Of a stretch of 45,019 bases of DNA, positions 1-45,019 are shown one piece after another. The translations under genes and the position numbers were made by a program. The notes below the pieces were generated by a model. That model did not search any database and was not told where the DNA came from. It worked only from the letters and a program-made list of their open reading frames with translations. Location of the stretch: contig DVMW01000032.1 in NCBI GenBank assembly GCA_018714805.1, forward strand, positions 1 through 45,019, written 5' to 3'. How positions within the stretch are numbered: position 1 is the stretch's first letter; each line of letters opens with the position of its first letter. Source of the stretch: Candidatus Fimenecus excrementigallinarum (lineage in GTDB: Bacteria; Bacillota; Clostridia; Oscillospirales; Acutalibacteraceae).

Positions 1-2
1 AC

Positions 3-158
3 AGAAGTATTTTGGATAGATTAACGTATCTGCAAACAGGTCATGCTCTTGTTTTTGGTACTGCAATTAATCTTCCAACTTTAACAAAATTTGAAGAAGC
101 TTCTCCAAATACCGATAGCTCGAATGCAAAAATTTCTGAGCATTGGTATGTTGATTGA
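3..158 (+). CDS. HerA-like ATPase, C-terminal fragment (partial at left edge)
   Basis: The frame is open from the left edge to a TGA at 156-158 and encodes 51 residues beginning RSILDRLTYLQTGHALVFG and ending HWYVD. The stretch with GHALVFGTAINLPTL resembles the C-terminal part of HerA/DUF87 hexameric DNA translocase ATPases, where a 'G.AL..G.A...P' segment closes the RecA-like core. The gene continues outside the window, so no Walker motifs can be seen. Its codons are AT-rich, unlike the GC-rich genes from 700 onward, which suggests transfer. HerA-type ATPases are frequent in bacterial defence islands, and the position next to a tRNA gene with a duplicated end fits an integrated element. A terminator follows at 195-229. 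The family call rests on a short C-terminal match and is moderate. Confidence 0.5.
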   Translation, partial: RSILDRLTYLQTGHALVFGTAINLPTLTKFEEASPNTDSSNAKISEHWYVD

Positions 159-194
159 CAGCAAAATTTTTTCAAAAAAATTAAATCTGAAATT

Positions 195-229
195 AAAAAA
201 GACTGCATTCTTTAATTGCAGTCTTTTTT
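195..229. terminator. Bidirectional intrinsic terminator
   Basis: An inverted repeat, AAAAAAGACTGCA (195-207) and TGCAGTCTTTTTT (217-229), surrounds a 9-nt loop. It has T-runs on both strands, so it can end the HerA-like gene on the plus strand and the tRNA-Ala transcript on the minus strand. Confidence 0.85.
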
Positions 230-233
230 AATA

Positions 234-309
234 TGGTGGAGACGGTCGGGATCGAACCGATGACCTCCACACTGCCAGTGTGGCGCTCTCCCAGCTGAGC
301 TACGCCCCC
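234..309 (-). tRNA. tRNA-Ala (anticodon GGC)
   Basis: Read on the minus strand, the 76-nt gene folds as a complete cloverleaf. The acceptor stem GGGGGCG pairs with CGTCTCC and includes the G3:U70 wobble that identifies alanine tRNAs. The anticodon loop is CTGGCAG, giving GGC, between the arms CCACA and TGTGG. The T loop is TTCGATC and the CCA end is encoded. Its first 25 nucleotides are repeated at 402-426 (see the repeat entry), so this intact copy sits about 117 bp downstream of a truncated one. A terminator follows at 195-229. Confidence 0.95.
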
Positions 310-427
310 ATATCTTCGCATACCGTTGATTTTATTGCGTTTCGGCATGCTTTTTATATTCAATTGTTCAATGCGTTTCGGGGTAGTTTACCTGTCGGCT
401 TGCTCTCCCAGCTGAGCTACGCCCCCA
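285..427. repeat. 26-bp direct repeat: duplicated 5' end of tRNA-Ala (possible att scar)
   Basis: The 26 bases at 285-310, covering tRNA-Ala nucleotides 1-25 plus one flanking base, recur exactly at 402-427 in the same orientation. Beyond the repeat the second copy loses all tRNA character: no anticodon stem or T arm follows in 311-401. The truncated copy lies directly downstream of the minus-strand promoter at 468-496, whereas the intact copy lies on the side of the AT-rich HerA fragment. The 91 bp between them hold two copies of GCGTTTCGG (near 334-342 and 373-381) and no gene that I can see. Integration within a tRNA gene or a partial tandem duplication would both explain this. Confidence 0.75.
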
Positions 428-467
428 AATATGTGACGGCGAATCTGTCCGCCGCGATTGCTTAGCT

Positions 468-496
468 ATTGTACCACAGGTTTTTGGGATGTGCAA
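468..496 (-). promoter_or_regulatory. Promoter for the tRNA-Ala locus
   Basis: On the minus strand, TTGCAC (496-491), a 17-bp spacer and TACAAT (473-468) form a sigma-A type promoter. It reads into the truncated tRNA-Ala copy and then the intact gene. Confidence 0.75.
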
Positions 497-636
497 GGCT
501 TTTTTTGAAAAAATTTTTGCCGGGCGGATTTGGGACAAAAGGGGCGGGGAATTGGGCATACCCACCAATTTTTACAAAGCGTTTTCGTGAAACCATCTAA
601 ATCTTTCGCGAAAGCGTAGGCACTTTCCCGATTTTG

Positions 637-645
637 TGGTATACT
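637..645 (+). promoter_or_regulatory. Extended -10 promoter of the alpha/beta hydrolase
   Basis: TGG followed by TATACT (640-645) forms an extended -10 element about 60 bp before the start at 707. No good -35 hexamer lies 17 bp upstream, consistent with the extended -10 class. Confidence 0.5.
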
Positions 646-706
646 GTGTCCGTATTCGAGAGATTTCGGCGGCTTTTGCGGCAGCCGCCCGAAGGGATGA
701 AACCGC

Positions 707-1690
707 ATGGAATTTTTAACGAACGAATTTACGTATCCGTCCGCCTCCGGGCTTTGCGACATTTTTGCCCAGAGCGCCGCGCCCGCCGACTTCGGCGCGG
801 TCAAGGGCGTGGTGCAGATTGCGCACGGCATGGCGGAATATTCCAACCGCTACGCGCAGTTTGCGCTGGAGCTTTGCCGCCGCGGCTACGCCGTGTATAT
901 CAACGACCACCTGGGGCACGGGCAGTCCGTTTCGAGCGAGGAGGAGCTCGGCTTTTTCGGTGAAAACGGCGCCGACAGCCTTGTAGAGGACATGAAGCAG
1001 CTCTCCGACATCGCGCGGCAGGAATATCCGAACGTACCGTTTTTCCTGTTCGGGCACAGCATGGGCTCCTTCCTTGCGCGCAAGTACGCCGCAAAATACG
1101 GACATATGCTCTCGGGCGCGGTGTTCTGCGGTACGAGCGGCGCCAATCCCGCGGTCGGACTCGGGATGCTGCTGGCCGACACCGTCATCAAAAGCGAGGG
1201 GCAGATGTGCCGTTCGAAGTTCCTCGATTCCGTGGCGTTCGGCACGTACAACCGCAAAACGGCGAAAAACACGCCGTTCGACTGGCTTTCCCGCGACGCG
1301 CGCGAGGTCGAAAAGTATATGCACGACAAGCTCTGCGGCTTCCGCTTCACGGCCAACGGCTTCAAAATGCTGTTCGGCCTTTTGAAGGAGGTTTCCGGCA
1401 AGGTCTGGTACAACACCGTCCCTTCCGCGCTGCCCATCCTGCTGATTGCCGGCGACAAGGACCCGGTCGGGGAGTACGGCAAGGGCGTAACGGAGGTTTA
1501 CAAAACGCTTCGCAAGACCGGTCACACCGGCGTGATGATGAAGCTGTACCCGGAGGCGCGGCACGAGCTTTTGAACGAGCTGGACCGCGGCGAGGTGACC
1601 AAAGACGTTATCGGCTGGCTGGACGCGCACCTGCCGGCCGACGAAGCCGCGCCCGCAAAAACGCCCGCCGCAGCGCCGGAGCCGGTATAA
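707..1690 (+). CDS. Alpha/beta hydrolase, monoacylglycerol lipase/lysophospholipase-like
   Basis: This 327-residue protein belongs to the serine hydrolase fold group called Hydrolase_4 (serine aminopeptidase S33/monoglyceride lipase-like). Visible hallmarks are the oxyanion-hole segment HGMAEYSNRY (residues 40-49), the nucleophile elbow GHSMGS with Ser118, an Asp in LIAGDKDP near residue 250, and the catalytic His in YPEARHELL near 285. The family cleaves acyl esters such as lysophospholipids or monoglycerides; the substrate here is unknown. There is no signal peptide, so it is probably cytoplasmic. The C-terminus carries a short Ala/Pro-rich tail. It starts at ATG 707, with a weak AAGGG about 11 bp upstream. 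It is monocistronic: its own promoter precedes it and a weak terminator follows at 1705. Confidence 0.85.
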   Translation: MEFLTNEFTYPSASGLCDIFAQSAAPADFGAVKGVVQIAHGMAEYSNRYAQFALELCRRGYAVYINDHLGHGQSVSSEEELGFFGENGADSLVEDMKQLSDIARQEYPNVPFFLFGHSMGSFLARKYAAKYGHMLSGAVFCGTSGANPAVGLGMLLADTVIKSEGQMCRSKFLDSVAFGTYNRKTAKNTPFDWLSRDAREVEKYMHDKLCGFRFTANGFKMLFGLLKEVSGKVWYNTVPSALPILLIAGDKDPVGEYGKGVTEVYKTLRKTGHTGVMMKLYPEARHELLNELDRGEVTKDVIGWLDAHLPADEAAPAKTPAAAPEPV

Positions 1691-1704
1691 GGGGTCGGCA
1701 TATT

Positions 1705-1729
1705 CCACAAAGCGGTGTGGGGATTTTTT
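1705..1729 (+). terminator. Weak intrinsic terminator after the hydrolase
   Basis: CCACA (1705-1709) and TGTGG (1716-1720) form a 5-bp stem with a 6-nt loop, followed by GGA and six T residues. The stem is short, so this call is tentative. Confidence 0.5.
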
Positions 1730-1778
1730 GGCGAGTTGTCTAACCCGCCGATATTCGCAAAAAGCGGCGGCGCGGCAC

Positions 1779-1807
1779 TTGATTTTCCGCGTCAAAAAAA
1801 GTAGAAT
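1779..1807 (+). promoter_or_regulatory. Promoter of the purine operon
   Basis: TTGATT (1779-1784), a 17-bp spacer and TAGAAT (1802-1807) lie 85 bp before purE. No other promoter of this quality is seen before purL, so the eight genes probably share it. Confidence 0.7.
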
Positions 1808-1816
1808 AGCAGTATC

Positions 1817-1876
1817 CAAACGCCGTGTGCATTTGCGCGCGGCAGAACAGAAACCGGGGGCCTTCTCCGGCGTTTG
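1817..1876 (+). promoter_or_regulatory. Structured 5' leader of the pur operon
   Basis: CAAACGCCG (1817-1825) is perfectly complementary to CGGCGTTTG (1868-1876), which ends just before the purE ribosome binding site GGGAG (about 1880). A local hairpin formed by CCGGGGG (1854-1860) and TCTCCGG (1864-1870), loop CCT, uses the CGG at 1868-1870 as well. The two pairings therefore exclude one another, as in a switch. I do not recognise a known riboswitch consensus (purine, ZTP, PRPP or tetrahydrofolate). Confidence 0.4.
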
Positions 1877-1891
1877 CAAGGGAGCGAACCT

Positions 1892-2383
1892 ATGAAAAAA
1901 GTGGCTGTGATTATGGGGTCGGACAGCGACCTGCCCATTGCCGAAAAGGCGGCCGAGCAGCTTCGCGCGCTCGGGATTCCCTTCACCGTGCGCGTGATGT
2001 CGGCGCACCGCACGCCGGACGAGGCGTGCGCATTTGCAAAAGCGGCGCAAGAGGCCGGCTACGGCGTGCTGATTTCCATTGCCGGCATGGCGGCGCATCT
2101 CGGCGGCGTTTTGGCCGCCAACACCACGCTGCCCGTTATCGGCGTACCCGGGAAATCCTCGTTTGAGGGGCTCGACGCGCTGCTTGCGACGGTGCAGATG
2201 CCGTCGGGCATCCCCGTGGCGACTGTCGCGGTGGGCGGGGCGAAGAACGCGGCGATTCTGGCGGCGGAAATGCTGGCGCTGTCGGACGCGGCGCTGGCGG
2301 AAAAGCTGCACGAAATGCGCCGGACCATGGCGGACGAGGTCCGCGCCAAGGATGCGCGGATTTGCGCCCAGTTTGAAAACTGA
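1892..2383 (+). CDS. purE: 5-(carboxyamino)imidazole ribonucleotide mutase / AIR carboxylase
   Basis: PurE adds the carboxylate in the sixth step of purine synthesis, giving CAIR. The 163-residue protein has the family core: [12 protein letters not shown] at the N-terminus, the SAHRTPD phosphate/substrate loop, and [12 protein letters not shown] before LPVIGVP. The usual length for the family is 160-170. The start at ATG 1892 is chosen over an in-frame TTG at 1874 because GGGAG lies 7-8 bp before it and the protein then begins MKKVAVIMG as in homologues. No purK lies in the window, so whether it uses N5-CAIR (class I) or AIR plus CO2 (class II) cannot be settled from neighbours. It is first in the operon, behind a structured leader. 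Confidence 0.95.
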
Positions 2384-2417
2384 CAAAATTTGCAGACGAT
2401 AAAGGAGCGTTGTACCT

Positions 2418-3128
2418 ATGGAAAAACTGGAACAACTGTACGAAGGCAAGGCGAAGAAGGTCTTTAAGACCGACGACCCGGAGCTGCTGATTGTAGATTA
2501 TAAGGATGACGCCACCGCCTTCAACGGCGAGAAAAAGGGCACCATCATGGGCAAGGGCGTCGTCAACAACCGCATGACGAACCACGTGTTCGCAGAGCTC
2601 GAAAAGGTCGGGGTGCCCACGCACCTTGTCAAGGAGCTTTCCGACCGGGAAACGCTGGTCAAAAAGGTTTCCATCGTGCCGCTGGAGGTCATCGTGCGCA
2701 ACGTGGCGGCCGGCAGCTTCTCGAAGCGCATGGGCGTGCCCGAGGGGACGCAGCTTCTGTGCCCGATTCTCGAATTCAGCTATAAGAACGACGACCTCGG
2801 CGACCCGTTTATCAACGACGACTACGCGCTGGCGCTCGGCCTTGCGACGCAGGAGGACATTGACACCATCAAGACTTACACGAGAAAGGTCAACGAGTTT
2901 TTAAAGGGCTATTTCCTGCACGCCGGCATGAAGCTTATCGACTTCAAGATTGAGTTCGGCAAAACGGCGGACGGCACCATCATCCTGGCCGATGAGATTT
3001 CGCCCGACACCTGCCGGCTGTGGGACGTTGAAACCAACGAGAAGCTTGACAAGGACCGCTTCCGCCGTGATATGGGCAACGTGGAGGAAGCGTACAACGA
3101 AGTCTTCCGGCGCTTAGGGCTCGCCTGA
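2418..3128 (+). CDS. purC: SAICAR synthetase
   Basis: PurC joins CAIR with aspartate using ATP to form SAICAR. The 236-residue protein has the expected length and motifs: [10 protein letters not shown] at residues 7-16, [14 protein letters not shown] for nucleotide binding, the [15 protein letters not shown] signature near residue 92, and the second signature [14 protein letters not shown] near 191. The start at ATG 2418 has AAAGGAG at 2401-2407. It lies 34 bp after purE in the same operon. A hairpin in the 109-bp gap before purM may lower expression of downstream genes. Confidence 0.97.
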
Positions 3129-3146
3129 CCGGAAGCCATTGCAGAC

Positions 3147-3180
3147 AAAGCTCCGCATCCTTTGGATTCACGGGGCTTTT
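3147..3180 (+). terminator. Internal terminator-like hairpin between purC and purM
   Basis: AAAGCTCCG (3147-3155) pairs with CGGGGCTTT (3171-3179) around an inner ATCC-TTT-GGAT hairpin. Four T residues end the structure, with more pyrimidine after it. The T-run is short, so partial termination or mRNA processing is more likely than a full stop, because purM has no promoter of its own that I can find. Confidence 0.45.
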
Positions 3181-3237
3181 CCGCTTTTATTGCGAAACCA
3201 TTTTGAAGAACGCGAAACACGCGGGAGGCGAACGACC

Positions 3238-4275
3238 ATGAGCAAGAGTTTTTCGGAAAGCTACAAGGCGGCCGGCGTTGACATCACCGCCGGGTACAAG
3301 GCTGTGGAGCTGATGAAGCAGCACATCGCGCGCACCGTAACGCCGGGCGCGGCGTCGGACATCGGCGGCTTCGGCGGCCTGTTTGTGCCGGACTTTGCCG
3401 GTATGCGCGAGCCGGTGCTCGTCAGCGGGACCGACGGCGTCGGGACGAAGCTGAAGATTGCCATGCTGCTGGACAAGCACGACACGATTGGCATCGACTG
3501 CGTCGCCATGTGCGTCAACGACGTCATTTGCTGCGGCGCGCAGCCGCTGTTTTTCCTGGATTACATCGCCTGCGGCAAAAACGACCCGGAAAAGATTGCC
3601 GCGATAGTCTCCGGCGTGGCGGAGGGCTGCGTGCAGGCGGGCGCCGCGCTCATCGGCGGCGAGACCGCCGAGCACCCGGGCATGATGCCCGAGGACGACT
3701 ACGACCTGGCGGGCTTTACCGTGGGCCTTGTCGACCGCAGCTGTATGTTTGACAGCAAGACGGTCCGCGCGGGCGACGCGGTGCTTGCGCTGCCGTCGTC
3801 GGGCGTCCATTCCAACGGCTTTTCGCTGGTGCGCAAGGTCTTTGACGTGGAAAACGCGGATTTGACGGTGTATTCGGACGAGCTGGGCGAAACCATCGGC
3901 GAATGCCTGCTGACCCCGACGCGCATTTACGTCAAGCCGCTGCTGGCGCTTGCAAAGGCCGTTTCCGTAAAGGCGGTTTCGCACATTACGGGCGGCGGCT
4001 TTTATGAAAACATCCCGCGCTCGCTGCCGAAGGGCCTGAGCGCCTCAGTCGACCGCAAGGCGCTTCGCATCCCGCCCATTTTCGAGCTGCTGCAAAAGAC
4101 CGGCGGCATTCCCGAACGCGATATGTTCAACACCTACAACATGGGCGTCGGCATGAGCGTGGTCGTCGCCGCCGAGCAGGCGGACGAAGCGCTGCGCGTG
4201 CTGCGCGACAACGGCGAGGCCGCTTACGCGATAGGTGAAATCGTGGAAAGCGAAGAGGGCGTGATTATCCGATGA
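3238..4275 (+). CDS. purM: Phosphoribosylformylglycinamidine cyclo-ligase (AIR synthetase)
   Basis: PurM closes the imidazole ring: FGAM plus ATP gives AIR. The 345-residue protein shows the PurM/PurL superfamily fold markers: SGTDGVGTKLKIA (ATP and substrate loop, about residues 62-74), IGIDCVAMCVNDVICCGAQPL as the conserved helix and loop, and GGETAEHPGMM near residue 140. The start at ATG 3238 has GGGAGG 10 bp upstream and gives the normal N-terminus MSKSFSESYKAAGVDI. A longer open frame reaches back to 3139, but those extra 33 residues match nothing in the family. The stop overlaps the purN start (ATGA, 4272-4275), implying translational coupling. Confidence 0.96.
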   Translation: MSKSFSESYKAAGVDITAGYKAVELMKQHIARTVTPGAASDIGGFGGLFVPDFAGMREPVLVSGTDGVGTKLKIAMLLDKHDTIGIDCVAMCVNDVICCGAQPLFFLDYIACGKNDPEKIAAIVSGVAEGCVQAGAALIGGETAEHPGMMPEDDYDLAGFTVGLVDRSCMFDSKTVRAGDAVLALPSSGVHSNGFSLVRKVFDVENADLTVYSDELGETIGECLLTPTRIYVKPLLALAKAVSVKAVSHITGGGFYENIPRSLPKGLSASVDRKALRIPPIFELLQKTGGIPERDMFNTYNMGVGMSVVVAAEQADEALRVLRDNGEAAYAIGEIVESEEGVIIR

Positions 4276-4907
4276 GCAGAAAGAACATCGTGGTGCTTGT
4301 CTCCGGCGGGGGGACGAACCTGCAGGCGCTTATCGACGCGGAGCGCCGCGGCGACATCCCGAACGGGCGCATCACCTGCGTGATTTCGTCCAGGTCCGAC
4401 GCGTACGCGCTCGAGCGCGCAAGGCAAAACGGCATCGCGACGCGCGTGCTGGAGCGCAAGCGGTATCCGGACATCGCCGCGTATTCCGCCGCGATGGTCG
4501 AGGCGCTCCAAGCGGAGCGGGCGGACCTTGTGGTATACGCCGGCTTCATGACGATTTTGGACGAGCAGGTTGTGCGCGCGTTCCCGAACTGCATGATGAA
4601 CGTCCACCCGGCGCTTATTCCGTCGTTTTGCGGGAAAGGCTACTACGGGCTGCGCGTGCATGAAGCGGTGTTGGAGCGCGGCGTCAAGCTGACGGGCGCG
4701 ACGGTGCATTTTGTTACGGAGGTCTGCGACGGCGGGCCGATTATTCTGCAAAGCGCCGTGCCGGTTCAAGACGGCGACACGCCGGAAATTTTGCAGCGCC
4801 GCGTTATGGAGCAGTGCGAATGGAAGCTGCTGCCGAAGGCCGTTGCGCTGTTTTGCGACGGCAAAATTCAGGTAAAAAACGGTCGGACCTACATACAAGA
4901 GGGCTGA
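4272..4907 (+). CDS. purN: Phosphoribosylglycinamide formyltransferase
   Basis: PurN transfers a formyl group from 10-formyltetrahydrofolate to GAR, the third step of the pathway. The 211-residue protein has the N-terminal phosphate-binding loop VSGGGTNLQAL (10-20) and the catalytic triad: Asn110 and His112 in NVHPALIPSF, and Asp153 in VCDGGPII. It starts inside the purM stop codon (ATGA overlap), so translation is probably coupled. Length is normal. The presence of PurN means formylation of GAR is folate-dependent here; no purT is seen. Confidence 0.96.
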   Translation: MSRKNIVVLVSGGGTNLQALIDAERRGDIPNGRITCVISSRSDAYALERARQNGIATRVLERKRYPDIAAYSAAMVEALQAERADLVVYAGFMTILDEQVVRAFPNCMMNVHPALIPSFCGKGYYGLRVHEAVLERGVKLTGATVHFVTEVCDGGPIILQSAVPVQDGDTPEILQRRVMEQCEWKLLPKAVALFCDGKIQVKNGRTYIQEG

Positions 4908-4943
4908 CCTGTGGAATGGAACAGGATGCAGGAGGTAATGCAT

Positions 4944-5657
4944 ATGAAAACGTTGGATTTGACGGCTTTGCTGCGGGAAAACGCATACCCGGGGCGCGGG
5001 ATTGTGCTGGGCGTGAGCCCCGACGGGCGGCACGCCGTGATTGCCTATTTTATCTTGGGGCGCAGCGTCAATTCCCGCAACCGCGTGTTTGAAGCGACGG
5101 CGGACGGCATCCGCACGAAGGCGTTCGACGAGTCGAAGCTTACCGACCCGCACCTGATTATCTATTCGCCCGTGCGCGTGCTCGGCAACAAGACCATCGT
5201 CACAAACGGCGACCAGACCGATACCATATACGAGCTGATGGACAAGCAGCAGACCTTTGAGCAGGCGCTGCGCACGCGCGAGTATGAGGACGACGCGCCG
5301 AATTACACGCCGCGCATTTCCGGCATTGTGCATCTGGAGGAGGGGCGCTGCAACTACGCGCTGTCCATCCTCAAGTCGGCGGACGGCAATCCCGACAGCG
5401 TCCGCCGCTTCACGTTCAGCTACACCCGGCCGCTTGCCGGCGAAGGCCATTTCCTGCACACCTATATGGGCGACGGGAACCCGCTGCCCTCATTCGAAGG
5501 CGAGCCGGAAAAAATCGCGACGGCAAACGACATCGACGACTTCACAGACGCGGTGTGGGACGCGCTCAACGCGGACAACAAGGTTTCGCTGTTTGTGCGC
5601 TACATTGACCTTGCCAGCGGCAAGGCCGAGGACCGCATTGTCAATAAGAACCAGTAA
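4944..5657 (+). CDS. purO: IMP cyclohydrolase, PurO-like family
   Basis: The 237-residue protein matches the archaeal-type IMP cyclohydrolase family (IMP_cyclohyd, PurO-like), which closes the second purine ring: FAICAR gives IMP. Recognisable stretches are YPGRGIVLGVSPDGRHAV near the N-terminus, YFILGRSVNSRNRVF, and a C-terminal half with NYTPRISGIVH. It sits between purN and a stand-alone AICAR transformylase, the gene for the preceding step, which supports the call. It replaces the cyclohydrolase domain of bifunctional PurH. The start is taken as ATG 4944, 8 bp after GGAGG at 4931-4935; ATG 4938 and GTG 4911 are poorer. The symbol follows the family and is not proven by activity. Confidence 0.85.
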   Translation: MKTLDLTALLRENAYPGRGIVLGVSPDGRHAVIAYFILGRSVNSRNRVFEATADGIRTKAFDESKLTDPHLIIYSPVRVLGNKTIVTNGDQTDTIYELMDKQQTFEQALRTREYEDDAPNYTPRISGIVHLEEGRCNYALSILKSADGNPDSVRRFTFSYTRPLAGEGHFLHTYMGDGNPLPSFEGEPEKIATANDIDDFTDAVWDALNADNKVSLFVRYIDLASGKAEDRIVNKNQ

Positions 5658-5669
5658 GGAGCGAACGGT

Positions 5670-6845
5670 ATGACGGAACTCGAACTCAAATACGGCTGCA
5701 ACCCGAACCAGAAGCCTTCCAAAATATTCATGCAGGGCGGCGCGCAGCTGCCCATCACGGTCTTAAACGGCAAGCCCGGCTACATCAATTTCCTGGACGC
5801 TTTCAACAGCTGGCAGCTCGTGCGCGAGCTCAAAGCGGCGCTGGGTCTTCCGGCGGCGGCGTCCTTTAAGCACGTCAGCCCCGCCGGGGCGGCGGTCGGC
5901 CTGCCGCTTTCCGACACGCTCAAGAAAATTTACTGGGTCGACGACCTCGAGCTTTCCCCGCTTGCTGCGGCCTATGCGCGTGCCCGCGGGGCGGACCGGA
6001 TGTCGTCGTTCGGCGACTGGATTGCGCTGTCCGACATCTGCGACGTCCCCACGGCGACGCTTATCAAGCGCGAGGTGTCCGACGGCATTATCGCGCCCGG
6101 CTACGAGCCAGAGGCACTGGAGATTCTCAAATCGAAGAAAAAGGGCAGCTACAACGTCGTGCAGATTGACCCGGATTACGTCCCCGCGCCCGTGGAGCAC
6201 AAGGACGTGTTCGGCGTGACGTTTGAGCAGGGCCGCAACGATTTGAAAATCGACGAGCGCTCGCTGGCAAACATCGTAACCGAGAAAAAGGATTTGCCGC
6301 CCGACGCGAAGCGCGACCTTATCATTGCGCTCATCGCGCTGAAATATACGCAGTCCAACTCCGTCTGCTATGCGAAGGACGGCCAGACCATCGGCGTCGG
6401 CGCCGGGCAGCAGTCGCGCATCCATTGCACGCGCCTGGCGGGCAACAAGGCGGACGTTTGGCACCTGCGTCAGCACCCGAAGGTGCTCGCGCTCGATTTC
6501 CTCGACGACGTTTCCCGCCCGAACCGCGACAACGCCATCGACGTATACATTTCCGACGAATACGAGGACGTTATCGGCGCGGACGTGTGGCAAAAGACCT
6601 TCAAGACCCGCCCCGAGCCGCTGACCGCCGCAGAGAAAAAAGCGTGGCTTGCGCAGTTTGCGGACGTCTCCCTGGGCTCCGACGCGTTTTTCCCGTTCGA
6701 CGACAACATCGAGCGCGCGCGCCGCAGCGGCGTTTCCTACATCGTGCAGCCCGGCGGCTCGATTCGCGACGATATTGTGATTGACGCCTGCAACCGGCAC
6801 GGGCTTGTCATGGCGTTTACGGGCATCCGCCTGTTCCACCACTAA
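5670..6845 (+). CDS. purH: Stand-alone AICAR formyltransferase (PurH transformylase domain only)
   Basis: This 391-residue protein corresponds only to the C-terminal AICAR transformylase domain of PurH; the N-terminal MGS-like cyclohydrolase domain of about 200 residues is missing. It transfers a formyl group from 10-formyltetrahydrofolate to AICAR. The catalytic Lys-His pair is in [12 protein letters not shown] (Lys67, His68), followed by [36 protein letters not shown] and [14 protein letters not shown], ending with [12 protein letters not shown], which is typical of the PurH C-terminus. It starts 12 bp after the IMP cyclohydrolase gene with GGAG before ATG 5670. The missing activity is supplied by that neighbour, so this is a natural split rather than a truncation. 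Confidence 0.93.
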
Positions 6846-6872
6846 GCCGCAGGGGAAAACGAGGGTACGCAT

Positions 6873-8153
6873 ATGAATATTCTGGTCATCGGCGGCGGCG
6901 GCCGCGAGCACGCCATCATCAAAAAGCTTCGGGAAAACCCGGAGGTTACGAAACTGTACGCCTGCCCCGGCAACGGCGGCATTGCGAAGGACGCGGAATG
7001 CGTCGCCATAGGCGCGACGGACATTCCCGCGCTTGTCGATTTTGCCGTGGAAAAGGGGATTGATTTCTGCGTGGTTGCGCCGGACGACCCGCTTGCGCTC
7101 GGCTGCGTCGACGCGATGGAGGAAAAGGGGATTCCCTGCTTCGGGCCGAACAAAGACGCCGCCGTCATCGAGGGCAGCAAGGTGTTCGCAAAGAACCTGA
7201 TGCAGAAATACGGCATCCCGACCGCGCGCTACGAGGTCTTTTCCGATTCGGTGGCGGCGCTCGCGTACATCCGCGCGCAAAACGAGTTCCCGACCGTTAT
7301 CAAGGCGGACGGGCTCGCGCTCGGCAAGGGCGTTATTATTGCGGAAACGATGGCGCAGGCCGAAGAAGCCGTCAAGTCCATTATGGAGGACAAAATGTTC
7401 GGCGACAGCGGCAACCGCGTGGTCGTCGAGGAATTTTTGACGGGCCCCGAGGTCTCGGTGCTCTCCTTTACCGACGGCCGTACGATTGTGCCGATGGTCT
7501 CCTCCATGGACCACAAGCGCGCGCTCGACGGCGACAAGGGCCTGAACACCGGCGGTATGGGAACCGTCGCGCCGAACCCGTATTACACGGCGGACGTCGC
7601 CCGGCAGTGCATGGAGACCATTTTCCTGCCCACCGTGCGCGCCATGAACGCCGAGGGGCGCACCTTCAAAGGCTGCCTCTATTTCGGGCTGATGCTTACA
7701 AAAAAAGGGCCGCGCGTCATTGAGTACAACTGCCGGTTCGGCGACCCGGAAACGCAGGTCGTCCTGCCGCTTTTGAAAACCGATTTGTTCACCGTCATGC
7801 GCGCCGTCCACGACGGCCGGCTTGCCGAGGTGCCCGTGGAATTTGCGGGCGGCGCGGCGGCCTGCGTGGTCGTCGCCTCCGGCGGGTATCCGCAGGCGTA
7901 CCCGAAGGGGCTTCCCATAAGCCTCGGGGATGCGGAGTCGCGCGCGGACGTCACCGTCTACCACGCCGGCACGACGCTGCGGGACGGGCAGCTTGTCACA
8001 AGCGGCGGCCGGGTGCTCGGGGTGACGGCGACGGGCGAAGACCTGCCCGCGGCGCTCGAAAAAGCGTATGCGGCCGTGCGCGAGGTCTCGTTCGACGGCG
8101 CGTTTTACCGCCGGGACATCGGCGCGCGCGCGCTCGCGGCGCTCGGGAAATAA
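6873..8153 (+). CDS. purD: Phosphoribosylamine-glycine ligase
   Basis: PurD ligates glycine to phosphoribosylamine with ATP, the second step of the pathway. The 426-residue ATP-grasp protein begins with the Rossmann-like MNILVIGGGGREHAI. It carries FPTVIKADGLALGKGVIIA, EEFLTGPEVSVLSF, LNTGGMGTVAPNP and VIEYNCRFGDPETQ, the last holding metal ligands of the ATP-grasp site. Length is normal. ATG 6873 has GAGGG at 6861-6865. It lies 27 bp after the transformylase gene and 10 bp before purL. Confidence 0.97.
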   Translation: MNILVIGGGGREHAIIKKLRENPEVTKLYACPGNGGIAKDAECVAIGATDIPALVDFAVEKGIDFCVVAPDDPLALGCVDAMEEKGIPCFGPNKDAAVIEGSKVFAKNLMQKYGIPTARYEVFSDSVAALAYIRAQNEFPTVIKADGLALGKGVIIAETMAQAEEAVKSIMEDKMFGDSGNRVVVEEFLTGPEVSVLSFTDGRTIVPMVSSMDHKRALDGDKGLNTGGMGTVAPNPYYTADVARQCMETIFLPTVRAMNAEGRTFKGCLYFGLMLTKKGPRVIEYNCRFGDPETQVVLPLLKTDLFTVMRAVHDGRLAEVPVEFAGGAAACVVVASGGYPQAYPKGLPISLGDAESRADVTVYHAGTTLRDGQLVTSGGRVLGVTATGEDLPAALEKAYAAVREVSFDGAFYRRDIGARALAALGK

Positions 8154-8163
8154 GGAGGAGCAA

Positions 8164-11100
8164 ATGGTATATCGAATCTATGTGGAAAAGAAAAAGCAGT
8201 TTGCCGACGAAGCGGCGGCGCTGCTTTCCGATATCCGCACGCTGCTGATGATTGATTCCGTCACCGACCTGCGGCTTTTCAACCGCTACGACGTGGAAAA
8301 CATCGACGAAGCGCTGTTCCGGGCGTGCGAAAAGACCGTATTTTCCGAGCCGCAGCTCGACAACACCTACGCCCACCTGCCGCAGACCGACGGCACGGTG
8401 TTTGCGGTGGAATACCTGCCCGGGCAGTTCGACCAGCGCGCCGACTCCTGCGCGCAGTGCATCCAGATTGTTTCCCAGGGCGACAAGCCGACCGTGCGCA
8501 CCGCGAAGGTGTATATGCTGTTCGGCAAGGTTTCGCCCGTCGAGCTTGCCGCTATCAAAAAATACGTGATAAATCCCGTGGAGAGCCGCGAAGCCTCGCT
8601 CGACCGCATGGACACGCTGCAAATTCCCTACAACGTCCCCACCGAGGTGGAAACGCTGACCGGCTTTACCGCGCTTTCCGAAAAGGAGCTTGCCGACTTT
8701 GTGCAGAAATACGCGCTGGCGATGGACAACGCCGACATCGCGTTCTGCCAGAGCTATTTCCGCTCGGAGCACCGCGACCCGACGATTACGGAAATCCGCA
8801 TGATTGACACCTACTGGTCGGACCACTGCCGCCACACGACGTTTTTGACGACGATTGACGGCGTGGAGATTGACGACCCGGCCGTGCAGAAGGCGTACGA
8901 CCGGTACGTTGCCATTCGCAAGACGCTCGGCCGCACGAAGCCGCAGAACCTGATGGACCTTGCGACCATCGGCGCGCGGTACTTAAAGCATACGGGGCAG
9001 CTGAAAAATCTGGACGAATCCGATGAGATTAACGCGTGCACCGTTAAAGTACAGGTGGATGTGGACGGCGAGCAGGAGGACTGGCTGTTCCTCTTTAAGA
9101 ACGAAACGCACAACCACCCGACCGAAATCGAGCCCTTCGGCGGCGCGGCGACCTGCATCGGCGGCGCGATTCGCGACCCGCTGTCGGGGCGCGGCTATGT
9201 GTACCAGGCCATGCGCGTGACGGGCGCGGCGGACCCGCTCAAGCCCGTCAAGGACACGATGACCGGCAAATTGCCGCAGCGCAAGCTCGTGACCACGGCG
9301 GCCGCGGGCTACAGCTCCTACGGCAACCAGATTGGCCTTGCGACCGGCCAGGTCGACGAGCTTTACCATGAGGGCTACGTTGCCAAGCGCATGGAGATTG
9401 GCGCGGTGGTCGGCGCGGTGCCGGCGAAAAACGTCCGGCGCGAGACCCCGCAGCCCGGCGACGTGATTGTGCTGCTGGGCGGCCGCACGGGCCGCGACGG
9501 CTGCGGCGGCGCCACGGGGTCGTCGAAATCGCACAAGCTCTCCTCGCTGGAGCACTGCGGCGCGGAGGTCCAAAAGGGCAACGCACCCGAGGAACGCAAG
9601 CTGCAGCGGCTGTTCCGTGACCCGGAGGCGACGAAGCTTATCAAGCGCTGCAACGATTTCGGCGCGGGCGGCGTTTCGGTCGCCATCGGGGAGCTGGCGG
9701 ACGGGCTGCATATCGACTTGAATAAGGTCCCGAAGAAGTACGAGGGCTTGGACGGCACCGAGCTTGCCATTTCCGAATCGCAGGAGCGCATGGCGGTCGT
9801 GCTGGAGGCAAAAGACGCGGAAAAATTCCTGGCGCTTGCGGCCCGGGAAAACCTGGAGGCGACCGTCGTCGCCGAGGTCGTTGCCGAGCCGCGCCTGACC
9901 ATGGAGTGGAACGGCAAAAAGATTGTGGATATTTCCCGCGAATTCTTGAATTCCAACGGCGCCGAAAAGCACACCCGCGTCCACGTCTGCGCGCCGTCGC
10001 CGATTGTGCGCGCGGTGCCGGGCAAGACGAACGAGGAAAAGCTGTTTGCGCTCGCGGGCGATTTGAACGTCTGTTCGAAACGCGGCCTTGCCGAACGGTT
10101 CGACTCGACCATCGGGGCGAATACGGTGCTTATGCCCTTCGGCGGCAGGTACCAGCTGACCCCCGCGCAGGCGATGGCGGCCAAATTCCCCGTGCTGCAC
10201 GGCGAGACCAAGACCTGCTCGATGATGGCGTGGGGCTTTAACCCCTTTATTACGGAAAAGAACCCGTACCTCGGCGCGTATTACGCGGTCGTGGAATCCG
10301 TCGCGAAGCTGGTCGCCTCGGGCGCGGACCTTTCGACCTGCTATCTGACGTTCCAGGAGTATTTTGAGCGCATGACCGAGGACGCGTCGCGCTGGGGCAA
10401 GCCCGCCGCCGCGCTGCTGGGCGCGCTGACCGCGCAGCTCGAGCTCGGGCTCGGGTCCATCGGCGGCAAGGACTCCATGAGCGGCACGTTTGAGGACATC
10501 GACGTGCCTCCGACGCTCGTCTCCTTCGCCGTGTCCGTCTGCAATTCCGACAACGTCCTTTCGCCGGAATTCAAGCTGCCCGGCTCCAAGGTCTATTACC
10601 TGGAGCCCGCCCGCAACGCCGACGGCACGCTGGACACGGAAAGTCTGCTTTCGGTGTTCCGGACGGTGTCGCAGCTTATCGCCGACAAAAAGGTGCTGTC
10701 CTGCTATACGCCGACCTACGGCGGCATCGCCGAGGGCTTGATGAAAATGGCGTTCGGCAACCGGATTGGCTTTAAGCTGGACCGGCTGTTTGACCAGAGC
10801 GCGCTTTACGACTACCGCTACGGCGCGTTTATCCTGGAGGCGGCCGAGGCGCTTGAGGGCCTGACGCAGCTTGGCGAGACAACCTACGACTACGCGCTGA
10901 AGATTGGCATTGAAACGGTCGACCTGCAAGCCCTCTGCGACGTGTACGAGGGCAAGCTCGAGCCCGTCTTTGCCTGCAACATCCCGACGCCGGACAAGCC
11001 GGTCCGCGAAATTTCCTATACGGCAAAGACCCGCGTCGCGCCGAAGGTGGGCGCGGCGAAGCCGAAGGTGCTCATTCCCGTGTTCCCCGGCACGAACTGC

Positions 11101-11859
11101 GAATACGACACCGCCCGCGCGCTGGAGCGCGCCGGCGCCGAACCGCAGATTATGGTTGTCCGCAACCTGTCGGCCAAGGCCATTGCCGACAGCGCCGCAG
11201 CCTTTGCCGAGGCGATGCGCAGCGCGCAGATTGTCTTTATCCCGGGCGGCTTCTCGGGCGGCGACGAGCCGGACGGCAGCGGCAAATTTATTACGGCCTT
11301 TTTCCGCAACCCGCGCGTCACCGAAGCGGTGCGGGCGCTCTTACAGGAGCGCGACGGCCTGATGGGCGGCATCTGCAACGGCTTCCAGGCGCTGATTAAG
11401 CTGGGGCTTGTGCCTTACGGCGATATTGTGGAGCCGTGCGCCGACACCCCGACGCTGACCTTCAACACCATCGGCCGGCACCAGTCGCGGCTTGTGACGA
11501 CGCGCGTGGCGTCGAACCTGTCTCCGTGGCTTTCGGGCAGCGCGGTCGGCGATTTGCACACCGTGCCGATTTCGCACGGCGAGGGGCGGTTCGTCTGCCC
11601 GCCGGCGCTTTTGGAGGAGCTTATCGTAAACGGCCAGATTGCCACGCAGTATGTAGACGGGCAGGGGAAGCCCACGATGGACATCCGCTGCAACCCGAAC
11701 GGCTCTGTTTTGGCGGTGGAGGGGATTACCTCGCCCGACGGCCGCGTTTTCGGCAAAATGGGACACTCCGAGCGCGTTTCCGACAACGTTTATAAAAACG
11801 TGGACGGCAACAAGGACAACGGTATGTTCCGCAACGCCGTGGCGTATTTTAACATCTGA
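8164..11859 (+). CDS. purL: Phosphoribosylformylglycinamidine synthase, single-chain
   Basis: This 1231-residue large-type PurL converts FGAR and glutamine to FGAM. Three parts are seen: an N-terminal PurS-like region with the VYRIYVEKK start, two PurM-like halves (for example MIDTYWSDHCRHTTF, then FKNETHNHPTEIEPFGGAATC, then LGLGSIGGKDSM), and a C-terminal glutaminase from about residue 965 (VLIPVFPGTNCEYD). Its nucleophile Cys is near 1071 in GGICNGFQ and its His lies in PISHGEGRF. It replaces the separate PurS, PurQ and small PurL of Bacillus. The start at ATG 8164 follows AAGGAGGAG directly; upstream in-frame starts from 8068 lie within purD. A 14-bp terminator follows. Confidence 0.96.
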   Translation: MVYRIYVEKKKQFADEAAALLSDIRTLLMIDSVTDLRLFNRYDVENIDEALFRACEKTVFSEPQLDNTYAHLPQTDGTVFAVEYLPGQFDQRADSCAQCIQIVSQGDKPTVRTAKVYMLFGKVSPVELAAIKKYVINPVESREASLDRMDTLQIPYNVPTEVETLTGFTALSEKELADFVQKYALAMDNADIAFCQSYFRSEHRDPTITEIRMIDTYWSDHCRHTTFLTTIDGVEIDDPAVQKAYDRYVAIRKTLGRTKPQNLMDLATIGARYLKHTGQLKNLDESDEINACTVKVQVDVDGEQEDWLFLFKNETHNHPTEIEPFGGAATCIGGAIRDPLSGRGYVYQAMRVTGAADPLKPVKDTMTGKLPQRKLVTTAAAGYSSYGNQIGLATGQVDELYHEGYVAKRMEIGAVVGAVPAKNVRRETPQPGDVIVLLGGRTGRDGCGGATGSSKSHKLSSLEHCGAEVQKGNAPEERKLQRLFRDPEATKLIKRCNDFGAGGVSVAIGELADGLHIDLNKVPKKYEGLDGTELAISESQERMAVVLEAKDAEKFLALAARENLEATVVAEVVAEPRLTMEWNGKKIVDISREFLNSNGAEKHTRVHVCAPSPIVRAVPGKTNEEKLFALAGDLNVCSKRGLAERFDSTIGANTVLMPFGGRYQLTPAQAMAAKFPVLHGETKTCSMMAWGFNPFITEKNPYLGAYYAVVESVAKLVASGADLSTCYLTFQEYFERMTEDASRWGKPAAALLGALTAQLELGLGSIGGKDSMSGTFEDIDVPPTLVSFAVSVCNSDNVLSPEFKLPGSKVYYLEPARNADGTLDTESLLSVFRTVSQLIADKKVLSCYTPTYGGIAEGLMKMAFGNRIGFKLDRLFDQSALYDYRYGAFILEAAEALEGLTQLGETTYDYALKIGIETVDLQALCDVYEGKLEPVFACNIPTPDKPVREISYTAKTRVAPKVGAAKPKVLIPVFPGTNCEYDTARALERAGAEPQIMVVRNLSAKAIADSAAAFAEAMRSAQIVFIPGGFSGGDEPDGSGKFITAFFRNPRVTEAVRALLQERDGLMGGICNGFQALIKLGLVPYGDIVEPCADTPTLTFNTIGRHQSRLVTTRVASNLSPWLSGSAVGDLHTVPISHGEGRFVCPPALLEELIVNGQIATQYVDGQGKPTMDIRCNPNGSVLAVEGITSPDGRVFGKMGHSERVSDNVYKNVDGNKDNGMFRNAVAYFNI

Positions 11860-11877
11860 GCCCGACCCGAAAAACAA

Positions 11878-11914
11878 CCGCGGGGCTGTGCGTTGGCACA
11901 GCCCCGCGGCTTTT
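11878..11914. terminator. Strong terminator shared by purL and the convergent GH5 gene
   Basis: A perfect 14-bp stem (11878-11891 with 11896-11909) closes a GTTG loop. The plus strand continues CTTTT and the minus strand continues TTGTTTTT, so it can serve both convergent units. Confidence 0.9.
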
Positions 11915-11923
11915 GCTTGCGGT

Positions 11924-13174
11924 TTAGTTTGTTATGCGCGCGGTCTCCTCGGCGTTGAACGCAAAGGTGTCTGTCGCAAGCTCGTTTTCAAAAAAGTCCA
12001 GCAGCGCTTCGTAGGAAACGGTGCGGATGTCGATGCGTTCGACGTCCTTGTTGAAAATGCCCCATTGCTCGCCCGCGTTAAAGGTCTTGTAGGTCCATTT
12101 GACGCGGTTGATGTCGGCGCTTCGATATTTGCGCTGGGCGTACGCCTCTTTTTCGTGGTTGTTGTATTCGCCGACCAGCACCGCGACGCCAAGGTTTTTG
12201 CGCGCGTCCTTGAGCTCGTTGACGCGGTAGCGGACCATGCCGCGCGTATCGTCATAGAGGTGCAGCTGGTAAAGCAGGTTTTCGTAGCCCTTTTCCCGGG
12301 GGTCGGGCAAAACGGTCGTGGACCACACGCCCTCAAACGAAATGACGTGGTCGGGGTCCACGGCGCGCACCGCGCGGTAGAGCGTGTCATAGGCCTCGTT
12401 TGTCCGGCGGACGGCCTCCTCGCTTTCCGCCGCCCAGGCATAGTCGCCGGTATAGCCGCCGTTGTTCTGCGGCTCGTTTAACAGGTCGTAGGCGGCGACG
12501 GCCTTGCTGTCCCTGTACCGCGCGGCAATCGTCTCCCACAGCGCGACGGTCTGCTGCATACGCGCCTCGTTTTCGTACAGCTCGTTGCGGCCCGCCTTGC
12601 CGGTGCAATGGTTCATGCTTTGCCCGCCCGGCGCGCCGTGCAAATCCAAAATGACGTAAATGCCGTGCCGCTCGCAGGTGTCCACAAGCCAGTCCAGCCG
12701 CCGGAAACCGGGGTTATCGTCCGGGTTTTCCGTCAAAAACGCGCCGTCCTCCCGCATGAAATTCCGGTACCAGAAGGGCACGCGCACGCAGTTGAAGCCG
12801 AGTCTTTCAATTTGCGCAATATCCGCTTCCGTAATGAAATTTTCCTCATACGCTTCCACCAGCGCGGCGGTTTGTTCCGCGCCGAACCGCTCGTTCAGGA
12901 CGTCGAGCGTGTCGTAATAGCCCCAGTCCTCTGTGTATTCGGGGACGAAGCTCATCCAGGTTTCCATGAGCATCCAGTTGCCGAGGTTCACGCCGTTGAG
13001 AATGACCGTTTCGCCCGCTTCGTTTACGAGCGCGCCGTCGTGCACCTGCAAAAGCGACAGCGGCTTCGGGTTTTCATTTGCATAGTCCGCAAGCGGCTGC
13101 GTCTGCGCCCCGCAGCTTGCAAGGCACAGCAGCGCCGACAGGCAGGCAAGAAAACCGCAAAATATACGCTTCAT
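11924..13174 (-). CDS. GH5-family glycoside hydrolase, lipoprotein
   Basis: A 416-residue secreted glycosidase of family GH5 (cellulase/exo-beta-1,3-glucanase-like). A lipoprotein signal peptide ends with the lipobox LASC (Cys21). The family's ILNGVNLGNWM entry motif lies at 58-68, the arginine in NCVRVPFW near 131, the acid/base Glu234 in DLLNEP, and the nucleophile Glu336 in VLVGEYNN. The substrate is probably a beta-linked glucan or mannan, but the subfamily cannot be fixed by eye. The start at ATG 13174 has AAGGAGG upstream and overlaps the TGA of the GH2 gene (ATGA), so the two are probably translated together. It is the last gene of the methyltransferase-GH2-GH5 operon and ends at a shared terminator. 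Confidence 0.88.
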   Translation of the reverse strand: MKRIFCGFLACLSALLCLASCGAQTQPLADYANENPKPLSLLQVHDGALVNEAGETVILNGVNLGNWMLMETWMSFVPEYTEDWGYYDTLDVLNERFGAEQTAALVEAYEENFITEADIAQIERLGFNCVRVPFWYRNFMREDGAFLTENPDDNPGFRRLDWLVDTCERHGIYVILDLHGAPGGQSMNHCTGKAGRNELYENEARMQQTVALWETIAARYRDSKAVAAYDLLNEPQNNGGYTGDYAWAAESEEAVRRTNEAYDTLYRAVRAVDPDHVISFEGVWSTTVLPDPREKGYENLLYQLHLYDDTRGMVRYRVNELKDARKNLGVAVLVGEYNNHEKEAYAQRKYRSADINRVKWTYKTFNAGEQWGIFNKDVERIDIRTVSYEALLDFFENELATDTFAFNAEETARITN

Positions 13175-14934
13175 TGTGCGCCTCCTTCTTCGTCTGCTTC
13201 CATCGCCGCCGGCGCTTCGTTTGCAGCCTTGATTTCCCGGTAGGTCGCGTCTGCAAATTTCGGCTTGCGGTCGTAGGTGAAAAGTCCGTTTTGCTCCTGC
13301 TCCACGTCGTAAAGCTGGGTGTAGCAAAAGCCGAACATTTTGCGGTTGCCGGTCAGCGCCGCCGTCAGCCCCGCATAGCGTGCGGCAAAATCGGTCTCGT
13401 TGTGCACGTCCTCGCCGTAGCCCCACGACTTGTACTGCGCGTCCGCCGCCCATTTGATGCCGCCGTATTCGCTGACGAAGGTCGGCTCGCCGTTGTAGCG
13501 CTGCCGGCCGGGGTGGTCTTGCAGCACGTGCTCATACAGCTCGCCGTCTGTCTCGAGCCGGTCAAAGGAGGCCTTGAATTCCGCCGGGTCATAGCGGTAG
13601 TCGTGGACGTCGTAAATATCGGTCTTGACGTGGAAATTGCCGCTGGTATCAATGCACGGGCGGGTGGGGTCGAACGCCTTGGTCGCGTCGTAAACCGCCG
13701 TAAGCAGCCCGTCGCGCTGCTTTCTGCCGTGCGTGTCCCACGTTTCGTTGAACGGGCACCAGCCCACGATGCTCGGATGGTTGCAGTCGCGTGCGAGCGC
13801 TTCGAGCCATTGCGGCAAAAAGACCTCGAGCGCCGCCGCATCGGAGGTGTCCAGGCCCCAGCTGCCGAATTCGCCCCAGACAAGATACCCGCGCTTGTCG
13901 CAGAAATAGAGGAACCGCGGGTCAAAAACCTTTTGGTGCAGCCGCGCGCCGTTGAAGCCCGCGGACTGCGCAAGCTCGATGTCGCGTATCCGCGCCGCGT
14001 CGTCGGGCGCGGTGTAAATGCCGTCGCGGTAGTACCCCTGGTCGAGCACGAGCCGCTGGAACACCGGCTTTTCATTGAGGAGGAAGCGCATCCCGCAAAG
14101 CCGCACCGTGCGCAGCCCGAAATAGCTCTCAACCGTGTCGCCGCAAAACGTCAGCTTCAGGTCGTAAAGCCGGCCGTGCCCGGCCTCCCACAAATGCGTT
14201 TCGGCAAGCGGGATTTGCACGACCGCTTCCCCGCAGGCGTTTTGGACTTCCTGCAAGCCGACGGGACTGCCCTTATAAAACGCCTCGCAGCGCAAACCGC
14301 CCTTGCCGCAAAGCGCGGCGTGCACGGTTACGCACCCCGCGGCGGGGTCGGGATAAAGGCGGATGCTTTGGATGTAGCTTTGCGGCGTATATTCGAGATA
14401 CACGTCCTGCCAAATGCCTGTTGTTCGTGTGTAGCTGCACCCGTAGCTTTTTTTGCGCGCGCTCTGCTTGCCGGAGGGGACAAGGCCGCTTCTGGTGTCG
14501 TCCTCACAGAGAATGAAAATTTCGTTTTCGCCGTCGTGCACGAGCTTGGTAATCTCCAAGGCGAACGACGTGTAGCCGCCCGTGTGCCGGCCTGCAGGCT
14601 TGCCGTTTACGAGCACGGTGGTCAGGTAATCCGCCGCGCCGACGTGCAAAAACACCCGCCCGTCGCCCTTTTGCATTTGGACGAATTTCCGATACCACGC
14701 GAGGTGGATGAAATCCGTATAGCCGATGCCGGAAAGCGTACTTTCCACGCAGAAGGGGACCCGGATTTTGTAAGGATACGAAGCGGCTGCGCAGAGCTTT
14801 TCGGCGCGCGAAAAATCTTTTGAGAACCGAAAGCCGCGCCGCGCTTTTTGGAAGCCGAACTCCCATTCGCCGTTCAAGTCCTGATAGGTCGTGCGCGCGA
14901 ATTGCGGATTCGGATGCGTGCACAGGTTTTCCAT
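13171..14934 (-). CDS. GH2-family beta-glycosidase, cytoplasmic
   Basis: A 587-residue glycoside hydrolase family 2 enzyme. It has an N-terminal jelly-roll sugar-binding domain (LNGEWEFGF at 20-28, VNGKPAGRHTGGYTSF at 109-124), an immunoglobulin-like middle, and a TIM barrel with the acid/base in WCPFNETWD (Asn396-Glu397) and the nucleophile in FVSEYGG (Glu489). No signal peptide is present, so it should act inside the cell on imported oligosaccharides. It may be a beta-galactosidase, glucuronidase or mannosidase; the sequence alone does not decide. The start at ATG 14934, 4 bp beyond the methyltransferase stop with GGGGAGG upstream, matches the homologue-like N-terminus. The longer open frame to 15258 lies in the methyltransferase gene. 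Confidence 0.88.
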   Translation of the reverse strand: MENLCTHPNPQFARTTYQDLNGEWEFGFQKARRGFRFSKDFSRAEKLCAAASYPYKIRVPFCVESTLSGIGYTDFIHLAWYRKFVQMQKGDGRVFLHVGAADYLTTVLVNGKPAGRHTGGYTSFALEITKLVHDGENEIFILCEDDTRSGLVPSGKQSARKKSYGCSYTRTTGIWQDVYLEYTPQSYIQSIRLYPDPAAGCVTVHAALCGKGGLRCEAFYKGSPVGLQEVQNACGEAVVQIPLAETHLWEAGHGRLYDLKLTFCGDTVESYFGLRTVRLCGMRFLLNEKPVFQRLVLDQGYYRDGIYTAPDDAARIRDIELAQSAGFNGARLHQKVFDPRFLYFCDKRGYLVWGEFGSWGLDTSDAAALEVFLPQWLEALARDCNHPSIVGWCPFNETWDTHGRKQRDGLLTAVYDATKAFDPTRPCIDTSGNFHVKTDIYDVHDYRYDPAEFKASFDRLETDGELYEHVLQDHPGRQRYNGEPTFVSEYGGIKWAADAQYKSWGYGEDVHNETDFAARYAGLTAALTGNRKMFGFCYTQLYDVEQEQNGLFTYDRKPKFADATYREIKAANEAPAAMEADEEGGAQ

Positions 14935-14938
14935 ATCG

Positions 14939-15691
14939 TTATACCTCCCCGTAGTAGACGTGCGTTTCATAGGGCATAAAGACGCGCCCGTTTTCCGCAT
15001 ATTTTCGGAAAAGCGCCCGCAGCGCCGCGACGTAAGCGTCATACGCTTTGTCGCCCGGCTTCGGCGCGTAGGAGGAGGAAAGACTGCGCCCGACGAAGCC
15101 CTTTTCGTCGAGGAAAAACGGGTTTTGGAACTGCCGGTGCGCCGCCGTACCGTCCTTAAAAAAGTCGGCGAAGGCCTCCGGCGTCTGCGTCTGTCCGCCC
15201 GAAAAGCCCTTGAAATCGGGGCAATAGGTGCGGTTGACTGCGGCGTTTTCCGAAACAATCGGACTTTCGACGCGGTTGTTGTAAAGCAGGAGGACTTGTC
15301 CTCCGGGCTTTAAGATGCGGCGGCATTCCGCCCGAAACCGCGCGCGGTCGAACCAGTGGAACGCCTGCGCCGCCGTGACGAAATCGACGCTCCCGGCGGG
15401 CAGCCCCGTATTTTCGGCGGAAGCGTCCACGGCGGTAAAACGCGGGTCGTGTGCGAGCGCGGCCTCCATCGCTTGCCGCATATCCGCGTTCGGCTCGACG
15501 GCGTACATTTTCCGCACGCCGCGCGAAAGCAGCAGCGCGGTCAAAATGCCCGTGCCCGCGCCGATGTCGGCGACGGCGCTGTCGGATGAAAATCCGAGTT
15601 CACCGTATAAAAAGTCCAGCGCCGCGTCGGGGTAGGCGGGGCGGTAGGCCTTATAAAGCTGCGCCTTGCCGCTGAATTTTTCCTCGTTCAT
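14939..15691 (-). CDS. Class I SAM-dependent methyltransferase
   Basis: A 250-residue methyltransferase of the Methyltransf_11/ubiE-like type. The SAM-binding glycine loop VADIGAGTGIL lies at 40-50, the acidic residue of motif II in YAVEPNADM about 20 residues later, and the post-I and motif III segments in SVDFVTAAQAFHWFD and ILKPGGQVLLLYNN. The methyl acceptor is unknown. The start at ATG 15691 has GAGGAGG 7 bp upstream. It is the first gene of a three-gene operon with two glycosidases, an unexplained pairing for a methyltransferase. Its promoter diverges from that of the nitrilase gene. Confidence 0.85.
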   Translation of the reverse strand: MNEEKFSGKAQLYKAYRPAYPDAALDFLYGELGFSSDSAVADIGAGTGILTALLLSRGVRKMYAVEPNADMRQAMEAALAHDPRFTAVDASAENTGLPAGSVDFVTAAQAFHWFDRARFRAECRRILKPGGQVLLLYNNRVESPIVSENAAVNRTYCPDFKGFSGGQTQTPEAFADFFKDGTAAHRQFQNPFFLDEKGFVGRSLSSSYAPKPGDKAYDAYVAALRALFRKYAENGRVFMPYETHVYYGEV

Positions 15692-15712
15692 AGAGCGCCT
15701 CCTCTCAGCCTC

Positions 15713-15741
15713 ATTGTAGCATGGCGCATTTTGGAATACAA
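15713..15741 (-). promoter_or_regulatory. Promoter of the methyltransferase-GH2-GH5 operon
   Basis: On the minus strand, TTGTAT (15741-15736), a 17-bp spacer and TACAAT (15718-15713) lie 22 bp before the start codon. The leader is therefore very short. Confidence 0.7.
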
Positions 15742-15801
15742 GAGAAAAAGAGGGGGAACTTTCACAGGAAAAAGGGGAATTCGGCACAGTGCAGCGCGGC
15801 G

Positions 15802-15830
15802 TTGCGAAACCGCGGGAAATGTGGTATGCT
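15802..15830 (+). promoter_or_regulatory. Promoter of the nitrilase-family gene
   Basis: TTGCGA (15802-15807), a 17-bp spacer and TATGCT (15825-15830), with a TGG extension before the -10. The start codon is 24 bp further on. Confidence 0.65.
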
Positions 15831-15853
15831 CAAAGGGAAAAGGAGGCGTTCGT

Positions 15854-16732
15854 ATGGACGAATTGCGGATTGCGCTTTTGCAGCTTTTGCCGATGCATAC
15901 ACAAAAGGAAAACCTGCAAAAGGGGCTTGCGGCCTGCGAAAAGGCAAAGGCGCTGGGCGCGGACATTGCGCTGTTTCCCGAAATGTGGAATACGGGCTAT
16001 TCTATCCCGCAGGACGCGGCCGCCTTACGCGCAGCGGCCATTCCGGCGGACAGCGGCTTTGTCCGCGCGTTTTCCGAGGCGGCGCGTGAGCTGCAAATGG
16101 CAATAGCGGTCACGTTTTTAGAAGCCTTTGACCCCGCCCCGCGCAACACGGTATGTTTGTTTGACCGCACGGGCCGCGAGGTGCTGCGCTACGCCAAGGT
16201 GCACACCTGCGCGTTCGACCTCGAGCGTGTGCTCGCGCCGGGGGACGGGTTTTCGGTCGTCGGCTTGGAAACGGCGGGCGGTACGGTGAAACTCGGGGCG
16301 ATGATTTGCTTTGACCGTGAGTTCCCCGAGAGTGCAAGGCTTCTGATGCTCGGCGGGGCGGAGGTGATTCTGGCGCCGAACGCCTGCCCGATGGAGATAA
16401 ATCGTCTTTCGGCGCTGCGCACCCGCGCGTACGAAAATATGCTTGCCGTCGCGACCTGCAATTACCCGGCGGGGCAGCCCGACTGCAACGGGCATTCAAC
16501 GGTGTTCGACGGCGTGGCGTGGCTCCCCGACGAGCCGGCCTCGCGGGATATGTGCATTTTGGAAGCGCCGGAACAAGAGGGGATTTATGTGGCGCGCATA
16601 GACCTTGCCGCGCTTCGCGCGTATCGGGAAAAGGAGGTCATGGGCAACGCCTACCGCCGTGTGCCGGCATACGGCGCGCTTTTAGACCCCCGGGTGCGCG
16701 AGCCGTTTGTACGGACAAAACGATTCGGATAA
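15854..16732 (+). CDS. Carbon-nitrogen hydrolase (nitrilase superfamily amidase)
   Basis: A 292-residue member of the nitrilase superfamily, which cleaves amide or nitrile C-N bonds. The Glu-Lys-Cys triad is complete: Glu43 in LFPEMWNTGY, Lys115 in YAKVHTC and Cys152 in MICFDREFPES. The combination of DREFPES and ALRTRAYEN resembles omega-amidase or N-carbamoylputrescine amidase-like groups, but the substrate cannot be assigned. The start at ATG 15854 has AAGGAGG 7 bp upstream; open frame further upstream to 15731 lies before the promoter. It is monocistronic, divergent from the methyltransferase operon, and ends at a bidirectional terminator shared with amt. Confidence 0.9.
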   Translation: MDELRIALLQLLPMHTQKENLQKGLAACEKAKALGADIALFPEMWNTGYSIPQDAAALRAAAIPADSGFVRAFSEAARELQMAIAVTFLEAFDPAPRNTVCLFDRTGREVLRYAKVHTCAFDLERVLAPGDGFSVVGLETAGGTVKLGAMICFDREFPESARLLMLGGAEVILAPNACPMEINRLSALRTRAYENMLAVATCNYPAGQPDCNGHSTVFDGVAWLPDEPASRDMCILEAPEQEGIYVARIDLAALRAYREKEVMGNAYRRVPAYGALLDPRVREPFVRTKRFG

Positions 16733-16740
16733 AATCAAAA

Positions 16741-16775
16741 AACAAAGCCGACGCAGTTTCGCGTCGGCTTTGTTG
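16741..16775. terminator. Bidirectional terminator between the nitrilase gene and amt
   Basis: AACAAAGCCGACGC (16741-16754) and GCGTCGGCTTTGTT (16761-16774) form a perfect 14-bp stem with a 6-nt loop. It is used by the two convergent genes. Confidence 0.85.
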
Positions 16776-16784
16776 TGGGTTTCT

Positions 16785-18524
16785 TTATTTTACGTCCTGC
16801 AGCGCGTCGTAGCCGTGCTCGTTGGTGCTGACCTTGATGACGTCCTCCACATCGTAGACGAAGATTTTACCGTCGCCGATGTTGCCCGTATACAGGACTT
16901 TCTGTACGGTGTCTACCAATACGTCGGTAGGAATTTTAGAGATTACCACGTCGATTTTAATCTTGGGCAGCAGCCGTGTTTCCACAGGCGCGCCGCGGAA
17001 ATAGGCCCGGTGACCTTTCTGCATACCGTGGCCGAACACATTGGTAATGGTGATGCCCGTTACGCCGAGCTTTTCCAGCGCATCCTGCAATTCAGCAAAA
17101 CGCGACTGGTTGGTGATAATTGTGACCTTGGTCATCTTCACGCCGCCGGCTGCACGCGGGGCATGGACAACGGGCACGGCTTCTTTTGCCGGAGCGGGTG
17201 CGGCAGCAGGCGCCGCTTCTGCCGCGGGGACAGCGTTAGCCACTGCGGGCGCGTCCATGGCAGCGGCCGGTGCAAAGTCGGGGTATGCCATATTGCCGTG
17301 CTCGCCGATGTCGAGACCTTCCGTTTCCTCAGCAGGCGAAACCCGAATGCCGCAGGTCTTTTTGAGCGCCAGCCACACGAGCGCGGAAGCTGCGAAGGTA
17401 AAGGCGCCGACCGCAAGAATGCCGAGCAATTCCACACCCAAAAGACGGAACCCACCGCCATAGAACAGACCGTTTGCGGTGGAAAGCGAGGTAACGCCTT
17501 CTTTGGCGAAAAGACCTACGCAAATCGTACCGAATACGCCGCAGCCGAGATGAACGGAAGTAGCCCCCACCGGGTCGTCAATCTTGATGCGGTCAAAGAA
17601 TCTGACGAACAACACAACCAGCACACCCGCAATTGCGCCGATGAGCATGGAAGCGCCCACGCTCACGTACGCGCAGCCGCCCGTTACGGCGACAAGGCCT
17701 GCCAGGCATCCGTTGATTGTCATGCCGAGGTCGGGCTTGCCAATGAGAACCCAGGAGGCAACGGTGGAAGTCAGAACCGCGACAATGGCGGAAGTGTTGG
17801 TGGTCATCAGAATATGGACAATATCCGAAGGATTCTGGAAGCTCATGGTTGAACCGGGGTTAAAGCCGAACCAGCCGAGCCACAGGACAAAAAGGCCAAT
17901 GACCGCCAGCGACATGCTGTGTCCGGGAATGGCGCGCGGCTTGCCGTCGCTGCCATATTTCCCGATGCGCGGTCCCAAAATCATTGCGCCCGCAAGCGCC
18001 GCCCAGCCGCCGACGGAGTGGACGACCGTGTCGCCTGCAAAATCCATAAAGCCGAGGTCGGCAAGCCAACCGCCGCCCCATACCCAGTGCCCGACGATGG
18101 GGTAAATGACCAGCGTGAGTACAAAGGAAAAAAGAATAAACGAAACGTACTTGATTCGTTCGGCGACCGCGCCGGAAACAATGGTCGCCGCCGTGCCGCA
18201 GAATACAAGCTGGAAAAAGACCTTGCCCCAGAACGGTACACTGGAAGTCAGCGTGTCGTCATAAAAGCTGAGATTGTCGCCGCCTAAAATAAACAAATGC
18301 TCGGTTCCGACGAACGGATTGTCGCCGCCGAACATCAGCCCCCAGCCTAAAAGCAGAAAGCCGAGCGACGAGACGGCAAACACGATGAAATTCTTGGAAA
18401 GAATGTTTACCGTGTTTTTTGCGCGTGCAAAGCCTGCTTCCACCGAAGCAAACCCAAGGTTCATAAAGAATACCAGGATTGCCGCGAGGAATACCCACAG
18501 GGTGTCGATAAGACTGAATTCCAT
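16785..18524 (-). CDS. amt: Ammonium transporter fused to a P-II signalling domain
   Basis: A 579-residue fusion. Residues 1-400 are an Amt/MEP/Rh ammonium channel with about eleven membrane segments, the pore histidines His170 (DTVVHS) and His325 (TSVHLG), and the conserved Asp161 in DFAGD. Residues about 400-462 form an Ala/Pro-rich linker. Residues 463-579 are a P-II protein: T-loop region GMQKGHRAYFRG, ATP-binding TGNIGDGKIFV. P-II normally plugs Amt when nitrogen is plentiful; here it is tethered. The residue aligned with the uridylylated Tyr51 of E. coli GlnB is Phe509, so that modification is unlikely. The start is taken as ATG 18524 (10 bp after GGAGG); ATG 18530 is also possible. A hairpin leader precedes it. 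Confidence 0.93.
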   Translation of the reverse strand: MEFSLIDTLWVFLAAILVFFMNLGFASVEAGFARAKNTVNILSKNFIVFAVSSLGFLLLGWGLMFGGDNPFVGTEHLFILGGDNLSFYDDTLTSSVPFWGKVFFQLVFCGTAATIVSGAVAERIKYVSFILFSFVLTLVIYPIVGHWVWGGGWLADLGFMDFAGDTVVHSVGGWAALAGAMILGPRIGKYGSDGKPRAIPGHSMSLAVIGLFVLWLGWFGFNPGSTMSFQNPSDIVHILMTTNTSAIVAVLTSTVASWVLIGKPDLGMTINGCLAGLVAVTGGCAYVSVGASMLIGAIAGVLVVLFVRFFDRIKIDDPVGATSVHLGCGVFGTICVGLFAKEGVTSLSTANGLFYGGGFRLLGVELLGILAVGAFTFAASALVWLALKKTCGIRVSPAEETEGLDIGEHGNMAYPDFAPAAAMDAPAVANAVPAAEAAPAAAPAPAKEAVPVVHAPRAAGGVKMTKVTIITNQSRFAELQDALEKLGVTGITITNVFGHGMQKGHRAYFRGAPVETRLLPKIKIDVVISKIPTDVLVDTVQKVLYTGNIGDGKIFVYDVEDVIKVSTNEHGYDALQDVK

Positions 18525-18545
18525 ATGCATCACTCCTCCAAAATG

Positions 18546-18593
18546 AAAACAGAGGGCAGCGACGTGAAATTGGACGTCGTTGCCCTCTGTTTT
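18546..18593 (-). promoter_or_regulatory. 20-bp hairpin at the 5' end of the amt mRNA
   Basis: On the minus strand, AAAACAGAGGGCA... pairs with ...TGCCCTCTGTTTT over 20 bp with one A-C mismatch, around an 8-nt loop CCAATTTC. It ends in TGTTTTCATTTT, 22 bp before the start codon. By position it begins within a few bases of the predicted transcription start. It could be an attenuator-type terminator or a 5' stabilising hairpin. Confidence 0.7.
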
Positions 18594-18598
18594 GCAAT

Positions 18599-18627
18599 AT
18601 GGTATCATGAGACTTGCATATTGTCAA
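18599..18627 (-). promoter_or_regulatory. Promoter of amt
   Basis: On the minus strand, consensus TTGACA (18627-18622), a 17-bp spacer and TACCAT (18604-18599). The transcript would start at about 18592, inside the base of the hairpin. Confidence 0.65.
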
Positions 18628-18850
18628 TATTGCTTTTTCCATTCCTTGCGGCAAGAATCAAGTAAAATTTGTTAATTTTCACGAAACAGCGCATAAATAC
18701 GAGCGATTTATCCAAAAAGGCAGGAAAAATTGTAAAAATATGCGAGATGAACACATGAAAATGCTTGTAAATAGAACGCATATCTCTGCAAGTCTTATAC
18801 GATATCTTGCAATTCAGCTCGCGGCCGGCGCCAACGAACCAAAGCTTTGC

Positions 18851-20446
18851 TTATGTGCCGGCGGCGTTCGGAAAGACCTGCTCTCCGTCCTTATAGGTTG
18901 CAAGCACCCGCAGGGCGCGCAGCTCTTCGGGCGGCACGCAAAGCGGGCTGCGGTCCAAAACGACAAAATCCGCGCGCTTGCCCGGGGCGAGCGTGCCTTT
19001 TTTTGCTTCCTCGCCGTACTGCCAGGCCGCCGTGCGCGTGACGGCGGCAAGCGCCTCTTGTGCGGAGACCGCCTGCCGTTTGCCGAGCGTCCGGCCGGCC
19101 TTCGTCTGCCGGCAGACCGCGCACCACAGCGTTTCGGGCATATCGGGCGCGATAACGGGCGCGTCCTGGTGGAACGTAAAGCGAAGCCCGGCGCGTATAG
19201 CTTCGGCGGCGGGACTTATATTTTCGGCGCGCGCGGGTCCGAAATTTTGCAGGTGCACGTCGCCCCAATGGTACACGTGCGCGACAAAAAACGATGCGGC
19301 CGCGCCGAGCGCGACGGCGCGTTTTGCCTGCTCGGGCTGCAAAAACTGCGCGTGAATGAGAACGGGACGCAGATTTTTCAAAACGGGATACTGCGCTTCT
19401 GCCTTGGCAAGGCAGCGCAAAAACTGCTCGCACGCCGCGTCGCCGTTGCTGTGCGCCAAAAGCTGCACCTTCTCTTCGGCGGCAAAGCGAAAGGCGTCGC
19501 AGACCGCCTCGTCCGTCATCACACCGTAGCCGCAGTAGCCGGGGTCTCTGCCCAGGTACGGCTCGCGCATCCACGCCGTGCGCCCCTGCGGCGAACCGTC
19601 CAGGAAAATCTTGACGCCGCCCAGACGGCACCGCCGCCGCCCGCTGCTTTTTAACAGCGCTTGGACTTCCGCAAAGCAGGCCGGGTCTGTAAAGACAACC
19701 AAATCGAGCCGCAGCAAATCCTCCGCCAAAAGCAGGCGGTAGGCGGGCAGCATCTCCTTTGTACACATACCCTCCTGTACGGTGGCAATGCCGTGCGACG
19801 CATACAGCGCCTGCGCGCTTCGGTACGCGCCGAGAAGCGCCTGCTTGTCCGGGGCGGGCGTGGCCCGGAGCGCCTCGAAAAACGCATTTTCCTCTAAATA
19901 GCCCGTGAGCTGCCCGTCGCGCACGCCAATCCTGCCGCCGGCGGGCACGGCGGTCTGCGCCGTAATGCCGAGCGCCTGCAGCGCCGCACCGTTGCACCAG
20001 CCCATGTGCCCGGACTTGTGGCGGATAAGCAGCAAATACCCCGGGCACAGCGCGTCCAGCGCCGCTTTGTCCGGCGGCTGCCCGTTTTCCATGTCCGTCG
20101 GGTCAAAATCCCACGCCGTGACCCACGCGCCGGGCGAGAGCCCCCGGCCGCGAATAAAGGCGGCAAGACGCGTCTCCATCTCCCGCACGCTGCGCACGCC
20201 GGAAAGGGAAACCTGTAAAAACGAATAGGCGACCTGCGTAAAATGGCTGTGCGCGTCGATGAAGGCGGGCAGCAGCGCCGCGCCCCGCAAATCCACGCGC
20301 CGCACACCGCCGGCCGCCTGCCGCAAAAGGTCGTCCGGGCGGCCGACGGCGCGCACCACGCCGTTTTCCGTAAGCAGCGCCTGCGCCGGCGCAGTTGCCT
20401 CTGGTTCCATCGTGACCACGTCGCCGCCGAAAAACAAGGTCTGCAC
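18851..20446 (-). CDS. Amidohydrolase, YtcJ-like (Amidohydro_3)
   Basis: A 531-residue metal-dependent hydrolase of the amidohydrolase superfamily. It has the N-terminal beta-sandwich strand (MQTLFFGGDVVTM), the metal-binding HxH in LPAFIDAHSHF (His66, His68), the YtcJ-typical PGYLLLIRHKSGHMGWCN, and the C-terminal LAPGKRADFVVLDRSP. Members cleave amide or ester bonds in small cyclic or N-acyl substrates; the substrate here is unknown. The start appears to be GTG at 20446, preceded by a poor AGGGGGA, so the start is less certain than the family. No signal peptide is seen. It diverges from the dcw cluster and no clear promoter was found in the 340 bp between them. Confidence 0.85.
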   Translation of the reverse strand: MQTLFFGGDVVTMEPEATAPAQALLTENGVVRAVGRPDDLLRQAAGGVRRVDLRGAALLPAFIDAHSHFTQVAYSFLQVSLSGVRSVREMETRLAAFIRGRGLSPGAWVTAWDFDPTDMENGQPPDKAALDALCPGYLLLIRHKSGHMGWCNGAALQALGITAQTAVPAGGRIGVRDGQLTGYLEENAFFEALRATPAPDKQALLGAYRSAQALYASHGIATVQEGMCTKEMLPAYRLLLAEDLLRLDLVVFTDPACFAEVQALLKSSGRRRCRLGGVKIFLDGSPQGRTAWMREPYLGRDPGYCGYGVMTDEAVCDAFRFAAEEKVQLLAHSNGDAACEQFLRCLAKAEAQYPVLKNLRPVLIHAQFLQPEQAKRAVALGAAASFFVAHVYHWGDVHLQNFGPARAENISPAAEAIRAGLRFTFHQDAPVIAPDMPETLWCAVCRQTKAGRTLGKRQAVSAQEALAAVTRTAAWQYGEEAKKGTLAPGKRADFVVLDRSPLCVPPEELRALRVLATYKDGEQVFPNAAGT

Positions 20447-20668
20447 AGAAAATCCCCCTTTTCCCGGTAGTTTTCTCCGCGCGCTTCGGAATATCCGCGG
20501 CGCGGTCGCCCGCCCTGTGTGGGAAAAAGTGCCACACGCCGTCCTGTGCGCATACAGGAGCGGGAAAACGGCGGTTTTGCCTGCGAAACATGGGAGAATT
20601 TGCCGGTTCTTTGTGGAATATAGTCAAATCCATACAAAAAACTTTGTTGAATATTTTCTTGCAGGGGG

Positions 20669-20697
20669 TTGCAAACCGACGGGGAATTGGGTATAAT
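20669..20697 (+). promoter_or_regulatory. Promoter of the dcw cluster (mraZp)
   Basis: TTGCAA (20669-20674), a 17-bp spacer and a consensus TATAAT (20692-20697). G-rich TGGG/TGGTG steps overlap and follow the -10 (20689-20703) and could include MraZ-binding repeats, though spacing is not clear. The 90-nt leader holds a small hairpin GACTG-GAAAA-CAGTC at 20713-20727. The rest of the 340-bp gap 20447-20787 shows no gene. Confidence 0.8.
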
Positions 20698-20787
20698 GGT
20701 GGTACTAAAAGGGACTGGAAAACAGTCAATAGGTAATCAGAGGGAATTCAAACGCCCAACAAGCCGAAAGGGAGGGAAACAGCCGGT

Positions 20788-21198
20788 ATGATGTTTCAGG
20801 GCAACGCCGAATATACGCTGGACGCGAAAAACCGTCTGTTCATCCCGGTTAAGATACGCGAGCAGGTGGGCGACAGCTTTATTTTGTTCCTGCCCCCGCG
20901 GGAAAAATGCCTGTACATCTACAGCGAGGAACGCTGGGAAGAGGTTGCGCGCGAGGTGCTCGCGAAAAACGACCGCGGCTATGAGCGTCTGATTTTCGGC
21001 AACGCCGTCACGGCGGAAACGGACAAGCAGGGACGCATCACCATCCGCGCCGACTTCTGCCGGCGCATCGGCTTGAAAAAATCCGTGACCATTGCGGGCA
21101 CCGGCGAACGCCTTGAAATTTGGGATACCGCCACGCGCGACGAGGAGCTCGCGCGCCTGGCTGCGTCCGCCGACACGTATTCGGACATCCGCTTTTAA
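20788..21198 (+). CDS. mraZ: Transcriptional regulator MraZ
   Basis: MraZ is a double-AbrB-fold DNA-binding protein, usually first in the division and cell wall cluster and autoregulatory. The 136-residue protein has two repeats of the family: DAKNRLFIPVKIRE near residues 12-25 and TDKQGRITIRADFCRRIGL near 79-97. Its opening FQGNAEYTLDAKNRL fits the usual 'F.G...hTlD.KgR'. ATG 20788 follows GGAGGG at 20771-20776; an in-frame ATG at 20791 is equally possible. It is placed 16 bp before rsmH. Confidence 0.95.
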   Translation: MMFQGNAEYTLDAKNRLFIPVKIREQVGDSFILFLPPREKCLYIYSEERWEEVAREVLAKNDRGYERLIFGNAVTAETDKQGRITIRADFCRRIGLKKSVTIAGTGERLEIWDTATRDEELARLAASADTYSDIRF

Positions 21199-21213
21199 CG
21201 GGCGCGGACGGCT

Positions 21214-22149
21214 ATGGAGTTTTCACATCGACCGGTTCTCCTTGCGGAGACGATTGAAGCGCTTCACATTCACCCCGGCGGCCTGTACTGCGACTGCACG
21301 GCGGGCGGCGGCGGCCATTCCGCGGCCATTCTCTCCCGGCTCGGGGATAAGGGGCGCCTTGTGGCGGTTGACCGCGACCCGGACGCCATTGCCGCCTTGC
21401 AGGCGCGCTTTTCCGGCGACGGGCGCGTGCGCATCGTGCACGACACCTTTGACCATGTGGCGGAGATTCTGCGGGGCGAACGCGCAAACGGCATCCTCGC
21501 CGACCTCGGCGTCAGCTCGCACCAGCTTGACTGTGCCGAACGCGGCTTTTCCTTCCACCGCGACGCGCCGCTGGATATGCGCATGAGCAAGACCGGCCTT
21601 TCCGCCGCGGATGTGGTAAACACTTATTCGCAGGAGGCTTTGCGCAGGCTGCTGTGGGAGTACGGCGAAGAAAAATACGCCCCGGCCATTGCGCGCGCGA
21701 TTGTACGCGACCGGGAAAAACAGCCGATTTTAACGACTTTTATGCTGGTCGATACCATAAAAAGCGCGCTGCCCGGCAAGGCCATGCGCGACGCGCACCC
21801 GGCGCGGCGCACCTTTCAGGCAATACGCATTGAGGTCAACGGCGAGCTTGCAATGCTCGAGGGCGCGCTGGACGCGATGTTTGCGTCTCTTAAGACAGGC
21901 GGCGTGCTGGCGGTTATTACGTTCCATTCGCTGGAGGACCGCCTTGTAAAACGGCAATTTGCAAAATTTACGGAAGGGTGCACCTGCCCGAAGGAATTCC
22001 CCGTCTGCGTCTGCGGAAAAAAGCCGCGCGGCAAAGTAACCTGCCGCGGGACGGCGGCCGCGCCGGCCGAGCTTCAGGAAAACCCGCGCGCCCGCAGCGC
22101 CAAGCTGCGCGCGATAGAAAAATTGCGGGACCGGCAGACGGACGACTGA
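21214..22149 (+). CDS. rsmH: 16S rRNA (cytosine-1402-N4)-methyltransferase
   Basis: RsmH (MraW) methylates C1402 of 16S rRNA with SAM. The 311-residue protein starts MEFSHRPVLLAETIEAL and has the SAM loop DCTAGGGGHSAAIL (27-40), ILADLGVSSHQLD, the RRTFQAIRIEVN signature and the ITFHSLEDRLVKR motif near the C-terminus. ATG 21214 has no clear Shine-Dalgarno sequence (only GGCGCGGAC), so reinitiation after mraZ, 16 bp upstream, may help. Confidence 0.96.
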   Translation: MEFSHRPVLLAETIEALHIHPGGLYCDCTAGGGGHSAAILSRLGDKGRLVAVDRDPDAIAALQARFSGDGRVRIVHDTFDHVAEILRGERANGILADLGVSSHQLDCAERGFSFHRDAPLDMRMSKTGLSAADVVNTYSQEALRRLLWEYGEEKYAPAIARAIVRDREKQPILTTFMLVDTIKSALPGKAMRDAHPARRTFQAIRIEVNGELAMLEGALDAMFASLKTGGVLAVITFHSLEDRLVKRQFAKFTEGCTCPKEFPVCVCGKKPRGKVTCRGTAAAPAELQENPRARSAKLRAIEKLRDRQTDD

Positions 22150-22174
22150 CGAAAAAACAAGGAGGAAAGCGGAT

Positions 22175-22729
22175 ATGGCGAGAAACGCACGGTATTCCGA
22201 GATTGATTTCGCCCGCTTTGAACCGCCCGCACAGGCGTTTGAACAAAATGCGGCCAGAAAGCTTGCGCCGAAGCCCGCTTCTTCCCCGCAGCAGCCGCCC
22301 ATGCGGCTGGTTGAGCGCAAAAAAAAGACGGTTGCCGAAGCCCGGCGGGAAATGCAGGCGGGCGGCAGGCAGGCGCTGAAAATTTTGTCGATTGCGGTGT
22401 TTTTGCTGTCTTTGTTCGCGGTGCTTTTGTACGGCAGGCTGCGGGCGGACGAGCTTTCCCGCGAGGTCGACGCCGCCGCCGTGCTGCTGCAGGAGGCGCA
22501 GGACGAAAACACGCGCCTCAACATGAAGCTGGACGCCGACTTTTCCTTAGAGCGCGTCGAGGCGTATGCGCGCGACGTGCTCGGGATGACGAAGGCGGAG
22601 GGCTACCAGATAGAGCACATTGACCTGTCCGGCGAGGACGCGGTCGTCGTCTCCGGCGACAAGAGCGTTTCGCCGCAGGAGGAGCCGTCGGTCGTCGACC
22701 GGGTTTTGGCATATCTGAAATCGAAATAA
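22175..22729 (+). CDS. ftsL: FtsL/DivIC-like cell division protein
   Basis: A 184-residue bitopic membrane protein in the place of ftsL between rsmH and the PBP gene. It has a cytoplasmic N-terminus of about 65 residues rich in Pro, Lys and Arg, one membrane segment at about 68-86 (ALKILSIAVFLLSLFAVLL), and a coiled-coil stretch of Leu/Glu heptads (about 90-125), then SLERVEAYARDVLGM, a region typical of the FtsL/DivIC family. FtsL links FtsQ (DivIB) to FtsW and the division PBP. Sequence is poorly conserved, so order in the cluster carries much of the call. ATG 22175 follows AAGGAGG. Confidence 0.85.
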   Translation: MARNARYSEIDFARFEPPAQAFEQNAARKLAPKPASSPQQPPMRLVERKKKTVAEARREMQAGGRQALKILSIAVFLLSLFAVLLYGRLRADELSREVDAAAVLLQEAQDENTRLNMKLDADFSLERVEAYARDVLGMTKAEGYQIEHIDLSGEDAVVVSGDKSVSPQEEPSVVDRVLAYLKSK

Positions 22730-22742
22730 AATAGGTATAAAA

Positions 22743-22792
22743 ACGAGGGTTAAGGCGCAAGGCTGCCTTGACTCTCGTTTGGTCATTTTTTT
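22743..22792 (+). terminator. Terminator-like hairpin between ftsL and the PBP gene
   Basis: ACGAGGGTTAAGGC (22743-22756) pairs with GCCTTGACTCTCGT (22765-22778), 14 bp with two G-T wobbles, loop of 8. TTGGTCA and seven T residues follow (to 22792). It stands 19 bp before the PBP start, with the ribosome binding site AAAGGAAGGAG directly after, so it could attenuate transcription inside the dcw operon. Confidence 0.65.
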
Positions 22793-22810
22793 AAAGGAAG
22801 GAGCGCGTCC

Positions 22811-25027
22811 ATGCAGTCGAGACCCTCAAAACAGACCGCGCAGCGCGCCATGTTCGCCATGGCCATATTGGCGCTTGCGTTTGTATACTGTGTCGGCGCG
22901 CTTGCCTACGCTTCCCTTGTGAAGGGCGACGAATACCGCCTGAAGGCGGAGCGCAACCAGCTGTCGGACACCCAGGTTGCCGCCGAGCGCGGGACGATTT
23001 ACGATTCCAACATGAAGGTGCTCGCAAAAAGCGCTTCCGCGTGGCTTATCTACGTCAACCCGTCGCAGGTGAAGGACGACGCCCAGCTCGAGCTCGTTGT
23101 GCGCGGGCTTGTCGACGTCCTCGGCGCCGACGAAGAGGACGTCCGCAAGAAGCTGTCCAAAACCGAGACCGGCTACCAGAAGATTGCCGGCGAGGTGGAA
23201 ACGGACGTCAAAGAGCAGCTGGAGACCTATATTTCCGAGCATAAGGACAGCGCGCTTTCCCAGGTTATCGGCATTGACCCGGACACGAAGCGGTATTACC
23301 CGTATTCGTCGTTCGCCTCCACCATTATCGGCTTTACCAATTCCGACGACGAGGGCATCGCCGGGGTGGAAATGGAGTACAACGACGACCTGACCGGCGT
23401 TTCGGGGCGTATCATCACCGCGAAAAACGCGCGGCAGGGGCTGATGGATTCGAGCTACGAGACGACCTATGACGCCGAGGCCGGCGAAAGCCTGGTGCTG
23501 ACGATTGACGAAGTCATCCAGTACTATCTCGAGCAGAGCCTGTCGCAGGCGATTGCCGACACCGGCGCAAAATATGCCTACGGGATTGTGATGGATACGG
23601 ACACCGGCGCGGTGCTTGCCATGACGAGCAAGCCCGACTTTGACCTCAACAACCCGCGCACCATTTCCGACGCCAAAAAGGTCGAGGAAATCGCCGCCAT
23701 GACCGACCCGGCGGCCCGCGCGCAGGAAACGACCAACGCGCTGTACGCGCAATGGCGCAACCGGTCCATCAGCGACACGTACGAGCCAGGCTCGGTTTTC
23801 AAGACGATTGTGGTTTCCGCCGCGCTCGAGGAGGGCGTGGTGGACCTCAACACCTCCTATACCTGCACGGGCTCCATTCGCGTGGCGGACCGCGTGCAGC
23901 ATTGCTGGAAGCCCGGCGGCCACGGCACGGAAAATCTGACGCAGGGCCTGATGAACTCCTGCAACCCGTTTTTCATCACGATTGGCCAGAGCCTTGGCAA
24001 GGAACGCTTTTTCAAGTATTTTGAGGCGTTCGGCCTGACGGAAAAAACCGGCATCGATTTGCCTGCCGAAGCGTCTCCCGTCGCGGGGAAAACCTACCAC
24101 GCGCTCGAGGATATGGGCATCACGGAGCTGTCCTCCAGCTCATTCGGCCAGACCTTCCAGGTCAGCCCCATCCAGATGATTACCGCGGTGAACACCATTG
24201 CCAACGGCGGCAAGCTCATGCAGCCCTATGTGGTGGATTCAAAGCTTGACGGCGACGGCAATGTGGTCTATAAAACCGAACCGACCGTTAAGCGGCAGGT
24301 TATCTCGGAAAAAACCGCTTCGACGGTCGCCGATATGATGGAGCAGGTCGTTTCCGTCGGCACCGGCAAAAACGCCTATGTGGCGGGCTTCCATGTGGCG
24401 GGCAAGACCGGCACTAGTGAAAAAATCGGGATAGACGGGGCGTATATCGCCTCGTTTGCGGGCTTTGCCCCGGCGGATGACCCGCAGATTACGCTGCTGG
24501 TCGCCATTGACGAGCCGGTCGGCGAGCACGGCGGCGGCGCGGTGGCGGCGCCCATTGCCGGCGAGCTGCTGGAAAAAATCCTGACCTATCTCAACATAGA
24601 GCCGCAGTATGAGGACGACGAGATTTCCAACGTCTCGTCCGTCGCGCCGTCGCTTGCCAACATGACCGTGGGCGAGGCCAAGACCGCGGCGGCCAAATTC
24701 CGCCTGCGCGTCGTCGGCAGCGGCACGAAGGTTGTGTCGCAGATTCCGGCGGCGGGGCAGCAGATGCGTTCGGGCGGCGTTATCGTCGTCTATACGGATG
24801 AAACGACCCCGCGTGAGCGCGGGACGGTCCCGGACCTTGCGAACATGACCATCTCGCAGGCGAACGCCGCGGCGGTGAACGCGGGCTTCAACATTCGCGT
24901 GGCGGGCAACTCCCACTCGGGCGAGGTGCTTTCCTACAAGCAGAGCCTGACAGCGGGCAGCGAAGCGGAGCTCGGCAGCGTTATTACCGTATATTTCAAA
25001 TCCAACGTCGACGTGCAGGACGGCTAA
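22811..25027 (+). CDS. Class B penicillin-binding protein with two PASTA domains (PBP2B/SpoVD type)
   Basis: A 738-residue septal transpeptidase. It has an N-terminal membrane anchor (about 13-35), the dimerisation domain with AAERGTIYDSNMKVLA (57-72), and a transpeptidase domain with Ser328 in SVFK, the SCN motif at 383-385 and KTG at 532-534. Two PASTA domains follow at about 650-662 onward and 670-735 (VPDLANMTISQAN). The enzyme cross-links septal peptidoglycan with FtsW. PBP2B of Bacillus has two PASTA domains and SpoVD one, so the vegetative division role is favoured, but only one such gene is in this cluster and it may serve both. ATG 22811 follows AAAGGAAGGAG. Confidence 0.92.
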   Translation: MQSRPSKQTAQRAMFAMAILALAFVYCVGALAYASLVKGDEYRLKAERNQLSDTQVAAERGTIYDSNMKVLAKSASAWLIYVNPSQVKDDAQLELVVRGLVDVLGADEEDVRKKLSKTETGYQKIAGEVETDVKEQLETYISEHKDSALSQVIGIDPDTKRYYPYSSFASTIIGFTNSDDEGIAGVEMEYNDDLTGVSGRIITAKNARQGLMDSSYETTYDAEAGESLVLTIDEVIQYYLEQSLSQAIADTGAKYAYGIVMDTDTGAVLAMTSKPDFDLNNPRTISDAKKVEEIAAMTDPAARAQETTNALYAQWRNRSISDTYEPGSVFKTIVVSAALEEGVVDLNTSYTCTGSIRVADRVQHCWKPGGHGTENLTQGLMNSCNPFFITIGQSLGKERFFKYFEAFGLTEKTGIDLPAEASPVAGKTYHALEDMGITELSSSSFGQTFQVSPIQMITAVNTIANGGKLMQPYVVDSKLDGDGNVVYKTEPTVKRQVISEKTASTVADMMEQVVSVGTGKNAYVAGFHVAGKTGTSEKIGIDGAYIASFAGFAPADDPQITLLVAIDEPVGEHGGGAVAAPIAGELLEKILTYLNIEPQYEDDEISNVSSVAPSLANMTVGEAKTAAAKFRLRVVGSGTKVVSQIPAAGQQMRSGGVIVVYTDETTPRERGTVPDLANMTISQANAAAVNAGFNIRVAGNSHSGEVLSYKQSLTAGSEAELGSVITVYFKSNVDVQDG

Positions 25028-25074
25028 AGCCGGCTTTGCCGCAGAAAGCGGAAGGCTTTTTAGGAGGAACCAAA

Positions 25075-26511
25075 TTGCTGATTTCCAAACTTCTTGAACG
25101 GCTGAACGTAGCAAGCGCTTATACGGATGCGCCCGTAACGGACGTGACGGACGATAGCCGCCGCGTGCGCCGGGGCACGGTGTTTGTGTGCATTCGCGGC
25201 GCGCATTTTGACGGCCACGACGCCGCCCTGCAGGCGGAGGCGGACGGCGCCGTGCTGATTGTAGCCGAGCGCGATACCGGTGCGGCCAATCAGATTCTGG
25301 TGCAGAATACCCGCAGCGCCTACGCGCATTTGTGCGCGGCGTTTTACGGGTATCCGGCCGAAAAGCTGCATCTCATCGGCGTCACCGGCACCAACGGCAA
25401 AACGACCACGACCATGCTGCTAAAGGGCATCCTCGACCGCGCCGGCTACCGGACGGGGCTTATCGGCACGGTGCAAAACATGGTCGGCGCGCAAAGCTAT
25501 CCCGCTGCGCTGACCACGCCCGACTGCAAGGAGCTGCACCGCCTGTTTGCGGATATGGCGGCGGCGGGCTGCACGCATTGCGTGATGGAGGTTTCCTCCC
25601 AGGCGCTCGACCAGCGCCGCGTGGACGGCTGCCATTTTGATTTGGCGGTCTTTACCAACCTGACGCAGGACCACCTGGATTACCACAAGACGTTTGAAAA
25701 CTATCTGGCGGCCAAGCGGCGCCTGTTCGAGATGGCGGACACGGCCATTGTCAATGCGGACGACCCGCACGCCGCCGCCGTTACGGCGGGCTTGCCTGTA
25801 AAGGTTATTACCTTTTCAGCAAAACGCGACGACTGCGACTACACGGCAAAAAATATCAAGTGTACGGCGGGCGCCGTGCAGTACGAGCTGCTCGGTAAAG
25901 GCCGCATTGCGCGCGTCCGGGTCAAAATTCCCGGGCACTTTACCGTGTACAATTCGATGGGCGCCGCCATTTGCGCGGTGGAAGCCGGCCTCGATTTTGA
26001 CCGCGTCATGGCGCTCGTCGGCGAGGCGCGCGGCGTGCCCGGACGCGTGGAGGTGGTGGACACCGACACGCCGTACACGGTCATTATCGACTACGCCCAC
26101 TCGCCGGACGGCCTGGAAAACGTGCTGACCTCGCTGCGGGAGGTTGCGCCGGCGCGTATTTTAACCGTTTTCGGCTGCGGCGGCGACCGGGATAAGACCA
26201 AGCGCCCGAAAATGGGCCGGATTGTCGGCGCGCTCTCCGACGTTGCCATAGTGACCTCCGACAACCCGCGCACGGAAGACCCGGAGGCGATAGTGCAGGA
26301 TATTCTGGCCGGTATGGACGGCTGCAGGGCGAAGAAGATTGTCCTGGTCGACCGTACCGAAGCGATACGCAAGGCGCTTTCCATGGCGAAGGCGGGCGAC
26401 GTGGTGCTGCTTGCCGGCAAGGGACACGAAACCTACCAAATTCTTGCCACCGGCAAGATTCATTACGACGAGCGCGAAATCGTCGCCGGTATTTTGAAGG
26501 GGACGATTTAA
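25075..26511 (+). CDS. murE: UDP-MurNAc-tripeptide synthetase, meso-DAP type
   Basis: MurE adds the third amino acid to UDP-MurNAc-L-Ala-D-Glu. The 478-residue Mur ligase has the substrate loop DDSRRVRRG (26-34), P-loop GVTGTNGKTTT (102-112), MEVSSQAL near 171, and IIDYAHSPDGLENVL near 337. The specificity motif at 396-399 is DNPR, the signature of meso-diaminopimelate-adding enzymes, so the cell wall probably contains DAP. The start is TTG at 25075, 7 bp after AGGAGG (25062-25067); an upstream in-frame start at 25036 has no such site. Its stop directly abuts the murF start (TAAATG). Confidence 0.94.
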   Translation: MLISKLLERLNVASAYTDAPVTDVTDDSRRVRRGTVFVCIRGAHFDGHDAALQAEADGAVLIVAERDTGAANQILVQNTRSAYAHLCAAFYGYPAEKLHLIGVTGTNGKTTTTMLLKGILDRAGYRTGLIGTVQNMVGAQSYPAALTTPDCKELHRLFADMAAAGCTHCVMEVSSQALDQRRVDGCHFDLAVFTNLTQDHLDYHKTFENYLAAKRRLFEMADTAIVNADDPHAAAVTAGLPVKVITFSAKRDDCDYTAKNIKCTAGAVQYELLGKGRIARVRVKIPGHFTVYNSMGAAICAVEAGLDFDRVMALVGEARGVPGRVEVVDTDTPYTVIIDYAHSPDGLENVLTSLREVAPARILTVFGCGGDRDKTKRPKMGRIVGALSDVAIVTSDNPRTEDPEAIVQDILAGMDGCRAKKIVLVDRTEAIRKALSMAKAGDVVLLAGKGHETYQILATGKIHYDEREIVAGILKGTI

Positions 26512-27870
26512 ATGGAGCTGACGCTGCAACAGATTGCCGCCGCTGCGGGCGGCACGTGCTGCGGCGAAAACCGGCGCATTGCGTCGGTTGTAACCGACAG
26601 CCGGGAAGCGTCGGACGGCGCGCTGTACGTCGCCATTTGCGGCGAGCGGTTCGACGGCCATGATTTCTGCGCGGCAGCCGTGGAAAACGGCGCGGCGGCA
26701 ATCGTCTGCGAGCGTGCGCCGGACGCGGCCGTGCCGTATGTGCTGGTAAAAAGCACCCGGCAGGCGCTGTTGGATATTGCCGGGCTGTATCGGGAGACGC
26801 GGCGGGATGTAAAGCTTATTGCCATTACAGGCAGCGTCGGCAAAACGACGACCAAGGAAATGGTCTGGGCGGTTCTTTCCGAGCAATTCCAAACGCTGAA
26901 AACGGAAGGGAACCTGAACAACGAGATTGGGATGCCGAAAACGCTGTTCCGCATTGCACCGGAAACGCAGGCGGCCGTGGTGGAAATGGGGATGAACCAT
27001 TTCGGGGAAATCGCCCGCATGACCGCTGCAGCAAAGCCCGACGCGGCGATTATCACCAATATCGGCGTGTCGCACATCGAGTATCTGGGCTCGCGGGACG
27101 GGATTCTGAAGGCCAAGACCGAGGTGCTTGCCGGTATGCCCGACGGCGCGCCGCTTCTGGTCAACGGCGACGACGACAAGTTAAAAGACTTTACAGATAA
27201 ACGGTGCAGGGTCGTGCACTTCGGCATAGAAAACGCGCGCGCCGACATCCGTGCGGCGGAAATTGAGCAGACGCAAGACGGGATGCGCTTTACCGTATGC
27301 TTCCCCGGCGGGGAGCAGCGCGTGGCGCTGCCGGTTATCGGCCGCCACCAGGTTTACAACGCGCTTGCTGCCTTCGGCGCGGGGCTTTTGTTCGGGGTTT
27401 CGCCCGCGCGCATCGCCGCAGGGCTTGCGGGCTATGTGCCGGCGGGGATGCGCCAGCGTATCCGCCGTGCGGGCGGGGTCACCGTCATAGAGGACTGCTA
27501 TAACGCGAGCCCCGATTCCCAGAAGGCGGCGCTGACGGTGCTTGCCAAAACGCCGGCAAAACGGCGCATTGCGGTGCTGGGCGATATGCTTGAGCTCGGC
27601 AGCTTTTCCGAAACGGCCCACCGCCAAGTCGGCGCCTTTGCCGCCGAGGCGGGACTCGACGCGCTGTACTGCGTCGGCGAAGCCTCCAAGGCGACGGCCG
27701 AGGCCGCGAGCGGCAGCCTGCCGGCCTACTGGTTTGCGGAAAAGAGCGGCCTGTTTTCGGCGCTGCGGGAGGCGATTCGCCCGGGGGACGCGGTTCTTTT
27801 CAAGGCGAGCCGCGGCATGGCGCTTGAGGAAGTCATCCAAAAACTCTATGGGGAGTGGAATGTACAATGA
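26512..27870 (+). CDS. murF: UDP-MurNAc-tripeptide-D-alanyl-D-alanine ligase
   Basis: MurF attaches D-Ala-D-Ala to UDP-MurNAc-tripeptide, the last cytoplasmic step of the precursor. The 452-residue protein has DSREASDGALYVAI at the N-terminal domain, P-loop AITGSVGKTTTKE (104-116), MGMNHFGEI (carboxylated Lys/metal region), and VIEDCYNASPDS near 325. It begins one codon boundary after the murE stop and its own stop overlaps the mraY start by four bases (ATGA), so the three genes are tightly coupled. Confidence 0.95.
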   Translation: MELTLQQIAAAAGGTCCGENRRIASVVTDSREASDGALYVAICGERFDGHDFCAAAVENGAAAIVCERAPDAAVPYVLVKSTRQALLDIAGLYRETRRDVKLIAITGSVGKTTTKEMVWAVLSEQFQTLKTEGNLNNEIGMPKTLFRIAPETQAAVVEMGMNHFGEIARMTAAAKPDAAIITNIGVSHIEYLGSRDGILKAKTEVLAGMPDGAPLLVNGDDDKLKDFTDKRCRVVHFGIENARADIRAAEIEQTQDGMRFTVCFPGGEQRVALPVIGRHQVYNALAAFGAGLLFGVSPARIAAGLAGYVPAGMRQRIRRAGGVTVIEDCYNASPDSQKAALTVLAKTPAKRRIAVLGDMLELGSFSETAHRQVGAFAAEAGLDALYCVGEASKATAEAASGSLPAYWFAEKSGLFSALREAIRPGDAVLFKASRGMALEEVIQKLYGEWNVQ

Positions 27871-28898
27871 ACATTTACGCGGCGATAGCTTTGGCCGTTG
27901 TTTTGGCGTTTCTGCTGGCATTTTTGCTGGGCTTCGCCGTTATCCCGTGGCTTAGAAAGCTGAAATTCGGGCAGACTATTCTGGATATCGGCCCTGCCTG
28001 GCACAAGTCGAAGCAGGGGCTTCCGACCATGGGCGGCATTTTGTTCATTGCCGGAACGCTCGTCAGTTTTGCCGCGGTGCTCGTGACGGACGGCCTGCTC
28101 GGCGGCGAACTGTTTGCAAGCGGCTCGGTGGTTGCCGACAGCATGAAAATCAAGCTGATAGCCGGGGTGCTGTTGGCGGTCGGCTTCGGGCTCGTCGGCT
28201 TTTTTGACGACTACATCAAGGTGGTCAAAAAGCGCAACCTGGGGCTGACGATATTACAAAAATCCGTTGCCGAGGTCGCGCTGATGCTTGCGTATCTTGC
28301 GGCGCTGTATATGTCCGGCAACACCTATATGCTCATTCCGTTTGTCGGCAGCGTGGATTTGGGCTTTTTCTTCTGGTTTTTCGGCCTTGCGGTCATTTAC
28401 GCGACGGTCAACGCCGTGAATTTCACCGACGGCGTGGACGGCCTTTGCGGGTCCGTTACGGCGACGGCGGCGGTCGCCTTTGCCGTGGCGGCGTGCCTGC
28501 GCGGGATGTTCGGCGTAGGTATCCTCTCGGCGGCGCTGTTCGGCGCGTGCGCGGGGTATCTCATTTGGAACCACTACCCGGCAAAGGTTATGATGGGCGA
28601 CACGGGCGCGCTTTTCTTGGGCGGGCTTATCGTCGCGCTGGCCTATGCGATTGACTGTCCGCTCATCATCCTGTGCTTCGGCGTTATCTATGTGCTGGAG
28701 TTTCTTTCCGACGTGCTGCAGATTGGCTACTTCAAGGCGACGCACGGCAAGCGCATCTTTAAAATGGCGCCGATTCATCACCATTTTGAGCTGTGCGGCT
28801 GGAAGGAAAAGAAGATTGTGACGGTGTTTACGCTCGTCAACCTTTTGGGCTGCGGCGTGGGGCTCGCCCTGTTTTATTACGGCGTCGTCCGGGTCTGA
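27867..28898 (+). CDS. mraY: Phospho-MurNAc-pentapeptide transferase
   Basis: MraY moves phospho-MurNAc-pentapeptide to undecaprenyl phosphate, making lipid I in the membrane. The 343-residue protein has about ten membrane segments and the catalytic aspartates: Asp114-Asp115 in FFDDYIKV, and Asp188/Asp191 in NFTDGVDGL. The MGGILF loop is at 55-60 and IHHHFELCGW lies near the C-terminus. ATG 27867 overlaps the murF stop; an in-frame GTG at 27855 would add four residues. murD, often next, is absent and ftsW follows. Confidence 0.96.
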   Translation: MNIYAAIALAVVLAFLLAFLLGFAVIPWLRKLKFGQTILDIGPAWHKSKQGLPTMGGILFIAGTLVSFAAVLVTDGLLGGELFASGSVVADSMKIKLIAGVLLAVGFGLVGFFDDYIKVVKKRNLGLTILQKSVAEVALMLAYLAALYMSGNTYMLIPFVGSVDLGFFFWFFGLAVIYATVNAVNFTDGVDGLCGSVTATAAVAFAVAACLRGMFGVGILSAALFGACAGYLIWNHYPAKVMMGDTGALFLGGLIVALAYAIDCPLIILCFGVIYVLEFLSDVLQIGYFKATHGKRIFKMAPIHHHFELCGWKEKKIVTVFTLVNLLGCGVGLALFYYGVVRV

Positions 28899-28927
28899 CG
28901 GACAAAGGCGGCAAGGAGGCGGAAGCG

Positions 28928-30217
28928 TTGGCGAATACGGCGGCAAGGCGGCAAAGCGTGCCAAAAAAAGCGCCGCAGGCGAAAAAACGCGCGCGGCGGT
29001 GGGACTTTTTTGCCATAGGACAACTGGATATTCCGTTTTTGCTGCTGGTCATCACCATTTTGACCTTCGGCCTTGTCATGCTGTTTTCGGCAAGCTACAC
29101 CTACGCCTATTACAATGAGGACGGCGATTCCGCATACTTTTTCAAGCGGCAGCTCGTGTTTGCGCTCGTGGGCCTTGCGGCGATGTTCATCGTCTCCAAG
29201 GTGCGCTACGACTATTTCAAGCTGTTCGCCATTCCGGTGCTGCTTGTGTCGTGGCTGCTGCTTATCCTCGTGCTGTTTTTGCCGGCGACCAAGGAGGGCT
29301 TCCACCGCTGGATAAACCTCGGACTTTTCACCTTCCAGCCGTCGGAGATTGCCAAATTCGCCATCATCCTGTTCTGCGCGTGGAGCATGGACAAAAACCA
29401 TAAGCGCATCGTCGGCAAGCAGCCGAACAACGCAAAGCTCAGCCGCATGGTGCGCGGGCTTTCCCATGGGCGCATCGTCGTGTACGACTCGTTCGTCATG
29501 CTCTGCTTTTATGCGTTCGTCATCCTGTTTACCGCCGTGCTGGTTTATCTCGAAAACCACCTGTCCGGCACGCTGCTGCTTCTGGCCATCGGCGTGGTCA
29601 TGCTGTTTTTGGGCGAGGTGAAGCGCCGCTGGTTCGTGCTTATCGGCATTTTGGCGGTCGTGGCGGTCGTGTTCTTTGTGCTCAATCCGGAGCTGCTCGA
29701 AAAATATGCGGGCGAGCGCATTACGGCGTGGCTTGATAAGGACTATGACCCGCGCGGGGCGCGCTGGCAGACCAACAATTCGCTGTACGCGATTGGCTCG
29801 GGCGGGCTCTTCGGCGTGGGGCTCGGCAATTCCAAGCAAAAGCACCTGTATGTTTCCGAGCCGCAGAACGACTTTATTTTTGCCATTGTCTGCGAGGAGC
29901 TGGGCTTTATCCGCGCGGCGCTTTTGCTGCTTTTGTTCCTGCTTCTGGTTTTCCGCGGCGTTGTTATCGGCCTGCGCGCCAAGGACCGCTTCGGCGCGCT
30001 TTTGTCGATGGGCGTCGTTTTCCAGGTCGGGCTGCAAACGGCGCTGAACATCGGCGTTGTAACGGATGCGCTGCCCAACACCGGCATTAGCCTGCCGTTT
30101 TTCAGCTACGGCGGCACATCCTTAATGATGCTGCTGTTTGAAATGGGGCTTGTACTTTCGGTCTCGCGGTACGCGCGGCTTGAAAAAGCGGATACGAGCG
30201 GGGTGTTCAAAAAATGA
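28928..30217 (+). CDS. ftsW: Cell division peptidoglycan polymerase FtsW
   Basis: FtsW is the SEDS-family glycosyltransferase that polymerises lipid II at the septum with its partner PBP. The 429-residue protein has about ten membrane segments, the opening VMLFSASYTYAY, FTFQPSEIAKF, ENHLSGTLLL (with the catalytic-type Asp position replaced by the local family sequence, not checked), and the SEDS signature NTGISLPFFSYGGTSL. The N-terminus is Lys/Arg-rich. The start is TTG 28928, 8 bp after AAGGAGG (28913-28919); open frame upstream to 28793 lies within mraY. Its stop overlaps the murG start (ATGA). Confidence 0.94.
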   Translation: MANTAARRQSVPKKAPQAKKRARRWDFFAIGQLDIPFLLLVITILTFGLVMLFSASYTYAYYNEDGDSAYFFKRQLVFALVGLAAMFIVSKVRYDYFKLFAIPVLLVSWLLLILVLFLPATKEGFHRWINLGLFTFQPSEIAKFAIILFCAWSMDKNHKRIVGKQPNNAKLSRMVRGLSHGRIVVYDSFVMLCFYAFVILFTAVLVYLENHLSGTLLLLAIGVVMLFLGEVKRRWFVLIGILAVVAVVFFVLNPELLEKYAGERITAWLDKDYDPRGARWQTNNSLYAIGSGGLFGVGLGNSKQKHLYVSEPQNDFIFAIVCEELGFIRAALLLLLFLLLVFRGVVIGLRAKDRFGALLSMGVVFQVGLQTALNIGVVTDALPNTGISLPFFSYGGTSLMMLLFEMGLVLSVSRYARLEKADTSGVFKK

Positions 30218-31338
30218 GAGTTCTGTTTGCGGCCGGCGGGACCGGCGGGCATATCAATCCGGCGCTGGCCGCGGCGGGGGAGCTGCGCGCGCAGTACCCG
30301 GACGCGCAGATTCTGTTCGTCGGAACCGAGGACCATATGGAGGCGCGGCTGGTGCCGGCGGCCGGGTTTGCGTTTCGCACGATTGCCATCGAGGGCTTCC
30401 AGCGTAAGCCGACGCTGCAAAATCTCAAGCGAAACCTGCACACGGTGCGTCTGCTTCTGCATACGACCGGTGCTGTCAAAGCCATTTTGCGGGATTTCAA
30501 GCCCGACGTCGCCGTGGGCTTCGGCGGCTATGTCAGCGGCCCGGTTATCCGCACGGCGGCAAGGTGCGGCGTAAAAACCGCCATACATGAGCAAAACGCC
30601 TACCCGGGCGTGACGAACAAGGCGCTTGCAAAGTCCGCCGACTGCGTGATGCTGACCGTGGAAGCGGCGGCCGAGCACCTGCGCTGCAAACACCCGCCCG
30701 TGGTAACGGGTCTGCCCGTCCGCCGGGAAATCCTGGGGGCGGACCGCGCGTTTGCCCGCGCGAAGCTCGGCCTTCGCGACGAGCAGCTCCTGGTGCTCTC
30801 CATGGGCGGCAGCCTCGGCGCGAAAGCCGTGAACGAAGCGGTCACGGGGCTTATTGCGAAGACCTGGCAGCGGCCGGACGTCGTATTTCTGCACGCGACG
30901 GGCAAATACGGCAAATGGGTGCCCGCGCGCCTATGCGAGCTCGGCGTGCCGGAAACGGCTGCGAACGTCTGGGTGCGCGAATACATAGACGACATGGAGA
31001 CCTGCCTGCCTGCGGCGGATTTGGTGATTGGCCGGGCGGGCGCGTCGTCGCTTGCCGAAATTGAAGCGACCGGCAAGCCGTCCGTTTTAATCCCGTCGCC
31101 GAACGTGGCCGAAAACCACCAGTACCACAACGCCATGGCGCTTGTCCGAAACGACGCGGCGCGGCTCATTGCGGAAAAAGACCTGACGCCCGAATCGCTG
31201 ACGGCGCTGGTCGAGTCCCTGCTTGCCGACCGCGCGCAGCTGCGCGCCATCGGGGAAAACGCCCGCAAAATGGCGGTGCTCGATTCCGCCAAGGTCATTT
31301 GCGAACATATTGTTCGATTAGCAAAAGGCGCGGACTGA
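30214..31338 (+). CDS. murG: Lipid II-forming N-acetylglucosamine transferase
   Basis: MurG adds GlcNAc to lipid I on the inner face of the membrane. The 374-residue GT28 enzyme has the glycine loop AAGGTGGHINPAL (6-18), VGFGGYVSGPV near 104, IHEQNAYPGVTNKAL near 126, and the C-terminal donor site VIGRAGASSLAEI and NHQYHNA. The start overlaps the ftsW stop by four bases. murC is not between murG and murA, as it would be in some relatives. Confidence 0.96.
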   Translation: MRVLFAAGGTGGHINPALAAAGELRAQYPDAQILFVGTEDHMEARLVPAAGFAFRTIAIEGFQRKPTLQNLKRNLHTVRLLLHTTGAVKAILRDFKPDVAVGFGGYVSGPVIRTAARCGVKTAIHEQNAYPGVTNKALAKSADCVMLTVEAAAEHLRCKHPPVVTGLPVRREILGADRAFARAKLGLRDEQLLVLSMGGSLGAKAVNEAVTGLIAKTWQRPDVVFLHATGKYGKWVPARLCELGVPETAANVWVREYIDDMETCLPAADLVIGRAGASSLAEIEATGKPSVLIPSPNVAENHQYHNAMALVRNDAARLIAEKDLTPESLTALVESLLADRAQLRAIGENARKMAVLDSAKVICEHIVRLAKGAD

Positions 31339-31352
31339 ACCGAAACCGACGC

Positions 31353-31408
31353 CCCGGCATAGTATGGAGCGCAGAGGATTTTCCTCATCGCTTCAAAGGG
31401 GTGCCGGG
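31353..31408 (+). promoter_or_regulatory. Hairpin leader around the murA ribosome binding site
   Basis: CCCGGCA (31353-31359) pairs with TGCCGGG (31402-31408), which lies 2 bases before the murA ATG. Inside are AGCG/CGCT (31368-31371 with 31389-31392) and GAGGA-TTT-TCCTC (31374-31386). The likely ribosome binding site AAAGGGG (31395-31401) is held between the two stems. The fold could limit translation of murA; no ligand motif is recognised. Confidence 0.4.
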
Positions 31409-31410
31409 TC

Positions 31411-32760
31411 ATGGAAAAAATCGTTATTCACGGGCAAAAACGCTTAACCGGGGAGATTGAAATACACGGTTCCAAAAACAGCGCGCTGCCCATTTTGGCG
31501 GCCGCCGCGCTCGCAAACGGGGTGTCGGAGATACATAACTGCCCGCGGCTTTCCGACGTGGACGCCGCGCTGCGTATCCTCGAGCACCTCGGCTGCCGCG
31601 TCCGGCGCGAAGGGCATACCGTTTCCGTAGATTCCACCGGCCTGCACGATTTCGCCGTGCCCGACCGGCTCATGCGCGAAATGCGCTCGTCGGTCGTGTT
31701 CCTCGGGGCCATCCTCGGGCGGACGCGGCGCGCCCGGCTATGTACGCCCGGCGGCTGCGAGATTGGGCTTCGGCCGATAGATTTGCATTTGCTCGCCATG
31801 GAGCAGCTCGGCGCCGAGCTGCGCGAGGAGGGCGGGCAGCTGGAGTTTTCCGCGCCCGGCGGCCTTACCGGCGCGCGCATTACGCTGTCGTTCCCAAGCG
31901 TCGGCGCAACGGAAAACGTGCTTCTGGCCGCGGCGACGGCAAAGGGCAGGACCGTCCTGCACAATGCGGCGCGCGAGCCGGAGATTGGCGATTTGGCCGA
32001 TTTTTTGAACGGCTGCGGGGCGCGCATCTACGGCGCGGGCGACAGCACGATTGTGATAGACGGCGTCGCGCAGCTGCACGGCGCGAGCCATACGGTCATT
32101 CCCGACCGCATTGCCGCCTCAACCTATCTGCTGGCGGGCGCGGTGACCCAGGGGCGCATTTGCGTCAAGGAGGTGGTTCCCGCCCACCTCGGCGCGCTGG
32201 TGCCCGTGCTGCGGGAAATGGGCTGCACGCTGTCCGTCAGCGGCCGCTGGGTCTGCCTGAGCGCGCCGCCGCGGCTGCACCGGGTCAAAATGACGCGCAC
32301 CATGCCGTATCCGGGCTTCCCGACCGACGTGCAGGCGCCGCTTTCTGCAGCGCTGACGGTGGCGGAGGGCACCTCGGTTGTCGTGGAAAATATATTTGAA
32401 AGCCGCTACAAACACGCTTCGGAGCTTTTGCGCTTCGGTGCGAAAATTCATGTGGAGGGCCGCATGGAGGTTATAGAAGGCGTCGACCGCCTTTTGGGGG
32501 CGCAGGTTGTCGCCCCGGACCTGCGCGGCGGCTTCGCCCTGCTTTTGGCCGGCCTTGCGGCGCACGGCGAGACGGTCGTGCGCGGGGTGGAGCACATTGA
32601 CCGCGGCTATGAATCGCCGGAGCTTCTGCTCGGAAGCCTCGGCGCGGATGTGCAAAGGATATGCGAAGATGAAGAAAGAACCGCAAAAACCGAACCGGCA
32701 GACACAGAAAAGCCGGACCCCGGGCCGCAGGCCGCCGGCGAACGGCAGCAGGACCGGTGA
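31411..32760 (+). CDS. murA: UDP-N-acetylglucosamine 1-carboxyvinyltransferase
   Basis: MurA transfers enolpyruvate from PEP to UDP-GlcNAc, the committed step of peptidoglycan synthesis, and is the fosfomycin target. The 449-residue protein has Lys22-Asn23 in HGSKNSALP and the reactive Cys116 in TPGGCEIGLRPIDLH, so fosfomycin sensitivity is expected from this residue. TMPYPGFPTDVQAP and FESRYKHASELLRFGA follow. It is about 30 residues longer than usual: the hydrophilic tail after VQRICEDEE shares 92 nt with the start of ftsQ in another frame. ATG 31411 follows AAAGGGG inside a hairpin leader. Confidence 0.95.
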   Translation: MEKIVIHGQKRLTGEIEIHGSKNSALPILAAAALANGVSEIHNCPRLSDVDAALRILEHLGCRVRREGHTVSVDSTGLHDFAVPDRLMREMRSSVVFLGAILGRTRRARLCTPGGCEIGLRPIDLHLLAMEQLGAELREEGGQLEFSAPGGLTGARITLSFPSVGATENVLLAAATAKGRTVLHNAAREPEIGDLADFLNGCGARIYGAGDSTIVIDGVAQLHGASHTVIPDRIAASTYLLAGAVTQGRICVKEVVPAHLGALVPVLREMGCTLSVSGRWVCLSAPPRLHRVKMTRTMPYPGFPTDVQAPLSAALTVAEGTSVVVENIFESRYKHASELLRFGAKIHVEGRMEVIEGVDRLLGAQVVAPDLRGGFALLLAGLAAHGETVVRGVEHIDRGYESPELLLGSLGADVQRICEDEERTAKTEPADTEKPDPGPQAAGERQQDR

Positions 32761-33697
32761 ACGCCGCACGCCGAGCGTAAGTACAGGCCGAACGGCGCAG
32801 CGCCCGGTGCTGTCAAATGACGAACGCCGGCAGGCGCGCGCGCTGGCGGCGAAGCGCAAACGCCGCAGACGCCGTATTTTCTGGGGCGTTCTGCTGTCTG
32901 TTTTGCTGCTGGCGGCGGGCGTAACGCTCTGCCTGACGGTCTTTTTCAAAATATCCGCCGTAACGGTGACCGGCGACGAGGTCTATGCGCCCGAGCAGGT
33001 TGTGGAGGCGTCCGGCATTGCGCTTGGCGAAAATCTCTTTTTGCTGCGCGCAGGCGATGCCGCCGAGCAGATTGAAGCCACGCTGCCGTATGTGGAAACG
33101 GCGGAAATTTCCCGCAGCCTTTCGTGCACGGTGACCATCCATGTGACGCGCGCCACAGCCGCCGCCGCGCTCGACAACGGCGACAGCTATACGCTCTTGA
33201 GCGCATCGGGCAAGGTGCTCGAGGACGGCGTCATGTCCGTCGGCGAGGACGTCATGCTGCTTTCGGCCGGCGAGGTGCGCACGCGCGTGCCCGGCGATAC
33301 GGTGGAATTTGCGGGCGAGCACACGCTCGAAGACCTGCAGCAGACGCTTGCCGCCTTTTCGGAAGCCGGGTTCACGGGCGTGACGGCGCTCGATTTGCAG
33401 ACGCATACCAACATCCGGGCGGTCTACAAGGGCCGCATTACGCTCGAGCTCGGCGCGGCGTCCTCCCTTGCGGACAAGATGGCGTTCATCAAAGCCACGC
33501 TGGAGCGCAGCGAGCAGACCGACCCGACGTTTGCGGGCACGTTTGATTTTACCATTGAAAACCGCGCGTACCGCAACGCTGCTACAGAGCCTGTCCCGAC
33601 GACCGTACCGGCGCAGACGGCTGCGGAAGGGGATGGACCTGACGCGTCAAGTGAAACAACCTTACAGGCAGCCACCGTGACTACGGCGCCCGCGTAA
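32669..33697 (+). CDS. ftsQ: Cell division protein FtsQ/DivIB
   Basis: A 342-residue bitopic division protein. A very basic cytoplasmic N-terminus (KRKRRRRR at 63-70) leads to one membrane segment (about 70-93), then a POTRA domain (ISAVTVTGDEVYAPEQVVEASG, about 95-165) and a beta domain, with a Thr/Ala-rich tail after 310. FtsQ joins FtsL and the DivIC-like partner in the divisome. The start at ATG 32669, with AAAGGA 8 bp upstream, is chosen because the POTRA domain then has the usual cytoplasmic leader; it places the first 92 bp inside murA. ftsA is not found before ftsZ. Confidence 0.88.
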   Translation: MKKEPQKPNRQTQKSRTPGRRPPANGSRTGERRTPSVSTGRTAQRPVLSNDERRQARALAAKRKRRRRRIFWGVLLSVLLLAAGVTLCLTVFFKISAVTVTGDEVYAPEQVVEASGIALGENLFLLRAGDAAEQIEATLPYVETAEISRSLSCTVTIHVTRATAAAALDNGDSYTLLSASGKVLEDGVMSVGEDVMLLSAGEVRTRVPGDTVEFAGEHTLEDLQQTLAAFSEAGFTGVTALDLQTHTNIRAVYKGRITLELGAASSLADKMAFIKATLERSEQTDPTFAGTFDFTIENRAYRNAATEPVPTTVPAQTAAEGDGPDASSETTLQAATVTTAPA

Positions 33698-33765
33698 GGA
33701 CAAGCCTGTAAAGACAAATTCCTTGTCATGACAGGTAATTTTCCTTGCCAAATCTGAAAAAACGG

Positions 33766-33794
33766 TTGAATTTTCAAAAGAACTGTGCTACAAT
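33766..33794 (+). promoter_or_regulatory. Promoter of ftsZ
   Basis: TTGAAT (33766-33771), a 17-bp spacer and TACAAT (33789-33794) in an AT-rich gap of 154 bp. ftsZ can therefore be transcribed apart from the long upstream operon. Confidence 0.8.
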
Positions 33795-33851
33795 ACCCAA
33801 AAATAGGTTTATTGTGTGAAAGAGACTTATACATAGGAGGATGTTCCAACC

Positions 33852-34949
33852 ATGGCATACGAAATCGACAACGAACAGCAAAATGTGACCCATATCAAGG
33901 TCATTGGCATCGGCGGCGGCGGCGGGAACGCGGTCAACCGCATGGCACAGGCCGGCTTTTCCGGGATTGAGCTTATCGCGGTCAACACCGACCGCCAGAT
34001 GCTGAATTTCTCGAAGGCCACGCAGAAAATTCAGATTGGCGAAAAGCTGACGAACGGTCAGGGCGCGGGCGCGAAGCCCGAGATTGGCAAAAAAGCGGCG
34101 GAGGAGAGCCGCGACGCCATCATCGACGCGCTCGGCGATACGCAGATGGTCTTTATCACCGCCGGCATGGGCGGCGGCACCGGGACGGGCGCGGCGCCCG
34201 TCATTGCGGAGATTGCGAAGGAAAAGGGAATTTTGACCGTCGGGATTGTGACGAAGCCCTTCGCCTTTGAGGGCAAGCACCGCATGGACCAGGCGGAGGC
34301 GGGCATTGCCGAGCTTGCGGGTCATGTGGATTCGCTTGTCGTTATCCCGAACGAGCGCCTCAAGCAGGTTTCCGACCAGAAAATTACGCTTGCCAACGCC
34401 TTTGAGGTTGCGGACGATGTGCTGCGTTCGGGCGTCAAGAGCATTTCCGACCTTATCATCAACCCGGCGCTTATCAACCTGGACTTTGCCGACGTGACCG
34501 CCGTTATGAAGGATGCGGGGCACGCGCACATGGGCGTCGGCTCCGCTACCGGCAAGGACAAGGCCGAGCAGGCGGCGCAGGCGGCCATTTCGAGCCCGCT
34601 TCTGGAATCCACCATCGACGGGGCGAAGGGCATTATCATCAGCATCGCCGCCTCGCAGGATATCGGCCTCGAGGACATCGACACCGCGGCCGGCATCGTC
34701 CGTGCGGCGGCCGACGAGGATGCGAACATCATCTTCGGCGTGGACCTCAAGCCGGAGCTGGAGGACACCATGACCATCACCGTCATTGCGACGGGCTTCG
34801 GCAGCGACACGAACGGGATGCCCAAAAAGCCGTCCGATTCGTTTGCGAAGGCGGATACGGAGCTGGACGACATCTCGAGCACCAGCACGGGCTTTGACCC
34901 GAACGACGGCTTCATTGACGTCCTCGACATCTTCAACGGCAGAAAATAA
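33852..34949 (+). CDS. ftsZ: Cell division GTPase FtsZ
   Basis: FtsZ is the tubulin-like GTPase that forms the division ring. The 365-residue protein has [15 protein letters not shown] (17-31), VNTDRQ, the tubulin signature GGGTGTG (107-113) and the T7-loop region [15 protein letters not shown] near 208. The linker after residue 318 is short, and the C-terminal tail ends [12 protein letters not shown], an acidic-then-basic peptide in the place of the conserved C-terminal anchor sequence. AGGAGG lies 10 bp before ATG 33852. It has its own promoter and terminator. Confidence 0.97.
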
Positions 34950-34961
34950 GCCGAAAAGCCC

Positions 34962-34992
34962 GGCCCCGCACAAGGATGTGCGGGGCCTTTTT
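34962..34992 (+). terminator. Intrinsic terminator of ftsZ
   Basis: GGCCCCGCAC (34962-34971) and GTGCGGGGCC (34978-34987) form a perfect 10-bp stem with loop AAGGAT, followed by five T residues. Confidence 0.92.
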
Positions 34993-34997
34993 CTGCC

Positions 34998-35026
34998 TTG
35001 ACAGACACGCAAAAATCCCGTATATT
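34998..35026 (+). promoter_or_regulatory. Promoter of the GH4-kinase operon
   Basis: Consensus TTGACA (34998-35003), a 17-bp spacer and TATATT (35021-35026), 6 bp after the ftsZ terminator. This is among the best promoters in the window. Confidence 0.85.
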
Positions 35027-35055
35027 GGAAAAAGAAATCGAAAAGGAGCGGTCTC

Positions 35056-36420
35056 ATGAAACTGGCGGTACTCGGCGGGGGCGGCGTGCGCTCCATGTTT
35101 TTGGCGAAAAGCATCGCCCAAAAGGCGGAAGCGCTGCAGATTGACCGGCTTTGCTTTATGGACAACGACCCGCAGAAGCTGCGCATCTACGGCGGACTCG
35201 CCAAAGAGGTTGCGGCCCGGCTCTGCCCGGCGCTCGATTTTTCGCTGACCGAAAGTGCCGAAGAGGCCGTGCGCGGCGCGGACTATGTGATTACGACCAT
35301 TCGCGTCGGCGGCGACGATATGCGCGTGGGCGACGAGCGCATCGCGCTTTCCAACGGCGTTCTCGGGCAGGAGACCACGGGCGCGGCGGGCTTTTCCTTC
35401 GCCATGCGCAGCGTGCCCGCGCTTGCGCGCTACTGCGAGCTTATCCGGCAGCTGGCGTCGCCTGCGGTCAAGGTGTTTAATTTTACGAACCCCGCGGGCG
35501 TCGTATCCCAGACGCTGCGGGACATGGGATATGATTTTACCTACGGCATCTGCGACGCGCCCGCCGGGATGCTGCGGTCGTTTGCGAAGCTGTACGGCGC
35601 CGACCCGGCGGAAATTTCCGGCGAGGTCTATGGGCTGAACCACCTGTCCTATTTTAAGAGCATCACGCTTTCCGGCCGGGAAATCATGCCGGAGCTCATC
35701 GAAAACGACCGGGCTTATGCGGAAACGGATTTGCGGTATTTCGAAAAGGACTTGCTGCGCGACCGCGGCTGCGTGCTCAATGAATACCTGTACTATTTCT
35801 ATTACCGCGAGCAGGCGCTGCACAACATCCTGCACGCCAAAAAAACGCGCGGCGAGCAGATTGCCGACATCAACCGCGCCATGACCGCCGCGCTTTTGCC
35901 GCTTGACCCGCACCGGGATTTTGACCGCTGCCTTTCGGTGTTTTCCCATTGGTACGGCGAGCGGGAGAACAACTATATGGCCGAGGAAACCGGCGTGTGC
36001 CGCAAGGCGCCGTGGTCGTTTGACATTTACGCGCCCGACGACGGCGGCTATGCGGGCGTGGCGCTGTCGTTTATCCGCATCGCCCAAAGCGGGGAGCCGG
36101 GCAGCATGATTCTCTGCGTGCCGAACGAAGGCGCGATTGCGGGCCTTGCGCCCGACGACGTTGTGGAGGTGACCTGCGACGTCACGGCGGACGGCTGCAC
36201 GCCGCATACAATCGGCGAGGTCGACGAACAGAACCTGGAGCTTATCCGCCGCGTCAAGAATTACGAGCGGCTGTCGTCCGCAGCGCTTCGGCACAAAGAC
36301 CGCCGCACGGCGATACAGGCGCTGACGCTGCACCCGCTTGTCAACTCCTATTCGCTTGCGAAAACGCTGGTAGACGCGTACATCCGGCACAATGCGGGGT
36401 ATAGCGATGGCTGGAAATAA
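35056..36420 (+). CDS. GH4-family 6-phospho-glycosidase (NAD- and metal-dependent)
   Basis: A 454-residue family 4 glycoside hydrolase. GH4 enzymes cleave glycosides, often 6-phosphorylated, through NAD+-dependent oxidation and elimination with Mn2+. Seen here are the Rossmann loop LGGGGVRS (6-13), FTNPAG (143-148), the metal ligands Cys166 in YGICDAPAG and His196 in GLNHLSYF, and VPNEGAIAGL in the C-terminal half. The GICDAP and GLNHL motifs are closer to 6-phospho-beta-glucosidases than to alpha-galactosidases. ATG 35056 follows AAAAGGAG. It overlaps the following PfkB kinase by 14 bp, suggesting that the kinase may provide or use the phosphorylated sugar. No PTS genes are nearby. Confidence 0.9.
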   Translation: MKLAVLGGGGVRSMFLAKSIAQKAEALQIDRLCFMDNDPQKLRIYGGLAKEVAARLCPALDFSLTESAEEAVRGADYVITTIRVGGDDMRVGDERIALSNGVLGQETTGAAGFSFAMRSVPALARYCELIRQLASPAVKVFNFTNPAGVVSQTLRDMGYDFTYGICDAPAGMLRSFAKLYGADPAEISGEVYGLNHLSYFKSITLSGREIMPELIENDRAYAETDLRYFEKDLLRDRGCVLNEYLYYFYYREQALHNILHAKKTRGEQIADINRAMTAALLPLDPHRDFDRCLSVFSHWYGERENNYMAEETGVCRKAPWSFDIYAPDDGGYAGVALSFIRIAQSGEPGSMILCVPNEGAIAGLAPDDVVEVTCDVTADGCTPHTIGEVDEQNLELIRRVKNYERLSSAALRHKDRRTAIQALTLHPLVNSYSLAKTLVDAYIRHNAGYSDGWK

Positions 36421-37336
36421 ACCGTTTGCCGCCGGCATCGGCTGTACGAACATCGATTTGCTGTATACGGGGCTGTCCGCCCTGCCCAAGGAGGGCGAGG
36501 AGGTCTACGCAAAAGGGCTTTCCCTGCAGCTCGGCGGCGGCGCGCCCGCCACGCTGCTGCTGCTTGCGAAGCTCGGCGTGCCGACCGTTCTGGCAACGCA
36601 GCTCGGCGACGATTTGTTTTCCCGGTTCGCCCGCGCACAGTTTCGGGCGTTCGGCATGGAGCCGGTCAATTTGTATGCCGGGGAAGGCGCGGCGCTGAAC
36701 GTTTCCGCCTGCCTTGTCACCGCGCGCGACCGCAGCTTTGTCTCTTTCGGGCCGGGCGACCCCGCGCCGACCGACGCGGCGCTGCAAGCGGCCTATGAAG
36801 CGTGCCGTGGCGCGAAGCTTGTGCTTATGCAGCCGGGCGGCTTTCTGCCGGTTTATGAAACCCTCAAGGCCGAAGGCGCGGCGCTGGTCCTGGACTGCGG
36901 CTGGCGCGAGGATTTGACGCTCGCAAGCTTCAAGCCGTATCTCGAGCTTGCCGACTACTACACGCCCAACCGCAAGGAGGCGTGCAAGCTGACCGGCGCC
37001 GATACGCCGCAGGAGGCAATCTCCGTGCTCGCCCGGTATTTTGCGCATCCGCTTGTCAAGCTGGACCGCGGCGGCTGTCTGGGACTCGAGGCGGGGCGGC
37101 TGTTTACCGTCGGCCCCGTGGATTTCGGCGCGGCCGTGGATGCGACGGGCGCGGGGGACGCGTTTTCTGCAGGCTTTTTGTACGGTCTGTTTCACGGGTA
37201 TGCTTTTGCGGACTGCCTGCTTTTGGGCAACTGCACGGGCGGAAAATGCGTCAGCGCCGTCGGGTGCCTTGGCGCGTCGCTTTCCGAAGGCGAGCTGCTT
37301 GCGCGGTTCCAAAAGGAACAGGCGCGCCGCGCATAA
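36407..37336 (+). CDS. PfkB-family carbohydrate kinase
   Basis: A 309-residue ribokinase-fold sugar kinase. The N-terminus AAGIGCTNIDLLYTGL and the LGGGAPATLLLLAKLG segment (PfkB signature 1 region, about 42-58) fit the family, and signature 2 DATGAGDAFSAGFL holds the catalytic Asp (near 247 in GAGD). The sugar is unknown; the family includes ribokinase, fructokinase and 2-keto-3-deoxygluconate kinase. The start at ATG 36407 lies 14 bp inside the GH4 gene, with only a weak GGGG upstream, so translational coupling is likely. An alternative ATG at 36392 would add five residues. The operon ends here. Confidence 0.88.
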   Translation: MAGNKPFAAGIGCTNIDLLYTGLSALPKEGEEVYAKGLSLQLGGGAPATLLLLAKLGVPTVLATQLGDDLFSRFARAQFRAFGMEPVNLYAGEGAALNVSACLVTARDRSFVSFGPGDPAPTDAALQAAYEACRGAKLVLMQPGGFLPVYETLKAEGAALVLDCGWREDLTLASFKPYLELADYYTPNRKEACKLTGADTPQEAISVLARYFAHPLVKLDRGGCLGLEAGRLFTVGPVDFGAAVDATGAGDAFSAGFLYGLFHGYAFADCLLLGNCTGGKCVSAVGCLGASLSEGELLARFQKEQARRA

Positions 37337-37351
37337 CGACGCAAAAAAGAA

Positions 37352-37386
37352 CGGCCCGCAGTACCGAATGTCGGTACTGCGGGCCG
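37352..37386. terminator. 16-bp hairpin terminator between convergent units
   Basis: A perfect 16-bp stem (37352-37367 with 37371-37386) closes a 3-nt loop ATG. The minus strand continues with TTCTTTTTT, a good terminator for the membrane protein gene. The plus strand has only CTTT, so it is weaker for the kinase gene. Confidence 0.85.
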
Positions 37387-37404
37387 CTTTGGCTGTTTGC
37401 TGCC

Positions 37405-37785
37405 TTACGCCTTGTAGTTTTTCCAGGCGCTGTGCAGGTAGTAGTAGGGAATCAGCAGCATGACCGCGTTGACGAGAATCAGCGCGATGTTGTGCTGCAC
37501 ATGGATGAACACGACCAGCTGCGGCACGAACAGCAGCACGCCCAAAATGACCGTGAACAGCGACTTTTTCTTGGCGAGCGCCAGCCCGCAGATGCCGGCA
37601 AGAATCTGGAACGCCTGGCTCGCATAGGTCAGCACCAGCACGCCCAGCACGGCCTCGGCCGAAATACCGGCAAGCTGGGCCTCGCCGGCCGCGCCAATCA
37701 TAAAATAGGTTGCGGCAAGCGACGCCGCGCCGAGAAGAATCTGCATTACGGAAGCAATCCGCAGGTGTTTGGTTCCGCTTCGCAT
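37405..37785 (-). CDS. Small four-helix membrane protein of unknown function
   Basis: A 126-residue protein with four predicted membrane segments: about 15-33 (IASVMQILLGAASLAATYFM), 42-66, 73-93 and 96-116. The loops are short, with a basic KKK turn near residue 72. I do not recognise a named family. The start at ATG 37785, after AGAAGG, is preferred to the longer frame to 37830, which crosses the promoter. It has a consensus promoter and its own terminator, so it is expressed as a single gene. It resembles generic integral membrane proteins in gut clostridia, but no function can be offered. Confidence 0.75.
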   Translation of the reverse strand: MRSGTKHLRIASVMQILLGAASLAATYFMIGAAGEAQLAGISAEAVLGVLVLTYASQAFQILAGICGLALAKKKSLFTVILGVLLFVPQLVVFIHVQHNIALILVNAVMLLIPYYYLHSAWKNYKA

Positions 37786-37818
37786 AAGGATACCTTCTTT
37801 CTCAAAATTTGCGGAAAC

Positions 37819-37847
37819 AGCATAGCACATTGATAAGAATTTGTCAA
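37819..37847 (-). promoter_or_regulatory. Promoter of the small membrane protein gene
   Basis: On the minus strand, consensus TTGACA (37847-37842), a 17-bp spacer and TATGCT (37824-37819). Confidence 0.8.
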
Positions 37848-37878
37848 TTCTTTTCTTTTTAGAACGAATTTTGTGCGG

Positions 37879-38892
37879 TTACCCCGCCGTGTGCGTCTCC
37901 AAAAAGGCGTGGATATGCGGCAGAACCTCGTCGTCATAGTCGCCGAACAGGCTCATGTTTTCGCTGTTGAAGCCGTGGCCGGCGCCTTCAATGACATAAA
38001 GCTCTGCGTGCTCGTAAACTTCCGCCGCGCGCTTGGAATAGGAAAGCGGCACCACGGGGTCGGCGGAGCCGTGCAGAATCAGCACGTCGCCGGTGTAGGG
38101 GCGGATGGCCTCGTACACGTCGAGCCCGTGCAGCGCGCGGACATAGGCGCGCCCGACGGGGACGCCGGACAGGGCGAAGGCGCTTAGCTGCAAGTCGGAA
38201 ATCCGGTCCGGGTCGCGGAAAAAGGCTGTGACCTGCTCGGCCATGCTCAGGCCCGGGTACAAAAGGATAAGTCCGCGCACCTCGGACACGTGCCGCGCCG
38301 CGGTCAGCGCCGAGACCGTCCCGCCCTGGCTTGTCCCGAGCAGGAAAATTTGGCCGCGGTCAATGCCGTCCATCGACCGGAACCGCTGCAAAACGGCCTC
38401 CAGGTCGGAAACCTCCGTGTAAATCGTCATGTCGGTCGTCTCGCCGTCGCTTTTGCTCGACGTGCTCCCGCCGCAGAAATCAAAGCAGTACGCCGCGTAG
38501 CCCTGCTTTGCGAGGTCGATGCAGTACGCGTTCATGGAGGTGTGGTCCAGCGCGAAGCTGTGGGACAGCAGCACGGCGGGCAGGGGTGTGGGCGCGTTTT
38601 TGGGCAGATAGAGCTTGCCGTAAATGTTTTTGCTCCCGTTTTTGCACCAGAGCTCCTGCACGGTGTATGCGTACGGCACGCCGTCCGCGCGGCTCGCCTT
38701 TTTAGTCGCGGCGGCGGTTGTGCGCGTTGTCGCCGGCTCGGTCTGCGCCGCCGGGGCCGCCGTGGTTTGCGCCGCCGTCGTCTGCGGCGGCGCGGTGGCG
38801 CCGTCGGCCGCCTGCTTGCCGCCGCAGCCGGACAGCATTGTCAAGCATACGGCAAAAAGGAGTGCGGCAGCTGCCGCGCGAAATCTGCGCAT
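37879..38892 (-). CDS. Secreted lipoprotein alpha/beta hydrolase (esterase/peptidase-like)
   Basis: A 337-residue lipoprotein. The signal peptide ends in lipobox LSGC (Cys23), and a Thr/Ala-rich spacer (about 35-68) tethers the enzyme to the membrane. The hydrolase domain has HSF near 111, the nucleophile elbow LGTSQGG (Ser188), Asp278 in HGSADPVVP and His306 in GAGHGF, a full triad. The layout resembles the BD-FAE/feruloyl esterase and S9-like hydrolases, so an acyl-glycan or ester substrate outside the cell is likely but unproven. ATG 38892 is preceded by a weak AAAGGCGGG. Its promoter is at 39006-39034, leaving a leader of about 110 nt. Confidence 0.85.
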   Translation of the reverse strand: MRRFRAAAAALLFAVCLTMLSGCGGKQAADGATAPPQTTAAQTTAAPAAQTEPATTRTTAAATKKASRADGVPYAYTVQELWCKNGSKNIYGKLYLPKNAPTPLPAVLLSHSFALDHTSMNAYCIDLAKQGYAAYCFDFCGGSTSSKSDGETTDMTIYTEVSDLEAVLQRFRSMDGIDRGQIFLLGTSQGGTVSALTAARHVSEVRGLILLYPGLSMAEQVTAFFRDPDRISDLQLSAFALSGVPVGRAYVRALHGLDVYEAIRPYTGDVLILHGSADPVVPLSYSKRAAEVYEHAELYVIEGAGHGFNSENMSLFGDYDDEVLPHIHAFLETHTAG

Positions 38893-39005
38893 ATCGTACC
38901 CGCCTTTCCAACGTAAATCCTTACATGACCAAAGGGCATCCCATAAAAATCCGGCGTCTAACGCCCTCCGGGCAGGCGGCGCCGGCAAACAAAGTCCTTA
39001 TGCTA

Positions 39006-39034
39006 AGCATAAAACGCGCCTTTCGGAAAGTCAA
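39006..39034 (-). promoter_or_regulatory. Promoter of the lipoprotein esterase
   Basis: On the minus strand, TTGACT (39034-39029), a 17-bp spacer and TATGCT (39011-39006). The 110-nt leader beyond it contains no recognised element. Confidence 0.7.
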
Positions 39035-39105
39035 TCCCGCCCTGCACAAAAAAATAAGGCGTATTCTGCGCTTTGTTTTAGAGAGAGGCAAAGAACAAAA
39101 GCAAA

Positions 39106-39136
39106 AACCGCCCCGTCGTCTCCCGATGGGGCGGTT
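39106..39136 (-). terminator. Terminator of the nucleotidyltransferase-HEPN gene
   Basis: AACCGCCCCGTCG (39106-39118) pairs with CGATGGGGCGGTT (39124-39136), 13 bp with one wobble and a 5-nt loop. On the minus strand TTTGCTTTTG follows, so it ends the unit beginning at 40505. Confidence 0.8.
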
Positions 39137-39154
39137 CGGCGCAGCGGACGTTTT

Positions 39155-39811
39155 TTATTTTCCCAATTTGCGCAGAAGGCTATGAAACTGCGCCAAATAC
39201 TTTTTGCATATGTCCTCAAAAATCGAGCCTGCGGTTTGCTCGTCATAAATGTGCGAGGTGAGATTGCGTGCGTCTAAAAGCTGAAGCCAAACGGTTTCGT
39301 CTGTAATCAGTCCGTCCGCATAGGCCTGCCGCATAACGGCTTTCGGACTGTTGAATTCCGTATAGCCCTGCTCGATTAGGTATTCCCGCGTTGCTTTCCA
39401 CGCAAGCTCCGTACAAAACTCGAATCGCTGGATTACGCCGTCGCGTACCGTAGATATCGGCGTTTTTCCGTAATCTTGTATGGCTTCTTCCAAGCGTTTG
39501 ACGGCTTCGGAGAACTTTCCGTACTTCTCCTCAAATTTACGCATAAGGGTCACACCATCCTTTTGAATGTTTGCAAGTAAAGCGGCGTCGGTATGCGGCG
39601 AAACAAAAACGACGTCAAAATCCAGAAGCGTTGGAAGCTGCTCAAGCGCCTCGCGAAAAAGGGGCTGCTTTTCGGTGGAAACGCCGTACACCGCGAGGTC
39701 TATGTCGCTGCGTTCACGATGGTCGCCGCGGGCTCGCGAGCCGTACAGCACAACTTTCGCCGCGCCGTATTCCCGACCGATGCTTGCGATTTTGCGAAAT
39801 AGGGCTTCCAT
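39155..39811 (-). CDS. Fused MNT nucleotidyltransferase-HEPN protein (single-chain MntA-HepT-like)
   Basis: A 218-residue protein in two parts. Residues 1-90 are a minimal nucleotidyltransferase (MNT): Gly24-Ser25 and Asp36-x-Asp38 give the exact GSx10DxD motif, with a third Asp66 in LLDFDVVFV. Residues about 95-215 are a helical HEPN/HI0074-type domain whose motif RNLTSHIY (Arg182, His187, Tyr189) fits Rx4HxY, the ribonuclease motif of HepT toxins. In known MntA-HepT pairs these are two genes, and MntA inactivates HepT by adding AMP to that Tyr. Here both halves are one chain. ATG 39811 has GGAGG 6 bp upstream. It follows an S24 repressor gene by 55 bp, probably in the same transcript. Confidence 0.85.
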   Translation of the reverse strand: MEALFRKIASIGREYGAAKVVLYGSRARGDHRERSDIDLAVYGVSTEKQPLFREALEQLPTLLDFDVVFVSPHTDAALLANIQKDGVTLMRKFEEKYGKFSEAVKRLEEAIQDYGKTPISTVRDGVIQRFEFCTELAWKATREYLIEQGYTEFNSPKAVMRQAYADGLITDETVWLQLLDARNLTSHIYDEQTAGSIFEDICKKYLAQFHSLLRKLGK

Positions 39812-39866
39812 GCCATTCCTCCATAATAAATCGTTTATTTGTTGCCGCGGGCGGTTTTATGTTTTG

Positions 39867-40505
39867 CTAAAACTTTGCCCGCAGCTCCACGACCTTGCCG
39901 AGAATCCGCACAGGAAGGCTTTCAATTTGTGCGTTTGTGAACGTAAGCACGCTATACGCGGGATTGGTCGGGATTAGGTTAATACCGCCGTCAAAGCGCT
40001 GCACTCGCTTGACCGTTGCTTCGTCACCGTTTACGAGAATAACGGCGATTTCTCCGCTTTCCACGTCGGGCTGCTTGCGGACGATAACCACGTCACCTTC
40101 ACTAATTTTCGGCTCCATGCTGTCGCCTTTGATTTGCAGTGCGAAAAACGCACCGGTCCGCGCCATTTCCTCACGGATTTCTTCGTAATCGATGATGTTT
40201 TCAACGGCGTCCATGGGAAGCCCGGCTCGGACAACGCCGAGAACGGGAATTTTAACATTTTTGCTGTAATTCTTGACTCTTGCCTTTTGGGTGTCTGCAC
40301 CCATAAGCCACACGGGGTTAATGTCAAGAACATCTGCAATCATATAGACAGTAGGGATTTTTGGAGACGAAATTCCGTTCGCGTATCGGCTTAAACTCGC
40401 CGGGCTAACACGCACCTTTTTTGCAAGTTCTCGGATACTGTACCCGCTTTCAGATATAGCTTGTGTTAATTTCTCTGGGAATTTTGAAACGTTTATCTCT
40501 AACAT
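39867..40505 (-). CDS. XRE-family S24 (LexA/CI-type) self-cleaving repressor
   Basis: A 212-residue phage-type repressor. The N-terminal helix-turn-helix is at about 21-45 (YSIRELAKKVRVSPASLSRYANG). The C-terminal S24 domain carries the Ala94-Gly95 cleavage site in VVRAGLP, the nucleophile Ser129 in KGDSMEP and the general base Lys166 in ATVKRV, so RecA-stimulated self-cleavage is plausible. It resembles CI-like repressors of temperate phages and integrative elements. It is transcribed from an AT-rich region with inverted repeats, opposite a decayed cro-like gene, and is followed at 55 bp by the MNT-HEPN fusion. ATG 40505 has only a modest GGTGAG upstream. Confidence 0.92.
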   Translation of the reverse strand: MLEINVSKFPEKLTQAISESGYSIRELAKKVRVSPASLSRYANGISSPKIPTVYMIADVLDINPVWLMGADTQKARVKNYSKNVKIPVLGVVRAGLPMDAVENIIDYEEIREEMARTGAFFALQIKGDSMEPKISEGDVVIVRKQPDVESGEIAVILVNGDEATVKRVQRFDGGINLIPTNPAYSVLTFTNAQIESLPVRILGKVVELRAKF

Positions 40506-40520
40506 AATCTCACCGAAAAA

Positions 40521-40549
40521 AATATATCACATAAAATTTCAAATTGCAA
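40521..40549 (-). promoter_or_regulatory. Promoter of the S24 repressor
   Basis: On the minus strand, TTGCAA (40549-40544), a 17-bp spacer and TATATT (40526-40521). Confidence 0.75.
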
Positions 40550-40566
40550 CAGAACTGGAATAAAAT

Positions 40567-40601
40567 CTGTTTTTTTGTTTCAAAAATGGTTGAAAAAACA
40601 G
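40567..40601. repeat. Inverted repeat in the repressor control region
   Basis: CTGTTTTTT (40567-40575) is repeated in inverted form as AAAAAACAG (40593-40601). It lies between the repressor promoter and the cro-like remnant and may be an operator. Confidence 0.45.
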
Positions 40602-40658
40602 TTTGCCCGCGGTGTAGCAGCGTTGCAATATGAAACGAACGAGGCGATAAAAAATACA

Positions 40659-40677
40659 TTGAGCTGATATAGCTCAA
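40659..40677. repeat. Palindrome TTGAGCT-GATAT-AGCTCAA
   Basis: Perfect 7-bp arms (40659-40665 and 40671-40677) flank 5 bp. It stands just before the cro-like remnant, a typical place for a phage repressor operator. Confidence 0.45.
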
Positions 40678-40882
40678 AGGTAGAATCGTAGAGCTCGGGG
40701 AGAACTACAAGAGCGTAAGCAAGAAAATGGGAATCAGCACAACATCCTTTGACAGCAAGATAAATGGCGAAATTGTTGCGCTTGAAATCGAGCTCCCCAC
40801 GCGTAACCTTATTAACAAAGTCCACGGATTTTTCTGGGGGCTTTTTTATACACTCTCGTGTATATACAGAGTTTCTGCATAA
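40673..40882 (+). pseudogene. Remnant of a phage cro-like (DUF739-like) regulator
   Basis: The open frame has no start codon at its proper place; it opens after a TAG at 40670-40672. It encodes LKGRIVELGENYKSVSKKMG followed by ISTTSFDSKING, which has the form of the helix-turn-helix of small phage Cro-like regulators. Homology seems to end after KINGE; the rest, to the TAA at 40880-40882, is unlike the expected C-terminal half, as if a deletion had joined it to other DNA. It points away from the S24 repressor, as cro does from cI. The family link is from memory of the motif and is tentative. The remaining gap to 41064 shows a tandem GACTTGCATTT pair (40909-40930) and a terminator, and no other gene. 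Confidence 0.45.
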
Positions 40883-40999
40883 GGAAGCGCTCGGCAAACA
40901 AATGTTCTGACTTGCATTTGACTTGCATTTTTTCGGAAATGCGCGGAAAAACGCGGAAATTTTAGGACGCTGCGTTGCGAAAAAAGCAAACAAAAAAGT

Positions 41000-41039
41000 C
41001 CCGCAATCCCTTGTAAATCAAGGAGTTGCGGGCTTTTTT
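41000..41039. terminator. Strong bidirectional terminator beside tRNA-Gly
   Basis: CCCGCAA (41000-41006) pairs with TTGCGGG (41026-41032), with an inner CCTTG/CAAGG stem (41009-41013 with 41019-41023). CTTTTTT follows on the plus strand and ACTTTTTT on the minus strand. It ends the tRNA transcript and closes the phage-like segment. Confidence 0.88.
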
Positions 41040-41064
41040 CGATTGACCATTAAAAAGGTCGCTT

Positions 41065-41138
41065 TGGAGCGGCTGATGGGAGTCGAACCCACCTGTCAAG
41101 CTTGGGAAGCTTGCATTCTACCGATGAACTACAGCCGC
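41065..41138 (-). tRNA. tRNA-Gly (anticodon CCC)
   Basis: The 74-nt minus-strand gene has acceptor arms GCGGCTG and CAGCCGC, anticodon loop TTCCCAA between CAAGC and GCTTG (anticodon CCC), T-loop TTCGACT, U73 as in bacterial glycine tRNAs, and an encoded CCA. It is second in a two-tRNA transcript after tRNA-Pro. Its 3' end is the right boundary of the phage-like segment. Confidence 0.95.
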
Positions 41139-41178
41139 ATATGCGAATGACGCGGCAGGCTGCACGCGTCATTCGATT

Positions 41179-41254
41179 TGGTCCGAGTGGCGAGACTTGA
41201 ACTCACGGCCTCTTGACCCCCAGTCAAGCGCGCTACCAGCTGCGCCACACCCGG
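41179..41254 (-). tRNA. tRNA-Pro (anticodon GGG)
   Basis: The 76-nt minus-strand gene has acceptor arms CCGGGTG and CACTCGG, anticodon loop CTGGGGG between CTTGA and TCAAG (anticodon GGG), T-loop TTCAAGT and an encoded CCA. It lies 40 bp upstream of tRNA-Gly in the same transcript. Confidence 0.95.
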
Positions 41255-41296
41255 ATATCCAGCACCGCCGCACGATGTTCGGCGAACTGCTCGAAT

Positions 41297-41325
41297 ATAG
41301 TAGCACAAGACGCGGGATTTTGCAA
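41297..41325 (-). promoter_or_regulatory. Promoter of the tRNA-Pro/tRNA-Gly transcript
   Basis: On the minus strand, TTGCAA (41325-41320), a 17-bp spacer and TACTAT (41302-41297), 42 bp before tRNA-Pro. Confidence 0.75.
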
Positions 41326-41385
41326 GAGGATTTTTCGATTTTTCCAAAAAATGTCCGCCGCGCCGTTTTGACGCCCGCGCACCGG

Positions 41386-41414
41386 TTGACAAAGCGCGGC
41401 CGGTCTTTTATACT
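41386..41414 (+). promoter_or_regulatory. Promoter of the DUF5054/GH38-like gene
   Basis: Consensus TTGACA (41386-41391), a 17-bp spacer and TATACT (41409-41414), 32 bp before the start codon. Confidence 0.85.
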
Positions 41415-41446
41415 GACGGTGCGAATACCGTTTGCGGGAGGCCGCC

Positions 41447-43534
41447 ATGAAAAAGGTTATTGTTGTTTCCAAAACGCATCTCGATTTGGGGTTTACGGAT
41501 TTTGCCGAAAACATCCGCAAGACCTACCGCAATACCTATATTCCGAACGCCATTGCGCTCGCAAAGGCGCTCAATACGCCGAGCCGCCGGCGTTTCGTCT
41601 GGACGACGGGCTCGTGGATATTGCTCGATACGCTGCGCTACGGCACGCCCGCGCAAAAGAAGGCGCTTGAAGAAGCGATTGCCCGCGGCGACATCGTCCC
41701 GCACGCGCTGCCGTTCACCACGCACACCGAGCTCCTCGACGCCGAAACCTTCCGGTACGGGCTGTCCCTTGCGGACAGGCTCGACCGCCTGCGCGGGCAA
41801 AAGACCGTCGCCGCAAAAATGACCGACGTCCCCGGGCACACCAAGGCGATTGTGCCGCTTTTGGCGGCGCACGGCGTGAAGCTTCTGCACATCGGCGTCA
41901 ACGGCGCGTCGGCGCTTGCCAAGGTCCCGCCGTGCTTTTTGTGGCGCTTCGGCGGCGCAGAGGTGGTCGTCATATATTCGGGCGCCTACGGCGGGGCGTT
42001 TTCCTGCCCGTACACCGAGGAGATTTTGTATTTCGACCATACGCTTGACAACCACGGCACGCCGGACGAAAAGCACATTTTAAAAACCCTGTCGAAGCTC
42101 GAAAAGCAGTACCCCGGCTATCGGGTGGAGGCGGGCACGATGGACGAAATGGCAGAAGTCCTTTGGGAAAAGCGCGCCGCGCTTCCGGTGGTGACCGAGG
42201 AAATAGGCGACACATGGATTCACGGCAGCGCCGCCGACCCCTATAAGGCCGCCGCGCTGCGCGAGCTGACGGCTTGCAAGCAAAGCTGGCTTGCGGACGG
42301 CTCGCTTCGCCGCGGCAGCGCCGAGTACGAGGGCTTAAGCGACGCGCTGCTGTGCATCGCCGAGCACACCTGCGGGCTCGATATGAAAATGTATTTTTCC
42401 GACTACGAGCATTACCTCAAGCCGGATTTTGAAGCGGCGCGCAAAAAAGACTGCGTCCACGTGCGCCATTTGCTGCGCGATTTCCCGCAGAACCTGCTGG
42501 CGGTTGCGGGGCGCATTTCCGGCATCCACAAACCCTGCTCCTACCGGACGATGGAGGCGGGCTGGGCGGAGCAGCGCGCCTATGTGCAGACGGCGCTGGA
42601 GGCGCTTTCCCCGGCGCACAAAAGGGAGGCGCGCGCAAGGCTTGCCGCGCTTCGCCCCGAAGCGCCCGCGCCGATTGAAAACGCCGCGAAGCTGCAGCCG
42701 GGCACGACGCTTGCCTGCGGCGAATGGGAACTGCGGCTCAACGCGCACGGCGGCGTGCAGCGCCTTCGCTGCGCCGGGCAAGACGTTTTGCGCGAAAGCG
42801 ACGCGCCGCTTTGCGAGTATCATAGCTTTTGCCAAAAGGACTACGACCACTGGCTGACGCATTATACGCGCGACCTTAAGGAGACCTATACCTGGGCGGT
42901 CGGCGATTTTGCCCGTCCGCTGCTGCGGTACGCGGAGGGGAAATACCCGACCGGCCGCTTCGCCTATACCTGCACGGCAGCGTCCGCCCCGCGCACGTCG
43001 GACGGCCTGTCGGAGCTGACGATACATCTGACCTGCGACCGGACGCTTTGCGACCAGCTCGGCGCGCCGCGGCTTGTGCAGGTCGTTTACCGCCTGACGG
43101 CGGCGGGGCTGCAAATGGAGGTCTCGTGGTTCGGCAAGGATGCGAACCGCTTAACGGAGGCGTTTTACCTGCGTCTGTTCCCGGCGGCGGGCGACCTTTT
43201 TGTGCAAAAGCTCGGCGCGCTTTTGTCGCCGTTTTCGGTCGTTTCCATGGGTGCGCGCCGCCTGCACGCGGTCGAGCGCGCAATGCTGCAAACCGAAAGC
43301 GGGCGCTTTGCGCTTTGCAGCCGCCATGCGCCGCTTCTGTGCCTGGGGAAGGGGCGGATTTTAGAGTATGCAAACACCACGCCGGACGTCGGGCGCGACG
43401 GCCTTGCCTTCGTGCTGCACGACAACGTCTGGGGCACGAATTTTCCGCTGTGGTATTCGGACAACGCGCGCTTTGTATTCACCATACAAAAGGCGGCGGA
43501 AAATCCGTCGGAAAACGGGGAATTTTCCGATTGA
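41447..43534 (+). CDS. DUF5054 / GH38-like (alpha-mannosidase-fold) protein
   Basis: A 695-residue protein. Its N-terminus KKVIVVSKTHLDLGFTDFAE has the His-x-Asp pair (His11, Asp13) that binds zinc in GH38 alpha-mannosidases, and MTDVPGHTKAIVPLLAAHGV resembles the region of their catalytic Asp. The C-terminal two-fifths look like a beta-sandwich domain. The closest family I can name is DUF5054, related to GH38; the sugar substrate is unknown and some members may lack hydrolase activity. There is no signal peptide, so it should be cytoplasmic. ATG 41447 has GGGAGG 5 bp upstream; the in-frame TTG at 41432 is less likely. It is transcribed alone from a consensus promoter. Confidence 0.75.
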   Translation: MKKVIVVSKTHLDLGFTDFAENIRKTYRNTYIPNAIALAKALNTPSRRRFVWTTGSWILLDTLRYGTPAQKKALEEAIARGDIVPHALPFTTHTELLDAETFRYGLSLADRLDRLRGQKTVAAKMTDVPGHTKAIVPLLAAHGVKLLHIGVNGASALAKVPPCFLWRFGGAEVVVIYSGAYGGAFSCPYTEEILYFDHTLDNHGTPDEKHILKTLSKLEKQYPGYRVEAGTMDEMAEVLWEKRAALPVVTEEIGDTWIHGSAADPYKAAALRELTACKQSWLADGSLRRGSAEYEGLSDALLCIAEHTCGLDMKMYFSDYEHYLKPDFEAARKKDCVHVRHLLRDFPQNLLAVAGRISGIHKPCSYRTMEAGWAEQRAYVQTALEALSPAHKREARARLAALRPEAPAPIENAAKLQPGTTLACGEWELRLNAHGGVQRLRCAGQDVLRESDAPLCEYHSFCQKDYDHWLTHYTRDLKETYTWAVGDFARPLLRYAEGKYPTGRFAYTCTAASAPRTSDGLSELTIHLTCDRTLCDQLGAPRLVQVVYRLTAAGLQMEVSWFGKDANRLTEAFYLRLFPAAGDLFVQKLGALLSPFSVVSMGARRLHAVERAMLQTESGRFALCSRHAPLLCLGKGRILEYANTTPDVGRDGLAFVLHDNVWGTNFPLWYSDNARFVFTIQKAAENPSENGEFSD

Positions 43535-43559
43535 CAAACCGTGTGCCGCGTGGTAAAAT
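43531..43559 (+). promoter_or_regulatory. Promoter upstream of a small ORF before carA
   Basis: Consensus TTGACA (43531-43536), a 17-bp spacer and TAAAAT (43554-43559). It overlaps the end of the preceding gene and drives the small ORF at 43599, and perhaps carAB. Confidence 0.75.
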
Positions 43560-43598
43560 CTAAAAAATTTGCGCGGCGCGCGGAAAGGAAGCGGGCAT

Positions 43599-43751
43599 AT
43601 GCACGGCGTTTTGGGCTTCGGCGGTTCTCAGACTTGCGGTTTTTCCCCGGCGCTTGGCGTTGTTCCTGCTTTTTCCATTGTGCTTTTGCGGCGGTGTTCC
43701 CGTCGCTTTTTTTGTGCCGCAAAGACCGTTTCCGGCGCGGTTTCCGGTTGA
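43599..43751 (+). CDS. Possible small protein (50 residues) before carA
   Basis: ATG 43599 follows AAAGGAAG by 8 bp and opens a 50-residue frame ending at 43751, where a second promoter (for carA) begins. The peptide has a hydrophobic middle (VVPAFSIVLL, 21-30) followed by a basic, Cys-containing RRCSRRFFCA stretch. No family is recognised. A good promoter and ribosome binding site support it; composition and the lack of any known homologue weaken it. It might instead be the untranslated leader of carAB. Confidence 0.35.
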   Translation: MHGVLGFGGSQTCGFSPALGVVPAFSIVLLRRCSRRFFCAAKTVSGAVSG

Positions 43752-43776
43752 AATCCGCGGTGGAGTATGCTACAAT
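43748..43776 (+). promoter_or_regulatory. Promoter of carAB
   Basis: TTGAAA (43748-43753), a 17-bp spacer and TACAAT (43771-43776), 36 bp before carA. No arginine or pyrimidine attenuator hairpin fits in so short a leader. Confidence 0.8.
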
Positions 43777-43812
43777 AAACTGTTGAAAAGCGCGAGAGCT
43801 TGGAAAGGATAG

Positions 43813-44904
43813 GTGTGGGCTTTGAAGGCGTATTTGATGCTGGAGGACGGCTCTGTTTACGAGGGGCAGGCGCGCGGACGCTTCCGGGAAACGACGTGCG
43901 AGATTGTATTCAACACCTCGATGACGGGCTATGTGGAAATTCTGACCGACCCTTCCTATGCCGGGCAGGGCGTGGTGATGACCTATCCGATGATTGGCAA
44001 CTACGGCATTTCGCGCGAGGACTTTGAAAGCGAACGCCTGCAGCCGAGCGCGTTCCTTGTGCATGAGTTGTGCGGCACGCCGTCCAATTTCCGCTCGACG
44101 GATACCATTGAAAATCTGCTGACGGAATTTGACATTCCCTGCATTTCCGGGCTCGATACGCGCGCGGTTGTCAAAAAGCTGCGGGAATCGGGCACGATGC
44201 GCGGCGTGCTGACCGCCGATATTTCCGACAAGGCCCGCCTGTTCGGGGAGATTGCCGCCTACAGGCAGGAAAAGCTTGTGGAGGGCGTGTCCTGCAAGAC
44301 GCCGTATGTTGCGGGCAAGGGCAACACCGGCGCGAAAATCGCGCTTTACGATTTCGGCACCAAGCGCAACATCGTCGAGAGCCTGGCGTCCCGCGGGTGC
44401 GAGGTCACGGTGTACCCCACCCGGACGCCCGCCGAAACGGTGCTCGCGTCGCATCCGGACGGCGTGATGCTTTCCAACGGCCCCGGCGACCCGGCGGCGT
44501 GCGTGGAAATTATCCGCGAGGTGCGCAAAATTTACGACAGCGGCGTGCCGACCTTTGCCATTTGCCTCGGGCACCAGCTGATGGCGCTTGCCGTCGGCGG
44601 CTCGACCGAGCGCATGAAATACGGCCACCGCGGCGCGAACCACCCGGTCAAGTTCCTCCACCGCGACCGCACCTATCTTTCCTCCCAGAACCACGGCTAT
44701 ATGGTTAAGGCGGCGGGACTGCCGGAAAACGCCGAGGTGCACTGCGTCAACGTCAACGACGGCACGGTCGAGGGGATTCTGTATCACGGCAAGCCAATCT
44801 TTACGGTGCAGTTCCACCCGGAGGCGAATGCCGGCCCGCGCGACACGGCGTTTTTGTTCGATAAATTCCTGAAAATGGCGGCGGAGGGCAGATACGATGA
44901 TTGA
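43813..44904 (+). CDS. carA: Carbamoyl-phosphate synthase small (glutaminase) subunit
   Basis: CarA hydrolyses glutamine and passes ammonia to CarB, which makes carbamoyl phosphate for pyrimidines and arginine. The 363-residue protein has the N-terminal domain [31 protein letters not shown] and YPMIGNYG, then a class I amidotransferase with Cys251 in FAICLGHQL and the His-Glu pair in [12 protein letters not shown]. The start is given as GTG 43813, close behind AAAGGA; a TTG at 43822 (before KAYLML) is an alternative. It overlaps carB by 8 bp. Confidence 0.95.
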
Positions 44905-45019
44905 TACAAGCATTAAAAAGGTCATGGTCATAGGCTCCGGCCCCATCATCATCGGCCAGGCGGCGGAGTTCGACTACTCCGGCACGCAGGCCTGCCGCGC
45001 GCTGAAAAGCGAGGGCATC
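44897..45019 (+). CDS. carB: Carbamoyl-phosphate synthase large subunit, N-terminus (partial)
   Basis: The first 41 codons run to the window edge. The peptide begins [20 protein letters not shown] and continues [20 protein letters not shown], the strongly conserved CarB N-terminus (pre-ATP-grasp domain). ATG 44897 overlaps the carA stop and has GGAGGG (44883-44888) 8 bp upstream, so carA and carB form one operon. Confidence 0.95.

Follow-up and report, generated by a model that had tools for sequence, protein, structure and literature searches.

The window analysed here, a stretch of 45,019 nucleotides from Candidatus Fimenecus excrementigallinarum (GCA_018714805.1, contig DVMW01000032.1), contains a gene in which an MNT nucleotidyltransferase and a HEPN domain, elsewhere an antitoxin and its toxin, are encoded in one open frame. 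The question raised by this locus is how a toxin and an antitoxin can operate when both are parts of the same polypeptide, and whether that polypeptide is all that the gene makes. In this regard, the characterised relatives are described as RNases silenced by AMP chains, which the MNT partner adds to the tyrosine of an RX4HXY motif (PMC7641770, PMC11586414). The account favoured here, with a confidence clearly but not greatly above even, is that the locus is a type VII-like HEPN-MNT toxin–antitoxin of the HI0073/HI0074 branch, in which one gene makes both the fusion and a free HEPN from an internal start.

The gene and its first half are located as follows:

39155..39811, minus strand: fused MNT-HEPN gene, a single open frame of 218 aa, stop included in the coordinates
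39542..39811, minus strand: MNT nucleotidyltransferase half, residues 1-90 (domain boundary ~91), with PF18765 at 7-92 and PF01909 at 13-63

The gene runs from an ATG at 39811 through 218 codons to a stop that ends at 39155, and has its own ribosome-binding site, GGAGG, at 39818-39822. Its N-terminal half matches the Pfam families Polbeta (PF18765, E 1.1e-13) and NTP_transf_2 (PF01909, E 3.3e-10), both above their cut-offs, and residues 96-216, spanning 39164-39526, match NTase_sub_bind (PF08780, E 1.2e-36, likewise above the Pfam cut-off); such E values are far beyond chance and exclude chance motif matches. The NCBIfam subfamily HI0074 (TIGR01987) is matched at 104.4 bits, over a cut-off of 55.8. 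In an AlphaFold2 model built from 49 fused proteins (mean pLDDT 93.2, pTM 0.77), the last MNT strand (87-91) passes directly into HEPN helix 1 (92-116), with no linker. From sequence and model alike, therefore, the 218-residue protein is predicted to be an MNT nucleotidyltransferase joined without a linker to a HI0074-type HEPN domain (96-216). The open frame reported in the first-pass annotation is real, its strand, which was left unnamed there, being the minus; and the domain search and structure prediction which that annotation called for find a HEPN in the C-terminal half rather than an unrelated fold.

A single-protein query for related loci confirmed no relative, and an alignment query was used next. 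Over 84,980 species genomes, in a scan by two short peptide patterns that was not exhaustive, this gave at least 94 relatives, of which 80 were kept. Relatives also came from plasmids (65 records) and phage records (four), and viral contigs held five, four of them fused and two of those identical. Within the family of the window organism 27 of 300 genomes matched at E 0.001, and a full-length fusion is present in four of these (the window's included); within its order 21 of 394 matched at E 1e-10; the organism's own genome has no second relative of the fused protein at E 0.001. A script run over 145 loci, with at most two HEPN matches from each, returned 81 fused, 39 two-gene and seven HEPN-only rows, from which deduplication left 68 distinct fused proteins (the window's included) and 31 distinct two-gene pairs. 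An assembly or frameshift artefact was rejected, since single open frames are present in several isolate genomes (Massiliimalia, Neobittarella, Acetobacterium wieringae, Propionispira, Flavonifractor, Anaerofilum and Agathobaculum) besides many MAGs. As a separate matter, one genome (G488) carries two near-identical fused genes (L043 and L053), each starting at the very end of its contig, such that a repeat which breaks the assembly may carry the module.

The relation between the two forms is apparent from the gene pairs, where the last part of the MNT gene contains the HEPN start codon in a different frame. Of the 31 pairs 29 overlap, and in 28 of these the HEPN start stands in the +1 relation to the MNT frame. 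Typically, the MNT gene reads ...Leu-Tyr-Glu across ..TTTATGA.. and the HEPN gene begins at the ATG one base further on; for two pairs (L121 and L133) the start chosen by the script was a non-ATG codon. Around the junction the fused genes match the overlap of the pairs, except that the frames are merged and that Met90 stands where the pairs have the HEPN start. When the window, AAGGATGGTGTGACCCTTATG, is set against the pair L122, AAGGATGGTGTGACACTTTATG, it has one T fewer, which brings the old HEPN start into frame as codon 90. Two other two-gene loci of the same families, L197 and L199, have the HEPN gene upstream of the MNT gene, the reverse of the usual order.

The old start codon lies within the fused gene together with the following features:

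39542..39544, minus strand: ATG codon 90, the proposed internal translation start, equivalent to the codon at which HEPN begins in two-gene pairs
39553..39562, minus strand: internal Shine-Dalgarno-like stretch AAGGATGGTG, 8 nt before codon 90, from the anti-Shine-Dalgarno duplex and synonymous-codon tests
39155..39544, minus strand: proposed internal product, a putative free HEPN toxin of 129 aa

Codon 90 is methionine in 63 of the 68 fused proteins, and in all 42 of a clade that has no two-gene member. The exceptions are L040 with CTG (its genome, G538, carries this fused module and also a two-gene relative, L054), L118 with TTG, L114 with a tyrosine followed at once by an in-frame ATG, and two distant fusions, L032 and L035, with phenylalanine. 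Met90 is within the predicted beta strand 87-91, and its conservation may therefore be partly structural; eight of the 65 hydrophobic-majority columns are more conserved.

As for the ribosome-binding site, the anti-Shine-Dalgarno duplex in the window amounts to −11.7 kcal/mol before codon 90, compared with −9.3 at the gene's own start. Across the fused genes the mean before codon 90 is −8.94 kcal/mol (n=66), as against −8.68 at the genes' own ATG starts (n=48), the internal site pairing at least as well as the own start in 23 of 48; the average for 726 other ATGs of these genes is −2.13 kcal/mol. Sequences of Shine-Dalgarno type may serve other purposes when they lie within genes. The pairing of the anti-Shine-Dalgarno sequence with bases −20 to −5 was scored against synonymous shuffles that keep local codon usage. 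Before codon 90 of the fused genes the mean z is −0.93 (n=68), with −0.02 at 1837 other positions, and at the HEPN starts of the two-gene pairs it is −0.89 (n=27 of 31, two pairs being short of codon data and two non-overlapping). A built-in control is provided by RDGV at residues 123-126, which has nearly the same residues at the same spacing. With L032 and L035 left out from this point on, z is −0.98 at codon 90 and 0.00 at the control (n=66); after thinning to below 60% identity the values are −0.92 and 0.04 (n=25), and below 55% they are −0.79 and 0.08 (n=14). Indeed, GGC is used for Gly86 in five cases where 25.2 are expected, whereas the control Gly125 has 26 against the same 25.2.

The silent sites are most constrained in the all-fused clade (42 rows, no two-gene member, mean identity 0.56, minimum 0.45), in which z is −1.29, or −1.27 below 60% identity (n=14); thinned to below 55% (n=6) it is −1.03, but there the control itself departs in the opposite direction, at +0.33 (t 3.65; this and the t values that follow are not probabilities, as the clades were named after the tree had been seen and the rows are related). 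The fused rows outside this clade have a weaker signal (z −0.39, n=24). Around codon 90 the RNA is also less structured than its synonymous shuffles (z +0.70, t 5.45, n=44), with 11 other positions ranging from −0.36 to +0.22. In other words, the fused gene has the attributes of a gene within a gene, namely a conserved in-frame start codon with a ribosome-binding site, and constraint on the silent sites. The retention of the old HEPN start codon and ribosome-binding site suggests that the internal start probably yields the toxin half alone, as a free HEPN, besides the fusion.

A second and longer fused form bears on the same point. When 398 genomes of the phylum were surveyed with Pfam, 130 PF08780 rows were over the cut-off and seven of these had an open frame of at least 200 aa, which, checked singly, were five fusions (the window gene, L198, L200, L201 and L202) and two HEPN-first pairs. 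One order is rich in the longer form (67 of 189 genomes matched at E 1e-15); 30 loci from that order and five others, less two partial ones, make a set of 33 distinct loci, of which L035 is also among the 68. Of the 33, 32 have GSx10DxD and 31 have Rx4HxY. At the junction 28 have ATG, two GTG, and one each TTG, ATT and ACG (start-type in 31 of 33); among the exceptions, L033 is without a start codon and L232, with ATT, has an ATG one codon earlier. That ATG, GTG and TTG replace one another in a single column suggests that the start codon, rather than the residue, is selected, although codon interchange alone is no proof, two other columns being richer in start-type codons (33 and 32 of 33, compared with 31). 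The linker residues of this form vary while the pairing stays, with z at −0.89 (n=33), or −0.92 below 60% identity (n=12), and −0.02 at other positions, codon usage being pooled for loci with little coding sequence; RNA structure at the junction gives z +0.49 (t 2.82, n=22) against 0.06. In a tree built on 54 selected rows (28 pairs, with the two forms represented by 14 and 12 rows, and excluding L032 and three long-branched pairs), the second form comes out as a clade (100/100) and the first is not one clade. A single clade of all fused rows is rejected (p-AU 0.0006, for a group named after the first tree).

It could be argued that the locus nevertheless encodes a true single-chain, self-modifying protein, in which the fusion is the only product, Tyr189 is AMPylated in cis or between protomers, and Met90 and the codons upstream of it are structural. 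The single open frame and the conservation of both active sites (see below) would sit well with such a protein, as would a Met90 that belongs to a predicted strand and is followed directly by HEPN helix 1. We regard it as somewhat unlikely, however, because the synonymous-codon bias before codon 90 is absent at the RDGV control, the RNA structure at codon 90 is weaker, and GTG and TTG replace ATG in the second lineage, all of which indicate constraint on the RNA and the start codon and not on the residues. Of the ‘single-chain’ protein described in the first-pass annotation, then, the one open frame stands, and the description is probably incomplete, an old HEPN start and its ribosome-binding site being kept inside the gene. 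The same applies to the statement that such a fusion could not use the logic of antitoxin loss, which would leave out a free HEPN toxin that is probably made too.

The catalytic residues of the two halves are found at these positions:

39698..39742, minus strand: GSx10DxD motif, residues 24-38, each residue kept in 67-68 of 68
39614..39616, minus strand: Asp66, third carboxylate of the nucleotidyltransferase site, kept in 67 of 68
39419..39430, minus strand: QRFE, residues 128-131, of which Q128 and E131 are proposed HEPN metal-site residues by alignment with 8xdj
39245..39268, minus strand: Rx4HxY motif, residues 182-189, kept in 66-67 of 68

Among the 68 distinct fused proteins, D36 and D38 are kept in all, G24, S25, R182 and Y189 in 67 each, and H187 in 66. 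Three further residues, absent from the first-pass annotation, are conserved to the same degree: D66 (67 of 68), which may be the counterpart of D71 in MntA (PMC7641770), and Q128 (67 of 68) and E131 (66 of 68), which align with Q44 and E47 of the Legionella pneumophila HEPN toxin, reported to be metal-site residues (PMC11586414). The exceptions are L118 (truncated start, R182W), L082 (H187R, Y189C), L044 (H187Y) and L114 (D66N). Gly24, Ser25, Asp36, Asp38, Arg182, His187 and Tyr189 are thus at the residue numbers first assigned to them, and the claim of two intact active sites in one polypeptide holds across the fused proteins, each catalytic residue being present in 66-68 of 68; the survey of homologues, moreover, finds the fusion recurring with both motifs co-conserved, rather than any general loss of Arg182, His187 or Tyr189.

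This conservation weighs on another possible reading, a domesticated nucleotidyltransferase whose HEPN now serves to bind the substrate, in the manner of antibiotic-modifying or signalling NTases. ‘Substrate binding’ is indeed what the Pfam and NCBIfam names say, and HEPN domains fused to MNT in multidomain proteins are described as typically without RNase residues (PMC3710099). Here, however, the RNase residues R182, H187, Q128 and E131 are kept in the numbers given above, and the AAD(9), ANT and HalB chains align over both halves only at rmsd 15-17 Å (Foldseek), which implies a different domain arrangement; on these grounds an antibiotic-type domestication was rejected as very improbable.

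With regard to known systems, the nearest characterised toxin to the HEPN half is that of the L. pneumophila HEPN-MNT system (8XDJ, 8XEH, 8XEO; PMC11586414) at phmmer E 7.7e-18, only the uncharacterised TTHA0048 scoring above it. The same system is the best Foldseek match to both halves, its toxin being among 8yuf, 8xdj and 8xeh at TMt 0.88-0.91 for the HEPN half, and its MNT antitoxin (8xeo, 8xeh_E) at 0.77-0.80 for the MNT half, where HI0073 is at 0.72-0.75. By sequence the MNT half matches solved MNTs weakly (9z7q, E 0.0034 over residues 8-89; 8xeh_E, E 0.0061); 9z7q, the best PDB match, is a chain named Cmr1-MntA, that is, an MNT joined to a CRISPR-type name. The L. pneumophila system and the fusion have in common RX4HXY with the counterparts of Q44/E47 and an MNT without helix alpha-4, and differ in that the former consists of two separate proteins, at 1 MNT to 4 HEPN, and the latter of one chain and a proposed internal HEPN. 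Haemophilus HI0073/HI0074 and Thermus TTHA0048 (1no5, 1jog, 1wty) give both halves their family names (TIGR01987, PF08780) and match in sequence and fold, the first as two proteins and the second as a lone HEPN half, in contrast to the fusion of the window. Taken together, sequence and predicted fold place the fusion in the HI0073/HI0074 branch, with L. pneumophila HEPN-MNT as its nearest characterised system.

Shewanella oneidensis MntA-HepT (type VII, Class I; PMC7641770) resembles the fusion in its GSx10DxD and RX4HXY motifs and in having the MNT gene first, and differs in its two genes, in a HepT of PF01934 and in a (HepT)6-(MntA)2 complex. As described in that paper, pairs of PF08780 and PF01909 are counted within Class I. 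An MNT with GSx10DxD and a HEPN of PF01934 or PF08780 with RX4HXY, which are among the criteria of the class, as are separate genes, are both present here in the MNT-first order, but in one frame, in the window as in the 68 fused proteins, and the fused gene is for this reason called a variant, probably working like type VII, and not a plain member. Against the NCBIfam equivalog for the MntA antitoxin (NF047752) the protein scores 43.8 bits, below the cut-off of 60, and 49 of 49 fused proteins match this model at E 0.001, a mark distinct from the 60-bit cut-off. Hailong HalB (NF051895) was rejected, at 30 bits over residues 21-39 only and with a cut-off of 190; PADLOC gives weak to moderate matches of the MNT half to the candidate-defence models PDC-S09 and PDC-M05A. 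In its proposed genetics the locus is like the Rpn genes-within-genes toxin–antitoxins (PMC10327210), in which one gene has a second product from an internal start; what starts internally in the Rpn genes, however, is the antitoxin, whereas the fused gene would yield its toxin in this way, and the two belong to unrelated families.

Well-supported branches of a 99-row tree carry at least five changes of the fused state (six changes in all), and fusion or re-splitting has therefore happened more than once. That the start-site signals are left over from recent or repeated fusion of pairs (or re-splitting), unselected in the fused state, would agree with these changes and with the sufficiency of a one-base indel for a window-type fusion, yet it is the least probable of the readings, a slender chance at best, since the signals are strongest in the 42-row all-fused clade, where at a mean identity of 0.56 silent sites should drift.

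For the favoured reading, one gene with two products, we infer a toxic HEPN, its AMPylation by the MNT, use of the internal start and a trigger of release. The full-length product would be MNT joined directly to HEPN, and ribosomes starting at codon 90 would give the free HEPN of 129 aa; within mixed oligomers, the MNT would AMPylate the Tyr189 side chain on its own and on free HEPN subunits, and the RNase of the AMPylated HEPN would be held silent. Release might follow from a low ATP supply, from an AMP-removing enzyme or from internal initiation rising over full-length, and the system could have a role in competition between prophages or islands. Both products are proposed because HEPN exceeds MNT in the known complexes, 4:1 and 6:2 (PMC11586414, PMC7641770; both two-gene systems), and such 1:4 or 2:6 ratios of MNT to HEPN are unattainable by a 1:1 fusion alone. 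By a slight balance of probability, a nested, AMPylation-controlled toxin–antitoxin of this kind, with a self-silencing fusion and a free toxin, has evolved two or more times, in the window's lineage through an indel of one base that brought the pair's overlapping start into frame, and was kept as the active complex needs more HEPN than MNT.

Fused MNT-HEPN architectures, which the first-pass annotation supposed might already exist in databases, were in print in 2009 and 2013, as a HEPN-MNT fusion on pAgK84 (PMC2701414) and as HEPN-M ‘occasionally fused to MNT’ (PMC3710099, Table 1), and the fusion alone is therefore not new. In the passages returned by literature searches on fused HEPN-MNT and an internal start, the fusion is mentioned and an internal start in it was not found. 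If the reading is right, the antitoxin could not be lost without the toxin, yet extra toxin would come from within the same gene, and the merger of frames by one base would be a clear route from an overlapping gene pair to a nested gene. Whether AMPylation occurs in cis or in trans, and why HEPN is in excess in the known HEPN-MNT complexes, can now be put to the test. The kept RNase residues also run counter to the generalisation in PMC3710099 on HEPN fused to MNT, and the internal start suggests that gene catalogues hide a second product in fused MNT-HEPN genes.

The genomic setting of the window gene comprises the following:

39137..41061, no strand: insertion of ~1.9 kb with the repressor and fused genes, bounded on one side by the tRNA-Gly 3' end
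39867..40505, minus strand: HTH and peptidase S24 (CI/LexA-like) repressor gene (PF00717, E 4.8e-30; PF01381, E 5.6e-12)
41065..41138, minus strand: tRNA-Gly (ccc), at the edge of the insertion

The repressor gene is 55 bp upstream of the fused gene, on the same strand. In three congeners (L162-L164) neither repressor nor fusion lies between the left neighbour and the tRNA-Gly/tRNA-Pro pair, both of which they share with the window. The match of a fourth (L165) to the window ends at 39118/39136, and seven other genomes of the genus, among those listed in the family and order searches, had no match at E 0.001 and E 1e-10. A search of the window for a repeat of the tRNA-Gly 3' end that could serve as attachment site found none at up to 6 mismatches in 23. 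One congener (L163, genome G619, at 3583-3605 and 3712-3734) has this end duplicated perfectly over 23 bp, ~107 bp from the end of the tRNA gene, and the duplicate resembles an attachment-site remnant. Another (L164, genome G663, 3245-5165) has a different 1.9-kb stretch with a 236-codon frame at the same tRNA-Gly, which gives the site the look of an insertion hot spot. In the window, the part of the insertion that separates the repressor gene from tRNA-Gly also has a doubtful minus-strand frame of 137 codons (40580-40993).

Of the nearest neighbours within 500 bp of fused genes, 43 of the 61 upstream and 50 of the 64 downstream were taken, those left out being mostly short and near-duplicate genes, with a few others. 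Upstream, HTH_3 is found in nine of the 43 and S24 in four; downstream, Phage_integrase in seven of the 50 and Resolvase in two. A rougher clustering within 5.5 kb, in which many loci are cut by contig ends, has an integrase cluster at 11 of 68 loci and the repressor's cluster at 10. Such neighbours indicate that the system sometimes rides in lysogeny or integration modules, and the setting is consistent with prophage or island maintenance or defence. On the Ilyobacter polytropus plasmid pILYOP02 (L033, 2986-4546), a fused MNT-HEPN gene, annotated only as an HI0074 subunit, adjoins a LexA-family regulator amid conjugation genes, in an arrangement that resembles the S24 neighbour in the window.
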